From contig NZ_CP013355.1 in the NCBI RefSeq assembly GCF_001543325.1, positions 1,456,001-1,520,000 on the forward strand: DNA of 64,000 nt. Direction: 5' to 3'. Of the stretch, positions 1 through 64,000 are shown piece after piece. The translations under genes were made by a program, and so were the position numbers. Origin of the DNA: Lutibacter profundi (lineage in GTDB: Bacteria; Bacteroidota; Bacteroidia; Flavobacteriales; Flavobacteriaceae). Within the stretch, counting starts at the first letter, position 1, and the number at the start of each line of letters is the position of its first letter. The notes under the pieces are model-generated. The model was not told the DNA's origin, made no database searches, and was given only the letters and a program-made list of their open reading frames with translations.

Positions 1-361
1 TCATTGCTTGTACTATTGGGAATAATGGGGCAACACCAACACCACCTCCAGCACATAAAACTGTACCAATCTTTGCAATATGTGTTGCTGTTCCTAAAGG
101 TCCAACTACATCTAATAGCATTTCGCCTGCATTCATAGCACATAATTTATGTGAAGAAACTCCAACCCTTTGGACTATTACTGTAATTGTTCCTTGCTCC
201 ATATCTGCATCTGCAATTGTTAACGGAATTCTTTCTCCATTTTTATCAATTCTTAAAATGATGAAGTTACCCGCTTTTCTACTTTTAGCAATATAAGGTG
301 CTTCAATAACCAACCTTGCTACATTTTCAGAGAGGAATTCTTTTTTAACTATTTTAAACAT
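1..361 (-). CDS. Sulfide/dihydroorotate dehydrogenase-like FAD/NAD-binding protein (NfnA-like), partial
   Basis: The gene starts at the ATG at 359-361 and runs off the left edge, so only about 120 N-terminal residues are visible. It reads MFKIVKKEFLSENVARLVIE, followed by an R-I-P-L-T segment that fits the FAD-binding RxxS/T region of the ferredoxin reductase fold. The CAGGGVGVAP motif near residue 108 is the NAD(P)-binding start of the same fold. In this family the protein is the small subunit of NADH-dependent ferredoxin:NADP+ oxidoreductase (NfnAB), a soluble enzyme that balances NADH, NADPH and ferredoxin. The partner NfnB/GltD-like subunit would be expected just beyond the left edge, but that is inference. 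A dihydroorotate dehydrogenase electron-transfer subunit (PyrK-like) is the alternative. Confidence 0.8.
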   Translation of the reverse strand, partial: MFKIVKKEFLSENVARLVIEAPYIAKSRKAGNFIILRIDKNGERIPLTIADADMEQGTITVIVQRVGVSSHKLCAMNAGEMLLDVVGPLGTATHIAKIGTVLCAGGGVGVAPLFPIVQAM

Positions 362-667
362 ATTTTTATACTTTACTATTAATAATAGAAAAAACACATT
401 TTTTTAAAAACGGTGTTATTCCTTTTATTTTTATGTGTATAAAGTTACGCTAAGGGAAAAGGTAAAAACTTGAGTAATATCAGTTTTTAATTGAAAGAGT
501 ACGATTTATTTTAATATCAAAAAAAGGTGTAAAAAAAGTAGAAATGAGTATTTTTTTTATTAAAAAATCATCAAATAGTTAAATTTAAATTTATTAAACA
601 TCTATTTCTTTAAAAAAATTGAATTAAAAAAATTGAAAACTATTTAAAACACAAAATAAATATCTTT
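362..667. other. AT-rich intergenic region, 306 bases
   Basis: No open frame worth reporting and no RNA gene is visible here. The stretch is very AT-rich with many A and T tracts. Reading towards the NfnA-like gene on the minus strand, a TAACTTTA sequence around 437-444 is one base off the Bacteroidota -7 element TAnnTTTG and could be its promoter. No hairpin followed by a T-run is obvious after the zinc-finger gene that ends at 668. Confidence 0.5.
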
Positions 668-991
668 TTATTGTGCGCAATTAACACAGAATAAGCTCTC
701 TGGTCTGATTAAAATTCTTCCCAACGGTATTGATTTTTTGCATTTTAAACAAATACCAAATTCATTGCTTCCCAACTGGGAAAAGACACGTTGAAGATTT
801 CTTAATTTACTTTCGGCTTGTCTTAATGAAGCTTCCACTACACTTTTATTATTGATAGCATCCATACGAGAAACACGACCAATAGCACAATCTGGGGCAA
901 TAGGTTTTGTTAGTTCTTTATATTCTTTAATTAATTTTTCAGTTAAAGATATTTGACTAAGAAGTTTTTGTTTAATATCTATGTCTTCCAC
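668..991 (-). CDS. DksA/TraR family C4-type zinc-finger protein
   Basis: A 107-residue protein with an N-terminal helical part (residues 1-75) and a C-terminal zinc finger. The finger has CLKC and CVNC pairs about 20 residues apart, the C4 pattern of DksA/TraR proteins, which bind in the secondary channel of RNA polymerase and alter transcription. The segment with D33 and D44 sits where DksA has its coiled-coil tip acidic residues. At 107 residues it is shorter than E. coli DksA (151) and longer than TraR (73). The start must be GTG at 989-991, because a TGA lies two codons upstream in frame and the next ATG is deep inside the coiled coil. A TATATTTG element lies only 4 bases upstream, so the mRNA may be leaderless. 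Confidence 0.85.
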   Translation of the reverse strand: MEDIDIKQKLLSQISLTEKLIKEYKELTKPIAPDCAIGRVSRMDAINNKSVVEASLRQAESKLRNLQRVFSQLGSNEFGICLKCKKSIPLGRILIRPESLFCVNCAQ

Positions 992-995
992 AAAT

Positions 996-1003
996 CAAAT
1001 ATA
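996..1003 (-). promoter_or_regulatory. Bacteroidota -7 element TATATTTG for the zinc-finger gene
   Basis: On the minus strand this reads TATATTTG, matching the flavobacterial TAnnTTTG element. It ends 4 bases before the GTG start codon at 991, which would place transcription initiation at or beside the start codon. Confidence 0.5.
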
Positions 1004-1088
1004 ATTATTAATTTAAAAATTTAGTGCAAAACAGCTTATAGTTACTAGAGCCATAAATATTAATACTTTGTACTAACTTAAATATGGT

Positions 1089-2051
1089 TTATTTAAGAGG
1101 TCGTTTTTTTATCATACCTCCTTTAGCATCTTTTATACTGTGCATTACAATAAAAGCATCTTTATCTATTTTATCTATTTCAGTGTGTAATTTTGCTAAT
1201 TCTAACCTTGTTATTAGCGTATAAAGTATGTCAATTTCTTTTAAAGTATCACCTCGTTTACCAAATCCTCGTTTACCAGAATAAATGGTACAACCTCTTC
1301 CCATATTTTCAATAATTGCTAACCTAATATCTTCATTTCTATCAGAAATTATGGTAACACCCACGTATTCTTCAATACCCGAAACCACAAAATCTATAGT
1401 TTTTGAAGCTGACAAATAGGTTAATATAGCGTATAAAGCAATTTCCATAGAAAAAACATACGCAGCAATTCCGAAAATAAGAATGTTAAATATTAAAATA
1501 ACATCTCCAATTGTTAAGGCTGTTTTCCTACTTATATAAACAGCAAGTACTTCTGTTCCGTCAATTACAGAACCTCCACGTATTGCCAATCCAATTCCCA
1601 TTCCTAAAAAGAAACCTCCAAAAACTGCAATTAATAATTTATCATCTGTAATAACAAGAAAAGGTATAAAATGTACTGAAATTGCTAATAAAATAATTGC
1701 AAAAACACTTCTAACAGCAAACTGTTTACTAATGGTAGAATATCCCATAAGTATAAATGGAAGGTTTATAACAATAATTAATATTGATAGCGATATTCCT
1801 GTTAATTCAGTGATAATAAGTGAAATTCCCATGACTCCTCCATCAATAAAAGAATTTGGGAGTAGAAATCCATTTAAACCAAAAGTAGCTGATACTACCC
1901 CTATTAAAATGAAAAAACTATCACGAATTAAATGTGAAATTTCAACTTTAGTATTGGTAATTTCTTTCTCTAATTCATTTAATGGAATTTGTTTGTTTTT
2001 CAATTTTCGTTTTATAACCTCATTTATAATATATTGGAAAATTGATGTCAT
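1089..2051 (-). CDS. YitT family membrane protein with C-terminal DUF2179
   Basis: About 320 residues from the ATG at 2049-2051. A TTG 17 codons upstream would give 337 residues, but its extra sequence looks like an untranslated leader. After a polar N-terminus come five or six hydrophobic segments (roughly residues 45-225) rich in Gly, with the sequence GGVMGISLIITELTGIS and a GGSVIDGTEVLAVYISRK stretch typical of YitT proteins. The C-terminal 80-90 residues (ISGIEEYVGVTII-like start, GRGCTIYSGKRGFGKRGD, HSIKDAKGGMIKKRPLK end) fit DUF2179, a small domain that follows these membrane parts. The molecular function of YitT proteins is not firmly established. It stands alone on the minus strand. 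Confidence 0.85.
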   Translation of the reverse strand: MTSIFQYIINEVIKRKLKNKQIPLNELEKEITNTKVEISHLIRDSFFILIGVVSATFGLNGFLLPNSFIDGGVMGISLIITELTGISLSILIIVINLPFILMGYSTISKQFAVRSVFAIILLAISVHFIPFLVITDDKLLIAVFGGFFLGMGIGLAIRGGSVIDGTEVLAVYISRKTALTIGDVILIFNILIFGIAAYVFSMEIALYAILTYLSASKTIDFVVSGIEEYVGVTIISDRNEDIRLAIIENMGRGCTIYSGKRGFGKRGDTLKEIDILYTLITRLELAKLHTEIDKIDKDAFIVMHSIKDAKGGMIKKRPLK

Positions 2052-2255
2052 ATTTTTTTTCTTTAATGCTAATTTATTAGTTTGTGATTTTTGTTCAATC
2101 AAGCTGTTGAACTATCAGCTTCTATCTTTTTCAATTCTAGAATTTATTCAGTTTTCAAATTTGCTTTCTATTTTAAATTTAAAACACTTTCAAATTTAGC
2201 TTATTCTACTATAAAAAAACCCTCTCTAACTAATTAAGATTAAATAAGGCTTATT

Positions 2256-2376
2256 TTGCGTAAAGGTAGAATACTTTGATAAGGCTCAGCACAAGCTATT
2301 TGTTTTAGCTCTTTTACAGTTGTTTTCACAACTGTAAAAAGCGAGTAGTGATAACCCAATTCGCAGGGTAACGCCC
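2256..2376 (-). ncRNA. Structured flavobacterial intergenic element, copy A
   Basis: A 121-base element that shares its layout with 50364-50484. Read on the minus strand it begins GGGCGTTACCC right at the stop codon of the outer-membrane receptor gene. It contains a perfect hairpin with arms TTTTACAGTTG and CAACTGTAAAA, then a CAAATAGCTTGTGCTGAGC block, and ends near TACCTTTACGC. Copy B keeps the same order with a different hairpin sequence, so pairing rather than bases seems conserved. It resembles the repetitive structured elements common in Flavobacteriia; whether it is Rfam Flavo-1 I cannot check. It could be a 3'-UTR structure or a mobile repeat. Confidence 0.55.
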
Positions 2377-5042
2377 TATAAAATATATTTTATTGAAAGT
2401 AGATAAATTCTTGGCTGAATAAAATACAACGATGTAGTGTTACTATCAGAAATTTCATTATAACTATCTGTATTCATAGAGGTATTATTTGTTAAATTAG
2501 TTACTGAGAGTTTAAATTCCCACTTGCTATCTTTTTGCTGATAATACAAATTAGCATTTAAAAATGAATACGTGTTTTTAACCGTATTTTCATCATTTTT
2601 ATACTTATAATAACTATAATCTGTCGTTAAAATAAAGTTTGTTAGAAATCCTATTTCCATATTTGCAAAAGGCCTATCCGTTGTACTTCCTGTATTTGAA
2701 TACTTTGAAAATGATTTTTGATAGCCTATCTCGAAATTAGGTGCATCTTTAAATTTACTAGCAACACTAACCTGATAATTATGCGAAAGTGTTTTAGATT
2801 TTATTTGCCTATTATTTACAATATTATTAAATATTGAATTATTAACACTTGCCCTTAAATTAGTTTTAAGTTTACTATATGTTTTTCCATATCTAAAAGA
2901 GGCTGAAAATGTTTCATCTGCAAGGTTTGAATTAACTGGAAATGAAACTCTATCTGCACCCAACAATTGAGTGCTATTTTTTATTTCATCAATTTTTTTA
3001 GTGTAGTTTACAGATGCATGAATATTGGTAAATGAAAACATGCTAAAACTAAAATAACTTAGTGAATATTTATGGTACAATGCGTTTTCCAATTCTCTAT
3101 TCCCTTGTGTTAACAACCTATAATTAGATAAAATATAAGCTTCTGCTATTTTGTTAATATCAGGAAATTGTGTAGATATTGAATAGTTAAAACGTAAACT
3201 TTCAGATGATTTAAGCTGTAAACGCGCATATACATCTGGTAATAATTTAATTTTATCTCTTTTAATTTTAGCATCTAGTTGAGTGTCTTTTGTTTGGTAA
3301 TAATGCAAACTCACACCTGGATTAAATGTAAAAATGCCCGATACCATTTTATAATGAACTCCTAAAAATAAATCGGTAAAATTATAATCAACATTATTGT
3401 TTAAAACCGCATTGCTAAAATTTAAAACACTTCCATTTTCCAAATTTTGTGAAATAGTAGAGGTTAAGTTTTGTTTACTTAATAAAGTTCCCAACGTTAA
3501 ATTAATATTGCTTTTTGGAGTTAGTAAATAATAGTAGTCTAATTTAGCATCAAGCCTATTGGTAGTTACTTTTTTATTTTGAATAATATCAATAATGGTT
3601 TCAGAATTATTAGAAGGAATTATTAAAAAAGGCTGTATTGTAACTAAAGAATTGTAAAACGGTTTATCTTTTTCATATTTGTGTTGCAATTCAGCTGAAA
3701 ATATATTTTTATCGTTTATGGTGTAGTACAAATTAAAATTCTGACTTAATGTAACTGGTGTTTCTTCTTTATTTGTGTTAATATCACCACTAATTGTAGA
3801 AGCTACACTATTTAACTCCGTCTGTTTTGAAAGTTTTCCAAAAATATCATAATCAATATGTAAGTTGTTACTCGGGTTGTAGTTAGTACTCAATTTTAAC
3901 ATTCCCAGTGTATTTCCCTGAATAGTTAACGTTCTGTTTTTATCCTCTAAATTTGTGTTATTGTAAATTGTGTTTGATTGTGTTAACATTATTGTTTTAG
4001 AATCATTTACAATAGCAAAACCATTAAAATCTACAGTTTTTTTAGGGGCAAAACTAAAATTTAATGCTCCAAATTTAGAGATTATTTCTTGTGCTCTATT
4101 ATTTTGAGCAGTCATAAACCCTGTTCCTCCAGACGAAACGTTAAAATTAGTTCCCGTACCACTCATTCCACTTCTTAATCCACCTGTAAATCTAAAGTAA
4201 TCTCGCATAGTAAATGGTGCTACACCAATACTATTTACATCTGCCAATACATTGATGCTTTTTTCAGGACTGTAGTAAAATAGCTTAGGTTTTACAATAT
4301 ACTTTTCATCATCACCTAATCCTGTATTTATTTCACCAAACCAGAATCTTTTTTTCCCTTGTTTTAATTTAATGTTAATGGCTATATTATCTTCATTATT
4401 AGTAACATTCCTCATTCCAGCAACCTCATTGTAATTTTTTAGAATTTGAACTTTATCAATTGCTGAAGCTGGTATATTTTGAGTAGCCAATTTGGAATCT
4501 CCATCAAAAAACGCTTTACCTTCAACTAATATTTTTTGAACCTTTTTCCCTTCAACTTCAACTTCTCCATTTTCATCAATATCAACTCCGGGTAATTTTT
4601 TAAGAACATCTCCTAATTTTTTTTCTTTTCCTGAAGTAAATGAATCTACATTATAAACAATAGTATCTCCAACTATTTTTACTGGCATCTCGTAAGTAAT
4701 TTCAACTTCTTTTAATGATTCACTCAACTCTTTTAAAACTATATCTTTTATTAAATCTTTTGAAGAATCCTCAATATTAATATCAATACTCTTTGTATCA
4801 AAACCCAAATAGCTCACTTTTAAAGTATATGCTTGGTTTTGTTCTAAACTTAACTTATAATTTCCTTTTGAATCTGTAATTGAATATGATTGTAAAAATT
4901 TTGTTCCCTTTTTAAAGGCTATTACATTTGCCATTTCTAAAGGGTTTCCTGCTTCACTTTTTATTGTACCTTCAAGTTTTATATTTTGAGCCAAAGCAAT
5001 AAATGGTAGTGTAATTAACCCTAAAATTATTATTTTTCTCAT
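2376..5042 (-). CDS. Outer-membrane beta-barrel receptor (TonB-receptor-like) with carboxypeptidase regulatory-like domain
   Basis: 888 residues. It has a Sec signal peptide (residues 1-18, ending ALAQ), then a CarboxypepD_reg-like beta-sandwich (about 20-105, with PLEMANVIAF and SYLGFDTK). A plug-like region follows (about 115-225; GDTIVYNVDSF, KKLPGVDID, VEGKAFFDG, NYNEVAGM), then a long C-terminal barrel ending in the aromatic-rich YLLSIKYIL. This architecture matches the OMP_b-brl_3 group of TonB-dependent-receptor-like proteins in the outer membrane, whose substrates are usually unknown. It lies 18 bases after the GLPGLI gene at 5061-5921, so the two are probably co-transcribed. A paralogous pair sits at 34850-38278. 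The stop codon overlaps the end of the structured element at 2256-2376. Confidence 0.88.
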   Translation of the reverse strand: MRKIIILGLITLPFIALAQNIKLEGTIKSEAGNPLEMANVIAFKKGTKFLQSYSITDSKGNYKLSLEQNQAYTLKVSYLGFDTKSIDINIEDSSKDLIKDIVLKELSESLKEVEITYEMPVKIVGDTIVYNVDSFTSGKEKKLGDVLKKLPGVDIDENGEVEVEGKKVQKILVEGKAFFDGDSKLATQNIPASAIDKVQILKNYNEVAGMRNVTNNEDNIAINIKLKQGKKRFWFGEINTGLGDDEKYIVKPKLFYYSPEKSINVLADVNSIGVAPFTMRDYFRFTGGLRSGMSGTGTNFNVSSGGTGFMTAQNNRAQEIISKFGALNFSFAPKKTVDFNGFAIVNDSKTIMLTQSNTIYNNTNLEDKNRTLTIQGNTLGMLKLSTNYNPSNNLHIDYDIFGKLSKQTELNSVASTISGDINTNKEETPVTLSQNFNLYYTINDKNIFSAELQHKYEKDKPFYNSLVTIQPFLIIPSNNSETIIDIIQNKKVTTNRLDAKLDYYYLLTPKSNINLTLGTLLSKQNLTSTISQNLENGSVLNFSNAVLNNNVDYNFTDLFLGVHYKMVSGIFTFNPGVSLHYYQTKDTQLDAKIKRDKIKLLPDVYARLQLKSSESLRFNYSISTQFPDINKIAEAYILSNYRLLTQGNRELENALYHKYSLSYFSFSMFSFTNIHASVNYTKKIDEIKNSTQLLGADRVSFPVNSNLADETFSASFRYGKTYSKLKTNLRASVNNSIFNNIVNNRQIKSKTLSHNYQVSVASKFKDAPNFEIGYQKSFSKYSNTGSTTDRPFANMEIGFLTNFILTTDYSYYKYKNDENTVKNTYSFLNANLYYQQKDSKWEFKLSVTNLTNNTSMNTDSYNEISDSNTTSLYFIQPRIYLLSIKYIL

Positions 5043-5060
5043 TTTTAGTTATTAAGTATG

Positions 5061-5921
5061 TTATCCTCTAATTCTAAAATGACCTCCACTACCACTTTTT
5101 TTACGCTCATTTCTAAATCTTTCACGCATTTCTTTTGTTTTATCCTCTACCATTTTATCATATTCTTTTTGTGTAACAACTTTTCCTTTTTTAGGTTCTC
5201 TTATCGTTGATTTCTCTTTCGGATTCATGACTATTTTAGTACATAATATTTGTGTATTTCCATCACTTATTTCTAAAATTAAACCTGGTAAACCCCAATA
5301 CTCTCCCGGACCATGGCTAACAGGAATGTTAAGTGTATACCATGCCGTTACAATGGTTAATTCCATTATGTTTTCTTTTGAATCTTCTTTTTTATCTTGA
5401 TTATTATTTCTTCTTCCAAAGCTAAAATTAGCACTTCTTATAGGCCGTTCAACAACTGTAGTAGCTTTAAAACACAAATTTTCACCAATCATTTTTGTTT
5501 CTTGCTCCATTTTCCAATTATAGCTTATTAGTGTATCTTTAATTAAAAATTTTTTACCACTAAATTCGCTTTCTTTTGCAGATGTTTTGGTTTGTATGTT
5601 TTTATAATAATTTCCTGATGCTCCTCCCATCATCATAAATCGCATTCCTCTACGACTATTTCCTGTTTGATCTAATTTTTTTTCTTCTTTATAGATTGAA
5701 GCTGTTTTATTGAATGTTAAAATATAGGTTTTCTCTAATTGGCTTTTCATTCTTTCTTTGATTCTTTTAATTCTGTCTGCAGGAATTCCGGACCCCGAAA
5801 AATCCATATCAAATGAAGATTTTGTTAGATATGTAGCTTTTCCTTGAAAATCTTGGGCATTGATAGTATTAACAATTAAAAACAGCATTCCTAAAATGCT
5901 TTTATACTTTAATATTCTCAT
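5061..5921 (-). CDS. GLPGLI family exported protein
   Basis: 286 residues with a signal peptide (residues 1-22, cleaved near INAQ). The family-defining GLPGLI motif is present in YWGLPGLILEISDGN around residue 210. A second conserved block, YNWKMEQETKMIGENLCFKA (about 130-150), is shared with the paralogue at 37532-38278. The C-terminus is very basic (NERKKSGSGGHFRIRG). GLPGLI proteins are a Bacteroidota family, often encoded beside outer-membrane receptors; their biochemical role is unknown. A periplasmic or outer-membrane-associated partner of the receptor at 2376-5042 is the natural inference. A TATATTTG promoter element lies at 5950-5957, and the gene is divergent from a two-component system. 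Confidence 0.88.
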   Translation of the reverse strand: MRILKYKSILGMLFLIVNTINAQDFQGKATYLTKSSFDMDFSGSGIPADRIKRIKERMKSQLEKTYILTFNKTASIYKEEKKLDQTGNSRRGMRFMMMGGASGNYYKNIQTKTSAKESEFSGKKFLIKDTLISYNWKMEQETKMIGENLCFKATTVVERPIRSANFSFGRRNNNQDKKEDSKENIMELTIVTAWYTLNIPVSHGPGEYWGLPGLILEISDGNTQILCTKIVMNPKEKSTIREPKKGKVVTQKEYDKMVEDKTKEMRERFRNERKKSGSGGHFRIRG

Positions 5922-5949
5922 TTTTATACGTTTTCAATTAAATAGATTG

Positions 5950-5957
5950 CAAATATA
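5950..5957 (-). promoter_or_regulatory. -7 element TATATTTG for the GLPGLI/receptor operon
   Basis: On the minus strand this reads TATATTTG, a full match to TAnnTTTG, about 28 bases upstream of the GLPGLI start. It faces away from the kinase promoter at 6033-6040, so the two divergent units could be controlled from the same 120-base gap. Confidence 0.5.
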
Positions 5958-6032
5958 AATGCTATTGCTATAAATTTCAGTTAATTAGTGTTAACGATTG
6001 TTAAGCTATGTGGATAATACAATATATGTACT

Positions 6033-6040
6033 TAACTTTG
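6033..6040 (+). promoter_or_regulatory. -7 element TAACTTTG for the histidine kinase
   Basis: TAACTTTG fits TAnnTTTG and ends 5 bases before the ATG at 6046, again suggesting a very short or absent leader. It also argues against the TTG start at 5998 for the kinase, because that start would lie upstream of the promoter. Confidence 0.5.
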
Positions 6041-6045
6041 AAAAT

Positions 6046-7515
6046 ATGAATAAAAGAAACTACAAATGGGTTGTTTATTTTATAACTATTACTATAATTA
6101 CAACAATTATTGTACAAGTATATTGGAATTATAGAGAGTATAAAATTAATAAGCAAAACTTAATTGGTAAAGTTCAATTAAGTTTAGATAATGCTGTTGA
6201 AGCCTACTTTGTAAACCTAACCAAATCTGGAATTATTACATTTACTTCCTTAGATTCTTTAAACTCAAAAGAAAAAATAGATACTATTATTGTTCGTACA
6301 AATTCTAGAAGAGGTTTTAGAAAAAAAATAGATAGTACTTTACAAAATATCGCAAAGCTTGAAAATAAAAAGCCTTTATTAATAAAACGTGCTAGAAACA
6401 GATTGTTTCCTTTTTTTACACAAAATAAACATTTGCCTAAAAATATTGATAGCCTAATATCAAAAGTTTTTATTTCAATTTCAAGAGATACATTAGACTT
6501 ACAAAAACTAGATTCTTATTTAAAAAAAGAGTTTAAGCGAAACAATATAAATGTTAAATACGGTTTAAAATATAACTATCATCAAAGGCATTTTGAAGAT
6601 AGTATTACTAACAAAACTATTGAATATAAGCTCCAAAATTTCCCTAAAAAACACTTAAAAACAATATCAAATTCAACATATTTACCACATAGAAGTAAAT
6701 TAGAACTATTTTTTACCAATGAAACAGCAATACTCTTAAGAAATTCGTTTATTAGTATTTTACTGTCATTATTATTGTCTGCCAGTATTATAGCAAGCTT
6801 AGTTTATTTATTAAAAACCATTTATAAACAAAAACAATTAGCTGAAGTAAAAAACGACCTAATTAGTAATATTACGCACGAATTTAAAACACCTATTGCA
6901 ACTATTTCTACAGCCTTGGAAGCTCTGAAAAATTTTAATGCGTTAGATGATAAAAAGAAATCTGAAGAATATATATCAATAGCGAATTCACAAGTTACTA
7001 AATTGAACTTAATGGTTGAGAAAATTTTAGAAACTGCCATATTAAACCAAGAAGAGTTGGTGCTAAATAAGCAGCCAATTCATCTCGCTAAATTATTAGA
7101 ATCAATCCTTGAAAAATATAAAATTATAAATACAAAAAAAACTTTCGAATTTAAAAATTCTTTTGGTGAAATTATTTTAAATTTAGATAAATTTCATTTT
7201 GAAAATGCCATTGGAAATATTATAGATAACGCCATCAAATACGGTGGTAATAAAATTTTAATAACGTTAATTTCTAAAAACAATAAACCCGTTATTTTAA
7301 TTAAAGACAATGGAGATGGAATTCATAAAACTCAAAAAGATAAAGTTTTTGAACAATTTTACAGAATATCAGAAGGAAATACTCACAATGTAAAAGGCTT
7401 TGGCATTGGCTTGTATTACACCAAAAAAATTATTGAAAAACACGGTGGATATATCCATATTATATATGATAACAATAATAACACTTTATTTGAAATTGAA
7501 TTGCTAAATGAATAA
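6046..7515 (+). CDS. Sensor histidine kinase
   Basis: 489 residues from the ATG at 6046. Two transmembrane segments (about 8-28 and 230-255) enclose a roughly 200-residue periplasmic sensor region that I do not recognise. The cytoplasmic part has the H-box ISNITHEFKTPIATI with the phospho-accepting His at residue 278, then the N-box (IIDNAIKYGG), G1 box (IKDNGDGI) and G2 box (GFGIGLYYTKKIIEKHGG) of HATPase_c. No HAMP domain is evident between the second membrane segment and the H-box. It overlaps the response regulator by 8 bases, so the two are translated together. Divergent placement from the GLPGLI/receptor pair suggests the pair may be a target; that is inference. Confidence 0.92.
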   Translation: MNKRNYKWVVYFITITIITTIIVQVYWNYREYKINKQNLIGKVQLSLDNAVEAYFVNLTKSGIITFTSLDSLNSKEKIDTIIVRTNSRRGFRKKIDSTLQNIAKLENKKPLLIKRARNRLFPFFTQNKHLPKNIDSLISKVFISISRDTLDLQKLDSYLKKEFKRNNINVKYGLKYNYHQRHFEDSITNKTIEYKLQNFPKKHLKTISNSTYLPHRSKLELFFTNETAILLRNSFISILLSLLLSASIIASLVYLLKTIYKQKQLAEVKNDLISNITHEFKTPIATISTALEALKNFNALDDKKKSEEYISIANSQVTKLNLMVEKILETAILNQEELVLNKQPIHLAKLLESILEKYKIINTKKTFEFKNSFGEIILNLDKFHFENAIGNIIDNAIKYGGNKILITLISKNNKPVILIKDNGDGIHKTQKDKVFEQFYRISEGNTHNVKGFGIGLYYTKKIIEKHGGYIHIIYDNNNNTLFEIELLNE

Positions 7516-8188
7516 ACCAATTAAAATATTATTAGCAGAGGATGAACCTTCATTAGGTCAAATAATTAAAGAAAGTTTGGAAACAAGGAATTTTGAAGTA
7601 CTCCTTTGTGCTAATGGAGAGGAGGCTTATAACGTTTATAAAACTGAAAATCCTCTATTATTGGTTTTAGATGTAATGATGCCTAAAAAAGATGGTTTTA
7701 CTCTTGCAAAAGAAATTAGAAGAGAAAACCCAACTATTCCTATTATATTTTTAACTGCCAAATCTCAAACCAAAGATGTAGTAGAAGGGTTTAACATAGG
7801 AGGGAATGACTATTTAAAAAAACCCTTTAGCATGGAAGAATTAATAGTTCGTATAAATGCACTTTTAAAAAGAGGTGAAAATGAATTAAATATTGAATCA
7901 ATTGCCTTAGGTAAATTTATTTTCAACCTTAAAAAACAAACACTTCAATTAAATGCTAAAATTGAAACTTTAACACATCGTGAAGCGAATTTATTATATT
8001 ACTTAATAAAAAATAAAAATCAAATATTAGAGCGTTCTTTTATTTTAAAAAAACTATGGGGTAATGATGATTTCTTCAATGCCCGAAGTATGGATGTGTT
8101 TATTACTAAGCTTCGAAAAAAATTAAAAGACGATACTTCAATTCAAATTATAAATGTTCGTAGTTACGGTTATAAATTAATTTATTAA
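7508..8188 (+). CDS. OmpR/PhoB-type response regulator
   Basis: 226 residues. The receiver domain (about 5-118) has the acidic pocket AEDE at 10-13, the phosphorylated Asp at residue 55 (VLDVMMPKKDG), a conserved Thr in IIFLTAK and the Lys of DYLKKPF. The C-terminal winged-helix DNA-binding domain (about 130-226) has LTHREANLLYYL, the recognition-helix region RSMDVFITKLRKKLK and the final hairpin NVRSYGYKLIY. It is the partner of the kinase that ends at 7515, with the ATG lying inside the kinase's last codons. It probably activates or represses promoters in the neighbourhood, perhaps the divergent receptor operon. Confidence 0.95.
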   Translation: MNKPIKILLAEDEPSLGQIIKESLETRNFEVLLCANGEEAYNVYKTENPLLLVLDVMMPKKDGFTLAKEIRRENPTIPIIFLTAKSQTKDVVEGFNIGGNDYLKKPFSMEELIVRINALLKRGENELNIESIALGKFIFNLKKQTLQLNAKIETLTHREANLLYYLIKNKNQILERSFILKKLWGNDDFFNARSMDVFITKLRKKLKDDTSIQIINVRSYGYKLIY

Positions 8189-8265
8189 CAGTTTTTGTTT
8201 GAGTATAAAAAAACCAAAAAAAAATAATTAACTTGTGCTTTTAAAAATTTACATAAAAATTTGAT

Positions 8266-8880
8266 ATGCACGTAGCAATTGCTGGTAACATAGGAGCAGG
8301 TAAAACAACTTTAACAAAACTTTTAGCAAAACATTACAAATGGGAACCCCACTATGAGTCTGTAGATGAAAACCCATATTTAGACGACTTTTATGGAGAA
8401 ATGGAACGTTGGTCGTTTAATTTACAAGTTTACTTTTTAAATAGTAGGTTTCGTCAAATATTAGAAATTAGAGAAACAGGTAAAAATTTAATTCAGGATA
8501 GAACTATTTACGAGGATGCACGAATTTTTGCTCCAAACTTACATGCTATGGGCTTAATGCCTAATAGAGATTTTAAAAATTATGAATCGCTGTTTGAATT
8601 GATGGAACGATTAGTAACTCCACCAGATTTATTAATTTATTTACGAGCTTCTATACCTACATTGGTTGGTCAAATTCATAAAAGAGGACGTGATTATGAA
8701 AACTCAATAAGTATTGATTATTTAAGTAGATTAAATGAACGCTATGAAGCCTGGATTTCAAAATACACAAAAGGAAAACTTTTAATTATTGATGTTGACA
8801 ACTTAAATTTTGTTGATAACCAAGAAGATTTAGGCTCTGTTATTGATAAAATTGATGCACAAATAAATGGACTATTTTAA
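8266..8880 (+). CDS. Deoxynucleoside kinase
   Basis: 204 residues of the dNK/dGK-dCK kinase family, which phosphorylates deoxynucleosides to monophosphates in nucleotide salvage. The P-loop AGNIGAGKTT is at residues 6-15, the DRTIYED block (about 84-90) matches the DRS-type catalytic motif, and HKRGRDYE (about 145-152) is the Arg-rich LID. The C-terminus contains a conserved DVDNL strand. Substrate preference cannot be read from the sequence. It is a single-gene unit, ending before a bidirectional hairpin at 8918-8944. A second kinase domain of this family is fused to FolK at 23385-24509. Confidence 0.92.
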   Translation: MHVAIAGNIGAGKTTLTKLLAKHYKWEPHYESVDENPYLDDFYGEMERWSFNLQVYFLNSRFRQILEIRETGKNLIQDRTIYEDARIFAPNLHAMGLMPNRDFKNYESLFELMERLVTPPDLLIYLRASIPTLVGQIHKRGRDYENSISIDYLSRLNERYEAWISKYTKGKLLIIDVDNLNFVDNQEDLGSVIDKIDAQINGLF

Positions 8881-8917
8881 TTTTTTTAGGCTATAAAATT
8901 AGGCTATATATAAAAAC

Positions 8918-8944
8918 AAAAAACTCGCCAATGGCGAGTTTTTT
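8918..8944. terminator. Bidirectional intrinsic terminator between the deoxynucleoside kinase and hppA
   Basis: Arms AAAACTCGCC and GGCGAGTTTT pair perfectly around the loop AAT. There is an A-run before and a T-run after the stem, so it can stop transcription from both convergent genes. Confidence 0.85.
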
Positions 8945-8961
8945 ATATATTAAATTGTTAA

Positions 8962-11388
8962 TTAATTCTCGTTAACAATTTCTTCTATTTCCTCTTTTAT
9001 TACATTAACACCTTTCATTGTTTCTAACTGTGCTTTCACTTCGTCTTCTGTTCCTTCAAAAACTTTTTCTTCAATAATTGTTTTTCCATTTTCAGTAATT
9101 GTTGTAATTACGGTTGCTTTAACAGTACCATCATCGTTTATATTCATAGCAACCTCTACCTGCTTAAATGATTCATTTACAACTACTTCTGTAGCTGCTT
9201 TTTCATTTGAATAGGCAGTAATCTCAACAGCATCTAATGCTATACTTGGTGCAATTACCAAAGCAACCACCGACATTAATTTCAATAAAATATTTAAAGA
9301 TGGTCCTGAGGTATCTTTAAAAGGGTCTCCAACAGTATCTCCTACTACAGCAGATTTATGAGTATCTGTACCTTTAAGTCCTTTTTCTTCAATCATTTTC
9401 TTAGCATTATCCCAAGCTCCTCCAGCATTTGATTGAAAAATTGCCATTAACACACCTGTTGTAGTTACACCAGCCAACAAACCGCCTAACATCTCTGGAC
9501 CTCCTAGACCAAACCATTTACCTCCAAAACCAACAAGTACAGGAGCTGCTAAAGCTAACAAGCCCGGTAAAACCATTTCTTTTATAGAAGCTTTTGTTGA
9601 AATATCAACACATTTATCATACTCCGCTACTCCTTCAGCAGCATCAAATATTTTTCTATCTTCTTCTGATGCTTTTGACATATCAGAATCATATTTACGC
9701 ATTACTTTCAAAGCTGCTGTTAAAGCAGGTATATCTCTAAACTGACGTCTAACTTCTTCAATCATAGCCATTGCCGCTCTACCAACAGCATTCATTGCCA
9801 ATGCAGAAAATACGAATGGTAACATTCCTCCAACTAATAAGCCGGCCATAATTTGTGGTTTTGAAACATCTATTGAAGTAACATTAGCTGTTTGCATAAA
9901 AGCTGCAAATAATGCCAAAGCAGTTAAAGCTGCAGAAGCAATAGCAAATCCTTTTCCAATAGCTGCAGTTGTATTACCAACAGCATCTAATTTATCAGTG
10001 CGCTCACGTACTTCTTTTGGCAATTCCGCCATTTCTGCTATACCACCTGCATTGTCAGAAATTGGACCATAAGCATCAACAGCTAACTGAATTCCTGTAT
10101 TTGCTAACATCCCTACAGCAGCAATTGCAATACCATATAAACCTGCAAAGTGATGTGAAACTAATATGGCAGCAGCAATTAATAAAATTGGAACTGCTGT
10201 TGACATCATTCCAACACCTAAACCAGCAATTATATTTGTTGCTGCACCCGTTTCAGATTGTCTTACAATATCGTTTACTGGTTTTTTACCTGTTCCTGTA
10301 TAATATTCTGTAATTTTACCAACACCCAAACCTGCTGCTAAACCTGCAATAGTTGCATAAAAAACACCAATAGAAGTATATTCAAATCCACTGAAAGACC
10401 AAGATGCAGGAAGCATTTGATCAATAATAAAATAAGAAGCAATAACCATTAAACCTGCTGAACCAAATTCACCTATATTTAATGCTGTTTGAGGATTTCC
10501 CCCATCTTTCACTCTCACAAAGAAAGTTCCAATAATTGACATTACAATTCCAACAGCTGCTAACGCTAACGGTAAATAAACAGGCCCCAACCCATCAAAA
10601 CCGTTTTCTTTAAAAATAGGCAATGCAACAAAAGCACCTCCTAAAACCATAGTACCAATAATTGAGCCTACGTACGATTCAAATAAATCTGCTCCCATAC
10701 CGGCAACATCTCCAACATTATCTCCCACATTATCTGCAATGGTTGCAGGGTTTAGAGGATGATCTTCTGGAATACCCGCTTCAACTTTACCAACTAAATC
10801 GGCTCCAACGTCGGCTGCTTTTGTGTAAATACCGCCACCTACACGTGCAAATAGAGCTATTGATGAAGCTCCTAATGAAAATCCAGAAAGTACATTAAGT
10901 ATTTTTGTAATATCCCATCCTTGTCCACTATAAAACATAAATAATGTGCTCAACCCTAAAACACCTAGTCCTACAACACCTAAACCCATTACTGAGCCTC
11001 CTGCAAAAGCAACTTCTAAAGCTTTCTCTAATGATGTTCTTGCCGCCTGTGTTGTTCTAACATTTGCTTTTGTAGCAGCTTTCATCCCTATAAAACCAGC
11101 TAATGCAGAGCAAATTGCACCTATTACAAATGATAAGGCTACCATTCCATGAGAACCTTCTTCATAAGTTCCTTTAAAAAACAATAAAATTGCAACCGCT
11201 ACAACAAAGATAGCAAGCACCTTGTATTCAGCCTTTAAAAAGGACATTGCTCCATCGGCAATATGTTTGGCAATTTGAGCCATTCGTTTATTTCCTACTT
11301 CTTGTTTAGTTACCCAAGCATTTTTAAAAAATACAAATGCCAATGCTAAAATTCCAAAAAGTGGTAAATAATTTACTATTAATTCCAT
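8962..11388 (-). CDS. hppA: Membrane-bound ion-translocating pyrophosphatase
   Basis: 808 residues, an integral membrane pump with about 16 hydrophobic helices that couples PPi hydrolysis to H+ or Na+ transport. Catalytic signatures include [48 protein letters not shown] and [17 protein letters not shown]. The [10 protein letters not shown] segment carries Ala where K+-independent enzymes carry Lys, which points to the K+-stimulated class. Whether it moves Na+ or H+ is not decided here. The last 80-90 residues form an acidic, Val/Thr-rich tail after the final helix that is not part of the usual family core. It is followed by a soluble pyrophosphatase gene upstream (11497-12024), so PPi is used by two routes. 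Confidence 0.95.
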
Positions 11389-11450
11389 TTATTTATTTTT
11401 GTTTAATTAGTTAAATTTTTATGCGGCTAAAATTAGTAAAATATTACAGA

Positions 11451-11493
11451 TAAAAAAAACCACCTTAATTGTTTTAATAAGGTGGTTTTTTTA
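11451..11493. terminator. Intrinsic terminator after ppa
   Basis: The arms AAAACCACCTTA and TAAGGTGGTTTT are joined by a short T-rich loop and flanked by A- and T-runs. It lies just downstream of the ppa stop (minus strand) and separates it from hppA, so the two pyrophosphatase genes are probably separate transcripts. Confidence 0.85.
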
Positions 11494-11496
11494 TTT

Positions 11497-12024
11497 TTAA
11501 ATTGTAAATGTTCTCTTTTTTTTATGTTCGCTTAACTCGTAACGCTCTGTACATTTATCTACAATTTCATAAGCTTCATTAACATCTCCCCAACCGCCAA
11601 CATCTACTTTTTTTTCTTCTAAATCTTTATACACTTGAAAAAAATGTTCAATTTCTTTTACTTGATGAGGATTCATATCTGAAATATCATTTAACTGATT
11701 CCATATTGGATCAGAAATTGGTACGCAAATTATTTTTTCGTCGGGGCCTTTTTCATCAGTCATATGAAATACTCCTATTGCTTTCACTTCCATTACGCAC
11801 ATTGGAAATGTAGGTTCTGTTCCCAGCACCAAAACATCTAACGGGTCTTTATCTAGTGCTAATGTTTCAGGTATAAAACCATAATCTCCAGGGTACATCA
11901 TTGAGGAAAATAACATTCTGTCAAATCTAATTTTATTCAACACAAAATCATATTCATATTTGTTTCTACTCCCTTTTGGTATTTCAATTAATACATCAAA
12001 CGTTTTACCATTTTTTAAACTCAT
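11497..12024 (-). CDS. ppa: Inorganic pyrophosphatase, family I
   Basis: 175 residues, a cytoplasmic enzyme that hydrolyses pyrophosphate to phosphate. It shows the family I core: EIPKGSRNKYEYD near residue 14, GDYGFIPETLA near 47, and the metal-binding DKDPLDVLVLG near 58, with a later PDEKIICVP. The length fits the bacterial family (about 175). A TACTTTTG promoter element is at 12044-12051, and the gene has its own terminator. Encoding it beside the membrane pyrophosphatase gives the cell a heat-wasting and an energy-saving route for the same substrate. Confidence 0.96.
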   Translation of the reverse strand: MSLKNGKTFDVLIEIPKGSRNKYEYDFVLNKIRFDRMLFSSMMYPGDYGFIPETLALDKDPLDVLVLGTEPTFPMCVMEVKAIGVFHMTDEKGPDEKIICVPISDPIWNQLNDISDMNPHQVKEIEHFFQVYKDLEEKKVDVGGWGDVNEAYEIVDKCTERYELSEHKKKRTFTI

Positions 12025-12043
12025 TTTCTTTTATTTTTTTTTG

Positions 12044-12051
12044 CAAAAGTA
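12044..12051 (-). promoter_or_regulatory. -7 element TACTTTTG for ppa
   Basis: The minus strand reads TACTTTTG, matching TAnnTTTG, 20 bases upstream of the ppa ATG. Confidence 0.5.
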
Positions 12052-12090
12052 CATAATTCACAATGCACAATTATTTATTTTTTATAAATT

Positions 12091-14592
12091 TTAGAAATAA
12101 AAACCAAAGGCTCCTTTTACTGTAAAATTATTTGCTCCAGGTATTTCTTTATAGTTCCCTCTCCAACTAAAATCTATTCTAAAAACTTTAAATATATTTC
12201 CAATTCCTACACTATACTCATAATAACCTTTTGTTGGAGCTATATAATTAATAGTACTTGAAGCATTTAATACTTTATTCTCATCTGAGACACTTCCTAA
12301 AACTCCCTTTACTCCAATAATTTCTCTTAAGTTCAATTTTCTTAGTAATGGGATTCTCGAAAATAACCTTCCATTAAAATTGTGTTCTATGTGTAAAGAT
12401 GCATACGTATCTGTTACAAACTCATAGTAATTTAATAATGCATAGGTATTTTCGATTGTAAAATACGATTGGTTACCCGGCACAACACTTAACAAGCCTA
12501 ATGGTACTTCTCCAAATATTTTTCCTGCTTCAAAAGTGGTAAACATTCTACCAAACCCACCAATTAAAATTGGCTGACGATAATAAAACTGTACTTTTTG
12601 ATAATCAAAATCACTATTAAACACTCCTTTTATTCCTCTTGAATAGTTTAAAAACAGCGTTGAATAAGTGTCTGTAACTTCATTTCGTTCTACTCCATAA
12701 CCTATTGTTTTTCGGTTTGGTCTATATCTTATCGAGAAATTTAATTCAGATTGTGTTAGTTCAGATTTCTTATTATTATTTTCTTTATCAATCCAATAAT
12801 CTAAATTAAACGTTTCTGGTGAAGCTGATTTTAAAGTTCTAAAGGAAGCTCCTAACTTAAATTCTAAATTATGTTTTGATTCTATAGACATATAAATATT
12901 AGATAAATTAATAGACGTTAACTTACTATTATCTCCACTTGCAAAAAATGAAGAGGAAGCAAAACTTCGTCCTAAAATATCATTTGTTGTTGTTAAACTA
13001 ACGCCTATTTGTTCTATATCTCGCCTATTTCCTCCTCCAATTATAAATCTACTTTTTGGATCTAGCATCCATTTTCCTGAAACTCCATATTTAAATTTAT
13101 TGTCTTTAAATCCATAAGCAGTATATGCTTGAATTCGCCAAGTATCATTACTTCCAAAAAATGTTCGTCCGCCAATGCGCAATCTCATTCCTTCTACATC
13201 ATTTTTTCCAAATGTGGAATAAATTGGTCCAAAATCAAAATTATTAAGCTCTATATAGCCCGAACCTAAAATAGAAATTAGGTTATAAATTTGCTTAAAC
13301 TTCGGAACCGTTTTTAAGGTATCTAACATTTTATAAATACCTTGTTCATTTTTATTTAATTTCTCTTGTCTATTTAAATTCCAGTAATCTGCAGTTTTAT
13401 TATAAATATTAGCATCATAAACGTTTACTTCTTTAGAATAAAATTTTGCTTCTTTAACTTCATTAAATTTATAGTCTTTATACATGGTAGTTCTTCTACC
13501 ATACATTCCTTTTGATTTTTCTTTTTTATTTAAACTAAAATCTGACAGCATATAATCTCGTTTCAATAAAAATATTGAATCGTTTAATACTTCAAACTCT
13601 TGTTCAATATAAATATCTTTCACCCAATTAATATTTGCACTTCTAGTTGCCTGCATATTAATTTCTTTTACAGCAAAAGTGGTATCATTAACCCAAAAAT
13701 CACCTTTAAATGTTAATTCGTTTTTTCTGCGTGGATAGTATAAAATATTATAACACCATTTATTATCTATAAATGCACTATCTCTTAAAACATAATTATA
13801 GGTTGAAACTCCTGCGGCTTTTGAAATTGGACTTACAAAACTTTTATCAAAAATTTTAATGTAGCTATCATAAATATTATAATCTACGTATAAATCTTTA
13901 ATAAATGCTATTACATTTTGATTTGTATCAAATCCTGAATTTTTGTTTGCTATTAAATCTTCACGTAATCTTCTTCCTCCTTTATTTTTACCATAAGATT
14001 TATAAACTGATTCATTAATAAATATTGGTAAAAAGGATTTTCCTGTAATTCTTGATGTATCAACTCCTTCAAAAACAAACTCCATTCCTTTAAATAGTTT
14101 GCTTTTTTTCATAACACTATCAATATTATTTAAATCAAATTCTAATTTTTCATATTTTTTATATTCGTATTGATCAAATAAATAAATTCCGTTTTGACGT
14201 TTTTTAGCCCATATTTTTTTTAAAATTGCAATTGCAGGATTTCCTTTTTTCTTAACTTTACCTGAATAAATAAATACTTCTTTTAATTGTGAAGCCGATT
14301 CTTTTAAGGTAATTATTAAATTAAAATCTCTACTTTTTATTGGAATTATTTTGGTTTCATAACCTAAAAAAGAAACTTCTATTTTAGTATATGTTTTATT
14401 AGATTCTAAGTAAAATTTTCCATTTTCATCTGAAACTGTTCCTGTATTTGAGCCCACAAAAATAATGTTCGCAAAAGGAACTGTTTCGTTGTGTTCATCT
14501 TTAACAACACCACTTACTTTTACTTGGGCAAAACCCATTGAGTAAATAAGTAACAATACAAGATTTATAAAACTAGCTTTTTTCATTATCAT
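12091..14592 (-). CDS. DUF5686 outer-membrane protein with carboxypeptidase regulatory-like domain
   Basis: 833 residues (831 if the third-codon ATG is used). A signal peptide (residues 1-22, YSMGFAQ) precedes a carboxypeptidase-regulatory-like domain (about 24-100; VPFANIIFVGSNTGTVSDEN, SFLGYETK). The long remainder fits DUF5686, a family of large outer-membrane beta-barrel proteins in Bacteroidota of unknown function, with GNPAIAILKKIWAKK near residue 115 and a barrel ending in FTVKGAFGFYF. The terminal Phe is typical of barrel proteins inserted by BamA. It is not a TonB receptor: no plug signature is visible. It sits between ppa and pdhB on the minus strand. Confidence 0.85.
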   Translation of the reverse strand: MIMKKASFINLVLLLIYSMGFAQVKVSGVVKDEHNETVPFANIIFVGSNTGTVSDENGKFYLESNKTYTKIEVSFLGYETKIIPIKSRDFNLIITLKESASQLKEVFIYSGKVKKKGNPAIAILKKIWAKKRQNGIYLFDQYEYKKYEKLEFDLNNIDSVMKKSKLFKGMEFVFEGVDTSRITGKSFLPIFINESVYKSYGKNKGGRRLREDLIANKNSGFDTNQNVIAFIKDLYVDYNIYDSYIKIFDKSFVSPISKAAGVSTYNYVLRDSAFIDNKWCYNILYYPRRKNELTFKGDFWVNDTTFAVKEINMQATRSANINWVKDIYIEQEFEVLNDSIFLLKRDYMLSDFSLNKKEKSKGMYGRRTTMYKDYKFNEVKEAKFYSKEVNVYDANIYNKTADYWNLNRQEKLNKNEQGIYKMLDTLKTVPKFKQIYNLISILGSGYIELNNFDFGPIYSTFGKNDVEGMRLRIGGRTFFGSNDTWRIQAYTAYGFKDNKFKYGVSGKWMLDPKSRFIIGGGNRRDIEQIGVSLTTTNDILGRSFASSSFFASGDNSKLTSINLSNIYMSIESKHNLEFKLGASFRTLKSASPETFNLDYWIDKENNNKKSELTQSELNFSIRYRPNRKTIGYGVERNEVTDTYSTLFLNYSRGIKGVFNSDFDYQKVQFYYRQPILIGGFGRMFTTFEAGKIFGEVPLGLLSVVPGNQSYFTIENTYALLNYYEFVTDTYASLHIEHNFNGRLFSRIPLLRKLNLREIIGVKGVLGSVSDENKVLNASSTINYIAPTKGYYEYSVGIGNIFKVFRIDFSWRGNYKEIPGANNFTVKGAFGFYF

Positions 14593-14648
14593 AAAAAAAT
14601 CCTTTCAAGATTGACTTGAAAGGAACTTATAACGCAAATTTTATACCA

Positions 14649-15629
14649 TTATTTTACGTACATAACCTCTTTAACGGCATTTACAACATCATTAGAGTTT
14701 GGTAACCATTCTTCTAATAATACTGGTGAATATGGTGCTGGTGTATCAGCAGTAGTAATTCTTTTAATTGGAGCATCTAAAAAATCAAATACATTTTCTT
14801 GTACTTGGAATGTAATTTCAGAAGAAATACTGGCAAATGGCCACGATTCCTCTAAAATAACCAATCTGTTTGTTTTTTTAACGGAAGTAAAAATTGCTTC
14901 AAAATCCATTGGTCTTATCGTACGCATATCTAATATTTCAACAGAAATTCCTTCTTTTTCTAAAATATCAGCTGCTTTGTAAGCTTCTTTAATTATTTTT
15001 CCAAAAGAAACAATTGTTACATCATTACCCTCTCTTTTTATGTCAGCAACACCAATTGGAATGATATATTCTCCTTCAGGAATTTCCATTTTGTCACCAT
15101 ACATTTGTTCTGATTCCATAAAAATAACAGGATCATCATCTCTAATTGCAGCTTTTAGTAAACCTTTTGCATCGTACGGGTTTGAAGGAATAATTACTTT
15201 TAATCCCGGTGTGTTAGCATACCAATTTTCAAAGGCTTGTGAATGGGTAGCACCTAATTGCCCTGCAGAACCTGTTGGGCCTCTAAATACAATTGGACAA
15301 TTTAATTGCCCGCCAGACATTTGTCTTATTTTTGCAGCATTATTTATAATTTGATCTATTCCTACCAAAGAAAAATTAAAAGTCATAAACTCAACAATTG
15401 GTCTGTTTCCATTCATAGCAGCACCTACTGAAATACCCGTAAACCCTAATTCTGCAATTGGAGTATCTATAACTCGTTTTGCACCAAATTCATCTAACAT
15501 TCCTTTTGAAGCTTTGTAAGCTCCATTATACTCAGCAACCTCTTCACCTATTAAGAAAACAGATTCATCTCTACGCATTTCTTCGCTCATTGCTTCACAT
15601 ATAGCTTCTCTAAACTGTATCGTCTTCAT
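14649..15629 (-). CDS. pdhB: Pyruvate dehydrogenase E1 component, beta subunit
   Basis: 326 residues from the ATG at 15627-15629. A TTG eight codons upstream is possible, but it lies inside the promoter element at 15651-15658. Family features are IGEEVAEYNGAYKASKGM (about 29-46), IDTPIAELGFTGISVGAA, FRGPTGSAGQLGATHSQAFE and the C-terminal transketolase-like domain with PYSPVLLEEWLP. With the alpha subunit it makes the thiamine-diphosphate enzyme that decarboxylates pyruvate for acetyl-CoA formation. The alpha subunit and E2 are not in this window. A branched-chain oxo-acid dehydrogenase E1-beta is the alternative, less likely by overall resemblance. Confidence 0.9.
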   Translation of the reverse strand: MKTIQFREAICEAMSEEMRRDESVFLIGEEVAEYNGAYKASKGMLDEFGAKRVIDTPIAELGFTGISVGAAMNGNRPIVEFMTFNFSLVGIDQIINNAAKIRQMSGGQLNCPIVFRGPTGSAGQLGATHSQAFENWYANTPGLKVIIPSNPYDAKGLLKAAIRDDDPVIFMESEQMYGDKMEIPEGEYIIPIGVADIKREGNDVTIVSFGKIIKEAYKAADILEKEGISVEILDMRTIRPMDFEAIFTSVKKTNRLVILEESWPFASISSEITFQVQENVFDFLDAPIKRITTADTPAPYSPVLLEEWLPNSNDVVNAVKEVMYVK

Positions 15630-15650
15630 TTTATCTAATTTTAAGATTTG

Positions 15651-15658
15651 CAAAAGTA
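15651..15658 (-). promoter_or_regulatory. -7 element TACTTTTG for pdhB
   Basis: TACTTTTG on the minus strand, 22 bases upstream of the pdhB ATG. It overlaps the alternative TTG start, which argues for the ATG. Confidence 0.5.
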
Positions 15659-15739
15659 AGCATTTCTAATATTAGAATCAACAAATATTGTATTTTATAA
15701 AATTTTACTATGCGCGCATAGTATTTTAAAAAAAAGTAG

Positions 15740-15747
15740 TATATTCG
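15740..15747 (+). promoter_or_regulatory. -7-like element TATATTCG for etfBA
   Basis: TATATTCG differs from TAnnTTTG at one base and lies 58 bases upstream of etfB, in the gap divergent from pdhB. Confidence 0.35.
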
Positions 15748-15804
15748 TACCAAATATTTAAAAGAGATTTAATTTTACATCAAATATTTAAAATAAGTAA
15801 TAGT

Positions 15805-16551
15805 ATGAAAATATTAGTTTGTATTAGTCACGTTCCAGATACCACTTCAAAGATAAATTTCACTGAAAATGATTCTAAATTTGATACCAATGGCGTGCAA
15901 TTTGTTATAAACCCTTTTGATGAGTTTGCCTTAACAAGGGCAATGTGGTTTAAAGAGAAACAAGGTGCTACTGTAACGGTAGTAAATGTTGGAACAATTA
16001 CTTCTGAACCTACTTTACGTAAAGCATTAGCTATAGGTGCAGACAATGCAATTAGAGTAAATACTGAAGCTACTGACGGTTTTGCTGTTGCTAAAGAGCT
16101 AGCTGAAGTTGTTAAAAACGGCGGTTATGATTTGATACTTGCGGGAAGAGAGTCTATAGATTACAATGGTGAAATGGTTCCTGGAATGCTTGCAACTATT
16201 TTAGACTACAATTTTGTAAATGCTTGTATTCAACTTGATATTGATGGAGATAAAGCTACTGTTTCTCGTGAAATTGACGGAGGAAAAGAAGTGCTTACAT
16301 CAAATTTACCTTTAATTATTGCAGGACAAAAAGGGTTGGTTGAAGAAAAAGATTTACGTATTCCCAATATGCGAGGAATAATGATGGCCCGTAAAAAACC
16401 TTTAACTGTTGTAGAACCTATAAATAGCACTCCAGCAACTTCAATTGTATCATTTGAAAAACAGGCTGCTAAATCTGCTTGTAAAATTGTAGATGCCGAT
16501 AATGTAGAGGAACTTATTAGTTTACTACACAATGAAGCTAAAGTAATATAA
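15805..16551 (+). CDS. etfB: Electron transfer flavoprotein, beta subunit
   Basis: 248 residues, the AMP-binding small subunit of ETF, which takes electrons from acyl-CoA dehydrogenases and passes them to the quinone pool. Characteristic features are the start MKILVCISHVPDTTSKI, NPFDEFALTRAM (about 39-50), ALAIGADNAIRV and the signature region with SREIDGGKEVL and LPLIIAGQKG. The C-terminus has the RGIMMARKKPL recognition-loop-like segment. It is followed 95 bases later by etfA on the same strand and both are probably one operon. Confidence 0.95.
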   Translation: MKILVCISHVPDTTSKINFTENDSKFDTNGVQFVINPFDEFALTRAMWFKEKQGATVTVVNVGTITSEPTLRKALAIGADNAIRVNTEATDGFAVAKELAEVVKNGGYDLILAGRESIDYNGEMVPGMLATILDYNFVNACIQLDIDGDKATVSREIDGGKEVLTSNLPLIIAGQKGLVEEKDLRIPNMRGIMMARKKPLTVVEPINSTPATSIVSFEKQAAKSACKIVDADNVEELISLLHNEAKVI

Positions 16552-16646
16552 TCATTAATTTATGTGAATTTGTTTAATTGTTGAACTGTGTAAAATTGAC
16601 ACAAAAACAACTAAATGAATAAACGATTCAACAAATCTAGAAAAAT

Positions 16647-17609
16647 ATGTCAGTTTTAGTTTTTGCCGAAACATCGGAAGGGAAATTTAAAAAATCTAAT
16701 TTTGAAGCAACTTCATACGGAAAAAAAGTTGCAGAACAACTAGGAACCAATATTGTAGTGTTAACCATAAATTCAAGTGAACCTACACAGTTATACAAAT
16801 ACGGAGCTGAAAAAGTTCTAAACGTATTAAACGATAATTTAAAAACTTTCAATGCCAAAGTTTATGCTGATGTTATTAAACAAGCAGCTGAAAAAGAAAG
16901 TGCACAAGTAATAATTGTTGATTCAAGTGCAAATGGATTGTATCTAGCTCCTATAGTTGCTGTAGATTTAAATGCAGGTTACGCAAGTAATGTGGTAGCT
17001 TTACCAAGTTCTGTATCACCATTTACCATTAAAAGAAAGACTTTTTCAAACAAAGCATTTAACAATACACAAATAACTACTGAAATTAAGGTAATTGGTT
17101 TGGCAAAAAATTCTTATGGTTTGCATGAAAACGAAGTTTCAGGGACTCTCGAAGAATTTTCTCCTTCACTAATTGAAAGCACTCTTATTTCACAATCTGT
17201 AGAGCAAACTACAGGCAAAGTAACCATAGCTGATGCGGATATTGTTGTTTCAGGTGGTAGAGGATTAAAAGGTCCTGAGAACTGGGGAATTATAGAAGAT
17301 TTAGCAGCCGTATTAGGTGCAGCTACAGCTTGTTCTAAACCAGTATCTGATTTAGGTTGGAGACCTCATAGTGAGCACGTTGGACAAACAGGGAAACCCG
17401 TAGCCGCAAACTTATATATTGCTATAGGTATTTCAGGAGCAATTCAACATTTGGCTGGAGTTAATTCATCTAAAGTAAAAGTTGTTATTAACACAGACCC
17501 TGAAGCCCCTTTCTTTAAAGCGGCTGATTACGGAATAGTTGGGGATGCTTTTGAAGTAGTTCCAAAATTAATTGAAAAGTTAAAAGAATTTAAAGCAAAT
17601 AACGCATAA
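16647..17609 (+). CDS. etfA: Electron transfer flavoprotein, alpha subunit
   Basis: 320 residues. The N-terminal ETF domain (about 1-170) is followed by the C-terminal FAD-binding domain with SGGRGLKGPENW (about 194), GAATACSKPVSDLGW, VGQTGKPVAANLYIAIGISG and INTDPEAPFFKAADYGIVGD. It forms a heterodimer with EtfB and carries the FAD that mediates electron flow from beta-oxidation or amino-acid breakdown. It ends before a strong terminator-like hairpin at 17634-17685. Confidence 0.96.
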   Translation: MSVLVFAETSEGKFKKSNFEATSYGKKVAEQLGTNIVVLTINSSEPTQLYKYGAEKVLNVLNDNLKTFNAKVYADVIKQAAEKESAQVIIVDSSANGLYLAPIVAVDLNAGYASNVVALPSSVSPFTIKRKTFSNKAFNNTQITTEIKVIGLAKNSYGLHENEVSGTLEEFSPSLIESTLISQSVEQTTGKVTIADADIVVSGGRGLKGPENWGIIEDLAAVLGAATACSKPVSDLGWRPHSEHVGQTGKPVAANLYIAIGISGAIQHLAGVNSSKVKVVINTDPEAPFFKAADYGIVGDAFEVVPKLIEKLKEFKANNA

Positions 17610-17633
17610 TTTTATTAAATTGTGCCTCTTAAC

Positions 17634-17685
17634 AAGGCTGTCTAATGATTGGACATCAAAGTCCTTTGATTAGATAGCCTTTTTT
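17634..17685 (+). terminator. Intrinsic terminator after etfA
   Basis: A long imperfect hairpin: AAGGCTGTCTAA pairs with TTAGATAGCCTT, with an inner GGAC/GTCC pair, followed by TTTTTTG. It closes the etf transcript just before the next gene at 17700. Confidence 0.8.
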
Positions 17686-17699
17686 GCTAATTTTAACTT

Positions 17700-18305
17700 A
17701 TGAGTAGTTTAGTTCGTTTAAATATTAAAGGGATATCGTATAGCCAAACACAAAGTGGAGCTTATGCATTGGTTCTTAGCGAGGTGGATGGTCCAAGAAC
17801 ATTACCCATTGTTATTGGTGCTTTTGAAGCTCAATCAATAGCAATTGCACTTGAAAAAGAAATTAAACCTCCTCGCCCACTAACTCATGACCTTTTTAAA
17901 ACTTTTGCAGATAGATTTCACATTGTTATTAAACAAGTTATAATTCATAAATTGGTTGACGGAATATTCTTTTCAAGTTTAATTTGTGAACGAGATAAAA
18001 TTGAAGAAATTATAGACACCAGAACTTCTGATGCCATTGCATTGGCAACTCGTTTTAATGCTCCAATTTTTACCTATGAAAATATATTAGACCAAGCTGG
18101 TATTTATTTAAAAATGAAAGATGACTTAGCTACTGAAAATAGCCCATTAAGTATTGAAAATTTAATAGATGATGAACCTGCAAAAGAAAGTTCATTTTCA
18201 AAAGATACTTTAAAGCAATTAAATAAAAAACTAAATGAAGCTATTGAACAAGAAAATTACGAATTAGCTGCAAAAATTAGAGATGAAATAAATAAAAGAA
18301 CTTAA
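17700..18305 (+). CDS. Bifunctional nuclease family protein (DUF151) with UVR motif
   Basis: 201 residues. The N-terminal part (about 3-140) matches the BFN/DUF151 domain, with GAYALVLSEVDGPRTLPIVI and TSDAIALATRFNAPIFTYE. The C-terminal 35 residues (LNKKLNEAIEQENYELAAKI) match the UvrB/UvrC interaction helix pair (UVR), joined by an acidic linker. Some members are reported to degrade DNA and RNA; the physiological role in Bacteroidota is not settled. It heads a plus-strand run, with the nucleoside permease starting 3 bases after its stop. Confidence 0.9.
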   Translation: MSSLVRLNIKGISYSQTQSGAYALVLSEVDGPRTLPIVIGAFEAQSIAIALEKEIKPPRPLTHDLFKTFADRFHIVIKQVIIHKLVDGIFFSSLICERDKIEEIIDTRTSDAIALATRFNAPIFTYENILDQAGIYLKMKDDLATENSPLSIENLIDDEPAKESSFSKDTLKQLNKKLNEAIEQENYELAAKIRDEINKRT

Positions 18306-18308
18306 AAT

Positions 18309-19550
18309 ATGAATATAAAATTACGCTTAACCATTTTAAATTTTTTAGAATTATTTGTTTTTGGAGCTTGGCTTATATCATTGGGTGGCTATTTAGGAGG
18401 GCAACTTCATTTTGAAGGAATACAAATTGGTAAAATATTTACAACGTTAGGTATAGCCTCACTAGTAATGCCGGGAATTGTAGGTATTATTGCAGATAAA
18501 TATCTCAATGCCCAAAAACTATTAGGAATATTACATATTATTGGCGCAGGATTTATGTTTTTCTTAGCACAAACAAAAGATTTTGATACTTTCTTTTGGA
18601 TGATGTTAGGCTACTTAACTGTATATATGCCAACACTTGGCTTAGTTAACACTGTTTCTTACAGTATTTTAACCTCAAACAAACTTGATATCATAAAAGT
18701 ATTTCCTAAAATCCGTGTTTGGGGAACAATTGGATTTATAGTTGCAGAAGTAGCTGTTGGAACCCTTGGTTGGGCACAAAACAATATGCAATTTTATTTT
18801 GCAATGGGAATTTCACTTTTAATGGGAATATATGCATTTACCATTCCTAATGTACCTTTATCAAAATCTGAAAACAAGTCTTTAATACAACGTTTGGGAT
18901 TGGATGCTTTTGTGTTATTTAAAGAGTACAAAATGGCTGTATTCTTTATATTTGCGACTTTACTAGGAGTTGTTTTGCAAATTTCAAATGCTTGGGCATC
19001 TGAATTTTTAAGAAGTTTTACTGCTGATTATCCCAATTCGTTTGCCGTAACAAATTCTAATACTATAATTGCCCTATCTCAAGTTTCTGAAACATTGTTT
19101 ATTTTAACAATTCCTTTTTTCTTAAAAAGGTTTGGCATTAAAACTGTAATGATTATGAGTATGCTTGCATGGTTTTTACGTTTTGGATTATTTGGTGTGG
19201 CAGCACCAGAAGGTATAGGTTTAGGATATCTAATTATGTCTATGGTAGTTTATGGAGCTGCGTTTGATTTCTTCAATATATCGGGTTCTTTATTTATAGA
19301 AACTGAAACAGACAGTAAATATAGAGGAAGTGCTCAAGGTTTATTTGTGCTGTTAACCAACGGTGTTGGAGCTGTTTTAGGTGGTATGGGTAGTGGTTTT
19401 GTAGTACAACATTTCACTACAGAAACAGGCAGAGATTGGCTAAGTATTTGGCTCGTATTTGCAGCTTATGCATTAATTTTAGCCATTGTATTTCGTCTTA
19501 TTTTTAAATACAAACACAACCCTGAAGTTATTAAAGAAATTAAGCACTAA
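18309..19550 (+). CDS. Nucleoside:H+ symporter-type MFS permease
   Basis: 413 residues with 12 predicted membrane helices. The start KLRLTILNFLELFVFGAWLI is typical of the NupG/XapB family, and there are conserved loops such as ADKYLNAQ and KVFPKIRVWGTIGFI. These inner-membrane carriers import nucleosides with protons. The gene lies 3 bases after the DUF151 gene and 37 bases before thyA, so imported nucleosides, thymidylate synthase and the two deoxynucleoside kinases nearby could serve one salvage network; that link is inference. Confidence 0.88.
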   Translation: MNIKLRLTILNFLELFVFGAWLISLGGYLGGQLHFEGIQIGKIFTTLGIASLVMPGIVGIIADKYLNAQKLLGILHIIGAGFMFFLAQTKDFDTFFWMMLGYLTVYMPTLGLVNTVSYSILTSNKLDIIKVFPKIRVWGTIGFIVAEVAVGTLGWAQNNMQFYFAMGISLLMGIYAFTIPNVPLSKSENKSLIQRLGLDAFVLFKEYKMAVFFIFATLLGVVLQISNAWASEFLRSFTADYPNSFAVTNSNTIIALSQVSETLFILTIPFFLKRFGIKTVMIMSMLAWFLRFGLFGVAAPEGIGLGYLIMSMVVYGAAFDFFNISGSLFIETETDSKYRGSAQGLFVLLTNGVGAVLGGMGSGFVVQHFTTETGRDWLSIWLVFAAYALILAIVFRLIFKYKHNPEVIKEIKH

Positions 19551-19587
19551 GTGTAAAATAAATTTCGTTTTAAGAAGTTAGTTTAAT

Positions 19588-20412
19588 ATGAAACAATATT
19601 TAGATTTAATAAAGCACGTTAGAGATAACGGAATTATTAAAGAAGATAGAACCGGAACCGGAACAAAAAGTGTTTTTGGATACCAAATGCGTTTTGATTT
19701 AAGCAAAGGATTTCCAATGCTAACAACAAAAAAATTACATTTAAAATCTATTATTTATGAATTATTATGGTTTCTTAAAGGAGACACGAATATAAAATAT
19801 CTAAATGAAAATGGTGTGAAAATTTGGGATGCTTGGGCCGATGAAAATGGCGATTTAGGGCCTGTTTATGGACATCAATGGCGCAATTGGAACAGTGAGG
19901 GAATAGATCAAATTAAAGAAGTAATTGAAACAATTAAAACAAACCCTGATAGTAGAAGAATGATAATCTCAGCTTGGAATCCAAGTGTTTTACCCGATAC
20001 TACTATTTCTTTTGCTGAAAATGTTTCAAACAATAAGGCTGCTTTACCTCCTTGCCATGCTTTTTTTCAGTTTTATGTTACTGAAGGAAAATTATCTTGT
20101 CAATTATATCAACGTAGCGCTGATATTTTTTTAGGAGTTCCTTTTAATATTGCTTCATATGCATTATTAACACTTATGATGGCACAAGTTTGTAACTTAA
20201 AACCTGGTGACTTTATACATACATTTGGTGATGCTCACATTTATAACAATCATAAAGAACAAATAGACTTGCAATTATCTCGTGAACCAAGAGAATTACC
20301 TAAAATGGAAATTAACCCAAAAATTAATAATATCTTTGATTTTTCATTTGAGGATTTTAATTTAGTTAATTACAATCCCTATCCGCATATTAAAGGAACT
20401 GTATCTGTATAA
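19588..20412 (+). CDS. thyA: Thymidylate synthase
   Basis: 274 residues, converting dUMP to dTMP with methylene-tetrahydrofolate. The N-terminal [11 protein letters not shown] phosphate-binding loop, WxWRNW-like [11 protein letters not shown], the catalytic Cys at residue 156 ([13 protein letters not shown]), [20 protein letters not shown] and the C-terminal HIKGTVSV are all present. A short insertion ([13 protein letters not shown]) just before the active site is common in Bacteroidota enzymes. It is grouped with folA (21049-21531), which regenerates the tetrahydrofolate that this reaction oxidises. Confidence 0.98.
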
Positions 20413-20441
20413 ATAAATTTAAAAAAGTTATAATTAGAAAA

Positions 20442-20654
20442 ATGGACGCTCTACAATTAAAAAATAAAATAATTCAAAGAATCATTGAAATTGATGATGT
20501 GAATCTATTAAAATCTATTGAATTAATTTTCAATACTTCTGATAAGAATATTTCAAAATTTATCTCATTTATTCACGAAAACGTACAAGAAGAAAATTTA
20601 AGGGAAACTGAAGATTTTACAGCTTATATAAAAGAGTGGGTTAAAAGTATGTAA
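20442..20654 (+). CDS. Small hypothetical protein
   Basis: 70 residues, predicted all-helical and acidic, with no Cys and no signal peptide. The start MDALQLKNKIIQRIIEIDDV and the end EDFTAYIKEWVKSM resemble short antitoxin-like proteins that are common in Bacteroidota, but no toxin gene is adjacent. It lies 29 bases after thyA and 11 bases before a 2TM-domain gene, inside an apparent operon. I do not recognise a function. Confidence 0.6.
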   Translation: MDALQLKNKIIQRIIEIDDVNLLKSIELIFNTSDKNISKFISFIHENVQEENLRETEDFTAYIKEWVKSM

Positions 20655-20665
20655 ATTCAATTTCC

Positions 20666-21040
20666 ATGGATGATAAATACGAAGTATACGAAAATGCTCG
20701 AAATCGCATAAAGCAAAAAAAGCGATTGTATTTTCATTTTGTATTTTTTTTAATTGGATCTGTATTTTTTATTGTACTCAATAAAGTTTTAAAAATTGGT
20801 GAAACTCTTTTCGAAAATTGGTTTGTTTGGGCAATACTTTTATGGTTATTTTTCTTAATAGTTCATTTTATAAACGTTTTTATTACCAATCGATTTATGG
20901 GTAAGGAATGGGAACGAAAACAACTAGATAAACTTGTTCTAAAACAGAAACAAAAAATTGCACAACTTGAAAAAAAAATAACTTCCAACACTCACCAAAC
21001 TTCAGAATTTAAAAAAAAGGAAGATACTTTAAACAATTAA
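20666..21040 (+). CDS. 2TM domain-containing protein
   Basis: 124 residues. Two hydrophobic helices (about 22-42 and 52-74, LYFHFVFFLIGSVFFIVL and VWAILLWLFFLIVHFINVF) are followed by FMGKEWERKQLDKL and a charged coiled-coil tail. This is the 2TM domain pattern, also found fused to LytTR regulators or kinases in Bacteroidota; here it stands alone. Its function is unknown. It is placed between the small 70-residue gene and folA, with 8 bases to folA. Confidence 0.8.
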   Translation: MDDKYEVYENARNRIKQKKRLYFHFVFFLIGSVFFIVLNKVLKIGETLFENWFVWAILLWLFFLIVHFINVFITNRFMGKEWERKQLDKLVLKQKQKIAQLEKKITSNTHQTSEFKKKEDTLNN

Positions 21041-21048
21041 ACAACAGA

Positions 21049-21531
21049 ATGATAACCATTATTGCTGCAGTAGCTGAGAATAACGCTTTAGGAAAAGACA
21101 ATAAATTGATATGGCATTTGCCCGCCGATTTAAAACGATTTAAAAAAGTAACAGCCAATCACCATGTAATTATGGGGAGAAAAACTTTTGAATCTTTAGG
21201 AAAGCCTCTTCCTAACAGAACTAATATAATTGTTACACGCAACACTAATTTTACAGCACAAAATTGTATCGTAGTAAACTCTTTACAGCAAGCTCTCGAA
21301 TCTGTAAAAAATGATGAAAGTCCTTTTATTTTAGGTGGTGCTGAAATTTACAAACAAGCTATTAAAATTGCTGATAAACTTGATATAACCTTTGTTCATC
21401 ACAAATTTGAAGCCGATGTTTTTTTTCCAGAAATAAACAAATCAATATGGAAAGAAACTTCAAGAAAAAATTTTAAGGCAGATGAAAAAAACAACTACAA
21501 TTATAGCTTTGTAACTTTTGAACGAATTTAA
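21049..21531 (+). CDS. folA: Dihydrofolate reductase
   Basis: 160 residues, reducing dihydrofolate to tetrahydrofolate with NADPH. Features: MITIIAAVAENNALGKDNKL at the start, the substrate-binding WHLPADLKRFKK (about 22-33), MGRKTFESLGKPLP, the NADPH-binding ILGGAEIYKQAI (about 104) and the final strand FVTFERI. It is the last gene of the thyA-folA run and its 3' end overlaps that of sppA by 4 bases on the opposite strand. Confidence 0.97.
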   Translation: MITIIAAVAENNALGKDNKLIWHLPADLKRFKKVTANHHVIMGRKTFESLGKPLPNRTNIIVTRNTNFTAQNCIVVNSLQQALESVKNDESPFILGGAEIYKQAIKIADKLDITFVHHKFEADVFFPEINKSIWKETSRKNFKADEKNNYNYSFVTFERI

Positions 21532-23282
21532 TTAATTGTTATAACAAAAGGCAATCTTGTTTGAATACCTCTTAGCTTTGAAAATTGTTTAACTGTTTGA
21601 TAGATTTTGAAATTACTTTCACCTAATTCTTCTAGTATAATTTTGTTTTTAGATTTTACGAAAGGGAAATTACTTAATTTATCTTCTAAATCAACTTTAT
21701 AACTTGGATAATTCCGAGTTTTATAATCTGTTATTTCAGCCAACTCAGCGGCATACAAAATAGCATCATTTAAATTACCTAATTCATCAACCAATCCTTT
21801 ATTTAAAGCTTCAACTCCAGACCAAACTCTACCTTGAGCAATGCTATCAACAGCTTGTTTGCTCATATTTCTTCCTTTAGCAACTCTTTCTAAAAATATA
21901 TTATAAATATTCTCAACACCTTCTGCTGTCACCAATCTAAACTTAGTTGACATAGGTTCAAAAACACTATAATTTGCTCCTGTATTGGTGCTTACTTGCT
22001 CTGCATTAATTCCTATATTTTTTGCTAGTTTACTAAAATTTGGAAGAATCCCAAAAACACCAATTGAACCTGTAATTGTAGTTGGTTCAGCAAAAATTCG
22101 GTCAGCATTACAAGATATATAGTATCCTCCTGATGCAGCCAAATTGCCCATAGATACAACTAAAGGTAATTTTTCTTTTGTCAATTCTAATTCTCTCCAA
22201 ATCAACTCTGATGCTAAGGCACTACCTCCTGGTGAATTAACTCTCAACACAATTGCCTTCACTTTTTTATCTTTTCTTGCTTTTTTTAATGCTTTAATAA
22301 TTAAGTACTGTCCTATTTTATCTTCATCTCCTTTGCCATAAATAATTTCACCTTGTGCATAAATAACGGCTATTTTATGAGGTGCAGTAGATAAAACTCG
22401 ACCCTTTCCTTTTGAAATATAATTAGAAAGAGAAATTTTATTTAAATCATCATCTTTTGAAATTCCAGAAATTTTCTTTAATTTATCAACATATTCGTCT
22501 TCGTAAATAGCAGCATCAATAATATTATTTTCAATAGCTAACTTGGGTGTTCTAGCCAATAAATTATCTGCAATTTTGTTTAACTCAGTTATTGTTACAC
22601 CTCTATTAGCAGAAATATCAACTAACATTTCATTCCAAATAGACTTTAAAAACGAAGATATTTGTTCTCTATTATTCTCACTCATTTCATTATATAGAAA
22701 AGGCTCAACAGCACTTTTATATTTTCCATGCCGTATTACTTCCATTTTAACACCTGTTTTCTCTTGTAAATCTTTATAAAATAACACTTCAGAAGACAAT
22801 CCCTTAAAATCAATTCCACCTACTGGATTTACAAAAATAGAATCAGCAACAGAACTTAAATAATAAGATTTCTGATCATAAAAATCGGCATAAGCAAATA
22901 TAAATTTGCCCGATTCCTTAAACTCAAAAAGTTTATCTCTAATAGCCTGCGTTTGAGCAATACCAGCATTAACACCTAGAGTTGAAATACTTATTCCTTT
23001 AATTTTATCATCTGTTTTAGCATTTTCAATTGCATTAATAACGGTATTTAATCCTAATTTTTTATCATTAAAACCTAACAACTCGTCTAAAGGATCATTA
23101 CTTTTTGGGGCATAATCTTTTACTATATTCTCAAGTTTTAACTCTAAAACCGAATTACTTTTCAAAACCACTTTTTTGGTATCTCCAAAAGTTGCGGCTA
23201 TTAACAAAAATAACATAACAATTAAGCCTAAGGCAATTAAAGTCCCAATAATTGATGCTGCCAAGTTTCTTAAAAAATTCAT
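21528..23282 (-). CDS. sppA: Signal peptide peptidase SppA, long (67K) type
   Basis: 584 residues. One N-terminal membrane segment (about 9-30) anchors two tandem SppA domains on the periplasmic side. The first has the catalytic Lys region RHGKYKSAVEPFLYNEMS (near residue 185) and the second the nucleophile Ser in MGNLAASGGYYISCNADRIF (near residue 380), with TTITGSIGVFG after it. It degrades signal peptides left in the inner membrane. The gene faces folA, and its promoter element is at 23337-23344. Confidence 0.93.
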   Translation of the reverse strand: MNFLRNLAASIIGTLIALGLIVMLFLLIAATFGDTKKVVLKSNSVLELKLENIVKDYAPKSNDPLDELLGFNDKKLGLNTVINAIENAKTDDKIKGISISTLGVNAGIAQTQAIRDKLFEFKESGKFIFAYADFYDQKSYYLSSVADSIFVNPVGGIDFKGLSSEVLFYKDLQEKTGVKMEVIRHGKYKSAVEPFLYNEMSENNREQISSFLKSIWNEMLVDISANRGVTITELNKIADNLLARTPKLAIENNIIDAAIYEDEYVDKLKKISGISKDDDLNKISLSNYISKGKGRVLSTAPHKIAVIYAQGEIIYGKGDEDKIGQYLIIKALKKARKDKKVKAIVLRVNSPGGSALASELIWRELELTKEKLPLVVSMGNLAASGGYYISCNADRIFAEPTTITGSIGVFGILPNFSKLAKNIGINAEQVSTNTGANYSVFEPMSTKFRLVTAEGVENIYNIFLERVAKGRNMSKQAVDSIAQGRVWSGVEALNKGLVDELGNLNDAILYAAELAEITDYKTRNYPSYKVDLEDKLSNFPFVKSKNKIILEELGESNFKIYQTVKQFSKLRGIQTRLPFVITIN

Positions 23283-23336
23283 AGAAATATTAAATTTAAA
23301 AATGAAAAAACAAATAAATGTTTATAAGTTGAGCAA

Positions 23337-23344
23337 CAAAGATA
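23337..23344 (-). promoter_or_regulatory. -7 element TATCTTTG for sppA
   Basis: TATCTTTG on the minus strand, about 55 bases upstream of the sppA ATG. Confidence 0.45.
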
Positions 23345-23384
23345 TGTTTTTAAATGATACTTTTCTTTTCTTTGTATTCACTTT

Positions 23385-24509
23385 ATGCAAATTGTACGAA
23401 CCACATATTTATCCTTAGGAAGTAACCTTGGGAACAAGCTTGAAATTTTACAACAAGCGGTGGATTTAATTGCTAAAAACATTGGCTCAATTGCTAAAAT
23501 TTCAACTGTTTATAAAACGGAATCATGGGGATTTAAAAGTGCTGATTTTTATAACATTTGCATACAAGTATTTACAAGTTTAAATCCGGAAGATTTACTA
23601 AAATCTATTCATGAAATTGAATTCTCTTTAGGTAGAACACAAGATTTATCTACTAAATACAACGCGAGAAGCATTGATATTGATGTTTTACTTTTTGATG
23701 ATGAAATTATTTTTTCAAAAGAATTAATAGTTCCACATAAGAATATGTTGAAGCGTAAATTTGTAATGGTTCCCTTAGCTGAAATTGCACCTAATTTAAT
23801 ACACCCTATTGAAAAAAAACGTATTCAAACTTGTTTAAGCAATTGTACAGACAATGGTAAAATTGAAAATACTTATCTAAAGCTAAAACGTCCTATTTCT
23901 ATTTCTGAAAAATATAATTACATAGCCATTGAAGGGAATATTGGTGCTGGCAAAACTACACTTACCAATATGATTGCCGAAGATTTTAATGCTAAAATAA
24001 TATTAGAACGTTTCGCCGACAATCCTTTTTTACCTAAATTTTATGAAGATAAAGAACGATATGCTTTTCCTCTAGAAATGAGTTTTTTAGCTGATAGATA
24101 CAGGCAACTTTCTGATGATTTAGCACAATTTGATTTATTTAAAAATTTTATTGTATCTGATTATTACATTTTTAAATCTTTAATTTTTGCGCAAGTAACA
24201 TTGCCAAAAGATGAATATTTCTTATACCGAAGAATGTTCGATATTATGTATAAAGAAATTTCAAAACCAGATTTGTATATTTATTTATATCAGGAAACTC
24301 CCCGTTTAATTGAAAATATAAAAAAACGAGGAAGAGATTATGAGCAAAATATTGCCCCTGAATATTTAGATAAAATTCACAAAGGTTATTCAACTTTTAT
24401 AAAAACTGAAGAAAATTTAAATACGCTCATTATTGATGTTTCTAAAAAAGATTTTGTACGTAATAAAGAAGATTACAAAGAAGTTATTGAACTTATAAAA
24501 AACGCTTAA
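23385..24509 (+). CDS. folK: Fused 6-hydroxymethyldihydropterin pyrophosphokinase (FolK) and deoxynucleoside kinase
   Basis: 374 residues with two enzymes in one chain. Residues 1-140 are FolK: YLSLGSNLGNK, TVYKTESWG, FYNICIQV, and IDIDVLLFDDEIIF with VPHKNMLKRKFVMVPLAEIAP, the usual pyrophosphokinase signatures. After a linker of about 40 residues the second half (about 180-374) is a deoxynucleoside kinase, with P-loop EGNIGAGKTT near 183 and KKRGRDYE as the LID. In place of the DR-type motif it has SDYYIFKS. FolK makes the precursor of dihydropteroate for folate; the kinase makes dNMPs. A free kinase of the same family is at 8266-8880. The fusion is seen in other Bacteroidota, but why it exists is unclear. 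Confidence 0.93.
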   Translation: MQIVRTTYLSLGSNLGNKLEILQQAVDLIAKNIGSIAKISTVYKTESWGFKSADFYNICIQVFTSLNPEDLLKSIHEIEFSLGRTQDLSTKYNARSIDIDVLLFDDEIIFSKELIVPHKNMLKRKFVMVPLAEIAPNLIHPIEKKRIQTCLSNCTDNGKIENTYLKLKRPISISEKYNYIAIEGNIGAGKTTLTNMIAEDFNAKIILERFADNPFLPKFYEDKERYAFPLEMSFLADRYRQLSDDLAQFDLFKNFIVSDYYIFKSLIFAQVTLPKDEYFLYRRMFDIMYKEISKPDLYIYLYQETPRLIENIKKRGRDYEQNIAPEYLDKIHKGYSTFIKTEENLNTLIIDVSKKDFVRNKEDYKEVIELIKNA

Positions 24510-24524
24510 AACTATCTATCTGAG

Positions 24525-24863
24525 TTACTTTTTCTTTAGTTCTAATTTCTCTGCAAAGAAGTCACAAAAATCATGCATAGTCGCACTCATTTTTTCATCA
24601 TTAGTTGCACGTTCAAACGTATTTGCCATGGATACCAACGTTTGATAAAAAAAATACCTCATTTCATCTAAAGGCATATCTTTAGTCCATAAGTCCATTT
24701 TAAGTGTTTCTTTTGATTTTGGATTCCAAACTGAGACTAAAATAGCTTTAGCTTCTTCGTTTTTTATATTATTGTCTTCTGCAGACCAATGAATTTTTTC
24801 AGGAATTTTATTTTCGTCTAACCCTACTTTAAACTCTATTTTTGATGTATGTGCTACGGCCAT
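24525..24863 (-). CDS. gldC: Gliding motility protein GldC
   Basis: 112 residues, soluble, with KIEFKVGLDENKIPEKIHWS near the start and KMDLWTKDMPLDEMRYFFYQ in the middle, the pattern of flavobacterial GldC. It was found in Flavobacterium johnsoniae as a protein that improves gliding, with a still undefined biochemical role. Its ATG overlaps the gldB stop by one base (TAATG), so the two are translationally coupled. It converges with the FolK fusion gene. Confidence 0.92.
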   Translation of the reverse strand: MAVAHTSKIEFKVGLDENKIPEKIHWSAEDNNIKNEEAKAILVSVWNPKSKETLKMDLWTKDMPLDEMRYFFYQTLVSMANTFERATNDEKMSATMHDFCDFFAEKLELKKK

Positions 24864-25813
24864 TATTTTTTAGGTTTATATTTTGATTTTTTAAAAATTT
24901 CTTCAGCGTTTGTTTGCAGAAGTTCTTGCAAAGTTACATTATTATTGTTCATATATGAACGTACTATTTGCCACCCTAACCAAACTCCAATTCTACCAGG
25001 TGATTCTTTATCAATATCAATATAAAATTTTGAAAAAGGAGCATTCGTTATAAAACGTGTAAGCAAATCTGCATTAGTACTGTACAATAATTTGTTCTCA
25101 ATAAAATACTTCCACAATTGAGATTCATTTGCTATGGCCCAACCTAGTTGGTCTTGGGTATATCCCATTTTTTGAGCATCAGAAAAAGTTGGTAAATAAC
25201 GGTCTAATAAATACATCTTTTTCCCTTCGTTAATTATTAAATTTAAAAATTGACGGCTTCTATCGGGGATAAAATAACGTTCACTTATAGCTGTTGCAAT
25301 ATCAACAACCAATTGAGACTTGTTAAAATTTTGGGATAAGTATTTTGGGAAATCGCTATACACATTACTGTTTTTCCCTAAATACATATCTAAAGAAACA
25401 AACAGTAAACTATCTGCATAAATTACTTTATTTTCATAATCTAAATTTGTTATTAACGTAATTATTTTAGGAGGTTTAAAACTTGAATGATAATATTTTA
25501 CGTGCTTAAATAAATTTATTATATGTTTTTTTACAGTATCAATATTTTTAAAAACATTTTGTGTTTCTTGAAATAATTCAGCTTCATTTTTAATTTTATT
25601 CAACCAAATACTATCATTTTTAATAGGAAATAAATATGGATATTCTTTTTCAATATTAGGTAACGTTTTTTTGTTTGCTGTATAAAATTTTTGCTCAAAC
25701 CTATCAATGTTAACAGTTACTTTAATATTTGAAACATCAACCTCTTTTTTTGTTGTAGTAGTACAAGAAACTCCCAATAATAAAATGAAAATGGAAATAT
25801 AAACTCTATTCAT
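24863..25813 (-). CDS. gldB: Gliding motility lipoprotein GldB
   Basis: 316 residues. A lipoprotein signal with lipobox LGVSC (Cys at residue 16) is followed by a Thr/Lys-rich linker and a domain with VNIDRFEQKFY near the start and YTQDQLGWAIANESQLWKYF and GRIGVWLGWQIVRSYM later, typical of GldB. It is a membrane-anchored protein essential for gliding in F. johnsoniae. The order gldB-gldC is conserved there. A TATTTTTG promoter element lies at 25850-25857, divergent from nadE. Confidence 0.93.
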   Translation of the reverse strand: MNRVYISIFILLLGVSCTTTTKKEVDVSNIKVTVNIDRFEQKFYTANKKTLPNIEKEYPYLFPIKNDSIWLNKIKNEAELFQETQNVFKNIDTVKKHIINLFKHVKYYHSSFKPPKIITLITNLDYENKVIYADSLLFVSLDMYLGKNSNVYSDFPKYLSQNFNKSQLVVDIATAISERYFIPDRSRQFLNLIINEGKKMYLLDRYLPTFSDAQKMGYTQDQLGWAIANESQLWKYFIENKLLYSTNADLLTRFITNAPFSKFYIDIDKESPGRIGVWLGWQIVRSYMNNNNVTLQELLQTNAEEIFKKSKYKPKK

Positions 25814-25849
25814 TAATTTCTATCTTTACGCCGTTAATTTAAATAACGA

Positions 25850-25857
25850 CAAAAATA
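25850..25857 (-). promoter_or_regulatory. -7 element TATTTTTG for gldB-gldC
   Basis: TATTTTTG on the minus strand, 37 bases upstream of gldB. Confidence 0.4.
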
Positions 25858-25908
25858 TTAAATTAGTTTAATAGAAACCTTTAAATCTTGTTTTAAAACT
25901 CGATACCT

Positions 25909-27516
25909 ATGCCTATAAAAATAGCTATTGCTCAAATAAACACAACTGTTGGAGATATTAATGGAAATTTTGAAAAAATAATTTCCAATATTAATAGTGC
26001 TAAAACCGAAAAAGCTGAGTTGGTGGTATTCCCTGAATTGACTTTAACAGGATACCCTCCACGTGATCTATTAATAAAAAAAAGCTTTATTAAAAAAAAT
26101 ATTGAAATTCTTCATAATATAGTTGAACACACAAAAAACATTGCTGTTGTTGTTGGTTTTGTTGATGAAAAAAATGGAAAGCTATTCAATGCTGCCGCAC
26201 TAATTGAGAATCAAAAAATTATAGGTATTTATCATAAAATTCATTTGCCAAACTACGATGTTTTTGATGAAAAGCGTTATTTTACAGCAGGAAATTCAAC
26301 TGCTATTTACACTTTAAAAGGCGTAAAAATAGGACTTACCATTTGTGAAGATATTTGGATTGATAACGGCCCTGCTACAGATTTAAAACAAAAAGGAGCA
26401 GAATTAATTATCAATATATCTGCTTCACCATTTCACGCAGGTAAAGACAAAATTAGACTAAATGTAGTTGCAAAACAAGCCAAAGAAAATAACATTCCTA
26501 TAGTTTATTGCAACTTAATTGGAGGGCAAGATGATTTAATTTTTGATGGTAGAAGCTATGTTATAAACAACCAAGGAAAGTTAGTACAACAAAGTAAAGC
26601 ATTTGCTGAAGAATTGAGTTATATTTCTAATATTCAAACAAAAAATGAAATCGATTTTATTGAAAATGAAAACGAATCTATATATAAGGCATTGGTTTTA
26701 GGCGTTAAAGATTATTTTAGAAAAAATGGCTTTAAAAATGCAATTATTGGTTTAAGTGGCGGTATTGATTCAGCCTTAACTGCTGCAATTGCTGTAGAGG
26801 CCTTAGGTAATGTTAATGTAAAGGGTGTAAGTATGCCAAGTAAATTTTCATCTGAAGGAAGTATTTCAGATTCATTAGCATTGGCAAAAAATTTGAATAT
26901 TCCTTGTGAAATAATTCCTATTAAAAATATTTATATAAGTTATTTAGACTCCTTGAAAAATCAATTTTCAAATACTAAATTTAATGTTGCAGAAGAAAAT
27001 ATTCAAGCCAGAATTAGAGGAAATATTTTAATGGCACTTTCTAATAAATTTGGATATTTGGTGCTTACTACAGGAAACAAATCAGAAAGCTCTGTTGGTT
27101 ATTCAACACTTTATGGGGATATGGCTGGTGGTTTAGCCGTAATTTCAGATGTGTTAAAAACTAAAGTTTATGAATTATCAACTTACATAAATAATGTAAA
27201 TGGAAAAGAAATTATACCTGTTTCTACCATTACCAAACCACCGTCTGCAGAATTAAGAGAAGACCAAAAGGATTCAGATTCATTGCCAGAATATGATATC
27301 TTAGACCCTATTTTAAGAGCTTATGTAGAAGACGATTTAAGTAGTGAACAAATTATTGATTTAGGTTTTGAAAAAAGTGTTGTAGTTAAAATTATTGGTT
27401 TAGTTGATAGAAATGAATACAAACGACAACAAGCTGCTTTAGGTTTACGAATTACTTCTAGGGCTTTTGGACAGGGAAGAAGAATGCCTATAACAAACCG
27501 TTGGAAAGATGAATAA
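25909..27516 (+). CDS. nadE: Glutamine-dependent NAD+ synthetase
   Basis: 535 residues with two domains. The N-terminal nitrilase-type glutaminase (about 1-250) has catalytic Glu in VVFPELTLTGYPP, Lys in YHKIHLPNYDVFDEKRYF and Cys in GLTICEDIW. The C-terminal synthetase (about 265-535) has the P-loop IIGLSGGIDSALTAAIA, TTGNKSESSVGYSTLYGDM and SAELREDQKDSDSLPEYDI. It uses glutamine to amidate deamido-NAD+ as the last step of NAD+ synthesis. It is divergent from gldBC and ends 8 bases before the converging dnaG. Confidence 0.97.
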   Translation: MPIKIAIAQINTTVGDINGNFEKIISNINSAKTEKAELVVFPELTLTGYPPRDLLIKKSFIKKNIEILHNIVEHTKNIAVVVGFVDEKNGKLFNAAALIENQKIIGIYHKIHLPNYDVFDEKRYFTAGNSTAIYTLKGVKIGLTICEDIWIDNGPATDLKQKGAELIINISASPFHAGKDKIRLNVVAKQAKENNIPIVYCNLIGGQDDLIFDGRSYVINNQGKLVQQSKAFAEELSYISNIQTKNEIDFIENENESIYKALVLGVKDYFRKNGFKNAIIGLSGGIDSALTAAIAVEALGNVNVKGVSMPSKFSSEGSISDSLALAKNLNIPCEIIPIKNIYISYLDSLKNQFSNTKFNVAEENIQARIRGNILMALSNKFGYLVLTTGNKSESSVGYSTLYGDMAGGLAVISDVLKTKVYELSTYINNVNGKEIIPVSTITKPPSAELREDQKDSDSLPEYDILDPILRAYVEDDLSSEQIIDLGFEKSVVVKIIGLVDRNEYKRQQAALGLRITSRAFGQGRRMPITNRWKDE

Positions 27517-27523
27517 TTTAGAT

Positions 27524-29503
27524 TTAAACAACTCTATTTAACCGTTCAAATAATCGTAATTTTAAGTTCGTATAATTTACAACTGTTTCCAAAACCTGTT
27601 CCCTTTCATCAATATTTTCGTTTACGGAAATTAATGAGTTAATTTTTTCTTCAATAAGTACACGACGTAAATTATAGATAGCATCTAATACCATTTTAGC
27701 CAAGTCTTTTTCTTTGCTTTTAATAACAATATTTTTCCGTTTCCAATCACTCAATGTATGTTTTTCTTCATCCATTAAAATATTGGTTACCAAATTTGCA
27801 ATTTCAGTATTTGAATGATTTATAAATGCATCAACTAAAATAGATTTACTTTGGTTTAGCTGGTGTATTATTTCATAATAAATTTGTTTAAAATTTTCAT
27901 CGGTAAATTCAACTTCATCTTCCTGCAAATTCAAATAAATTTCGTTAGAAACTACATTTTTAAAATATTCTTTTTTCAAAGGAGTTACTTCATTATCATC
28001 TACTTCTTCACCAGCAATAAAATTTTCAAATTCAACCTCATTATTACCGTATAACAATAAGATTTTTATAATCTCACGTTCATATTTTTTAAGTTCATCA
28101 ATTTTTTCAAATTGTGGTGTTTTTTGTAAAACAGGTGCTGTTAGTTTTGATTGAGTTGGTCTTTTTGTAGCATCTCTTTTCTCTTTTTTATCAAGTTGAG
28201 CCAATTCACTAAACAAAACATTTTCAGAAATATCCATAATTCTGGAACATTCTTGAATGTACACTTCACGTTGAATTCTATCCGGAATTTTAGAAATACT
28301 AATCACAATATCACGAATTAAACCTGCTTTTTTAACAGGATCATTTTGTGCATCTTTCATTAATAAGGAAACCTTAAAATTGATAAAATCTTGTGAATTA
28401 TTTTGTAAATATTCTTTTAATTCCTCATTTGAAACTTTTTTAGCAAAACTATCTGGATCATCACCTTCAGGAAACATTAATACTCTTACGTTCATTCCTT
28501 GCTCTAATATAAGGTCTATACCTCTTATAGAAGCTCTAATACCCGCTGCATCACCATCAAAAAGAATGGTTACATTTTTTGTGAGTCGGTTAATAAGGCG
28601 TATTTGATTTTCAGTTAAGGCTGTGCCAGAAGATGCAACAGTATTCTCAACTCCAGATTGATGAAACGAAATTACATCTGTATAACCTTCAACCAAATAA
28701 CAATTATCTTCTTTAGCAATAGCTTGTTTTGCATAATAAATTCCATATAAAATATTACTTTTATGGTAAATATCACTATCTGGAGAATTTAAATATTTGG
28801 CTGCTTTTTTAGTATTCGTTAAAATTCTTCCTCCAAATCCTAAAACGCGTCCACTCATACTGTGAATTGGAAACATTACTCGCCCTTTGAAGCGGTCAAA
28901 TTGTTTTGTTCCTGTATCAGAAAGTAAATCTTGTTTTACAATGGTAAGCCCAGTTGTTTCTAGGTGTTTTAGATTATAACCTTTATTTAAAGCTTCAGAA
29001 GTAAATGCTTCCCATTCATCTAATGAATATCCTAATTGAAATTTCTGAATGGTTTCATCTGTAAAGCCACGTTCTTTAAAATAACTTAACCCTATTGCTT
29101 TACCTTGGCTGTCTTCTACTAAAATTTTATGAAAATAATCACGTGCAAATTCTGAAACCAAAAACATACTTTCTCGCTCATCCGCTTGTTCCTTTTGTTC
29201 ATTAGTTTGTTCCGTTTCTTCAATTTCAATATTGTATTTTTTAGCCAAATATCGAATAGCTTCTGGATACGAATAATGTTCATGTTCCATTAAAAACGAA
29301 ATGGCATTCCCTCCTTTTCCTGTGCTGAAATCTTTCCAAATTTGCTTCACTGGTGAAACCATAAACGAGGGCGTTCGCTCATCAGAAAATGGGCTTAACC
29401 CTTTAAAATTGCTTCCTGCCTTTTTTAATTGAACAAATTCGCCAATTACCTCTTCAACACGAGCAGTTTCAAAAACTCTATCTATGGTTTCTCTGGAAAT
29501 CAA
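27524..29503 (-). CDS. dnaG: DNA primase, with a zinc-ligand-free N-terminal domain
   Basis: 659 residues. The TOPRIM catalytic core shows YLVEGYTDVISFHQSG and TILFDGDAAGIRAS, and the RNA polymerase domain shows GRVMFPIHSMSGRVLGFGGR. The N-terminal domain keeps the CHC2-finger framework (SNFKGLSPFSDERTPSFMV, DFSTGKGGNAISFLMEH), but the four zinc ligands known from E. coli DnaG are replaced by non-ligands (Ser/Leu, Ser, Asp and Thr). The C-terminal helicase-binding part is divergent. The start codon is TTG, since MISRETIDRVFETARVEEVI is where the family begins and no in-frame ATG lies nearby. It makes RNA primers at the replication fork. Confidence 0.95.
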   Translation of the reverse strand: MISRETIDRVFETARVEEVIGEFVQLKKAGSNFKGLSPFSDERTPSFMVSPVKQIWKDFSTGKGGNAISFLMEHEHYSYPEAIRYLAKKYNIEIEETEQTNEQKEQADERESMFLVSEFARDYFHKILVEDSQGKAIGLSYFKERGFTDETIQKFQLGYSLDEWEAFTSEALNKGYNLKHLETTGLTIVKQDLLSDTGTKQFDRFKGRVMFPIHSMSGRVLGFGGRILTNTKKAAKYLNSPDSDIYHKSNILYGIYYAKQAIAKEDNCYLVEGYTDVISFHQSGVENTVASSGTALTENQIRLINRLTKNVTILFDGDAAGIRASIRGIDLILEQGMNVRVLMFPEGDDPDSFAKKVSNEELKEYLQNNSQDFINFKVSLLMKDAQNDPVKKAGLIRDIVISISKIPDRIQREVYIQECSRIMDISENVLFSELAQLDKKEKRDATKRPTQSKLTAPVLQKTPQFEKIDELKKYEREIIKILLLYGNNEVEFENFIAGEEVDDNEVTPLKKEYFKNVVSNEIYLNLQEDEVEFTDENFKQIYYEIIHQLNQSKSILVDAFINHSNTEIANLVTNILMDEEKHTLSDWKRKNIVIKSKEKDLAKMVLDAIYNLRRVLIEEKINSLISVNENIDEREQVLETVVNYTNLKLRLFERLNRVV

Positions 29504-29584
29504 TATTCTTATTTTTTTAAGATTCCTAAATTACAAAATTTAGATAAAAAATAAAGGTTGTTTAAAAAGATAAAAAAAAACCAA

Positions 29585-29655
29585 TTGTCACATTGAACGC
29601 CGTCGAAATGTTAGTTATATAATTATTTATTTCTAGACTTCGCTCGAAATGACAA
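29585..29655. repeat. MITE-like inverted repeat of the GTCATTTCGA family
   Basis: A 71-base element whose ends form imperfect inverted repeats: TTGTCACATTGAACGCCGTC at the left and, read from the other strand at the right, TTGTCATTTCGAGCGAAGTC. This type of short repeat is common between genes in Flavobacteriia. It lies in the gap between dnaG and clpX and encodes nothing. Confidence 0.6.
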
Positions 29656-29706
29656 GGCCACTCTCATTATTGCTTGCCAACTATAATGCAATATGTTTAT
29701 TTTAAA

Positions 29707-30948
29707 TTAAGAAACTGCTTTTAACTTTTTTAAGGTTGATTTGTTTAAACTATTTTCTGCATATTTCTTGGTAACCTTCAGTTGTTTTTCATCTGTACTT
29801 GGTAATTCAAACATTGCATCTGTTAAAATTGCCTCACAAAGTGATCTTAAACCACGAGCTCCTAGTTTATATTCGATAGCTTTGTCAACTATATACATCA
29901 ATGCATTTTCATTGATAGAAAAATCAATGCCATCCATTTTAAATAGTTTTTTGTACTGCTTAATAATAGAATTTTTTGGTTCCGTTAAAATAGCTCTCAA
30001 GGTATCTTCATCTAAAGGATTCATATGTGTTAATACTGGTAAACGACCAATAATTTCAGGTATTAAACCAAATGTTTTTAAATCGCTAGGAATAATATAT
30101 TGCAGTAAATTTTCCTTTTCAACTTTATCAACTTTTATAGAGGCACTATATCCTACAGCTTGTCTGTTTAACCTTTTCCCTATCACTTTATCAATTCCTG
30201 AGAAAGCGCCACCAGCCATAAATAAAATATTTTTGGTGTTTACTTCAATAAATTTTTGATCTGGGTGTTTTCTTCCTCCTTTTGGTGGAACATTTACTAC
30301 TGAGCCTTCTAACAATTTTAATAACGCTTGCTGAACTCCTTCTCCAGAAACATCACGAGTAATTGAAGGGTTATCTCCTTTACGTGCTATTTTATCAATT
30401 TCATCAATAAAAACAATACCCCGCTCTGCTTTAGCAACATCATAGTCTGCTGCCTGTAATAAACGAGTTAATATAGTTTCAACATCTTCACCAACATACC
30501 CGGCTTCAGTTAAAACAGTAGCATCTACTATACAAAAAGGTACATTTAACATTTTTGCAATAGTACGAGCTATCAATGTTTTTCCGGTACCTGTTTCTCC
30601 TACTATAATAATATTACTTTTTTCTATTTCAATATCATCTTCATCTTTGGTAACCGGTTGTAACAATCTTTTATAATGGTTGTAAACCGCAACTGACATA
30701 ACACGTTTTGCTTGATCTTGACCAATCATGTATTGGTCTATAAATTCTTTAATTTCTATTGGTTTTTTAACAATCAATTCAGAAGTAAGAGAAGAACTAC
30801 TATTTTCAGCCATTTCTTCTATTACAATTCCGTGTGCTTGTTCAATACACTTATCACAAATATGTGCATCTAAACCTGCAATAAGCAAATCGGTTTCTGG
30901 CTTTTTTCTACCACAAAACGAACATTCTAAAACTTCCTCTTTTGCCAT
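29707..30948 (-). CDS. clpX: ATP-dependent Clp protease ATPase subunit ClpX
   Basis: 413 residues. An N-terminal C4 zinc finger (CSFCGRKK and CDKC, about 8-35) binds substrates and adaptors. The AAA+ domain has the Walker A motif [14 protein letters not shown], the pore-loop GYVGEDVE, Walker [13 protein letters not shown] and the arginine-finger region [16 protein letters not shown]. It unfolds proteins and feeds them to ClpP, encoded 38 bases upstream in the same operon (30986-31645). Confidence 0.97.
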
Positions 30949-30985
30949 TTCATCAATTATTTAGTAACCTTAAATTTAAAACTTT

Positions 30986-31645
30986 TTATTTTCTCACTAA
31001 AATTTCGTCAATCATTCCATAAGCTTTTGCTTCATCTGCCTTCATCCAATAATCTCTATCAGAATCTGCATGAACTTTCTCTATAGTTTGACCAGAGTGC
31101 TTCGAAATTATTTGGTATAATTCATCTTTTAATTTCAATATTTCTCGTGCGGTAATCTCAATATCACTAGCCTGTCCTTGAGTTCCTCCCATTGGCTGAT
31201 GAATCATTATACGAGAATGTGGTAATGCAGATCGTTTTCCTTTTGTACCTGCACACATTAATATAGCACCCATTGAAGCTGCCATACCTGTGCAAATTGT
31301 GGCTACATCAGGTTTAATAAATTGCATTGTATCATATATTCCCAAACCTGCATAAACACCTCCTCCTGGAGAATTTATGTATATTGAAATATCTTTAGAG
31401 CTGTCTACACTTTCTAAAAATAACAATTGAGCTTGAATAATATTAGCGACATTATCATCAATACCTGAGCCTAAAAAAATTATTCTATCCATCATTAAAC
31501 GTGAAAACACATCCATTTGTGCAACGTTTAACTGACGCTCTTCAATAATATATGGTGTAACACTACTTACCAACTTATCGTAATGCATACTGTTAATTCC
31601 TTGATCTTTTGTTGCAAATTTTTTAAATTCTTTTCCGTAATCCAT
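30986..31645 (-). CDS. clpP: ATP-dependent Clp protease proteolytic subunit
   Basis: 219 residues, a serine peptidase of the S14 family. The nucleophile Ser is in [17 protein letters not shown] (near residue 123), the His in MIHQPMGG (near 148) and the Asp in the C-terminal half near [12 protein letters not shown]. The N-terminal 25-30 residues form the propeptide and pore region. It assembles into the barrel that degrades proteins delivered by ClpX. Trigger factor, which usually sits directly upstream of clpP, is here 7.4 kb away at 39072-40394 on the same strand. Confidence 0.97.
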
Positions 31646-31798
31646 TTTACAGGTTTTAAAATATTAAGGGTGTAAAGATATGAAGTATTTATGAATTGTT
31701 TATTTCTTTATTTGTGGAATCTCTAATTTATGATTTCTAGGTTAAATTTTATTTAGAGGTTTCTATGTATATTTGGTGTTTATTTTATACCTTTTTCT

Positions 31799-33394
31799 AT
31801 GAAAATTAATTTATCTATCACTTTTATATTTTTAGTGATAACCTCAACCCTTACTGCTCAAAATTATAAACAGCGATTTAACACTATTGATATACAACAC
31901 TATAAATTAACAATTATTGTTAATGATTCCACCAATAGTATTGATGCTACAGCTCAAATTCAATTAAAATTTAAGAAGCCTGTAACTAAATTTAAACTTG
32001 ATTTCGTTAAAAAAGATAGTGTTAGTAACAAAGGGATGATTATAGATTCTATTTACCAAAACAACATAAAAGTTGCATTTTTACACAAAAACAATTTACT
32101 TACAATTTATCCTAAGCATCCTTTTCCCGGCATAGTGTATACATATACCATTAAGTATAGAGGCATTCCAAAAGATGGGTTAATTATTGGTGAAAACATG
32201 TATGGTGATAGAACTTTTTTTGGAGACAATTGGCCCAATAGAGCGCACAATTGGTTTCCTTGTGTAGATCATCCATCAGATAAAGCAACCATTGAATATA
32301 TTGTTGAGGCTCCTAATCAATATCAGGTTATTGCAAATGGTTTTCAAGTTGAAGAAACCAACATAACGAATACAACAAAACAATATCATTGGCAAACATT
32401 GACTCCTTTACCAACAAAAGTAATGGTAATTGGCATTGCCAAATTTGCCGTTCAAAACCTAGGAGAAACACATAATATACCTGTTTCAACTTGGGTATAT
32501 CCTCAAACAAAAGAACAAGGATTTAATGATTTTTCTAAGGCTAAAAATATACTTAACTTTTTTATTGAAAATATTGGAATATACCCTTTTCAAAAATTAG
32601 CAAATGTACAATCCAAAACACGCTTTGGAGGTATGGAAAATGCCGGAAATATTTTTTATTTTGAAGAAGTTGTAAATGGAAAACAAAATCACAATGATTT
32701 AATTGCTCATGAAATTGCACATCAATGGTTTGGAAATTCAGTTTCAGAGATTGACTGGCCTCATTTATGGCTAAGTGAAGGGTTTGCAACGTATTTTACA
32801 GATTTATTTATTTTAAAAGACAAAGGGGAAAGTGCCTTTTTAGAAAGAATAAAAAATGAACGTAAAACAGTTTTAAATTTTCATCAAAAAAAGCAACTAC
32901 CTGTAATTAACACCAAAACAACAAATTACATGAAGTTATTAAATGCAAATTCCTATCAAAAGGGAGCTTGGGTTTTACATATGCTTAGACATAAATTAGG
33001 TGATACCATTTTTAGAAATGGAATTAAAACTTACTATAAAAAATATAAATTCAGGAATGCTTCAACAACTAATTTTAAAAATGTAATGACCAAAGTTTCT
33101 GGTGAAAATTTAGATATTTTCTTTACGCAATGGCTTTATAAATCTGGTCATCCAATACTAAAAACAAATTGGATTTACTACAATAAAAAAGTTCGATTAA
33201 TTATTGAGCAAACCCAAGAAACTATTTTTCAATTTCCTTTAGATATAGAGCTTACTTATAAAAATGGCACTTCTGAAATTAAAACTATTCAAATTACAAC
33301 TAAAAATGAACCTTTTGTAATTGAAACCAATGGAGATGTAAAAGAATTAAAATTTGATCCAAACAGTTGGTTGTTATTTGAAAAAATTAATTAG
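31799..33394 (+). CDS. M1 family zinc metallopeptidase, exported
   Basis: 531 residues with a signal peptide (residues 1-20, TSTLTAQ). The M1 aminopeptidase core shows FGGMENAGNIFYFEE (the GxMEN substrate motif), the zinc site HEIAHQWFGNS with the distal Glu in WLSEGFATYF, and the Tyr of NSYQKGAWVLHML. At 531 residues it lacks most of the C-terminal helical domain of full PepN, as do other short bacterial M1 enzymes. It probably removes N-terminal residues from peptides in the periplasm or at the surface. It is divergent from clpP with 153 bases between. Confidence 0.92.
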   Translation: MKINLSITFIFLVITSTLTAQNYKQRFNTIDIQHYKLTIIVNDSTNSIDATAQIQLKFKKPVTKFKLDFVKKDSVSNKGMIIDSIYQNNIKVAFLHKNNLLTIYPKHPFPGIVYTYTIKYRGIPKDGLIIGENMYGDRTFFGDNWPNRAHNWFPCVDHPSDKATIEYIVEAPNQYQVIANGFQVEETNITNTTKQYHWQTLTPLPTKVMVIGIAKFAVQNLGETHNIPVSTWVYPQTKEQGFNDFSKAKNILNFFIENIGIYPFQKLANVQSKTRFGGMENAGNIFYFEEVVNGKQNHNDLIAHEIAHQWFGNSVSEIDWPHLWLSEGFATYFTDLFILKDKGESAFLERIKNERKTVLNFHQKKQLPVINTKTTNYMKLLNANSYQKGAWVLHMLRHKLGDTIFRNGIKTYYKKYKFRNASTTNFKNVMTKVSGENLDIFFTQWLYKSGHPILKTNWIYYNKKVRLIIEQTQETIFQFPLDIELTYKNGTSEIKTIQITTKNEPFVIETNGDVKELKFDPNSWLLFEKIN

Positions 33395-33429
33395 CGATTT
33401 TTCAACTAAAAAAGCATACTATTTCTGCC

Positions 33430-33475
33430 TTCGTAGGAATATCAAGACAGTTTTGCAACTTGTTAACGCTATAAC
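33430..33475. repeat. Degenerate short palindromic repeat
   Basis: The gap after the M1 peptidase contains TTTCTGCCTTCGTAGGAAT, a weak palindrome like the short TGCCTTCG..AGGAAT repeats of Flavobacteriia, and then a direct repeat of AACTTGTTA (two copies, 6 bases apart). It is too decayed to assign with certainty. Confidence 0.3.
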
Positions 33476-33494
33476 TTGTTACCTAATTAAATAG

Positions 33495-33502
33495 TACATT
33501 TG
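33495..33502 (+). promoter_or_regulatory. -7 element TACATTTG for the DEAD-box helicase
   Basis: TACATTTG matches TAnnTTTG and lies 15 bases upstream of the ATG at 33518. The upstream TTG at 33500 falls inside this element and was rejected as a start. Confidence 0.5.
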
Positions 33503-33517
33503 CAAAAAAATAGAACA

Positions 33518-34849
33518 ATGACCTTTTCCGATTTAAACTTAAACCGTTTTTTATTAGATGCCTTAGACGAAATGGGCTTCACAACACCTACTCCTATTCA
33601 GGAAAAAGCCTTTTCGGTAATTATGAGTAGTAAAGATATGGTAGGTATTGCACAAACCGGAACTGGTAAAACATTTGCGTATTTATTACCTATTTTAAAA
33701 CAATTAACATTCTCAAAGCAACAACACCCTCGTGTATTAATTATTGTTCCAACACGTGAATTGGTTGTGCAGGTTATTAAAGAAATTGAAAATCTTACTC
33801 CCTATATTAATGTAAGGTTTGCTGGTGTTTATGGAGGAACAAACTTAAACAAGCAAAAGCAATTGGTGTACCAAGGGCAAGATATTATTGTTGCAACTCC
33901 AGGTCGCTTATTAGATTTAGCGTTGGATGGTATTTTAAAACTAAAACACATTCAGAAGTTAGTAATTGATGAAGTTGATGAAATGATGAATCTAGGATTT
34001 AGACCTCAGTTAATTACACTGCTTGATTTGTTGCCTAAAAAACGTCAAAGTATTTTATTCTCCGCAACATTAACAAAAGAAGTAGCTGGTTTATTAGATC
34101 AGTTTTTTAAATCACCTATTAAAATTGAAATTGCAAGTAGCGGAAGCCCGTTAGACACCATTAAACAACTTGCTTATCCTGTTCCTAATTTTTATACAAA
34201 AGTTAATTTTTTAGTTGAATTGTTAAAAGATAAAGCGATTTATACTAAAGTATTAGTATTTGTAAAAAATAAAAAACAAGCCAATATTCTGTTTGAAGAG
34301 TTGGAAGTTTTATTACCTGGAGCAACCAATGTAATACATTCTAATAAAACACAAAATTACCGTTTACGCGCTGTGAAAAACTTTGAAAAAGGGTTTTTTA
34401 ATATATTAATAGCAACCGATATTATTGCACGTGGTTTAGATCTAACCGATGTTAGTCATGTTATTAATTTCAATATTCCTGAAGAACCTGAAAATTATAT
34501 GCATAGAATTGGAAGAACTGGTAGAGCTGAACAAGAAGGAACTGCTATCTCCTTTTTTACTGAAGAAGAAGTTGATTATTTAGGTGAAATTGAACTTTTA
34601 ATGAATACTGAAATTGAAGTGTACGATTTACCTGAAAACATTGAAATTTCTACACAGAAGATTGACGAGGAAATGCCAAAAGTAGCACTAGAAAGTGTTG
34701 GTAAGAAAAAGACAATTACAGAACCAAGTGGCCCTGCTTTTCATGAGAAAAAAGAAAAAAACAAACGTGTTAACTTAGGTGGTTCATACAGAAGAGAAAT
34801 TGCTAAAAAATACAAAAAACCTAAAACTAGAGGACAAAAAAGGAAGTAA
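33518..34849 (+). CDS. DEAD-box ATP-dependent RNA helicase (RhlE-like)
   Basis: 443 residues from the ATG at 33518. It shows the Q motif (FTTPTPIQEKAF), motif I AQTGTGKTFAYLLP, motif Ia VPTREL, motif II as DEVD rather than DEAD (IDEVDEMMNLGF), motif III SATL, and motifs V and VI (ATDIIARGLDL, HRIGRTGRAE). The basic C-terminus (KKYKKPKTRGQKRK) is a typical RNA-binding tail. It unwinds RNA duplexes in ribosome assembly or mRNA decay. Its last 35 bases recur at 38851-38885 with only synonymous differences. The stop codon directly abuts that of the convergent receptor gene. Confidence 0.92.
   Translation: MTFSDLNLNRFLLDALDEMGFTTPTPIQEKAFSVIMSSKDMVGIAQTGTGKTFAYLLPILKQLTFSKQQHPRVLIIVPTRELVVQVIKEIENLTPYINVRFAGVYGGTNLNKQKQLVYQGQDIIVATPGRLLDLALDGILKLKHIQKLVIDEVDEMMNLGFRPQLITLLDLLPKKRQSILFSATLTKEVAGLLDQFFKSPIKIEIASSGSPLDTIKQLAYPVPNFYTKVNFLVELLKDKAIYTKVLVFVKNKKQANILFEELEVLLPGATNVIHSNKTQNYRLRAVKNFEKGFFNILIATDIIARGLDLTDVSHVINFNIPEEPENYMHRIGRTGRAEQEGTAISFFTEEEVDYLGEIELLMNTEIEVYDLPENIEISTQKIDEEMPKVALESVGKKKTITEPSGPAFHEKKEKNKRVNLGGSYRREIAKKYKKPKTRGQKRK
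34815..34849 (+). repeat. Left copy of the 35-base direct repeat (3' end of the helicase gene)
   Basis: These 35 bases, which encode the helicase C-terminus KPKTRGQKRK and the stop, recur at 38851-38885 with 33 of 35 bases identical. The two differences (ACT/ACA and GGA/GGT) are both synonymous. Confidence 0.85.
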
Positions 34850-37522
34850 TTATAATTTGTATGAAACTGTAAATAATACTACACGAGGTAATATATATGT
34901 TTTAACATCTGAGATTAAAAATTCATTTATATTATTTGAACGCTTATAGTTTATGTTTAATAAATTATTAGCCTTAATTTCAAAACCCCAAGCACTATCT
35001 TCTTTTTGATAAAAAAGTGATGTATTTGCAAGTTCATATAAATCTTTTTGAGCTAAAGCTCTGTTTTCAAAAGTATTTTTATAATAATCTGTCTTAAAAA
35101 TAAACCCATTTAAAAAATTGTATTCAATTTCAACAAAAGGCTCTTTTGTAGTGTAATTACTTTTTAAAGTTGAAGATTGATAGTCATTTAACTTAAGATT
35201 GTAACCAATTTTTATATTTGGAGCTTTTTCAAAATTAGTACTTAAACTTGACTTGTAATATTGGCTTTTATTTTTATTTTGAGATAATTTATTGTCTATT
35301 AATTGCCTATAATCAGACATGTCAAATCGTCCAGTAAATCTAATTTTAAACTTTCCATAACGTTTATAAATATCACCTCTAAAATTCCAATTCGTTTCTG
35401 GATGCTCAAATAAAATTGGGGTCAAAAATTTATTTGTGCCCGATAAAATTATCTCGTTTTTTATACTTTCTTTCTTTTTATTATATCCAACACTAGCGCT
35501 CATAATTATGTTTTTATATAATTGAAATTTAGTATACAAAAGCCTAGCTGTATGATAATTTGTGTATTCTAAACTTGAATTTCCCTTATACACTGAATTA
35601 TAATTTAATAATGTATAATTGTTTGTAAACTGATTGGTTTTTCCAAATCTATTTTTTAACGCATAATTAAAATGCAATTTTTCTGATTTATAAAATGAGT
35701 ATTTTGCAGTAATATTGGGTAGTAAAGATAATTTGCTTCTAATGATATTGGTATCTTGATTAATTTCCCAATTATAATTATGAAAATTTCCGCGTGCTTC
35801 AACTACTAGTTTACCCGCCTTAAATTTATAGTGCATTCCAATAAAAACATCATTTAAGGTGTATTTTAAATAATTATCAAAATTGGCAATTTTAAAATCA
35901 TTGATAGTTCCATCTGATAATTCTTGAGTTTCACTTGTTTCATAATTTTCTTTAAAATAGTGATTTCCAAAAGTGGTATTTAATTGACTTTTTGCCCCTA
36001 AAATCCAATAATGTTTGAGTCCTAATTCTAATTTATGCGACTGTCTGTTAATATTTTGTATAATCGTATAATTATCATCTTCTTGTAAAGGTATTAAACC
36101 TTGTAAAAAAGGAGTATCCGTAAACCATTGATTTTTTGGCGTACTCTTTTGATGTTCATAGTTTAAAACAAATGATGTTGTATGTTTAGACGTATATTTT
36201 TTATGCCATTCTACATCTTGTTTTACTAATAAATCTGTTGAGTTTTTGTTTATAATAAAATTTATTTCATTAATATTTATTATTGATTGATTTTCACTTA
36301 CACTTCCTACATCATTATATTTAACCTGAGTATTAACATACAACTCGTTCTTAAAGCTAGGTTTATGTTCAAAACTTATTTTACCAATTGCTAATTTATT
36401 GTTATTAATCTTTTTCTCACTTAATTGTTCTTCAAAAGTATTATCAATAAATAAATATTGCCTTAAACTTTCATTAAATGCTGTGGTTTGTGAATCAGAA
36501 AACAATATATACCCAGAAATAGCTGTATTTTTAGAAATAGGTGTATTTAAATTTAAAGCTACAAATTTATTAATGCTTTTTGTTACATCTTCAAAATTAA
36601 AAAAAGAGCTGAAATTACTATTTGAAGTATTATATACCGAACCATTTGTACTTAATATTTTGTTAATTCCTCCTTCAAAACGAATATAGTCTTTGATTGT
36701 AAAAAAATGATCTCCTAAAGTATTTATATCTCCAATAAAGTTAATTGTTGTTTTAGGACTATAATAAAACAAACCTGTATGTGCTAAATAATAATTTTTA
36801 GTGCCTTTTCCAACTTCAACATCTCCAAAAGTAAATTTCTTTTTATTTTTTTTTAGCTTAATATTCATAGCCATATCTTCGGTTTCAGTTAAACCTTTTA
36901 ACATAGCAACTTCATTATAATTGTCAATTACTTCCACTTCTCCAACAGCATCAGCTGGTATATTTTCAACCGCAAGTTTAGAGTTTCCTCCAAAAAACTT
37001 TTTCCCTTCCACCAACATATGAGTCACTTTTTTTCCTTGTACTGTAACCAACCCATTTTTATCAACTTCTACACCTGGCAACTTATTTAGTACGGCTTTT
37101 AATTTACGTTCATTACCTGTTATAAAAGCTTTTGTTCTATAGGTAATTGTGTCTTCTTTAACTTCAACAGGCAATTGTTGAATAATTACAACTTCATTTA
37201 ATTGTTGAGATGCTTGTTTTAAGATAAAATCTTTTTCGCCACTTTCACTACTATTAACCTCAAAACCTTGAATTGTATATCCTAAAAAACTGGCTTCAAT
37301 AGTGTAGGATTCATTTTTTGTTAACTCTAATTTATACCTACCTTGTTCATCAGTAATTGCAAAAGATAAATTTATAGCACTATTCTGCGGTTTTGCAATT
37401 ACATTAGCATACGTTAATGGGTTTTGTAAACTATCTTTTACAGTACCTTTTAAAACAATAATTTGGGCTTTTAGCCCAAACATTGAAAATAGTAATAAGT
37501 TTAAAGCAATTTTTTTAAGCAT
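34850..37522 (-). CDS. Outer-membrane beta-barrel receptor (TonB-receptor-like), paralogue 2
   Basis: 890 residues with a signal peptide (residues 1-19, FGLKAQ), a carboxypeptidase-regulatory-like domain (about 22-105; NPLTYANVIAKP, EASFLGYTIQGF), a plug-like part (EDTITYRTKAFITG, LNKLPGVEVDKNG, VEGKKFFGGNSKLAVENIPA, NYNEVAMLKGL) and a barrel ending VVLFTVSYKL. It has the same architecture, length and motif order as the gene at 2376-5042. It lies 9 bases after the GLPGLI gene at 37532-38278. The substrate is unknown. It belongs to the repeat-bounded 4-kb segment behind the helicase. Confidence 0.87.
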   Translation of the reverse strand: MLKKIALNLLLFSMFGLKAQIIVLKGTVKDSLQNPLTYANVIAKPQNSAINLSFAITDEQGRYKLELTKNESYTIEASFLGYTIQGFEVNSSESGEKDFILKQASQQLNEVVIIQQLPVEVKEDTITYRTKAFITGNERKLKAVLNKLPGVEVDKNGLVTVQGKKVTHMLVEGKKFFGGNSKLAVENIPADAVGEVEVIDNYNEVAMLKGLTETEDMAMNIKLKKNKKKFTFGDVEVGKGTKNYYLAHTGLFYYSPKTTINFIGDINTLGDHFFTIKDYIRFEGGINKILSTNGSVYNTSNSNFSSFFNFEDVTKSINKFVALNLNTPISKNTAISGYILFSDSQTTAFNESLRQYLFIDNTFEEQLSEKKINNNKLAIGKISFEHKPSFKNELYVNTQVKYNDVGSVSENQSIININEINFIINKNSTDLLVKQDVEWHKKYTSKHTTSFVLNYEHQKSTPKNQWFTDTPFLQGLIPLQEDDNYTIIQNINRQSHKLELGLKHYWILGAKSQLNTTFGNHYFKENYETSETQELSDGTINDFKIANFDNYLKYTLNDVFIGMHYKFKAGKLVVEARGNFHNYNWEINQDTNIIRSKLSLLPNITAKYSFYKSEKLHFNYALKNRFGKTNQFTNNYTLLNYNSVYKGNSSLEYTNYHTARLLYTKFQLYKNIIMSASVGYNKKKESIKNEIILSGTNKFLTPILFEHPETNWNFRGDIYKRYGKFKIRFTGRFDMSDYRQLIDNKLSQNKNKSQYYKSSLSTNFEKAPNIKIGYNLKLNDYQSSTLKSNYTTKEPFVEIEYNFLNGFIFKTDYYKNTFENRALAQKDLYELANTSLFYQKEDSAWGFEIKANNLLNINYKRSNNINEFLISDVKTYILPRVVLFTVSYKL

Positions 37523-37531
37523 TTATGTATT

Positions 37532-38278
37532 TTAATTAGAAATTTTAGTTCTAAAATTCCCCATGGCTTCTTTCCCAATAGCATTAAATTCTTCTTCTGT
37601 TACCAGTTTTCCTTTATTAGGTTTTTTAATTTTAATTTTATTTTTAGGATTTAACATTAATTTTGTCATGGAATATTTAATATTTTGAACTGATAATTCT
37701 ACAATTAAACCAGGTAAACCACCATAACCTATAGGGCCAAACCCAATTGGTATTTGAGATGTGTACCAAGCATCAACTGGATGATTAAAGATCCCTTTAC
37801 TGTTTTCAACAACAAATATTGTTGTTGCTTTATAACATAAATAATTTCCTATTTTTTTAGTTTCATTATGCATCTTCCAATTCAGATTCTCAATAGTATT
37901 TTTAATAATGAACTCTTGTCCAAAAGCTTCCACTTCACGTAACCTCACATTTTGCTTTAGGTCTATGTACCAACTACCTCCACCTCCAAGAAGTAAGGCT
38001 AATCTATAATACCTATTCTCCTCAACTTCAAAATTTAAATTTTCAACAAAAAAAACACTCTCAAGGCCTTTAAATCTTAAAGTATAATTCAACTCCTTAA
38101 ATATATTTTTTAATTCATAGTCCTTATTTGATAAATAAGAATTTATATTCTCATTTGTCTTTGATTTACTTTTATTAACTAATTCCTTACTATAATGAAC
38201 TTCTCCAAAAATTGACTGACTATAAACATTACTAGAAGTAATATATATAAGTACCAAAACAATTACATATTTTTTCAT
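37532..38278 (-). CDS. GLPGLI family exported protein, paralogue 2
   Basis: 248 residues with a signal peptide (residues 1-20, SSNVYSQ). The defining motif is in YGGLPGLIVELSVQN (near residue 185), and NLNWKMHNETKKIGNYLCYK (near 130) parallels the other family member at 5061-5921. It ends NPKNKIKIKKPNKGKLVT and a short tail, shorter than the 286-residue paralogue. It is presumably exported and works with the receptor encoded 9 bases downstream. A hairpin at 38299-38324 separates it from the broken peptide gene upstream. Confidence 0.87.
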   Translation of the reverse strand: MKKYVIVLVLIYITSSNVYSQSIFGEVHYSKELVNKSKSKTNENINSYLSNKDYELKNIFKELNYTLRFKGLESVFFVENLNFEVEENRYYRLALLLGGGGSWYIDLKQNVRLREVEAFGQEFIIKNTIENLNWKMHNETKKIGNYLCYKATTIFVVENSKGIFNHPVDAWYTSQIPIGFGPIGYGGLPGLIVELSVQNIKYSMTKLMLNPKNKIKIKKPNKGKLVTEEEFNAIGKEAMGNFRTKISN

Positions 38279-38298
38279 AATTTTTTATTAATTTTCAA

Positions 38299-38324
38299 AA
38301 GGAGAACTAATTAAAGTTCTCCTT
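38299..38324 (-). promoter_or_regulatory. Intercistronic hairpin between the peptide gene and the GLPGLI gene
   Basis: Perfect 10-base arms AAGGAGAACT and AGTTCTCCTT with a 6-base loop. On the minus strand the stem is not followed by a T-run, so it is more likely an attenuating or mRNA-protecting hairpin than a full terminator. Confidence 0.5.
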
Positions 38325-38344
38325 ATAAACAATATTTATGTTTA

Positions 38345-38545
38345 TTACTCTTGCCAAGCCATACAATCTTCATATGCTTGATTCGCCTCCTCATATGCTT
38401 CTGCATATGAAGCTCCTTATTCTTCTGCCCAATCTCCAACATCCATAGCCATTTGTACACAATTAATTCCTTGTGCTAAGTTCATTGCATTTACAAAAGT
38501 TGTAACTGTAAATACAAATACCATACTTAATATAATTTTTTTCAT
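38345..38545 (-). pseudogene. Small secreted Cys-containing peptide gene with an in-frame stop
   Basis: The 67-codon frame starts at the ATG at 38543-38545 and has a clear signal peptide (MKKIILSMVFVFTVTTFVNA). A TAA at 38417-38419 is codon 43, cutting the product to 42 residues. The frame then stays open for 23 more codons, with acidic/aromatic repeats (GASYAEAYEEANQAYEDC) and the ending MAWQE before the normal stop at 38345-38347. The two Cys (codons 29 and 61) would be separated by the stop. One base change (GAA or CAA to TAA) explains it. A sequencing error or stop readthrough are alternatives. Confidence 0.6.
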
Positions 38546-38850
38546 AATTTTAAAAATTTAATTTGTTTGTATAGAGCAAATTGCTCTTTAATTTTGTAGT
38601 TTCTACGAGGAATGTTACTTTTGCAACAAACTCCTCATTGTTTAGGAAATTCTCTATTTCATAGGCAATACGTTTTAGTTAGACATTTATTTTGAAATAT
38701 CTTTGTTGTAACAACTAAAATTAATGGGGAGTTTTCATAAATACTCCTGCAACTTTTTTTGTAAATATATAAAAAAAAAAAACTTAAATAGTACGGTAAA
38801 ACCGTAAAATTAATATGGTTTTTCCTTACTATTTTGTGGTTTTGTATTTT
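38546..38850. other. Intergenic region upstream of the peptide gene
   Basis: No coding sequence is supported here. It holds a candidate operator at 38573-38587, a plus-strand TACTTTTG at 38616-38623 that leads to no gene, an A-run near 38771, and a second inverted repeat TACGGT-AAA-ACCGTA at 38792-38806. The AT content is very high. It forms the right-hand part of the repeat-bounded segment. Confidence 0.5.
38573..38587. promoter_or_regulatory. Candidate operator palindrome upstream of the peptide gene
   Basis: AGAGCAA-A-TTGCTCT is a perfect 7-base inverted repeat, 28 bases upstream of the peptide gene's ATG. The position and symmetry fit a dimeric repressor site, but no regulator has been tied to it. 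Confidence 0.3.
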
Positions 38851-38885
38851 AAAAACCTAAAACAAGAGGTCAAAAAAGGAAGTAA
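38851..38885 (+). repeat. Right copy of the 35-base direct repeat (orphan helicase C-terminus)
   Basis: These bases still encode KPKTRGQKRK and a TAA in frame, but the preceding sequence does not continue the helicase frame (a stop lies directly upstream). It is best read as the tail of a helicase gene copy left behind by an insertion or exchange. Confidence 0.85.
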
Positions 38886-38902
38886 ATTGGTTAACCTTTA
38901 CA

Positions 38903-38990
38903 ATTACGAGGAGTAATAGTGACGAAGTAATTTGTGACATTATAGTTCCAATCCAAAAGATTGCTTCAGTTTTTACTAAAACTTCGCAAT
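38903..38990. repeat. MITE-like inverted repeat (ATTACGAGG type)
   Basis: An 88-base imperfect inverted repeat: the left arm runs ATTACGAGGAGTAATAGTGA up to GAAGTAAT, and the right arm read backwards is ATTGCGAAGTTTTAGTAAAA up to GAAGCAAT. It belongs to the same kind of short non-coding repeats as 29585-29655. It lies between the orphan helicase end and the trigger factor terminator. Confidence 0.55.
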
Positions 38991-39013
38991 AACAAAATTT
39001 AATAAAATGACAT

Positions 39014-39054
39014 AAAAAAACTCCTTAATGATTTTCATTAAGGAGTTTTTTTAT
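39014..39054 (-). terminator. Intrinsic terminator after tig
   Basis: AAACTCCTTAATGA pairs with TCATTAAGGAGTTT around a short T-rich loop, with A-runs and T-runs on the flanks. It lies 18 bases beyond the trigger factor stop. Confidence 0.85.
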
Positions 39055-39071
39055 ATTGAATTTGAATTACT

Positions 39072-40394
39072 CTATTTGTAAACTTCTTTTACAAATTTTT
39101 CGTAGTTCAATTCCTTTACTTTAAACGTAATATTTTCTTTGTAAAAAGTTAATAATTTTTGACTTACTAATTGTTCTTGTAAACGCTTCGCTTCATCTTG
39201 GTTACTTAGCACTCTTTGTACAATCTCATCCAATTCTTTTTCCTCTGGATTTAATTGTCCGTATTGAGCCATTTGTGCTTTTACAAACCCTTTTGCGAAT
39301 TCTTGTAACTCTGCAAAATCAGTTTTTATATTATTATCTTTTAAAACTTTACCTTCTATTAATTGGTAGCGTAATGCTTTTTCTGATTTTTCAAATTCTT
39401 CCGATGCCTGTTCTGGAGTCATTGGCTTTTCACCAGCAACTGCTAACCATTTTTTTAAAAATTCAGCAGGCAATTCAAATTTTGTGTTTTCAACCAAATA
39501 TTCAGTAACATCATTTAGTAATTGTTGATCTGCTTGTGTTTGGAATTGTTTTTCAGCATCTTCTTTTATTTTTGCAACCAACTCCTCTTTAGATTTAACT
39601 ACGCCTGGTCCAAAAACTTTATCAAATAACTCTTGGTTTATCTCAGCAAGCTCCGTTGCATTAATCTCTTCAATAGTAAAAGTAACTGGAATATCCAATC
39701 CGTGAATAGCATCGTGATCTAACCCAAGTGCTCCCATTAATTTATGATCGTCAACAAATAACCCTTTTGTTTTTAACTCAATTACATCTCCAACTTTTTT
39801 ACCTAAAAACTTTTTTTGGTTTGTTTTTCCTTTAACATCTTCAAAAGCAATGGTAGATTTTTTAGTAATTTCTTTTTCTTCATTAACAAAAGTTCCTGTA
39901 ATATTTACACCTTCTTCAACAACTGGTTTAGGAACAATTTTCCCGTAACGCTTTTGAATATTTTCAACTTCTTTTTCTAATAATTCTTCGTCTGCAATAA
40001 TGTTGTATTGGGTAATTTTCTTTTTAGCATCTAAATCAACTTCAAACTGAGGAGCTAATCCTAATTCAAATTCAAACAAATAATCCTCGGCTTCCCAAGA
40101 AAAATCGTCTTGCATTTTTGGCAATGGATTTCCAAGAATGTCAAGTTTTTCTTCCACTAAAAAATTATTTAATGATTCTTGTAGCAATTTATTCACCTCA
40201 TCAATCATTATTGATTTTCCGTATTGTTTTTTTACCATTCCCATTGGTACTTGCCCTTTTCTAAATCCGGGAATATCTGCTTTTTTACGGTAATCTTTTA
40301 AAATAGTTGCTACTTTATCTTGGTAATCAGCAGCTGAAATTTCAACTTTCACTACTGCATTTAACGCATCAATATTTTCTTTTGTAATATTCAT
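39072..40394 (-). CDS. tig: Trigger factor
   Basis: 440 residues, a ribosome-associated chaperone that holds nascent chains. The N-terminal ribosome-binding domain carries the GFRKGQVPMGMVKKQYG signature (about 43-59). The middle FKBP-type domain (about 155-240) is recognisable but divergent, and the rest is the helical C-terminal chaperone domain. The length fits the family (about 430-450). In many bacteria it is followed by clpP and clpX; here the order tig, clpP, clpX on the minus strand persists but with 7.4 kb of opposite-strand and inserted genes between. Promoter element at 40435-40442. Confidence 0.93.
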   Translation of the reverse strand: MNITKENIDALNAVVKVEISAADYQDKVATILKDYRKKADIPGFRKGQVPMGMVKKQYGKSIMIDEVNKLLQESLNNFLVEEKLDILGNPLPKMQDDFSWEAEDYLFEFELGLAPQFEVDLDAKKKITQYNIIADEELLEKEVENIQKRYGKIVPKPVVEEGVNITGTFVNEEKEITKKSTIAFEDVKGKTNQKKFLGKKVGDVIELKTKGLFVDDHKLMGALGLDHDAIHGLDIPVTFTIEEINATELAEINQELFDKVFGPGVVKSKEELVAKIKEDAEKQFQTQADQQLLNDVTEYLVENTKFELPAEFLKKWLAVAGEKPMTPEQASEEFEKSEKALRYQLIEGKVLKDNNIKTDFAELQEFAKGFVKAQMAQYGQLNPEEKELDEIVQRVLSNQDEAKRLQEQLVSQKLLTFYKENITFKVKELNYEKFVKEVYK

Positions 40395-40434
40395 TATTAT
40401 GCTTTTTTATCTTAAATCATTAAAAAATCGGGTG

Positions 40435-40442
40435 CAAAATTA
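40435..40442 (-). promoter_or_regulatory. -7 element TAATTTTG for tig
   Basis: TAATTTTG on the minus strand, 41 bases upstream of the tig start. Confidence 0.45.
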
Positions 40443-40484
40443 CTGTTTTTTATGAACTTCGCAAAGTATTTAACTTATTCTATT

Positions 40485-40838
40485 TCAACTATTTTCATTA
40501 TTTTCATTTAAAAATGAATAGAAGAACGATTGAAATAGTGATAATAACAAACTAAACAATAGAGCTATCCAAAAACCTGAGACTGCAAATCCACTCACAA
40601 AATAATCTGCTAACAATATAATTACTGCATTAATTACCAGTAAAAACAATCCTAAAGTTACAATGGTTGCAGGTAGTGTAAAAAAGATAAGCAATGGTTT
40701 TACTGTAACTCTTAACAATCCTAAAACAATTGCTACAATAATTGCACTGGTATAATTTGCAATTTCAATACCGGGTAAAAACTTTGCTAATATTACAACT
40801 GCAACTGCTGTTAATAATACTTTTAAAATTAATTTCAT
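40485..40838 (-). CDS. Phage-holin-family-IV-like membrane protein
   Basis: 117 residues with four hydrophobic helices and the sequence VTVKPLLIFFTLPATIVTLG, a clear match to the PF04020-type membrane family. Despite the name these are ordinary chromosomal genes in many bacteria, with unknown function, and no phage genes are near. It lies between trigger factor and the alpha/beta hydrolase on the minus strand. Confidence 0.85.
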   Translation of the reverse strand: MKLILKVLLTAVAVVILAKFLPGIEIANYTSAIIVAIVLGLLRVTVKPLLIFFTLPATIVTLGLFLLVINAVIILLADYFVSGFAVSGFWIALLFSLLLSLFQSFFYSFLNENNENS

Positions 40839-40892
40839 TTTTTTAATTTATAATGAGTTTTAAAACGAACTATAATTGTGCCAATTTTATTT

Positions 40893-41657
40893 TTAAGCTA
40901 AAAACCTGACAACTTCATTATAAAATTGCGTTGGATTCTCTGCGTGAAGCCAATGTCCTGCATTTTTGACAGTTACAATTTGAGCATTTGGAAAATGCGC
41001 TAAAATTAATGGCTTATCTTTGGTTGTTATATAATTTGAATTCTCACCTTTTAAAAACAATGTATCTCCTTCAAAATGGGTGAAAGAAGGTAAGGCCTCT
41101 CCAACTACTGCATTATTTTCAGTTAAACTTTGTAAATTAAAACGATAATCTAATTTTCCTTTTTCTTTCCAATATACATTTTTTAATAAAAACTGAATAA
41201 TTCCTTGTTCCTTAATATAAATTTTTAATACTTCTTCAACTTTTTTTCGTGTGTTGTGTATTGAAAAATTAACTTCGTTTAAGGCTTCCAATATTTGTTG
41301 ATGATGTGGTTTATAAGCTCTAGGGCTAATATCTGCTACAATTAATTTATTCATTAATTCTGGAAAAGTAACGGCAAAAAGCATAGCTACTTTTCCTCCC
41401 ATAGAATGTCCCAATAGAATAATATTCTGTAAATTATGATATTGAATGTATTGGTATAAATCTTCTACTAATAATTCATAATCAAAATCGTCACTGTGAA
41501 AACTTCTTCCATGGTTACGCTGATCTATTAAATGTACTTGAAAATTTTCTGCAAATTTATTTCCTAATGATTTCCAGTTATCACTCATTCCAAAATAACC
41601 GTGCAGTATAAGCAATGGCATCCCCTTTCCTAAAATTGTTGAGTGTAAAATTTTCAT
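40893..41657 (-). CDS. Alpha/beta-fold hydrolase (YbfF-like)
   Basis: 254 residues. It shows LILHGYFGMSDNWKSLGNKF (oxyanion-hole region HGYFG), the nucleophile elbow GHSMGGKVAM (Ser near residue 96), an acid residue region, and the late His in NAGHWLHAENPTQFYNEV. The closest resemblance is to the YbfF esterase group; the substrate is unknown. Its ATG overlaps the pdxJ stop by 4 bases (ATGA), so the two are co-translated, but no functional link to vitamin B6 is known. Confidence 0.88.
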   Translation of the reverse strand: MKILHSTILGKGMPLLILHGYFGMSDNWKSLGNKFAENFQVHLIDQRNHGRSFHSDDFDYELLVEDLYQYIQYHNLQNIILLGHSMGGKVAMLFAVTFPELMNKLIVADISPRAYKPHHQQILEALNEVNFSIHNTRKKVEEVLKIYIKEQGIIQFLLKNVYWKEKGKLDYRFNLQSLTENNAVVGEALPSFTHFEGDTLFLKGENSNYITTKDKPLILAHFPNAQIVTVKNAGHWLHAENPTQFYNEVVRFLA

Positions 41658-42382
41658 TGTTTAGATGCCATACTTAATTTATATTTATACATGTTAATCA
41701 CATTCTCTAACCCTAAATACAACGATTCTGTAATTAATGCATGACCGATGGAAACTTCGCTTAAATTTGGAATGTTTTCAGCAAAAAATTGAATATTATC
41801 AAGGCTCAAATCGTGCCCGGCATTTATTCCTAAACCAAGTTCTGCTGCCAAAATAGCACTTTTAGTATATGGCTGAATAGCTTTCTTATTACCCAATCCA
41901 TACTGTGTTGCAAATTCTTCGGTATACAATTCAATTCTATCTGCTCCTGTAGTTGCAGCAGCCTCAATTAGATTTAAATTGGCATCAATAAAAATAGAAG
42001 TTCTTATTCCTTTTAATTTAAATTCGGCAATAATTTCTTTTAAAAACGATTGATGTTTTATAGTGTCCCAACCGGCATTTGATGTAACAGCGTCAACAGC
42101 ATCAGGTACTAAAGTTACTTGTGTTGGGCATATTTCTAGTACCATTTCCATAAATTTAGAGATTGGGTTTCCTTCAATATTAAATTCAGTAGTTACTATT
42201 TTTTTTAAATCATATGCATCTTGATAACGGATATGACGTTCATCAGGTCTCGGATGAATGGTAATCCCATCAGCTCCAAAGTCTTGAATATCAGAAGACA
42301 CCTTTACAACATTAGGAAAATCACCTCCCCTAGAATTACGTAATGTTGCTATTTTATTTACATTTACACTTAATTTTATCAT
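41654..42382 (-). CDS. pdxJ: Pyridoxine 5'-phosphate synthase
   Basis: 242 residues, a TIM-barrel enzyme that condenses 1-deoxyxylulose 5-phosphate with 3-amino-2-oxopropyl phosphate to make pyridoxine 5'-phosphate. Family motifs: KLSVNVNKIATLRNSRGG at the N-terminus, ITIHPRPDERHI (about 40-51), VTLVPDAVDAVTSNAGWD and GINAGHDLSLDN with SIGHALI. The presence of PdxJ implies the DXP-dependent vitamin B6 route. A TAAATTTG promoter element lies at 42414-42421. Confidence 0.97.
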   Translation of the reverse strand: MIKLSVNVNKIATLRNSRGGDFPNVVKVSSDIQDFGADGITIHPRPDERHIRYQDAYDLKKIVTTEFNIEGNPISKFMEMVLEICPTQVTLVPDAVDAVTSNAGWDTIKHQSFLKEIIAEFKLKGIRTSIFIDANLNLIEAAATTGADRIELYTEEFATQYGLGNKKAIQPYTKSAILAAELGLGINAGHDLSLDNIQFFAENIPNLSEVSIGHALITESLYLGLENVINMYKYKLSMASKQ

Positions 42383-42413
42383 TCTTAAAACACATTAATT
42401 TAAATTAGGTAAG

Positions 42414-42421
42414 CAAATTTA
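42414..42421 (-). promoter_or_regulatory. -7 element TAAATTTG for pdxJ
   Basis: TAAATTTG on the minus strand, 32 bases upstream of the pdxJ start. Confidence 0.45.
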
Positions 42422-42482
42422 CGAAGTAAGAATATGATTTTGGTTTTATTTTTGATTAATTTGTACTATAATAGTAATTAAA

Positions 42483-43142
42483 ATGAAAACTATCCCATAC
42501 ATATTAAAGGAATTTAAAGCGTTTACCTTACAAACAAAGATTGCCGATGTGAAGTCTCTTTTTAATGAAACTACATATTCTCATTTCCCTATTGTAAAAA
42601 ACAAGCAACTTATTGGTTTAGTTTCTGAAACTGATATGCAAGGAATTACAGAAGACAATAAAGAGTTAAAAGATTTTCAACTTTTATTTAGTTTATTCTT
42701 TACAGAAGAAAACAATAATTTATTAGAAATTTTGAAGGTTTTTGCTTTAAATGAAACAAATTTAATTCCAGTTATTAGTATTGAGAAAGAATATTTGGGT
42801 TACTATGATTTAATTGACGTATTGCACGTATATAGAAATACACCTTTTTTAAATAACGAAGGCTCTATTTTAATTTTAGAAAAAGAAATTAGAGATTACT
42901 CATTTAGCGAAATTTGTCAAATTGTAGAATCTGATAACGGTAAAATATTAGGTGTTTTTATTTCTGAAAGCAATTCAACTTCAGTAAAAATAACCCTCAA
43001 ATTTAGTTCACAAGATGTAAACGAAATTATACAGTCTTTCAGACGTTATGGCTATAAAGTTCTTTCCAATCATAAAGAAGATTACTATTTGGAAGAATTA
43101 AAAGACAGAACCAACTACCTACAAAAATACTTAAACATTTAA
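42483..43142 (+). CDS. CBS domain-containing protein
   Basis: 219 residues. Two CBS motifs span about residues 10-125, with FPIVKNKQLIGLVSETDMQG and NLIPVISIEKEYLGYYDLID as the typical strand-loop signatures. The C-terminal 85 residues form a separate alpha/beta part, with a segment near 150-200 that looks like a small regulatory (ACT-like) fold; that is weak. It ends 2 bases before the NAD kinase gene and is probably co-transcribed with it. CBS pairs bind adenine nucleotides, so an energy- or NAD(P)-related input is possible but unproven. Confidence 0.88.
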   Translation: MKTIPYILKEFKAFTLQTKIADVKSLFNETTYSHFPIVKNKQLIGLVSETDMQGITEDNKELKDFQLLFSLFFTEENNNLLEILKVFALNETNLIPVISIEKEYLGYYDLIDVLHVYRNTPFLNNEGSILILEKEIRDYSFSEICQIVESDNGKILGVFISESNSTSVKITLKFSSQDVNEIIQSFRRYGYKVLSNHKEDYYLEELKDRTNYLQKYLNI

Positions 43143-43144
43143 GG

Positions 43145-44026
43145 ATGAAAATTGCTATTTACGGTCAGTATTACAAACCTGAAGATAAAAAATATGTTGA
43201 AGAATTATTTGATGTACTGAAAAGTAATTCTGTAACATTTGTTGTTGAAAAAAATTACTATTCAGGCTTAAAAAAACATCTTGAAGTTTCAGCAGTTAAA
43301 ACATTTCGCTCACATAAAGAATTAGATAATTCCTTTAATTTTATGATTACAATTGGAGGTGATGGTACTATTTTAAGAGCCGTAACTTTTATTAGAAATT
43401 CTAATATTCCCATTGTTGGTATAAATACAGGCAGGTTAGGTTTTTTAGCAACTGTTCAAAAAGAAGAAATAAGAAACGCTATTGAACAACTTATTAAAGG
43501 TGAATTTATAGTTAAAGAGCGCACACTACTAAGCGTTATTACGGCTCCTAAAATTAAAAATTTAGCTACATTAAATTTTGCACTAAATGAAGTTTCAGTA
43601 AACAGAAAAAATACAGCTTCAATGATAACAGTTGAGACATACTTAGATAATGAGTATTTAACTTCTTATTGGGCAGATGGGTTAATAATAGCAACTCCAA
43701 CAGGCTCTACAGGATATTCTTTAAGTTGTGGAGGTCCAATAATTACACCTCAAGCCAAAAGTTTTGTGCTAACACCTATAGCTCCACACAATTTAAATGC
43801 AAGGCCTTTAGTAATACCTGATGATACAATTATAAAATTTAAAGTAAGCGGTAGAGAAGATAAATTTTTCTTATCATTAGATTCACGAATTACAACCATT
43901 AAGCGAAATACTGAAGTACAGGTAAAAAAGTCTAAATTTAACTTAAAAATGGTACAACTAAATAAACAAACGTTTATTAAAACACTTCGTGAGAAATTAC
44001 TTTGGGGGCAAGATACCAGAAATTAA
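43145..44026 (+). CDS. nadK: NAD kinase
   Basis: 293 residues, phosphorylating NAD+ to NADP+. The GGDGT signature is in ITIGGDGTILRAVTF (about 66), followed by GINTGRLGFLATV, LNEVSVNRK and the dimer and substrate region YWADGLIIATPTGSTGYSLS and APHNLNARPLVIPDD. The length and motifs fit the bacterial family. It is encoded 2 bases after the CBS protein and precedes a DUF6089 gene with its own promoter. Confidence 0.97.
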   Translation: MKIAIYGQYYKPEDKKYVEELFDVLKSNSVTFVVEKNYYSGLKKHLEVSAVKTFRSHKELDNSFNFMITIGGDGTILRAVTFIRNSNIPIVGINTGRLGFLATVQKEEIRNAIEQLIKGEFIVKERTLLSVITAPKIKNLATLNFALNEVSVNRKNTASMITVETYLDNEYLTSYWADGLIIATPTGSTGYSLSCGGPIITPQAKSFVLTPIAPHNLNARPLVIPDDTIIKFKVSGREDKFFLSLDSRITTIKRNTEVQVKKSKFNLKMVQLNKQTFIKTLREKLLWGQDTRN

Positions 44027-44136
44027 TTTTAATACGTATTCATAAAAAAGTAGTTTGTTAAAACTACAATAATTTCATTTATAAGCAGTTTAACAAAAAA
44101 GACTTTGCATAACTTCAATAAACAATGATATTTATT

Positions 44137-44144
44137 TATATTTG
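44137..44144 (+). promoter_or_regulatory. -7 element TATATTTG for the DUF6089–bamA run
   Basis: TATATTTG, 15 bases upstream of the ATG at 44160; the TTG at 44142 falls inside it and was rejected as a start. Confidence 0.5.
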
Positions 44145-44159
44145 CACGCTATTTTATTT

Positions 44160-44840
44160 ATGAAAAAACTAGTTTTACTTATTACATTTATCTGTGTTAC
44201 AAACACTTCCAATGCGCAAATTAACGAAGTTGGTTTATTTATAGGTGGTAGCAATTATATTGGAGATATAGGCCCTGAGTACTATATAAACCCAACTAAT
44301 ATTATGGGAGGAGTAATTTACAAATGGAATATGAACCCACGAATTTCTTTTAGAGGAACATTCACCTATGCCGCAATAAAGTCTGACGATAAAAATGCTA
44401 CAAACAGAGAACGCTACTTTAGAGGTATAGGATTTAAAAATAGCATAAAAGAATTGGCTGTAGGTATTGAGTTTAATTATTTTAATTACAACCTAGACGA
44501 TTACAGAAACACATACACTCCCTATTTACTACTAGAATTTGCGGCCTTTAATTATAATATTGTAGTAGCAGAAACAGCTCCATTACAATATCAATATGCT
44601 TCAAAAACAGCATTTGCAATACCTTTCGGTATTGGTTATAAAACAAAATTATTTCAAGATTTTGCCATTGCTTTTGAATTAAGAGCTAGGTATACTTTTG
44701 TAGATGATATAGATTATAATAACAATAATATAAAATCTTTAACCTTTGGAAACCCTAATAGTAACGACTGGTATATTTTAAGTGGTATATCTTTAGTTTA
44801 CACTTTTGGAAGACCAGCCTGCTATTCAAGTCCATTTTAA
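44160..44840 (+). CDS. DUF6089 family outer-membrane protein
   Basis: 226 residues from the ATG at 44160. It has a signal peptide (KLVLLITFICVTNTSNAQ, about 1-20), then a small beta-barrel-like domain with VGLFIGGSNYIGDIGPEYYI at the start and repeated aromatic strands (e.g. TYTPYLLLEFAAFNY). This fits DUF6089, an outer-membrane family of unknown function. Its stop overlaps the uppS ATG by one base (TAATG) and it seems to be part of an envelope-building run with uppS, bamA and OmpH genes. Confidence 0.85.
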   Translation: MKKLVLLITFICVTNTSNAQINEVGLFIGGSNYIGDIGPEYYINPTNIMGGVIYKWNMNPRISFRGTFTYAAIKSDDKNATNRERYFRGIGFKNSIKELAVGIEFNYFNYNLDDYRNTYTPYLLLEFAAFNYNIVVAETAPLQYQYASKTAFAIPFGIGYKTKLFQDFAIAFELRARYTFVDDIDYNNNNIKSLTFGNPNSNDWYILSGISLVYTFGRPACYSSPF

Positions 44841-45595
44841 TGAAAGATTTAAAAGCTAACATATTGAAAAGTGCACTTCCAAACCATATTGCAATAATTA
44901 TGGATGGTAATGGACGTTGGGCTAAATCAAAAGGAAAACCACGTATTTTTGGACATAAAAATGGTGTTACCTCTGTGAAGGAAATTATTGAAGGTTGTGC
45001 CGAAATTGGAGTTAATTATTTAACTTTGTACGCTTTTTCAACTGAAAATTGGAATAGACCCAAGTTAGAAGTTAAAACTCTAATGGCTTTGTTAGTTTCA
45101 TCATTAAAAAAAGAACTGAAAACGCTGCAAGAAAATAACATAAAACTAAACACCATTGGCACTCTTTATAACTTGCCTGAAAAAGCACAAAAAGAACTTG
45201 CAGATGTTATTGAAAAAACAAAAAATAATAACAGACTAACACTAACATTAGCATTGAGCTACGGCTCTAGAGAAGAAATTGTTAATGTTATCAAAAAATT
45301 ATCAAAAAAAGTTGTTAATAAACAACTTGACATTAAAGAAATTAATGAAAAAATTATAAATAACCATTTATATACGTTTTCTTTGCCGGATGTTGATTTT
45401 ATGATTCGAACAAGTGGAGAAAAAAGAATCAGCAATTTTTTATTATGGCAAATAGCTTATGCTGAATTGTATTTTACAAATACACTTTGGCCAGATTTTA
45501 GAAAAGAAAACCTATTTAATGCAATTTTAGAATATCAGAATAGAGAACGTCGTTTTGGAAAAACTAGTGAACAAATTGAAAAACTCAATGAATAA
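44840..45595 (+). CDS. uppS: Isoprenyl transferase (undecaprenyl diphosphate synthase type)
   Basis: 251 residues. It has the HIAIIMDGNGRWAKSKG signature with catalytic Asp at residue 22, LTLYAFSTENWNRPKLEV (about 70-87), LALSYGSREEIVN and the C-terminal DFMIRTSGEKRISNFLLWQ and ELYFTNTLWPDF. It makes the C55 carrier lipid for peptidoglycan and other surface polymers. It overlaps the bamA start by 8 bases (ATGAATAA). Confidence 0.95.
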   Translation: MKDLKANILKSALPNHIAIIMDGNGRWAKSKGKPRIFGHKNGVTSVKEIIEGCAEIGVNYLTLYAFSTENWNRPKLEVKTLMALLVSSLKKELKTLQENNIKLNTIGTLYNLPEKAQKELADVIEKTKNNNRLTLTLALSYGSREEIVNVIKKLSKKVVNKQLDIKEINEKIINNHLYTFSLPDVDFMIRTSGEKRISNFLLWQIAYAELYFTNTLWPDFRKENLFNAILEYQNRERRFGKTSEQIEKLNE

Positions 45596-48143
45596 ATTAA
45601 ACATAGCCCTTTTACTTTTTACATTTTTTTTAGCAATAACTTCTGTAAGAGCACAAGAACCAAAAAATAATATTTTAAAAGAGATTCAAATAAAAAATGA
45701 TTCCATAGCTAATGATAGCATACCTCCAACACTAAAAAATACTACTTTCAAAAAAGATAGTTCTTATGAACTTGGTGGAATTACAGTTAAAGGTCTTCAA
45801 AAATTTGAAGAAGAAACTGTAAAAGTTTTTACCGGTTTAAAAGTAGGACAACAAATTAAACTCCCTGGAGATAAATTAACAAGTGCCATAAAAAAACTAT
45901 ATGAAACCAAACAATTTAGCAATGTAGAGGTTTACATCTCTAAAATTGATGGTGATATTGCTTATTTAGAATTTGAAGTTCAGGAATTGCCACAACTAAA
46001 CAACGTAACTATTCAAGGTATCAAAAAAAATAAAGCCTCCGATTTACAAAAAGATGCTGAACTTAAAAAAGGAGCAATGGTTACAGATAACTTAATTGTT
46101 ACCACAAAAAATTATTTTAAAAAGAAGTTTCAAGAAAAAGGGTTCTTAAAAACAAAAGTTGCCATAAATACAAGACCCGATACTTCTAGCGTTAACACAG
46201 TGAATATGCTTATTCATATTGACAAAGGTGAAAAAGTAAAAATAAAAAACATCACTTTTGAGGGTAATAAAGATTTTAGCACCAAGAAACTTAGAAAAAC
46301 GCTGAAAAATACTAAAAAGGAAATGTTAGGCAGGTTTTGGAAAAAATCAAAATTTATTGAAGATGATTTTAAAGAAGACCTAGAAAATTTAATTACTACA
46401 TACAGCGAAAAAGGATATAGAGATGCTAGAGTTGTTAACCATTCAATAAGTTGGAATGATGATAATACCTTAAATTTAAATATAAAAGTTGAAGAAGGTA
46501 AAAAATATATTTTTGGAAATATTCAATTTTTGGGAAATACAAAATATACTGATGCTCAACTTCAACGACTTTTAAGAATTGAAAAAGGAGATACTTATAA
46601 CGGTAAAGTTTTAAAAGAAAGAGTTACAGGTGATGGCTCTCCAGATTCTCAAGACATTGCAACTTTATATCAAGATAATGGTTATTTATTTTCAAGAGTG
46701 CTTCCTGTTGAAACAAGAGTAAACAATGACTCTATTGATATTGAAATACGAATTTATGAAGATCAACCTACAAGAATAAAGAAAGTAACTGTTAATGGAA
46801 ATGACAAAACTAACGACCATGTAGTTTTTAGAGAGATTCGGACAAAACCAGGTTATTTATACAGCAAAAGAGATATTATTAGAACAATAAGGGAAATTGG
46901 TCAATTAGGGTTTTTTGATGCTGAAGCTATTTCACCTGATATTAATCCTAACTATCAAGATAAAACTGTTGATATAGATTATACTGTGGCTGAAAAGGGT
47001 TCAAGTCAAATAGAATTACAAGGAGGTTATGGAGGAGGTTCCTTTATTGGTACTTTAGGACTATCATTTAATAACTTTTCTGTTAGAAATTTATTCAACA
47101 AAAAAGCATATCGCCCATTACCTATGGGAGATGGTCAAACACTTTCATTGAGATTGCAAAAAAGTAGATTTTATACCACTTCAAGTTTCTCATTTGTAGA
47201 ACCGTGGTTGGGAGGAAAAAAGCCCCAATCTTTATCATTTTCTATCTATAATTCAAAACAATTTAGATACGATTACCAAACTAATAGGGTTGATAAAGAC
47301 CAACGTTTAAACATTGTTGGAGCATCTATTGGCTTAGGAAAACGCTTGCAATGGCCCGATAATTATTTTACATTATCACAAAGTATTAGCTACCAATTAT
47401 ACGATTTAAAAAACTATCCTGTTTCTACATTTTCTTTTTCAACAGGGTCTTCTAATAATTTATCTTATAGTATTACTTTAGGAAGAAGTTCAGCAGGGCC
47501 AAATCCTGTTTTTCCTAAACAAGGATCTGAATTTAGTATAGGAGCTAAATTAACATTGCCTTACTCATTATTCAATGACAAAGATTACTCAACACTAGAA
47601 GATAGTGAAAAATACAAATGGCTAGAGTATTATAAAGCTAGTTTTAAGGGTAAATGGTATACTGCACTAACAGATGATTTGGTAATTATGACAAATGCTG
47701 AATTTGGAATTTTGGGAAGTTATAATAGTAAATTGGGGGATTCTCCTTTTGAACGTTATTTTGTTGGTGGTGATGGAATAGCAACGTTTCAATTAGACGG
47801 CAGAGAAACAATTGGTTTAAGAGGTTATGAAAATGGTAGATTATCAACAATTAGTGGCGGAACTATTTACAATAAGTTTCAATTAGAACTTAGATATCCT
47901 ATTACACTAAAGCCATCTGCATCAATTTACGTGTTAGGATTTTTAGAAGCTGGTAATTCTTATGACGGCTTTAAAAACTTCAATCCTTTTGTATTAAAAA
48001 GATCAGCAGGTGTTGGACTTAGAATATTTATGCCTGCTTTTGGAATGTTAGGAATTGACTTTGCAAATGGTTTTGACCCTTTACCTGGACAAACAGAAAA
48101 ATCTGGTTGGCAAACTCACTTTATTATTGGGCAACAATTTTAA
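45588..48143 (+). CDS. bamA: Outer membrane protein assembly factor BamA
   Basis: 851 residues from the ATG at 45588, which lies in the last codons of uppS; a TTG at 45555 would add 11 unlikely residues. It has a signal peptide (IALLLFTFFLAITSVRAQ), tandem POTRA domains (about 50-430, with ITVKGLQKFEEETVKVFTGL as the first) and a C-terminal barrel (GGYGGGSFIGTLGLSFNNF, the conserved GLRGYENGRL lid motif and the ending THFIIGQQF with the terminal Phe). It inserts beta-barrel proteins into the outer membrane. It is followed by two OmpH/Skp chaperones that serve the same route. Confidence 0.96.
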   Translation: MNKLNIALLLFTFFLAITSVRAQEPKNNILKEIQIKNDSIANDSIPPTLKNTTFKKDSSYELGGITVKGLQKFEEETVKVFTGLKVGQQIKLPGDKLTSAIKKLYETKQFSNVEVYISKIDGDIAYLEFEVQELPQLNNVTIQGIKKNKASDLQKDAELKKGAMVTDNLIVTTKNYFKKKFQEKGFLKTKVAINTRPDTSSVNTVNMLIHIDKGEKVKIKNITFEGNKDFSTKKLRKTLKNTKKEMLGRFWKKSKFIEDDFKEDLENLITTYSEKGYRDARVVNHSISWNDDNTLNLNIKVEEGKKYIFGNIQFLGNTKYTDAQLQRLLRIEKGDTYNGKVLKERVTGDGSPDSQDIATLYQDNGYLFSRVLPVETRVNNDSIDIEIRIYEDQPTRIKKVTVNGNDKTNDHVVFREIRTKPGYLYSKRDIIRTIREIGQLGFFDAEAISPDINPNYQDKTVDIDYTVAEKGSSQIELQGGYGGGSFIGTLGLSFNNFSVRNLFNKKAYRPLPMGDGQTLSLRLQKSRFYTTSSFSFVEPWLGGKKPQSLSFSIYNSKQFRYDYQTNRVDKDQRLNIVGASIGLGKRLQWPDNYFTLSQSISYQLYDLKNYPVSTFSFSTGSSNNLSYSITLGRSSAGPNPVFPKQGSEFSIGAKLTLPYSLFNDKDYSTLEDSEKYKWLEYYKASFKGKWYTALTDDLVIMTNAEFGILGSYNSKLGDSPFERYFVGGDGIATFQLDGRETIGLRGYENGRLSTISGGTIYNKFQLELRYPITLKPSASIYVLGFLEAGNSYDGFKNFNPFVLKRSAGVGLRIFMPAFGMLGIDFANGFDPLPGQTEKSGWQTHFIIGQQF

Positions 48144-48154
48144 TCAAAATCAGT

Positions 48155-48162
48155 TATATTTG
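48155..48162 (+). promoter_or_regulatory. -7 element TATATTTG for the OmpH genes
   Basis: TATATTTG 45 bases upstream of the first OmpH gene, in the 64-base gap after bamA. Confidence 0.4.
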
Positions 48163-48207
48163 TAAATATTATTAAATGGCACGATTTTTTCTAAATACTT
48201 ATTAGTT

Positions 48208-48987
48208 ATGATAAAAAAAGTTCTTTTCTTTGCATTTATAATTTTAAGTGTTGCTTCAAATGCTCAAAAAGCACAAAGAATTGGCTATATTGATATGGAA
48301 TATATTTTAGAAAATATTCCTGAGTATAAAGAAGCACAAGAAAAAATTAATAACAAAGCAGTTATTTGGCAACAAAATATTGAAAAACAACAAAAAGAGA
48401 TAGAAAAATTAAAAGCTGAATTAAACAATGAAAAAGCATTATTAACTGATGAGTTAATTGTTGAGAAAGAAGAAGATATTCAAATATTAGAATTTGATTT
48501 GAAAAAATTACAAGCTACCTATTTTGGTGTTAACGGTAATTTGTTTTTTTTGAGACAACAATTGGTTAAACCAATTCAAGATTTAGTATTTAATGCGGTA
48601 CAAGATATTGCAACTAAAAGAAGATATGACTTTGTATTGGATAAATCTAGTTCATTAATAATGTTGTATACCAATAAAAAATTCGATATTAGCGATTTAG
48701 TTATTAAAAGCATAACAAGAAGTAAAAAAACAATAGCAGCTAAAGAAAAACAAAAGAAAAGAAATAAAGACAAAACTGAACCAAAAGTACTCAATGAAGA
48801 ATCACAAAAAAAGATAAGTGTTCGTGATTCTAAAAAAGCTGCATTAAAAAAGAAAATTGAAGATAAAAGAGCAGCTCAACTAAAAAAAAGAGAAGAATTA
48901 AAAGCTGCAATTGAAGCTAAAAGACAAAAAAGAATTAAAGAAATTGAAGCTGCCAAAAAAGCAAAAGAAAAAAAGAATAATAATTAA
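48208..48987 (+). CDS. OmpH/Skp family periplasmic chaperone with Lys-rich tail
   Basis: 259 residues. A signal peptide (FFAFIILSVASNAQ) is followed by the OmpH core with RIGYIDMEYILENIPEYKEA (about 24-43), coiled-coil arms and YDFVLDKSSSLIMLYTNK (about 140-155). From about residue 175 to the end is a low-complexity tail rich in Lys, Ala and Glu, which the second OmpH gene lacks. Skp-type proteins hold unfolded outer-membrane proteins on their way to BamA. The long tail may extend the coiled coils or bind another partner. Confidence 0.9.
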   Translation: MIKKVLFFAFIILSVASNAQKAQRIGYIDMEYILENIPEYKEAQEKINNKAVIWQQNIEKQQKEIEKLKAELNNEKALLTDELIVEKEEDIQILEFDLKKLQATYFGVNGNLFFLRQQLVKPIQDLVFNAVQDIATKRRYDFVLDKSSSLIMLYTNKKFDISDLVIKSITRSKKTIAAKEKQKKRNKDKTEPKVLNEESQKKISVRDSKKAALKKKIEDKRAAQLKKREELKAAIEAKRQKRIKEIEAAKKAKEKKNNN

Positions 48988-49006
48988 ATAAATAACAACT
49001 ATAAAA

Positions 49007-49510
49007 ATGAAACAATTTAAAAACTTATTATTAATCGCAATAATTACTGTAGGATTTAACACTGCTGTACAGGCTCAAATAAAAATTGGACACATTAGTA
49101 CAGATCAGCTTTTGAGCATTATGCCAGAGACAAAAGCTATGAATGCTGAACTTGAAAAATTAAGTAAAACTTATGAAACTGAATTAAAAGCTGAGCAAAC
49201 AAAACTGCAAGCTAAATTAAAAAAATATGAAGCTGAAGTTAAATCTCAAACTGACGAGGTAAATCAACAAAGAAGTGCTGAAGTACAACAAGATCAACAA
49301 AACTTATACCAAGCATCTCAAGTAGCTAGAGAAGAAATAAACAAAAAGAGAGATGAAAAATTGAAACCAATTTTAGAAAAAGCTAAAAAAGCTATTGATG
49401 ATGTTGCTGCAGAGCAAGGTTATACATACGTTTTAGAAGCTTCAACTTTAATTGTTGCTAAAGGAACAGATTTACTACCTGCAGTAAAAGCTAAATTAGG
49501 CATTCAATAA
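49007..49510 (+). CDS. OmpH/Skp family periplasmic chaperone
   Basis: 167 residues. Signal peptide (about 1-23, TAVQAQ), then IKIGHISTDQLLSIMPETKA and two long coiled-coil arms with repeated Lys/Glu/Gln, ending in the YTYVLEASTLIVAKGTD strand and LPAVKAKLGIQ. The size matches Skp (about 161). It lies 19 bases after the longer paralogue and ends before a terminator at 49525-49557. Confidence 0.94.
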   Translation: MKQFKNLLLIAIITVGFNTAVQAQIKIGHISTDQLLSIMPETKAMNAELEKLSKTYETELKAEQTKLQAKLKKYEAEVKSQTDEVNQQRSAEVQQDQQNLYQASQVAREEINKKRDEKLKPILEKAKKAIDDVAAEQGYTYVLEASTLIVAKGTDLLPAVKAKLGIQ

Positions 49511-49524
49511 AAAAATAATACTTA

Positions 49525-49557
49525 AAAAAAAATCTCGCAAATGCGAGATTTTTTTTT
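49525..49557 (+). terminator. Intrinsic terminator after the OmpH pair
   Basis: AAAAATCTCGCA and TGCGAGATTTTT pair around a 2-base loop and are followed by a T-run; murI starts 13 bases later. Confidence 0.85.
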
Positions 49558-49569
49558 ACATTTATTCTA

Positions 49570-50355
49570 ATGAAAAAACAACCTATTGGTATATTTGATT
49601 CTGGTATTGGAGGTACATCAATATGGAAAGAAGTTATAAAACTACTTCCCAATGAAAATACTATTTATTTAGCTGACAGTAAAAATGCTCCGTATGGAGA
49701 AAAATCTACTGAAGAAATTATTTCACTATGTATAAAAAATTCTGAACTCTTAATTTCAAAAGGTTGTAAACTAATAATTGTTGCCTGTAATACTGCTACA
49801 ACAAATGCTATAGATTATTTAAGAAATAATTATACTATTCCGTTCATTGGAATAGAGCCTGCTATAAAACCTGCTGCACTTTTAAGTAAAACCGGTGCTA
49901 TTGGAATTTTAGCAACCAAAGGTACATTAGCAAGTGAGTTATTTGAAAAAACAACAGCCAATTACACAAAAAATATTACAACTGTTGAACAAAATGGAGA
50001 AGGGTTGGTTCAATTAATTGAAAATGGAGAGTTAAATTCACACCAATTAAATGAACTACTTATCTCGTACTTAAAACCCATGTTAAATTATAATATAGAC
50101 CATTTGGTTTTAGGCTGTACACATTACCCTTATTTAATTCCTCAAATACAAAACATAGTTGGTGATAATGTAAAAATTATAGATTCTGGTGAAGCTGTAG
50201 CAAAGCAAACCAAAGCCATTTTAAAAAAGCACAACTTAATAGCTTCACAAAAAAAAAGTAACCACTTATTTTATACCAACATTAAAACCAACGTCTTATC
50301 TGAAACTTTAAGTAATGTTTTAGCAACGTTTACCGTTGAAAAGTTAGATTTTTAA
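49570..50355 (+). CDS. murI: Glutamate racemase
   Basis: 261 residues, interconverting L- and D-glutamate for peptidoglycan. It starts with PIGIFDSGIGGTSIWKEV and has the two catalytic Cys at residues 73 (VACNTATTNA) and 183 (LGCTHYPYL). The conserved Asp at 10 and Ser at 11 fit the DSGIGG signature. It is the last gene of the envelope-building run; the structured element at 50364-50484 follows its stop. Confidence 0.96.
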   Translation: MKKQPIGIFDSGIGGTSIWKEVIKLLPNENTIYLADSKNAPYGEKSTEEIISLCIKNSELLISKGCKLIIVACNTATTNAIDYLRNNYTIPFIGIEPAIKPAALLSKTGAIGILATKGTLASELFEKTTANYTKNITTVEQNGEGLVQLIENGELNSHQLNELLISYLKPMLNYNIDHLVLGCTHYPYLIPQIQNIVGDNVKIIDSGEAVAKQTKAILKKHNLIASQKKSNHLFYTNIKTNVLSETLSNVLATFTVEKLDF

Positions 50356-50363
50356 AATTTTAT

Positions 50364-50484
50364 TTACGCTAGGGATAGCATACTTCGAAAAGCACAGCAC
50401 AAGAGCTATTTGTTTGCGCTCTTTTTTAGGTGTTTTCTAACTAAAAAAACGAATAGTGGGCGCCTTATTCAAAAGGTAATGCCC
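50364..50484 (-). ncRNA. Structured flavobacterial intergenic element, copy B
   Basis: A 121-base element with the same layout as 2256-2376. On the minus strand it starts GGGCATTACC 5 bases after the gamma-carbonic-anhydrase stop, has a hairpin TTTTTTTAGTTAGAAAACAC with CTAAAAAA as its partner, the shared block CAAATAGCTCTTGTGCTGTG, and ends CTATCCCTAGCGT. In the other orientation it follows the murI stop. The hairpin arms differ in sequence from copy A while pairing is kept. Possibly the Rfam Flavo-1 class, unchecked. Confidence 0.55.
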
Positions 50485-50489
50485 AAAAA

Positions 50490-50999
50490 CTATTGATACC
50501 AATTAGCATATTTCACATAATTATCAGCAATTCTATTTATTTCTCCCGAAATTAATTCCTCACTAATATCTTTTACTTTTTTTGCTGGTACACCTGCGTA
50601 AATACTTCCCGATTTTACAATTGTACCTTTGGTAACAACAGCTCCGGCAGCAATAATTGAATTACTCTCCACAATACAATCGTCCATAATAATAGCTCCC
50701 ATTCCTACTAAAACATTATCGTGAATTGTACAACCATGTACTAATGCATTATGACCAATAGATACGTTGTTCCCTATATTTGTAGGTGATTTTTTATAAG
50801 TTGCATGTATTACAGCACCATCTTGTACATTAACTTTATTTCCTAATTTTATATAATGTACATCTCCTCTAATTACAGCATTGTACCAAATACTACATTG
50901 ATTTCCCATTTCAACCTCTCCAATAATTACTGAATTCTCAGCGAAAAAACAATCATTTCCAAAAATTGGTTTGTTTCCATTTAACTCTTTAATAATCAT
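50490..50999 (-). CDS. Gamma-class carbonic anhydrase family protein
   Basis: 169 residues folding as a left-handed beta helix of hexapeptide repeats (e.g. NVQDGAVIHATY, IGNNVSIGHNALVHGCTIHD, VLVGMGAIIMDDCIVESNSI). The three metal-binding His of the gamma-carbonic anhydrase (Cam) family are present: one in VIHATY and two in GHNALVHGC. Activity has not been shown for many YrdA/PaaY-like members. It is encoded 18 bases after the PorP/SprF-like gene on the minus strand. Confidence 0.92.
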   Translation of the reverse strand: MIIKELNGNKPIFGNDCFFAENSVIIGEVEMGNQCSIWYNAVIRGDVHYIKLGNKVNVQDGAVIHATYKKSPTNIGNNVSIGHNALVHGCTIHDNVLVGMGAIIMDDCIVESNSIIAAGAVVTKGTIVKSGSIYAGVPAKKVKDISEELISGEINRIADNYVKYANWYQ

Positions 51000-51016
51000 A
51001 TAAAATTTGTTAACTT

Positions 51017-51994
51017 TTAAAAAGAAGCATTGATATTAGGGCATCCATTTCTGCGAGGTTGTCTACACCCAAAATTAAATCCCAACGAAATTTGATGATA
51101 GCCCGCATCGTCAAATAAAATTTCACCCGTTTGTTTTGTATATGTATACGACATCATAAATTTTTGGTAATTGATACCTACAATTGGTGTTAAATAATTT
51201 AATTCTTGTGTATTGGCATTATCAAAACCTCTTCTGTATGAAAATGCAGCCCAAAGTTGAGCATTTGAAACTTCTTTATAAATTTTAATATTAAAATCTA
51301 CAAATTTCTCTCCTGTTCTTTCAATACTTTGAGCCATCACAGAAGGTTCAAATTGAAGATTTTTACCTTTCCCAAAATAATAACCTAACGTTACCAAATA
51401 CCTGCGTAAATTTAATGACTCATACTGATCATTATATAAATTACGAGCACTTAACATAATATTTTTTGCAGTGAAATAAGAAAAAAAACCTTCTTTATGA
51501 TAGGCCATACTAAAATCGGCATTAAAGTAATTCTCGCTTTGTACTATTTGTGAAATCACTGGATCTGGAATTGTAAATTGACTTTCATCAACCGTATTAT
51601 TAACAACCATAAAGGATAGCCCAAATGAAATTTGATTAGACTCTTCTGGCCATCCCAAATTAATATGGTAAGCATAAGTAGCCTGAATTCCCTGTTGGGA
51701 ATGATAACCATTTTTATCATTGAAAAGAATAAAACCAACCCCTGTGTTATCTCCAATACGTTGATGAACACTTAACGTTTGTAATGAAGGTGCATCACTT
51801 ACACCGCTCCATTGACTGCGAGCTGTTAATCTAATTTTACCACAATTACCAATTCCAGCGGCAGAGGGGTGTACTAAATACACATTATCTGATAAATAGT
51901 CAGCGTAAATAGGTAATGTTTCCTGTGCTTTTATAAAAATGGGAGCCACAAAAAGGAAACTTAAAATAAAAGATTTTACAATTTTTACAATCAT
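51017..51994 (-). CDS. PorP/SprF family type IX secretion system membrane protein
   Basis: 325 residues from the ATG at 51992-51994. A longer frame to 52105 was rejected because it would run across the promoter element at 52012-52019. After a signal peptide (about 1-25, FVAPIFIKAQ) it has the PorP/SprF start PIYADYLSDNVYLVHPSAAG, then SVHQRIGDNTGVGFILFNDK and repeated barrel strands with an ending DAGYHQISLGFNFGC. These outer-membrane proteins help build or anchor the type IX secretion/gliding machinery or its adhesins. This member stands away from a sprA or porK-N cluster. Confidence 0.88.
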   Translation of the reverse strand: MIVKIVKSFILSFLFVAPIFIKAQETLPIYADYLSDNVYLVHPSAAGIGNCGKIRLTARSQWSGVSDAPSLQTLSVHQRIGDNTGVGFILFNDKNGYHSQQGIQATYAYHINLGWPEESNQISFGLSFMVVNNTVDESQFTIPDPVISQIVQSENYFNADFSMAYHKEGFFSYFTAKNIMLSARNLYNDQYESLNLRRYLVTLGYYFGKGKNLQFEPSVMAQSIERTGEKFVDFNIKIYKEVSNAQLWAAFSYRRGFDNANTQELNYLTPIVGINYQKFMMSYTYTKQTGEILFDDAGYHQISLGFNFGCRQPRRNGCPNINASF

Positions 51995-52011
51995 TCTTTT
52001 TTTATAAAGCT

Positions 52012-52019
52012 CAAATATA
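52012..52019 (-). promoter_or_regulatory. -7 element TATATTTG for the PorP/SprF-like gene
   Basis: TATATTTG on the minus strand, 17 bases upstream of the ATG at 51994. Confidence 0.5.
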
Positions 52020-52049
52020 ATTAATATATCTTTTAACTCATGTAAATAG

Positions 52050-52337
52050 CTATTTATTATAAGAAGTATTAAAAAGCGACAAAACATTACTTTTAACGTC
52101 TTCATTTCTCCCTATAAATATTTGTATTTCTAAAAACTTTAACACTTTTAACAATGTATTAAACCTATAATCTTTATCACAATCATCTAAACATAATACA
52201 CTATTAACAGCCGTTTTACTTAAATGTGTTCCCAAAATTATTTCACTTTTTTTAATTCCATTATTTTCCATTTTTAAACGAATAATTCTAGCGATTTGAT
52301 TTTTATTATTTACTTCCGTTAGATTTATTGACACCAT
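52050..52337 (-). CDS. Small helix-turn-helix-like protein
   Basis: 95 residues, ATG start at 52335-52337. The middle (about 18-75) is helical, with LKMENNGIKKSEIILGTHLS and LLKVLKFLEIQIFIGR, a layout that fits a lambda-repressor/XRE-type DNA-binding domain, although the match is by eye. It is placed between the PorP/SprF-like gene and the DUF302 gene of the metal cluster, on the opposite strand to the latter. It could be an orphan regulator of either side; no target is visible. Confidence 0.55.
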   Translation of the reverse strand: MVSINLTEVNNKNQIARIIRLKMENNGIKKSEIILGTHLSKTAVNSVLCLDDCDKDYRFNTLLKVLKFLEIQIFIGRNEDVKSNVLSLFNTSYNK

Positions 52338-52545
52338 AATTGAAGAAGTTTTTATTACTCTTCTAATTTACAGATTTTTAGCTAATTAAATAACTATTTT
52401 TAATGAATTTTTATTTATACAAGCACTGTTTATTTCACTATTTTTAAGATTATTTTCACACAAAATATCGCAAGAAGAATAAAGCATTTCATAATTTTAC
52501 AATAAAAAGTCAAAAAAATATAAAATTTGATGCAATAGAATAGTA

Positions 52546-52553
52546 TATCTTTG
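52546..52553 (+). promoter_or_regulatory. -7 element TATCTTTG for the DUF302 gene
   Basis: TATCTTTG 20 bases upstream of the ATG at 52574, with a TTTG 16 bases further upstream where the -33 TTG element would be expected. Confidence 0.5.
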
Positions 52554-52573
52554 TATCACAAAATAAAAATATT

Positions 52574-52963
52574 ATGAACTATTATTTTAGCACAACACTT
52601 AAAAATTCATCTTTTGAAGATGTGAAAGAAAAAGTAACTGAAGCGTTAAAACAAGAAGGTTTTGGTGTTTTAACCAATATTGATGTTAAAGCAACCTTAA
52701 AGAAAAAAATAGATGTTGATTTTAGGCCTTATGAAATATTAGGTGCTTGCAATCCTCATTTTGCACACAAAGCACTTCTTGCTGAAGATAAAATAGGTAT
52801 TATGCTACCTTGCAATGTAATTGTTGAAGAAGTGAAAAATGGAGATATTATTGTTTCTGCTGTTGACCCTATTGCTTCAATGGGAGCAGTTGAAAATAAC
52901 AGTTTAGAAGATATAGCAAAGGAAGTTCAACAAAAACTTAAAAGAGTAATTGACAGTTTATAA
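52574..52963 (+). CDS. DUF302 domain-containing protein
   Basis: 129 residues without a signal peptide. The DUF302 fold is seen as FEDVKEKVTEALKQEGFGVL (about 14-33), GACNPHFAHKALLAEDKIGI (about 58-77) and LPCNVIVEEV, with two conserved Cys (in GACNP and LPCNV). DUF302 proteins appear often beside metal or redox genes but their role is unknown. It has its own promoter and lies just ahead of the HYC_CC_PP and RND efflux genes. Confidence 0.9.
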   Translation: MNYYFSTTLKNSSFEDVKEKVTEALKQEGFGVLTNIDVKATLKKKIDVDFRPYEILGACNPHFAHKALLAEDKIGIMLPCNVIVEEVKNGDIIVSAVDPIASMGAVENNSLEDIAKEVQQKLKRVIDSL

Positions 52964-53008
52964 CCTCCTTTTTAACACATATTTAATAACATACTAAATA
53001 ATAAATTA

Positions 53009-53016
53009 TATCTTTG
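53009..53016 (+). promoter_or_regulatory. -7 element TATCTTTG for the HYC_CC_PP gene and RND operon
   Basis: TATCTTTG 9 bases upstream of the ATG at 53026, indicating a very short leader; the TTG at 53014 falls inside it. Confidence 0.5.
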
Positions 53017-53025
53017 CACAACTTA

Positions 53026-53442
53026 ATGAAATCATTTTTTGTAAAAATAGCAGCAATTTTAATGACTTTTGTAGTCCTTTTTTCTACAATGTCATTTACC
53101 ATTCACCAACACTATTGCGGTGGCGAAGTGTTTGCTAGTGCACTATTTTCAAAAGCTGATTCTTGTAGTATGGATGAAGAAGCTCCTTCAAAAGAAGATT
53201 GTAATATAGGTAACATAGATTGTTGTGATACTATAATTAAAATATATAAAGGGCAAAATGAGTTAGAAACTACTGACGTTTTAAGTTTAAACTTCAATCA
53301 ACAACTATTTGTTGCATCTTTTGTATACACCTATATTAATTTATTTGAAGGCTTAGAGACTAACATCATTCCTTTTAAAAACTACTCTCCTCCTTTATTG
53401 GTCACAGACATACATATTGTTGACCAAGTTTTTCTTATTTGA
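53026..53442 (+). CDS. HYC_CC_PP family exported protein
   Basis: 138 residues from the ATG at 53026. A signal or anchor helix (about 5-25) leads into HQHYCGGEV (the HYC motif), then IDCCDTIIKIYKG (the CC motif) and SPPLLV near the C-terminus (the PP motif), the three marks that name the family. The His and Cys suggest a metal- or redox-linked surface role, but none is proven. It precedes the CusA-type pump gene by 135 bases, and family members often accompany copper or heavy-metal genes in Bacteroidota. Confidence 0.82.
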   Translation: MKSFFVKIAAILMTFVVLFSTMSFTIHQHYCGGEVFASALFSKADSCSMDEEAPSKEDCNIGNIDCCDTIIKIYKGQNELETTDVLSLNFNQQLFVASFVYTYINLFEGLETNIIPFKNYSPPLLVTDIHIVDQVFLI

Positions 53443-53577
53443 TTTTAAATTATTTTTTAGACACCATAAGATAGTAAAATTTATTATACTATTTCTTATT
53501 TGTATTTTATAGAAATTACGGTATACACCATAGTTTTTTATAACTTTAAAAAATAAATAATTAAAATCAAATGCTAT

Positions 53578-56500
53578 ATGCTTAATAAAATAATTCGCTA
53601 TTTTCTTGAAAACAAGTTAATAACATTTATGTTGCTTGCTACCTTTATTATAGGTGGTATTGTAACAGCCCCTTTTAATTGGGAAACTTCATTAATTGAA
53701 CGAAATCCGGTTCCTGTAGATGCCATTCCTGATATTGGCGAAAACCAACAAATTGTTTTTACAGAGTGGATGGGGCAATCACCTCAAGATATTGAAGATC
53801 AAATTACCTACCCTTTAACAACTGCCTTACTAGGTATTCCTGGTGTAAAAACAATTAGAAGTAATTCTATCTTTGGTTTATCTAGTATTTACATTATTTT
53901 TAATGATGATGTAGATTTTTACTGGAGTAGAACACGAATACTAGAAAAATTAAATTCTTTACCACCAGGAACTGTACCTAACGAAGTAAAACCTGCTTTA
54001 GGCCCAGATGCAACTGCGTTAGGACAAGTGTATTGGTACACGTTAGAAGGTAGAGATCCTAAAACAGGAAAACCAACAGGTGGTTGGGATCCTCAAGAAC
54101 TAAGAACTATCCAAGATTTTTATGTTCGTTATTATTTAACCGCTACTAGCGGTGTTTCAGAAGTTGCTTCTATTGGTGGATTTATAAAAGAGTATCAGAT
54201 CGAAATTGATCCTAATGCTATGAAAGCCAACAATGTTGATGTAAATATGATAATGAATGCTGTTAAAAACAGCAATTTAGATATTGGCGCACGTACCATA
54301 GAATTTAATAAAGTTGAATACCTTGTTCGCGGATTGGGATACATAAAAAACCTTTCTGATTTAGAAGAAAGTGTAGTTACCGTTAGAGACAATGTTCCTA
54401 TACGTTTAAAAGACGTTGCCAAAATACAGTTTGGCCCTGCTACAAGAAGAGGTGGGCTTGATAAAAGTGGTGTAGAAGCCGTTGGTGGTGTTGTAGTAGC
54501 TCGTTACGGTGCAAATCCACAAGAAGTAATTCATAAATTAAAAGATAAAATTGCTGAAGTTGCTCCTGGGCTACCTTCCAAAACATTGGCTGACGGAACG
54601 GTTTCAAAAGTGACTATTGTTCCTTTTTATGATAGATCAGGATTAATTCAAGAAACATTAGGGACTTTAGAATCCTCCTTATCGCATGAAATTCTCATTA
54701 GTATTTTGGTCGTATTAATTTTGGTTTTCAATTTAAGAGCTTCGGTTTTAATTTCAAGTTTATTACCAATTGGTGTATTAATGACATTTATATTAATGAA
54801 ATATTTTAATGTTGATGCAAACATTGTTGCACTTTCTGGTATTGCCATAGCAATTGGTGTTATGGTCGATGTGGGGATTGTATTTACTGAAAATATAGTT
54901 CGACATCTCGAAATGCCAGAAAATGAAGGAGCAAGAGGTAAAAAATTATTGCAAATTATTTATGAAGCCACCATTGAAGTTGCTTCTGCAATTATTACCG
55001 CATTAGCTACAACAGTTATAAGTTTTTTACCTGTGTTTGCCATGCAAGCTTCCGAAGGAAAGCTATTCAGACCTTTAGCATTTACCAAAACATTTGCGCT
55101 AATATCTTCTTTATTTATTGGGATTATGTTTATTCCAGCCATTGCACATGTATTATTTTCAATAAGATTAGATAAAAAACGCTCTTCAAGAATATTTAAT
55201 TCTATGTTGATAGGTTTAGGATTTGCACTTTTAATTATATATGGAAGTATAATGTCTTTAGCTTTAGTAGCATTTGGAGTTAATAATTTACTAACACAAG
55301 TTGCTAAAAGAAGCTTATTTAACAACAAAATTAAACTTCCTTATTCAACCAAAGTTGCTAATATTATTAATATTATCATCACTATCTTTATTGTCGTTTA
55401 CTTTTTAACTATAGAGTGGATGCCTCTAGGAGCTTCCAATTCGCTACTGGTCAACTTCATATTTGTTATTATTGTAATTGGTGTTGTACTTGGTTTATTA
55501 ATGAGCATTGTTCATTTTTACAAACCTATATTAATGTGGTGTTTGGATAATAAATGGAAGTTTTTATCCCTTCCAATTATTATAGTTTTCTTCGGAGTTA
55601 CTATTTGGATGGGTTTTTCAACCGTATTCGGATTTATGCCTAATTTCACCAAAGACAATGTAGCTTGGAAAAGTATGGAGAAAACCTTTCCAGGATTGGG
55701 TAATGAGTTTATGCCTGCTTTAGATGAAGGTTCATTTTTATTAATGCCAACTACAATGCCTCATTCTGGTATTACAGAAAATATGGAGGTAATAGCAACC
55801 ATTAACAAGCATATGAATTCTATCCCTGAAATAGCTACTTCTGTAGGTAAATGGGGACGTGTAAATTCTGCTTTAGATCCAGCACCAACTTCAATGTACG
55901 AAAATACCATCAATTATATTCCTGAATTTATTTTGGATGAAGACGGAAGAAGGGTTCGTTTTAAAGTAAATGATGATAAAGCCTTCGTTTTAAAAGATGG
56001 TTCTACCTATAAATACGGCAAAGATAAATTCAGAAAGATTACTAAAGAGCAATTAACTAAAGATGAAGACGGTGAATATTTTAGACAGTGGCGTCAAAAA
56101 ATAAAAAAAGCAGATGATATATGGAAAGAGATTGTAAAACATTCTAAATTTCCAGGTCTAACATCTGCTCCTAAATTACAACCTATTCAAACACGTTTAA
56201 TCATGTTGGCTACAGGAATGAGGGCTCCTATGGGAATTAAAGTATTTGGACCAACACTAGAAGCCATTGAAAAAGTAGGTTTTGAATTAGAAAACTTATT
56301 AAAAGAAGTTCCTAGTATAAACCCTTCAACAGTTTTTGCTGACAGAGTTGTTGGAAAACCATATCTAGAAATTAAGCTAAACCGTCAAGCGATGTCTCGC
56401 TATGGATTAACTGTAAAAGATATGCAAACACAATTATCCGTCGCTGTGGGTGGAAAACAATTAACTACCACTGTTGAAGGAAGAGAGCGTTTTCCTGTTC

Positions 56501-57417
56501 GTGTACGTTATGCCCGTGAGTATAGAGACAACCCTGATGATTTAAAGAAAATTTTAATCCCTACACCTGCAGGTGTCCAAATAGAATTGGGTGAATTAGC
56601 TTCCATTGAGTACGTACGTGGCCCTCAAGTTATTAAAAGTGAAGATACCTTTTTAACAGGTTATGTAATTTTTGATATGAAAGAAGGAAATGCAGAAACA
56701 AATGTTGTTGAAGCTGCTCAAAAACTAATAAAAGATAAAATTGATTCAGGAGAATTTAAATTACCTGATGGTGTTACTTATAGGTTTACAGGTAATTATG
56801 AAAATCAAGTTCGAGCTTCCAAACGCTTATTAATTGTAGTACCTATTTCATTAATGCTAATTTTATTAATATTATACTTCCAATTTAAATCGTTAACTCC
56901 AGCATTAATGGTGTTTAGTGGGATATTTGTAGCATTTTCGGGAGGGTTTATCATGATTTGGTTATACGGTCAAGGATGGTTTTTAAACTTCAGTTTTGCA
57001 GACGTCCATATGCGAGATCTCTTTCAGCTCCATAGCATAAACCTAAGTGTCGCCGTTTGGGTTGGTTTTATAGCCCTCTTTGGTATTGCAACCGATGATG
57101 GTGTAATTATGGGAACATACCTAACACAGGTTTTTGAGAAAGAAAAACCCACCACAATTAAAGAAATTAGAACTTCTGTTTTACACGCAGGATCTAAAAG
57201 AGTACGCCCTGCAATGATGACCGCAGCAACAGCAATTATAGCCCTAATTCCTGTATTAACAGCCACAGGAAAAGGAGCAGATGTGGTTATACCTATGGCA
57301 ATTCCATCATTTGGTGGTATGTTGTTACAAGTAATGACCATGTTTGTGGTTCCTGTATTATACAGTATGTGGAAAGAGCATAAATTTAAAAAAGAATTAA
57401 AAAAATCACAAGCTTAA
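53578..57417 (+). CDS. CusA/CzcA family heavy-metal efflux RND transporter
   Basis: 1279 residues, an inner-membrane proton antiporter that exports metal ions through a tripartite complex. It shows the heavy-metal RND features AIPDIGENQQIVFTEWMGQS (about 48-67), VDVGIVFTENIVRHLE with the proton-relay Asp near residue 432, and LATGMRAPMGIKVFG near 880. It is longer than E. coli CusA (1047). There is an additional helix-containing insertion about 540-640 and another periplasmic insertion about 785-855 rich in Lys and Asp. Met residues around MRAPMG suit Cu+/Ag+, but Zn/Co/Cd cannot be excluded. Confidence 0.93.
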   Translation: MLNKIIRYFLENKLITFMLLATFIIGGIVTAPFNWETSLIERNPVPVDAIPDIGENQQIVFTEWMGQSPQDIEDQITYPLTTALLGIPGVKTIRSNSIFGLSSIYIIFNDDVDFYWSRTRILEKLNSLPPGTVPNEVKPALGPDATALGQVYWYTLEGRDPKTGKPTGGWDPQELRTIQDFYVRYYLTATSGVSEVASIGGFIKEYQIEIDPNAMKANNVDVNMIMNAVKNSNLDIGARTIEFNKVEYLVRGLGYIKNLSDLEESVVTVRDNVPIRLKDVAKIQFGPATRRGGLDKSGVEAVGGVVVARYGANPQEVIHKLKDKIAEVAPGLPSKTLADGTVSKVTIVPFYDRSGLIQETLGTLESSLSHEILISILVVLILVFNLRASVLISSLLPIGVLMTFILMKYFNVDANIVALSGIAIAIGVMVDVGIVFTENIVRHLEMPENEGARGKKLLQIIYEATIEVASAIITALATTVISFLPVFAMQASEGKLFRPLAFTKTFALISSLFIGIMFIPAIAHVLFSIRLDKKRSSRIFNSMLIGLGFALLIIYGSIMSLALVAFGVNNLLTQVAKRSLFNNKIKLPYSTKVANIINIIITIFIVVYFLTIEWMPLGASNSLLVNFIFVIIVIGVVLGLLMSIVHFYKPILMWCLDNKWKFLSLPIIIVFFGVTIWMGFSTVFGFMPNFTKDNVAWKSMEKTFPGLGNEFMPALDEGSFLLMPTTMPHSGITENMEVIATINKHMNSIPEIATSVGKWGRVNSALDPAPTSMYENTINYIPEFILDEDGRRVRFKVNDDKAFVLKDGSTYKYGKDKFRKITKEQLTKDEDGEYFRQWRQKIKKADDIWKEIVKHSKFPGLTSAPKLQPIQTRLIMLATGMRAPMGIKVFGPTLEAIEKVGFELENLLKEVPSINPSTVFADRVVGKPYLEIKLNRQAMSRYGLTVKDMQTQLSVAVGGKQLTTTVEGRERFPVRVRYAREYRDNPDDLKKILIPTPAGVQIELGELASIEYVRGPQVIKSEDTFLTGYVIFDMKEGNAETNVVEAAQKLIKDKIDSGEFKLPDGVTYRFTGNYENQVRASKRLLIVVPISLMLILLILYFQFKSLTPALMVFSGIFVAFSGGFIMIWLYGQGWFLNFSFADVHMRDLFQLHSINLSVAVWVGFIALFGIATDDGVIMGTYLTQVFEKEKPTTIKEIRTSVLHAGSKRVRPAMMTAATAIIALIPVLTATGKGADVVIPMAIPSFGGMLLQVMTMFVVPVLYSMWKEHKFKKELKKSQA

Positions 57418-57427
57418 ATTTAAAAAC

Positions 57428-58675
57428 ATGAACGTAAAAATGTATAAAATAATTTTCTTTAGTTGGTTGTTGCTACTAAGTATTAACACTTTTAGTCAAA
57501 CAACTCTAGAAAATTATCTGAAAATTGCAGCTGAGAATAATCCTGAATTAAAAGCAACATTCAGTGAATATATGGCTGCTATGGAAAAAGTACCTCAAGT
57601 AGGTGCTTTACCAGACCCACAAGTTGCTTTTGGTTATTTTATTGAGCCTGTTGAAACACGTGTTGGCCCACAAAAATGGAAATTTAATCTTGCGCAAAGT
57701 TTTCCTTGGTTTGGCTTATTAGCCGCTAAAGAAAATGTAGCAACTGAAATGGCAAATGCGAAATTTGAAAAATTTGAAAATACAAAGTCAAATCTTTTCT
57801 TTGAAGTAAAAACAGCTTATTTTAATTACTATTTTATTGAAAAAGCTATTGAAATTACAAAAAAAAATATGGAAATTCTTCAGGTTTTCAAACGGCTATC
57901 TTTAGTTAAAATTGAAGCTGGAAAAGCATCAATTGTTGATGAATTACGTGTTGAGTTAGAATTGAATGATTTAGAAAATCAGTTAGCGCTATTTGTTGAT
58001 ACAAGAAATACTATTCAAACTAATTTTAATAATTTATTAGCAAGAGAAGTTTCAAATAGCATTGAAATACCAGATACTTTATGGCAAGATGAATTACCAT
58101 TTGACAAATTAAATATGCTAGATGAAATTTATGCAAACAACCACCAATTAAAAAGCATCAATCATAGATTAAATGCTTTTATAAATCAGGAAGTTGTTGC
58201 TAAAAAAGAAGGATTGCCTAAATTTAATATAGGATTAAATTATACGGTAGTTGAAAAAAATCCTTCTTCAACAGCAATTGATAATGGTAAAGATGCCTTT
58301 TTATTCCCTTCAATAGGTGTTAAAATACCTATTTTTCGTAAGAAATACAAAGCATTAATTAAAGAAGCTAAATTTTTACAAGAAGCTGAAAGCTTTAAAA
58401 AAGAAGACAAAAAGAATGTATTAAGTACTGTTTTTTCATCTTCTTATAAAAATTTTAGTGATGGAGACAGACGTATAGCTTTAAACAAAAAACAATCACA
58501 AATAGCAAAAAAAGTATTAGACGTATTAATTATTTCGTATTCAACAAATGCAAAAGATTTTGAAGAAGTTTTAAGAATTGAACGTCAGCTATTAAAATAT
58601 GAATTGGCTTACCAACAAGCCTTAATAGACAAAAATGCGGCTATAGCATTTATGCAATATTTAATTGGAAAATAA
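57428..58675 (+). CDS. TolC family outer-membrane efflux channel (CusC-like)
   Basis: 415 residues with a signal peptide (about 1-23, SINTFSQ). The outer-membrane efflux protein repeats show AAENNPELKATFSEYMAAME (about 34-53), DPQVAFGYFIEPVETRVGPQ, FNLAQSFPWFGLLAAKENVA and, in the second repeat, GVKIPIFRKKYKALIKEA. It makes the outer exit channel of the RND pump. It lies 10 bases after the pump gene, and the adaptor gene follows 10 bases after its stop. Confidence 0.93.
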   Translation: MNVKMYKIIFFSWLLLLSINTFSQTTLENYLKIAAENNPELKATFSEYMAAMEKVPQVGALPDPQVAFGYFIEPVETRVGPQKWKFNLAQSFPWFGLLAAKENVATEMANAKFEKFENTKSNLFFEVKTAYFNYYFIEKAIEITKKNMEILQVFKRLSLVKIEAGKASIVDELRVELELNDLENQLALFVDTRNTIQTNFNNLLAREVSNSIEIPDTLWQDELPFDKLNMLDEIYANNHQLKSINHRLNAFINQEVVAKKEGLPKFNIGLNYTVVEKNPSSTAIDNGKDAFLFPSIGVKIPIFRKKYKALIKEAKFLQEAESFKKEDKKNVLSTVFSSSYKNFSDGDRRIALNKKQSQIAKKVLDVLIISYSTNAKDFEEVLRIERQLLKYELAYQQALIDKNAAIAFMQYLIGK

Positions 58676-58685
58676 AATCAATAGT

Positions 58686-60509
58686 ATGAAAAAATATAAA
58701 AATTATATTATAGGAGCCGGTATTTTAATTATCGGAATTATTTTAGGAAACGTGTTTTCTGGAAATGACAATACAAAAACTTCACACAGTGAAGAGGAAC
58801 ATAATTATGTTCAAGATCCAGTAACTAAATTATGGACTTGCTCAATGCACCCACAAATAAGAATGGAAAAACCAGGAAAATGCCCTATTTGTGGAATGAC
58901 TCTAATTCCTGTAGATAATAGTAGCTCTTCTGAAGAAAAAATTGGGGATAATGAAATTGTTCTAACAGCTGAAGCTATTGAATTGGCAAATATTCAAACT
59001 TCAATTGTTGAAAGAGCAAGTGCAACTAAAGAAATTCGCTTATTAGGTAGAGTAAAACCTGATGAAAGACGTTTATTTTCACAGGTGTCTCATATTCCAG
59101 GTAGAATTGAACGCTTATATGTAAACTTTACAGGTGAAAAAGTATATAGAGGACAAAAAATAGTACGAATTTATTCTCCAGATTTAATCTCAGCACAAAA
59201 AGAATTATTTGAAGCCATTAGATCTCGAGATATTTACCCTCAATTATATACAGCAGCTCGTAATAAATTAAAATTATGGAAACTCTCTGACAGTCAAATT
59301 GATGCTATTGAAAAATCTAAAAAAGTACAAGAACAAATAGATATTTTATCTGATTACACAGGCTATGTTATGAAACGTAATGTTGAACTTGGAGACTATA
59401 TTACTGAAGGAAGCTCTTTATTTGACATTGCAGATTTAAATAGCGTATGGGTTATGTTTGAAGCTTATGAGGCCGATATTCCTTGGATACAAGTTGGCAA
59501 TATAGTAGATTTTACAATTAATGCAATTCCTGGGAAAAACTTCAAAGGCAAAGTTACCTATATAGACCCTTTTGTTTCGTCAAGTACTAGAGTTGCTAAA
59601 GTACGTGTTGAACTTAAAAACCCTGGTAATAAATTATTACCTGAAATGTATGCTAATGGTATTATTAAAGCCAAATTAACCAATATTAAAAATGCTATTA
59701 TAATTCCAAAATCAGCAGTACTTTGGACTGGTAAAAGAGCGGTGGTTTATGTTAAAGTACCACACGAAAAAACAATTTCATTTGTTTATAGAGAAATTAT
59801 TTTAGGTCAAGATATGGGTAATTTCTACATTGTAGCAAAAGGGTTAAAAGAAGGTGAAGTTGTGGCTACAAACGGTGTATTTAGAATTGATGCCTCTGCT
59901 CAATTAATTGGCCAAAAAAGTATGATGAACCCTACAGGTTCTAAAGGCAATACAGGAGGTATGGCTGGAATGGATATGGGTGGTGATAAAAAAGAGAAAG
60001 AGACCAAAACAGAGATGAACGATGCAGAAATGAAGAAAATGGTTATGATTGATAAATCTAAAATTGACCCAAAATTTAAAAGTCAGCTAGGAGAAGTTGT
60101 AGATGCGTACATTCATTTAAAAGATTTACTTTTTGATGGTGATTTTGCAGAAGCAAAAATGCAATCAAAAAATGTTGAAAAAGCCTTAAATAATGTAGAC
60201 ATGTTAGTGCTTTTAGGAGATGCTCATAATGAATGGATGAAAGATTTGAAAAAAATGAATTTACAAGTAACTTCAATTATGAATGCTAAAGATATTAAAA
60301 ATCAAAGAATCTCTTTTGCTAAATTAGGACCAGAACTAGGAAAATCAATTGAAAAATTCGGCTTTAAAAATTCAAATAAACCTCTTTATTTAGAATACTG
60401 TTCTATGAAAGATGTGTACTGGTTAAGTTACGATAAAACTATTAAAAATCCATTCTATGGAGACGAAATGCCAACGTGTGGAGAAGTTACAAAAGAGTAC
60501 AAAAATTAA
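58686..60509 (+). CDS. RND efflux periplasmic adaptor (CusB-like) with heavy-metal-binding and DUF3347 domains
   Basis: 607 residues from the ATG at 58686. A single N-terminal anchor (about 5-22) precedes a heavy-metal-binding domain (about 48-78; WTCSMHPQIRMEKPGKCPIC), a YHS-like HMBD with C, M, H and paired C ligands. The membrane-fusion adaptor core (about 95-430) has LLGRVKPDERRLFSQVSHIP, DYTGYVMKRNVELGDYITEG and the beta-barrel. A Gly/Met-rich linker leads to a C-terminal DUF3347 domain (about 452-605) with YLEYCSMKDVYWLSYDKTIK and PTCGEV. It links pump and channel and can hand metal to the pump. The TTG 7 codons upstream, inside the channel gene, was rejected. Confidence 0.92.
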   Translation: MKKYKNYIIGAGILIIGIILGNVFSGNDNTKTSHSEEEHNYVQDPVTKLWTCSMHPQIRMEKPGKCPICGMTLIPVDNSSSSEEKIGDNEIVLTAEAIELANIQTSIVERASATKEIRLLGRVKPDERRLFSQVSHIPGRIERLYVNFTGEKVYRGQKIVRIYSPDLISAQKELFEAIRSRDIYPQLYTAARNKLKLWKLSDSQIDAIEKSKKVQEQIDILSDYTGYVMKRNVELGDYITEGSSLFDIADLNSVWVMFEAYEADIPWIQVGNIVDFTINAIPGKNFKGKVTYIDPFVSSSTRVAKVRVELKNPGNKLLPEMYANGIIKAKLTNIKNAIIIPKSAVLWTGKRAVVYVKVPHEKTISFVYREIILGQDMGNFYIVAKGLKEGEVVATNGVFRIDASAQLIGQKSMMNPTGSKGNTGGMAGMDMGGDKKEKETKTEMNDAEMKKMVMIDKSKIDPKFKSQLGEVVDAYIHLKDLLFDGDFAEAKMQSKNVEKALNNVDMLVLLGDAHNEWMKDLKKMNLQVTSIMNAKDIKNQRISFAKLGPELGKSIEKFGFKNSNKPLYLEYCSMKDVYWLSYDKTIKNPFYGDEMPTCGEVTKEYKN

Positions 60510-60530
60510 ACAATTAAAAACATAAATAAC

Positions 60531-61100
60531 ATGAACAAATTAAATTTTAAAACTGTTTTAATAATTGCAATTACTCTAAGTATATCAATAACAACTTTTG
60601 GTCAGCAAAAACACGACCATAGCACAATGAACATGAACCACAAAAAAGGGATGATGAAGGGTGAAATGATGCAGCAAAAAATGGGTGAAACACAATTTAC
60701 TGATGCAAACTTAAATAAAGCTTATATGCATTATATAATGATTAATAAAGCATTGGTTAAATCTCAACCAAAAAAAGCACAAATGATGTCTAAAATGCTT
60801 GTTGATATTTTAAATAATTATGGAAAAGCATCCGAATCTTTAGTTGCTGCAACTAAATTAGCTGAAAATGATAATTTAGAAAACCAACGTAAAATATTTG
60901 CAGAGTTAACCATTTCAATGGAACCTCTTTTTAAAGATAACATTACAAAAGGTAAAGTTTACAAAAACTTTTGTCCAATGGCAAATGGTAGCGGCGCTTA
61001 CTGGTTTTCAAATTCAGAAAATATTGTAAACCCTTATATGGGTGCAGAAAGCTCAATGTCAAGTTGTGGCAGTGTAAAAGAAACATTTAAATCTATATAA
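60531..61100 (+). CDS. DUF3347 domain-containing exported protein
   Basis: 189 residues with a signal peptide (about 1-24, SITTFGQ). A His/Met-rich stretch follows (HDHSTMNMNHKKGMMKGEMM, about 28-47), then a DUF3347 domain with NKAYMHYIMINKALVKSQPK and the Cys/Met ending FCPMANGSGAYWFSNSEN with SSCGSVKE. It looks like the free form of the DUF3347 domain fused to the adaptor just upstream, so both may bind the same metal in the periplasm. It lies 21 bases after the adaptor gene. Confidence 0.88.
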   Translation: MNKLNFKTVLIIAITLSISITTFGQQKHDHSTMNMNHKKGMMKGEMMQQKMGETQFTDANLNKAYMHYIMINKALVKSQPKKAQMMSKMLVDILNNYGKASESLVAATKLAENDNLENQRKIFAELTISMEPLFKDNITKGKVYKNFCPMANGSGAYWFSNSENIVNPYMGAESSMSSCGSVKETFKSI

Positions 61101-61108
61101 AATACTTT

Positions 61109-61145
61109 GGGCTATTTTGAATTGTAAATCAATTCAAAATAGCCC
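61109..61145 (+). terminator. Perfect 16-base hairpin between the DUF3347 and PII-like genes
   Basis: GGGCTATTTTGAATTG and CAATTCAAAATAGCCC pair completely around TAAAT. It starts 8 bases after the DUF3347 stop. The base following it is not a T-run, so it may be an inefficient terminator or an mRNA-processing hairpin that sets different levels for upstream and downstream genes. Confidence 0.6.
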
Positions 61146-61161
61146 CTAAATAAGTAAAATC

Positions 61162-61482
61162 ATGAAAGAAATTAAAGCATTTATTCGACCTGAAAGATTA
61201 AATTTAGTTGCTAAAAACCTAAAAAAAGAACAGTATTGTTGTTTTACAGTTTTTCAAGGCGAAGGTGTTGGAGACTACACCGATCCTAAAACTGAATTTC
61301 CGAGCCTAAACTTCCCTTTTTTACATAATAAAGTAATAAAAATAGAAATAGTTTGTAATAAAGATGATGTAGATAAAATTATCAATGTTATAAAAACACA
61401 TGCAAGAACAGGAGACAAAGGAGATGGGTTGATATATGTAAGTAATGTTGAAAGTAAAACACGAATTAGAGACGGAAAATAA
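61162..61482 (+). CDS. PII-family signalling protein of the metal-efflux-linked type
   Basis: 106 residues. It has the PII ferredoxin-like fold: KEIKAFIRPERLNLVAKNLK at the start, a T-loop-like segment (QGEGVGDYTDPKTEFPSLNF, about 34-53), IEIVCNKDDVDKIINVIKTH and the C-terminal ARTGDKGDGLIYVSNVESK and RIRDGK. In ordinary PII proteins the last signature has GDGKIFV; here Leu replaces that Lys, which normally contacts ATP/2-oxoglutarate. No modifiable T-loop Tyr is evident at the usual place. A branch of PII genes (described as PII-NG) sits beside heavy-metal RND operons, as here. It lies between the DUF3347 gene and the HMA–AraC regulator. Confidence 0.85.
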   Translation: MKEIKAFIRPERLNLVAKNLKKEQYCCFTVFQGEGVGDYTDPKTEFPSLNFPFLHNKVIKIEIVCNKDDVDKIINVIKTHARTGDKGDGLIYVSNVESKTRIRDGK

Positions 61483-61499
61483 TTAAAAAACTTTCTATT

Positions 61500-62081
61500 T
61501 TGAAAACTTTAAAACTCATAGAATTACGTATCAAAGGAATGGTTTGCGATCGCTGTATTAGTGCAGTAAAAACTGAATTAACAAGTTTAGGAGCACAAGT
61601 TGTTGAAATAAAATTAGGGAAAGTTGTAATAAAAGACCCTAAACATAAAATTACTTTGCAAAGTATTGAAAATGCATTAATGAAACATGATTTTGAGTTA
61701 ATTATTGATGATGATACTAAAATTATTGAAGCTATAAAAGCTGTTTTAGTTGAAATCATAAGTGATCTTCCTATAGAAATGACAACAAATTTATCAGCTA
61801 CTTTAGCTCATAAATTGCAAAAAGATTATACTTATTTAAGTAAATTATTTTCCAATACACTTGAAATTACCATTGAGAAATATTTCATATTACTGAAAAT
61901 TGAAAAAACCAAAGAATTGATTCAAACTGGGCAATTAAATTTTACCCAAATATCATACGATTTAGGATACAGTAGTGTTAATTATTTATCAAACCAATTT
62001 AAACAAATAACAGGTATGAGCATGAGTGCTTACAAAAAGCTATCTAACTGGAATAGAAAGCCTTTAGATAAAATTTTATAG
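61500..62081 (+). CDS. HMA–AraC fusion: metal-binding domain with AraC-type DNA-binding domain
   Basis: 193 residues starting at a TTG at 61500; no ATG lies in a usable place, since the first in-frame one is inside the MVCDRC motif. The N-terminal 70 residues are a heavy-metal-associated (HMA) domain with the metal ligands of MVCDRCI (Cys near residues 16 and 19) and a beta-alpha-beta layout. The C-terminal part (about 95-185) is an AraC-type pair of helix-turn-helix motifs (YTYLSKLFSNTLEITIEKYF and QISYDLGYSSVNYLSNQFKQ). It could sense Cu+/Ag+ directly and switch on the efflux operon. Confidence 0.85.
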   Translation: MKTLKLIELRIKGMVCDRCISAVKTELTSLGAQVVEIKLGKVVIKDPKHKITLQSIENALMKHDFELIIDDDTKIIEAIKAVLVEIISDLPIEMTTNLSATLAHKLQKDYTYLSKLFSNTLEITIEKYFILLKIEKTKELIQTGQLNFTQISYDLGYSSVNYLSNQFKQITGMSMSAYKKLSNWNRKPLDKIL

Positions 62082-62150
62082 ATATCAACCATAATACTAT
62101 ATAAATAAAAGAAGGCTTAAAAGTACCTTTACTAAGTAATAATAAATTAA

Positions 62151-62171
62151 AATAATAATAATAATAATAAT
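62151..62171. repeat. Simple repeat (AAT)7 upstream of the Met-rich gene
   Basis: Seven tandem AAT units, 17 bases upstream of the ATG at 62188. Length changes here could alter the leader or the spacing to a promoter, but nothing in the sequence shows that it varies. Confidence 0.7.
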
Positions 62172-62187
62172 TTAAAACAAAATAATC

Positions 62188-62631
62188 ATGAAAAAAATAG
62201 CATTTATTTTAACAATTGTAGGGCTAATAAGTTTAAACGGAAATAGTCAAAATATGGATACTATGAAAAAAACGGATATGCAACAACAAAGCATGTCTAA
62301 AGCAATGGAACAAAATCCCGATATGAAGGATAAAATGATGAGCGCAATGATAGAAAACGAAACAATGCGTAACAAAATACATATGATGATGATGAAGGAT
62401 GAAGGAATGATGAAAATGATGATGAAAAGTGATGGAATGAAACATATGGAATCTAAAGAAGGAATGATGAAAATGATGAATGCTAATCCAGAGATGAAAA
62501 ATAAAATGATGAAAATGATGATGAAAAACCCTGAAATGTTAGCTAAAATGAATGTAATGATGAAGAACCCTGAAATGATGAAAAATATGAAAGAAAAGAA
62601 AATGGATCACAATATGAAACATAAACATTAA
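62188..62631 (+). CDS. Methionine-rich exported protein
   Basis: 147 residues, of which about 41 are Met (28%). A signal peptide (KKIAFILTIVGLISLNGNSQ, about 2-21) is followed by repeated Met/Lys units such as MMMKNPEM, MMKNPEM and MMMKSDGM, with a His-rich ending (MDHNMKHKH). Met clusters with His are a known way to hold Cu+ and Ag+ outside the cytoplasm. It sits in the metal cluster between the HMA–AraC regulator and the Cys lipoprotein. A role as a periplasmic copper buffer is likely but not proven; I know of no named family with this exact architecture. Confidence 0.8.
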   Translation: MKKIAFILTIVGLISLNGNSQNMDTMKKTDMQQQSMSKAMEQNPDMKDKMMSAMIENETMRNKIHMMMMKDEGMMKMMMKSDGMKHMESKEGMMKMMNANPEMKNKMMKMMMKNPEMLAKMNVMMKNPEMMKNMKEKKMDHNMKHKH

Positions 62632-62644
62632 AACATTTTAAAGA

Positions 62645-62734
62645 CCTGCTTTTAAGAAAAGAGAGTGTAACCCCATATTAATAAATGATTTTGATTATTT
62701 CACTCTTGAAAAACACGCTCTTTTCTTTTGCAGG
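62645..62734 (+). terminator. Long imperfect stem-loop after the Met-rich gene
   Basis: CCTGC with AAGAAAAGAG on the left pairs with CTCTTTTCTT and GCAGG on the right, interrupted by bulges, with a large AT-rich loop. It fills most of the 133-base gap before the lipoprotein gene. There is no T-run directly behind it, so it may be a weak terminator or an mRNA structure. Confidence 0.5.
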
Positions 62735-62764
62735 CACTAATTATTAATTTTAAGAAAAACATTT

Positions 62765-63190
62765 ATGAAACGAAAGAAATATTTATTAGGAATCTCTGTC
62801 CTTGTTTTAAGTATAATTTTAAGTAGCTGTACAACTACTAATCAAAAAAAACAAGACAGTAAAGCAACAACAACTATTCAAAAAGAAAAAGTTGTTGCTA
62901 CAAAAAAAGGAGCGAAACTAAAATCTAGTGAGGTTTGTTATGTAAATAATGCATTTATGAGAGCTGAACAAATTCCTGTTATGGTGGAAGGTAAAATATA
63001 TTACGGATGCTGTGAAGGTTGTGTAGATAAACTAAAAAACAATTTAGAAGGTGTAAGATACAGCACTGACCCGCTAACAGGTGAAAAAGTTGATAAAGCT
63101 ACTGCCTATATTGTTTTAAAACCAAATAGCAATAGTGATGTTCTTTATTTTGCTTCTGAAAAAAATTATAATGAGTTTGTAAAACTCTAA
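62765..63190 (+). CDS. Lipoprotein with TRASH/YHS-like Cys cluster
   Basis: 141 residues. A lipoprotein signal ends at LSSC (lipobox Cys at residue 22), followed by a Lys/Thr-rich linker. The C-terminal domain has VCYVNNAFMRAEQIPVMVEG and YYGCCEGCVDKL, a C-x23-C-x3-C spacing close to the TRASH/YHS metal-binding pattern, then DPLTGEKVDKATAYIVL. It probably binds or senses metal at the outer face of a membrane. It follows the Met-rich gene and precedes the NADH dehydrogenase gene. Confidence 0.78.
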   Translation: MKRKKYLLGISVLVLSIILSSCTTTNQKKQDSKATTTIQKEKVVATKKGAKLKSSEVCYVNNAFMRAEQIPVMVEGKIYYGCCEGCVDKLKNNLEGVRYSTDPLTGEKVDKATAYIVLKPNSNSDVLYFASEKNYNEFVKL

Positions 63191-63255
63191 TACAAAATTG
63201 TTTGTTGATTTTTGATTTGAATTTTAATTCAGTAAAACTGCTAAAACATAACACA

Positions 63256-64000
63256 ATGAAAAATGATTGTACATCTAATGTTTATGAAGACATAGAATGC
63301 CGTTCATCAGAAACCATTTGTTTACCAAAAACAACCCTAAAAAGGCTGGTAGTTATTGGAGGTGGTTTTGCTGGGTTAGAATTAGTCAAAAAATTAAAAA
63401 ACAAACCTATTCAAGTAGTATTAATTGATAAAAATAATTTTCATCAATTTCAACCTTTATTATATCAAGTTGCAACAAGTGGTTTAGAGCCTGACAGCAT
63501 TGCATTCCCATTAAGAAAACAGCTAGCAGGTTATAAAAATGTTAATTTTAGGCTTACAGAGGTATTACAAATTAAACCAAAAGAAAATACTATCTATACT
63601 ACTAAAGGTAAAATAACCTACGATTATTTAGTATTAGCAACAGGTACAGCTACCAATTTTTTCGGATTAAAATCTGTTCAAAAAAATGGTCTTGGATTAA
63701 AAGACATTCGTGACTCTTTGAATATACGTCATATGATGCTGCAAAACCTTGAGCAAGCAACCATAACCTGTAATGAAAAAGAAAAGAAAGCTCTAACCAA
63801 TTTTGTAATTGTTGGTGGTGGCCCTGCCGGAATAGAAATGGCTGGTGCATTGGCTGAATTTTGTAAATATATTATCCCAAAAGATTACCCTGAATTCTCA
63901 GCATCAATAATGAAAATTTATTTGATTGAAGCCTCTAATAAAATTTTAGGAGTAATGTCTAATAATGCCTCTTCTCAATCACTAAAATACCTAAAAGATT
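63256..64000 (+). CDS. Type II NADH dehydrogenase (NDH-2-like), partial
   Basis: The visible part is 248 residues from the ATG at 63256; it continues past the right edge. After a short N-terminal extension (about 1-30) it has the FAD-binding VVIGGGFAGLELVKKL (about 32-47), NNFHQFQPLLYQVATSGLEP (about 64-83), YDYLVLATGTATNFFG and the second dinucleotide motif FVIVGGGPAGIEMAGALAEF. This is the pattern of single-subunit, non-pumping NADH:quinone oxidoreductases. Placed behind metal-handling genes it might supply reducing power or be metal-sensitive; NDH-2 enzymes are known to reduce Cu(II) in some bacteria. Confidence 0.9.
   Translation, partial: MKNDCTSNVYEDIECRSSETICLPKTTLKRLVVIGGGFAGLELVKKLKNKPIQVVLIDKNNFHQFQPLLYQVATSGLEPDSIAFPLRKQLAGYKNVNFRLTEVLQIKPKENTIYTTKGKITYDYLVLATGTATNFFGLKSVQKNGLGLKDIRDSLNIRHMMLQNLEQATITCNEKEKKALTNFVIVGGGPAGIEMAGALAEFCKYIIPKDYPEFSASIMKIYLIEASNKILGVMSNNASSQSLKYLKD

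Follow-up and report, generated by a model that had tools for sequence, protein, structure and literature searches.

A receptor-GLPGLI cassette between copies of a helicase gene end in Lutibacter profundi, and evidence for its movement between Lutibacter lineages

Integrative elements that insert at the 3' ends of genes restore the last codons of the gene they enter, and chromosomal hotspots hold horizontally acquired genes between conserved genes. A locus of Lutibacter profundi, a bacterium of hydrothermal vents, bears comparison with both. Within the 64,000-nucleotide stretch of DNA analysed here (the window), a 4-kb cassette lies behind the stop codon of a DEAD-box RNA helicase gene, upstream of the trigger factor gene, and is bracketed by a direct repeat of the helicase end (Table 1). 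Like integrative elements at gene 3' ends, the cassette sits at a stop codon and is accompanied by a short direct repeat; unlike them, it has no integrase that could be seen, no second occurrence and a far border that is apparently imprecise. The helicase-to-trigger factor interval likewise resembles a hotspot between conserved genes in its variable content over 27 fully seen loci, but differs from an ordinary hotspot in the 35-base duplication of the helicase end at the far border, which is found in the L. profundi genome only.

The gene content of the cassette invites a third comparison, with bacteriocin-immunity pairs, the bacteroidetocins (PMC6671954) serving as the comparison case. Shared with such pairs are a small exported peptide beside a type-matched partner and the occurrence of partners without a peptide; the differences lie in acidic peptides, Sec-like leaders and a TonB-type receptor within the unit.

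The repeat pair and the site across the genus

The initial annotation described a 35-base repeat with two synonymous differences, and its coordinates are confirmed: the copies match at 33 of 35 positions, both mismatches are synonymous third codon positions, and each copy reads KPKTRGQKRK followed by a stop. Chance and a frequent genome repeat are both ruled out as explanations, as the next-best match to the 35-mer in the window reaches 21/35 on the plus strand and 23/35 on the minus strand, 50 mononucleotide shuffles, scored on the plus strand, gave 24/35 at best, and the genome-wide search returned the same two places and no third copy among the best 40 of 87 candidates scored. Reading by eye the open reading frames (ORFs) of at least 40 aa between the repeats, together with the TIGR01200 match, bears out the earlier gene list of receptor, GLPGLI gene and broken peptide gene; the ORFs comprise these two genes, pieces of the peptide gene and overlapping frames, and in agreement with the earlier note of no integrase, no integrase-like or recombinase ORF was seen among them. 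The receptor stop codon directly abuts that of the helicase, and the peptide gene, whole in the relative G020, is broken in L. profundi by one in-frame stop.

Table 1. Features of the locus, in window coordinates
Feature	Position	Strand	Evidence or remark
DEAD-box RNA helicase gene, insertion target at its 3' end	33518-34849	+	Pfam DEAD E 1.7e-46, Helicase_C E 4.4e-31; start taken from ATG ORF
Left repeat copy	34815-34849	+	35 bases; final codons of helicase
TonB-dependent-transporter-like outer-membrane receptor, carboxypeptidase-regulatory-like domain	34850-37522	-	PF13715 E 5.6e-14
GLPGLI family protein, predicted signal helix	37532-38278	-	TIGR01200 E 5.3e-41; PF09697 E 9.8e-16
Small exported two-cysteine peptide gene, in-frame stop inside	38345-38545	-	peptide HMM E 1.1e-20
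Promoter-like element	38791-38846	-	four stronger further copies in L. profundi genome
Right repeat copy	38851-38885	+	35 bases; read as relic of resident helicase end
Spacer, helicase-end relic to trigger factor	38886-39071		terminator hairpin 39012-39054

Two synonymous differences had also been taken as showing a coding past for the right copy. Alone they are insufficient proof of this, and better support comes from the continuation of the right copy into an ordinary spacer with a terminator, whose hairpin resembles that of relatives' empty sites. Right copy and spacer together look like the relic of an empty site. The promoter-like element of the cassette lacks the upstream sequence that its four further copies have in common, the repeat beginning at that point; the element may alternatively just be shorter here.

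A survey of the site took in 35 other Lutibacter genomes and 36 helicase loci, of which 27 show both ends and nine do not reach trigger factor. Fifteen of the 27 are empty, the helicase being separated from trigger factor by 68-151 bases, and 12 are filled, with 566-8945 bases; the interval is a place of frequent gene gain. These empty sites, which the initial annotation had predicted for relatives, agree with the earlier claim of an insertion at, or an exchange across, the helicase 3' end, as does a change in divergence that falls on the repeat. The suggestion that the same cassette might be found at other sites was not borne out: besides G020 and a fragment in G016, receptor relatives in the genus reach at most 48% identity over their full length, and those that were mapped lie at other positions. 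In G000 (L. profundi), G016 and G020 the left junction is identical to the base, with the receptor stop straight after the helicase stop, and G036 and G019 have no cassette at the helicase end. A second helicase-end copy matching at 25/33 or better occurs in none of the 36 loci, both cassette-bearing loci ending before the right border: the G020 cassette contig stops about 70 bases short of the right copy, its trigger-factor contig starts inside the trigger factor gene, and the G016 contig ends in adapter-like sequence. Allowing for an inversion, the G020 locus is orthologous, and its different upstream neighbour is unlikely to reflect an assembly chimera, because both reciprocal junctions of the inversion were found.

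Probable transfer between lineages and proposed routes of entry

Comparison with G020, for one genome pair and by a simple counting method, gives dS values of 0.44 for the receptor and 0.37 for the GLPGLI gene, against 0.73-1.48 for 19 flanking or core genes, among them 8 neighbours to the left and right of the site (0.73-1.34), the helicase (1.06) and 10 genes from another region (0.82-1.48). Outside its genes, two stretches of the cassette show 93% and 100% identity. Third-position identity is 63% (423) in the helicase minus its last 15 codons and 80% (889) in the receptor (z 6.0), and the likelihood change point of divergence lies at -43 from the helicase stop (2-lnL range -76 to +6), on the repeat. 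G020 bears the cassette, though it is not the nearest relative by helicase dS to the L. profundi copy (G016 0.72, G036 0.79, G012 0.91, G019 0.99, G020 1.06). Such sequence comparisons argue that the cassette has very probably moved horizontally between Lutibacter lineages. Carriage by a plasmid or virus is rejected, neither receptor nor GLPGLI having a match in plasmids and the receptor having no relative in viral contigs. Origin from the genome's own receptor remnant (G000:C1:2656117-2656353), where other Lutibacter carry arrays, is rejected because the remnant is just 44% identical to the cassette receptor over 79 residues.

The best explanation as a whole, which combines transfer, helicase-end recombination, an illegitimate right join and a peptide system, is somewhat better than evenly supported. 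A peptide-GLPGLI-receptor transcription unit would have passed between lineages and landed between helicase and trigger factor, the imported DNA, arriving for example via natural transformation, recombining on the left through the short conserved helicase terminus. Its other end would have joined illegitimately 35 bases ahead of the resident stop codon, and the right copy would be what remained of the helicase end already in place. To judge from its letters and what follows it, the right copy probably is such a relic, and the chances that the right join was illegitimate are evenly balanced. The right copy is seen in no other genome and could therefore differ in age from the transfer. For recombination of the RecA type, an exchange tract below about 80 bases is short, which counts against the left exchange.

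Even so, imported DNA recombining by way of the helicase end seems likelier than site-specific integration, whereby an integrase-less mobile unit would use the helicase end as its attachment core and a recombinase acting in trans would duplicate that core. Such integration, on balance improbable, would account for insertion at a gene 3' end with the last codons restored and a direct repeat at both borders, for the left junction common to three genomes and for an exchange boundary on the repeat, but it must contend with the lack of a second repeat-flanked case in 36 loci, nine of them without trigger factor in view. Furthermore, helicase-end matches in six relatives, among the best 40 candidates per genome, lie at helicase genes only; the right border truncates sequence common to the other promoter-like elements; and against it, too, stand the lack of a recombinase seen in the cassette and the plasmid and viral searches. 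Less probable again is a single entry in the ancestor of G000, G016 and G020, with later homogenisation by internal recombination. The common left junction and the orthology of the G020 locus fit this history, yet the tract boundary would need to hit the repeat by chance, and G036 and G019 lack the cassette though they are no farther by helicase dS than G020. A helicase end that was duplicated in tandem and then lost sequence by deletion, independently of the cassette, would explain why the right copy keeps its reading frame and stop but is very improbable, given that the leftover 35 bases sit precisely on the far border of the cassette and that the right copy's letters at both differing sites occur in other relatives' helicase ends. 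If recombination through the helicase end is correct, the insertion would show a whole transport unit entering a conserved site by way of a few dozen bases of a housekeeping gene end, carrying no recombinase of its own and leaving a legible scar.

A peptide and its proposed GLPGLI partner

The cassette belongs to a gene system that consists of an exported acidic two-cysteine peptide, a GLPGLI protein and a TonB-type receptor. The receptor is predicted to adopt the plug and large beta-barrel fold of a TonB-dependent transporter: its AlphaFold model (pLDDT 85.4) has long barrel strands from residue 315, and its best Foldseek matches are TonB transporters (Fiu, Cir, FhuA and others; E 1.9e-15 to 1.4e-14), at a query TM of just 0.3-0.4. 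No Pfam plug or receptor model matches up to E 1, the matches listed to that value being two carboxypeptidase-regulatory-like domains and two below threshold, and a PDB sequence search gave no match.

The GLPGLI protein scores above both curated cut-offs of its family (TIGR01200 / PF09697), with 140.9 bits against a TIGR01200 cut-off of 50 over positions 3-228 of 229, essentially the whole model. Across 90 sequences, L188 and G190 of its motif are invariant, and P189 and L191 are each present in at least 90%. Its AlphaFold model (pLDDT 91.5) finds PNGases by Foldseek (7zgn, E 9.6e-7, TM 0.53 of query; 4r4z, E 1.8e-6, TM 0.50), and it scores 28.3 bits with PF22252, the N-terminal domain of PNGase F-II (cut-off 27.6), with which a second GLPGLI protein scores 16.1, under the cut-off. 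PNGase F-II differs from GLPGLI in its 13-14% identity and in its length, 531-538 aa against 248 aa, the enzymes being covered only partly. A PDB sequence search gave a single match, a kinase (E 0.014).

The GLPGLI protein of the cassette is proposed as the partner of the peptide. At loci picked by receptor similarity, not at random, and in genomes some of which are closely related, an exported Cys-containing ORF lies directly upstream of 61 of 127 GLPGLI genes and of 5 of 177 other ORFs, under a peptide rule that itself requires a hydrophobic leader and a cysteine; for the other 66 GLPGLI genes no peptide was detected. The 61 peptides include a few that are short or have a misplaced start (e.g. 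L260, L345, L349). Similarity among mature peptides tracks similarity among GLPGLI proteins (Mantel r 0.658, 58 of 61 pairs, three with fewer than two cysteines having been left out beforehand), and none of 5000 within-genome reshuffles reaches this value (mean r 0.20, maximum 0.525). Pairing is type-specific: types agree in 27 of 29 comparisons, some pairs being counted in both directions, against 10.0 expected. This pairing of types suggests a partnership that is, with high probability, specific. No published account of it was found in the available parts of the open-access GLPGLI, Porph_ging and bacteriocin literature in one library.

The Sec-exported peptide would be bound specifically in the periplasm by the neighbouring GLPGLI protein, and the TonB-type receptor would be its route across the outer membrane. 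A competition role like that of bacteriocin and immunity protein is the leading guess and a tentative one. In L. profundi the partner and receptor genes are intact and the peptide gene is interrupted. Most bacteriocins are not acidic, and acidic peptides count against a competition role; 56 of 58 peptides here are net negative, with a mean net charge of -8.1. This acidity suits a different function, rather unlikely overall, in which the peptide would be secreted to scavenge a ligand, such as a metal, that the GLPGLI protein handles and the receptor imports; most of the TonB transporters matched by fold import nutrients, which fits as well. Type-by-type pairing, diversified partners and GLPGLI genes without a peptide are judged to fit a specificity contest better. 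No PADLOC match to a known anti-phage defence system was found up to E 1 for the receptor, the GLPGLI protein or the G020 peptide.

Returning to a competition role, the Flavobacteriaceae may possess, on evidence falling a little short of an even balance, an undescribed and diversified peptide system, with its own GLPGLI protein for each peptide, a shared TonB-type receptor, modular transfer and a part in polymorphic competition or recognition. Neither the families examined nor the parts of the literature seen assign a function to GLPGLI proteins, and a polymorphic peptide-GLPGLI system, if true, would give the family its first. Where a GLPGLI gene has a cognate peptide gene next to it, binding of the peptide by the GLPGLI protein and the peptide's effect on relatives become directly testable.

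At the level of the order, the peptide HMM has matches at E 0.01 in 40 of 296 genomes, with at most the best 20 candidates scored per genome. Because the model is insensitive, missing G155 despite its upstream peptide ORF, such counts do not amount to a survey. Many weaker matches fall within long ORFs and look fortuitous. At E 1e-6, among the candidates scored, there are seven matches in six genomes, including the interrupted L. profundi gene; each of the remaining six has a GLPGLI gene nearby, and of their five genomes G384 and G256 supplied HMM sequences whereas G668, G491 and G212 did not. The two cysteines of the peptides are often exactly 32 residues apart.

Insertion site between the helicase and trigger factor genes

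The 35-base direct repeat that the initial annotation placed at the cassette borders is real, its copies agreeing at 33 of 35 positions with both differences synonymous, as claimed; other matches are much lower (23/35 at best elsewhere in the window, and 24 at best in 50 plus-strand shuffles). The genome-wide search that it called for, in the organism's own genome (one contig of 2,966,978 bases), returned these two sites alone among the 40 of 87 candidates scored. The Lutibacter profundi LP1 genome is reported to have been sequenced by PacBio at 76x (PMC5219744). At the left border the helicase stop is directly abutted by the receptor stop codon, and 3' of the right copy lies an ordinary empty-site spacer. 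The right copy matches the helicase end of genome G001 at 34/35 positions and the left copy at 33/35, which by sequence fits derivation from a different helicase allele, the counts being too few for proof.

Features of the cassette and its surroundings (window positions)
Feature	Positions	Strand
Second receptor-GLPGLI pair	2376-5921	-
Probable inversion breakpoint	33394-33518	
Left repeat copy	34815-34849	
Receptor gene	34850-37522	-
GLPGLI gene	37532-38278	-
Promoter-like element	38791-38846	
Right repeat copy	38851-38885	
Part of right-hand spacer, repeated	38903-38968	
Hairpin	39012-39054	

The helicase was sought in 38 genomes of the genus, including the window's own; 36 loci were fetched out of 35 other genomes (two from G012), and within this search no close match was found in G018 or G035. 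Helicase and trigger factor are both visible in 27 of the 36 loci, and in the other nine the trigger factor was not found within the fetched stretch. The interval is variable, because the genes stand 68-151 bases apart in 15 of the 27 and 566-8945 bases apart, with assorted genes between them, in the other 12; the empty site foretold for relatives is thus common, and in several empty spacers a hairpin closely resembling that of the window adjoins the trigger factor. For 80 named loci taken from a second collection, a trigger factor after the helicase is visible only within the range L177-L203 (the best-matching loci, for the most part named Lutibacter) and in L256 (AG_MB154; 144 bases), while L223 has it upstream. 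Such an insertion is a variation on gene exchange of a familiar type at a chromosomal hotspot. No second helicase-end copy is seen in the 36 relatives' loci, those with the cassette stopping short of its right border in the assembly.

Sequence similar to part of the right-hand spacer occurs at genome positions 600839 and 2215165 (79% and 82% identity), making that part, on this likeness, an intergenic repeat. In G036 (L096) helicase and trigger factor are separated by some 9 kb containing leucine-biosynthesis-like genes; G016 (L257) and G012 (L095) each show one border of this block, which in the window's own genome sits at about 2.467 Mb. Pfam or NCBIfam searches were run for the helicase, receptor, GLPGLI and some of the peptides; trigger factor, M1 peptidase, ClpP, GH3, FabD, leucine biosynthesis and polyprenyl synthase are presumed names, given on reading the sequences or in the initial annotation's words.

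Divergence and transfer of the cassette

The cassette occurs at the same helicase end in G020 (Lutibacter sp. GLR166, a metagenome-assembled genome; helicase contig L178 in the named collection), with a receptor 89% and a GLPGLI protein 87-88% identical, and is absent there in G036 and G019. In G016 (MAG-BB-2; L177 in the named collection) the initial 158 bases of the receptor region are present, after which the contig ends in an adapter-like sequence. The left junction is the same to the base in all three genomes. Between the window's genome and G020, dS is 0.44 for the receptor and 0.37 for GLPGLI, as against 1.06 for the helicase, 0.82-1.48 for ten leu-region genes, and 0.73-1.34 for eight genes flanking the site on its two sides, the trigger factor itself having 0.73 over 279 available codons. 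Two non-coding stretches of the cassette are 93% and 100% identical. Identity at third positions is 63% in the helicase and climbs to 80% in the receptor, with the best single change point 43 bases before the helicase end (support range -76 to +6). Judged by helicase dS to the window's copy, other relatives stand nearer than G020 (G016 0.72, G036 0.79, G012 0.91, G019 0.99, G020 1.06). For the one genome pair compared, there is strong sequence evidence for movement of the cassette between lineages without the helicase. GLPGLI (dN/dS 0.16) and the receptor (dN/dS 0.12) were both under purifying selection over the span that separates them from the G020 copies, some or all of which may predate the peptide-gene interruption.

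The promoter-like element near the right border, with inner repeat ACGGTAAAACCGT, recurs in the genome as four further copies, all of them stronger. Two precede similar lipoprotein-like genes by no more than about 65 bases, and the other two stand some 560 bases before the next ORF of at least 80 aa. These four have additional upstream sequence in common, in whose place the repeat stands at the cassette, so that the far end of the cassette looks cut. Because of this appearance we prefer, over precise site-specific integration, a reading in which imported DNA would have joined on the left through the helicase end and on the right illegitimately, the right border being seen in the window's genome alone.

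In G020 the helicase comes after the GH3 gene rather than the M1 peptidase, and the reciprocal junction is present too, the M1 peptidase lying beside the gene that adjoins GH3 in the window's genome. We read this arrangement as an inversion spanning roughly 1 Mb and take the cassette to occupy the orthologous place; the breakpoint probably lies just upstream of the helicase (loci L329 and L407, where both reciprocal junctions are seen). The adapter-like sequence of G016 (contig G016:C465, L093), about the first 19 bases at the contig end, is an artefact in the public assembly and presumably a Nextera adapter. The metagenome-assembled G012 carries the M1 peptidase-helicase region in two versions (contigs C8 and C25; L095, L105), and given these is possibly a mixed bin.

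Peptides paired with GLPGLI genes

GLPGLI genes number 127 across 59 stretches from Lutibacter and other Flavobacteriaceae, 57 of these stretches being fetched loci and the other two taken from the window; the genes occur in runs of up to eight and nearly always beside one receptor. Of the 127 genes, 61 have immediately upstream a small ORF with a hydrophobic leader and a cysteine; by the same rule 5 of 177 other ORFs in these stretches (150 aa or longer) do. Fifty-eight peptides have at least two cysteines; beyond residue 20 they continue for 57 residues on average, and this portion carries a net negative charge in 56 of them. Exactly two cysteines occur in 41, of which 21 space them by exactly 32 residues. 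None of four peptides compared with Pfam, three of them also with NCBIfam, reached a curated cut-off, the single match being sub-threshold and Rop-like. An HMM built from 24 peptides picks up members next to GLPGLI genes in three genomes from which it had received no sequence; two of the three had not been in the data set before.

Between genomes, mature peptide similarity tracks GLPGLI similarity (r 0.658), a value reached in 0 of 5000 within-genome partner reshuffles (mean 0.20, maximum 0.525), and similar peptides pick matching GLPGLI in 27 of 29 comparisons (10.0 expected). Leader similarity is not linked to GLPGLI, 710 of 2000 reshuffles reaching the observed value. No account of the pairing was found in the one open-access literature collection searched. 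An immunity-type system would look similar in its type-by-type pairing, in having GLPGLI genes that lack a peptide, and in a genome such as the window's, in which GLPGLI and receptor are intact and the peptide gene is interrupted. Scavenging or signalling may instead be the role, as the peptides are acidic and the receptor is TonB-type.

The GLPGLI model (pLDDT 91.5) matches two PNGase entries alone at E <=0.001 in Foldseek, 7zgn and PNGF-II (4r4z/4r4x), in agreement with a Pfam match to PF22252 just over cut-off; weaker matches (E 0.003 and up) include RseB. The receptor matched no Pfam plug or receptor model, and its structural model (pLDDT 85.4) leads in Foldseek to TonB-dependent transporters at low overall TM.

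In the window's second receptor-GLPGLI pair no peptide was detected, and the receptor is 35% identical to that of the cassette; matches scoring like it occur in most Lutibacter genomes searched, which does not imply orthology. Elsewhere in the genome, L176 (G000:C1:2651000-2661000), the site of peptide-GLPGLI arrays in several other Lutibacter, holds a receptor 3' remnant and a different small cysteine peptide, which we take to be NVEALA-like.
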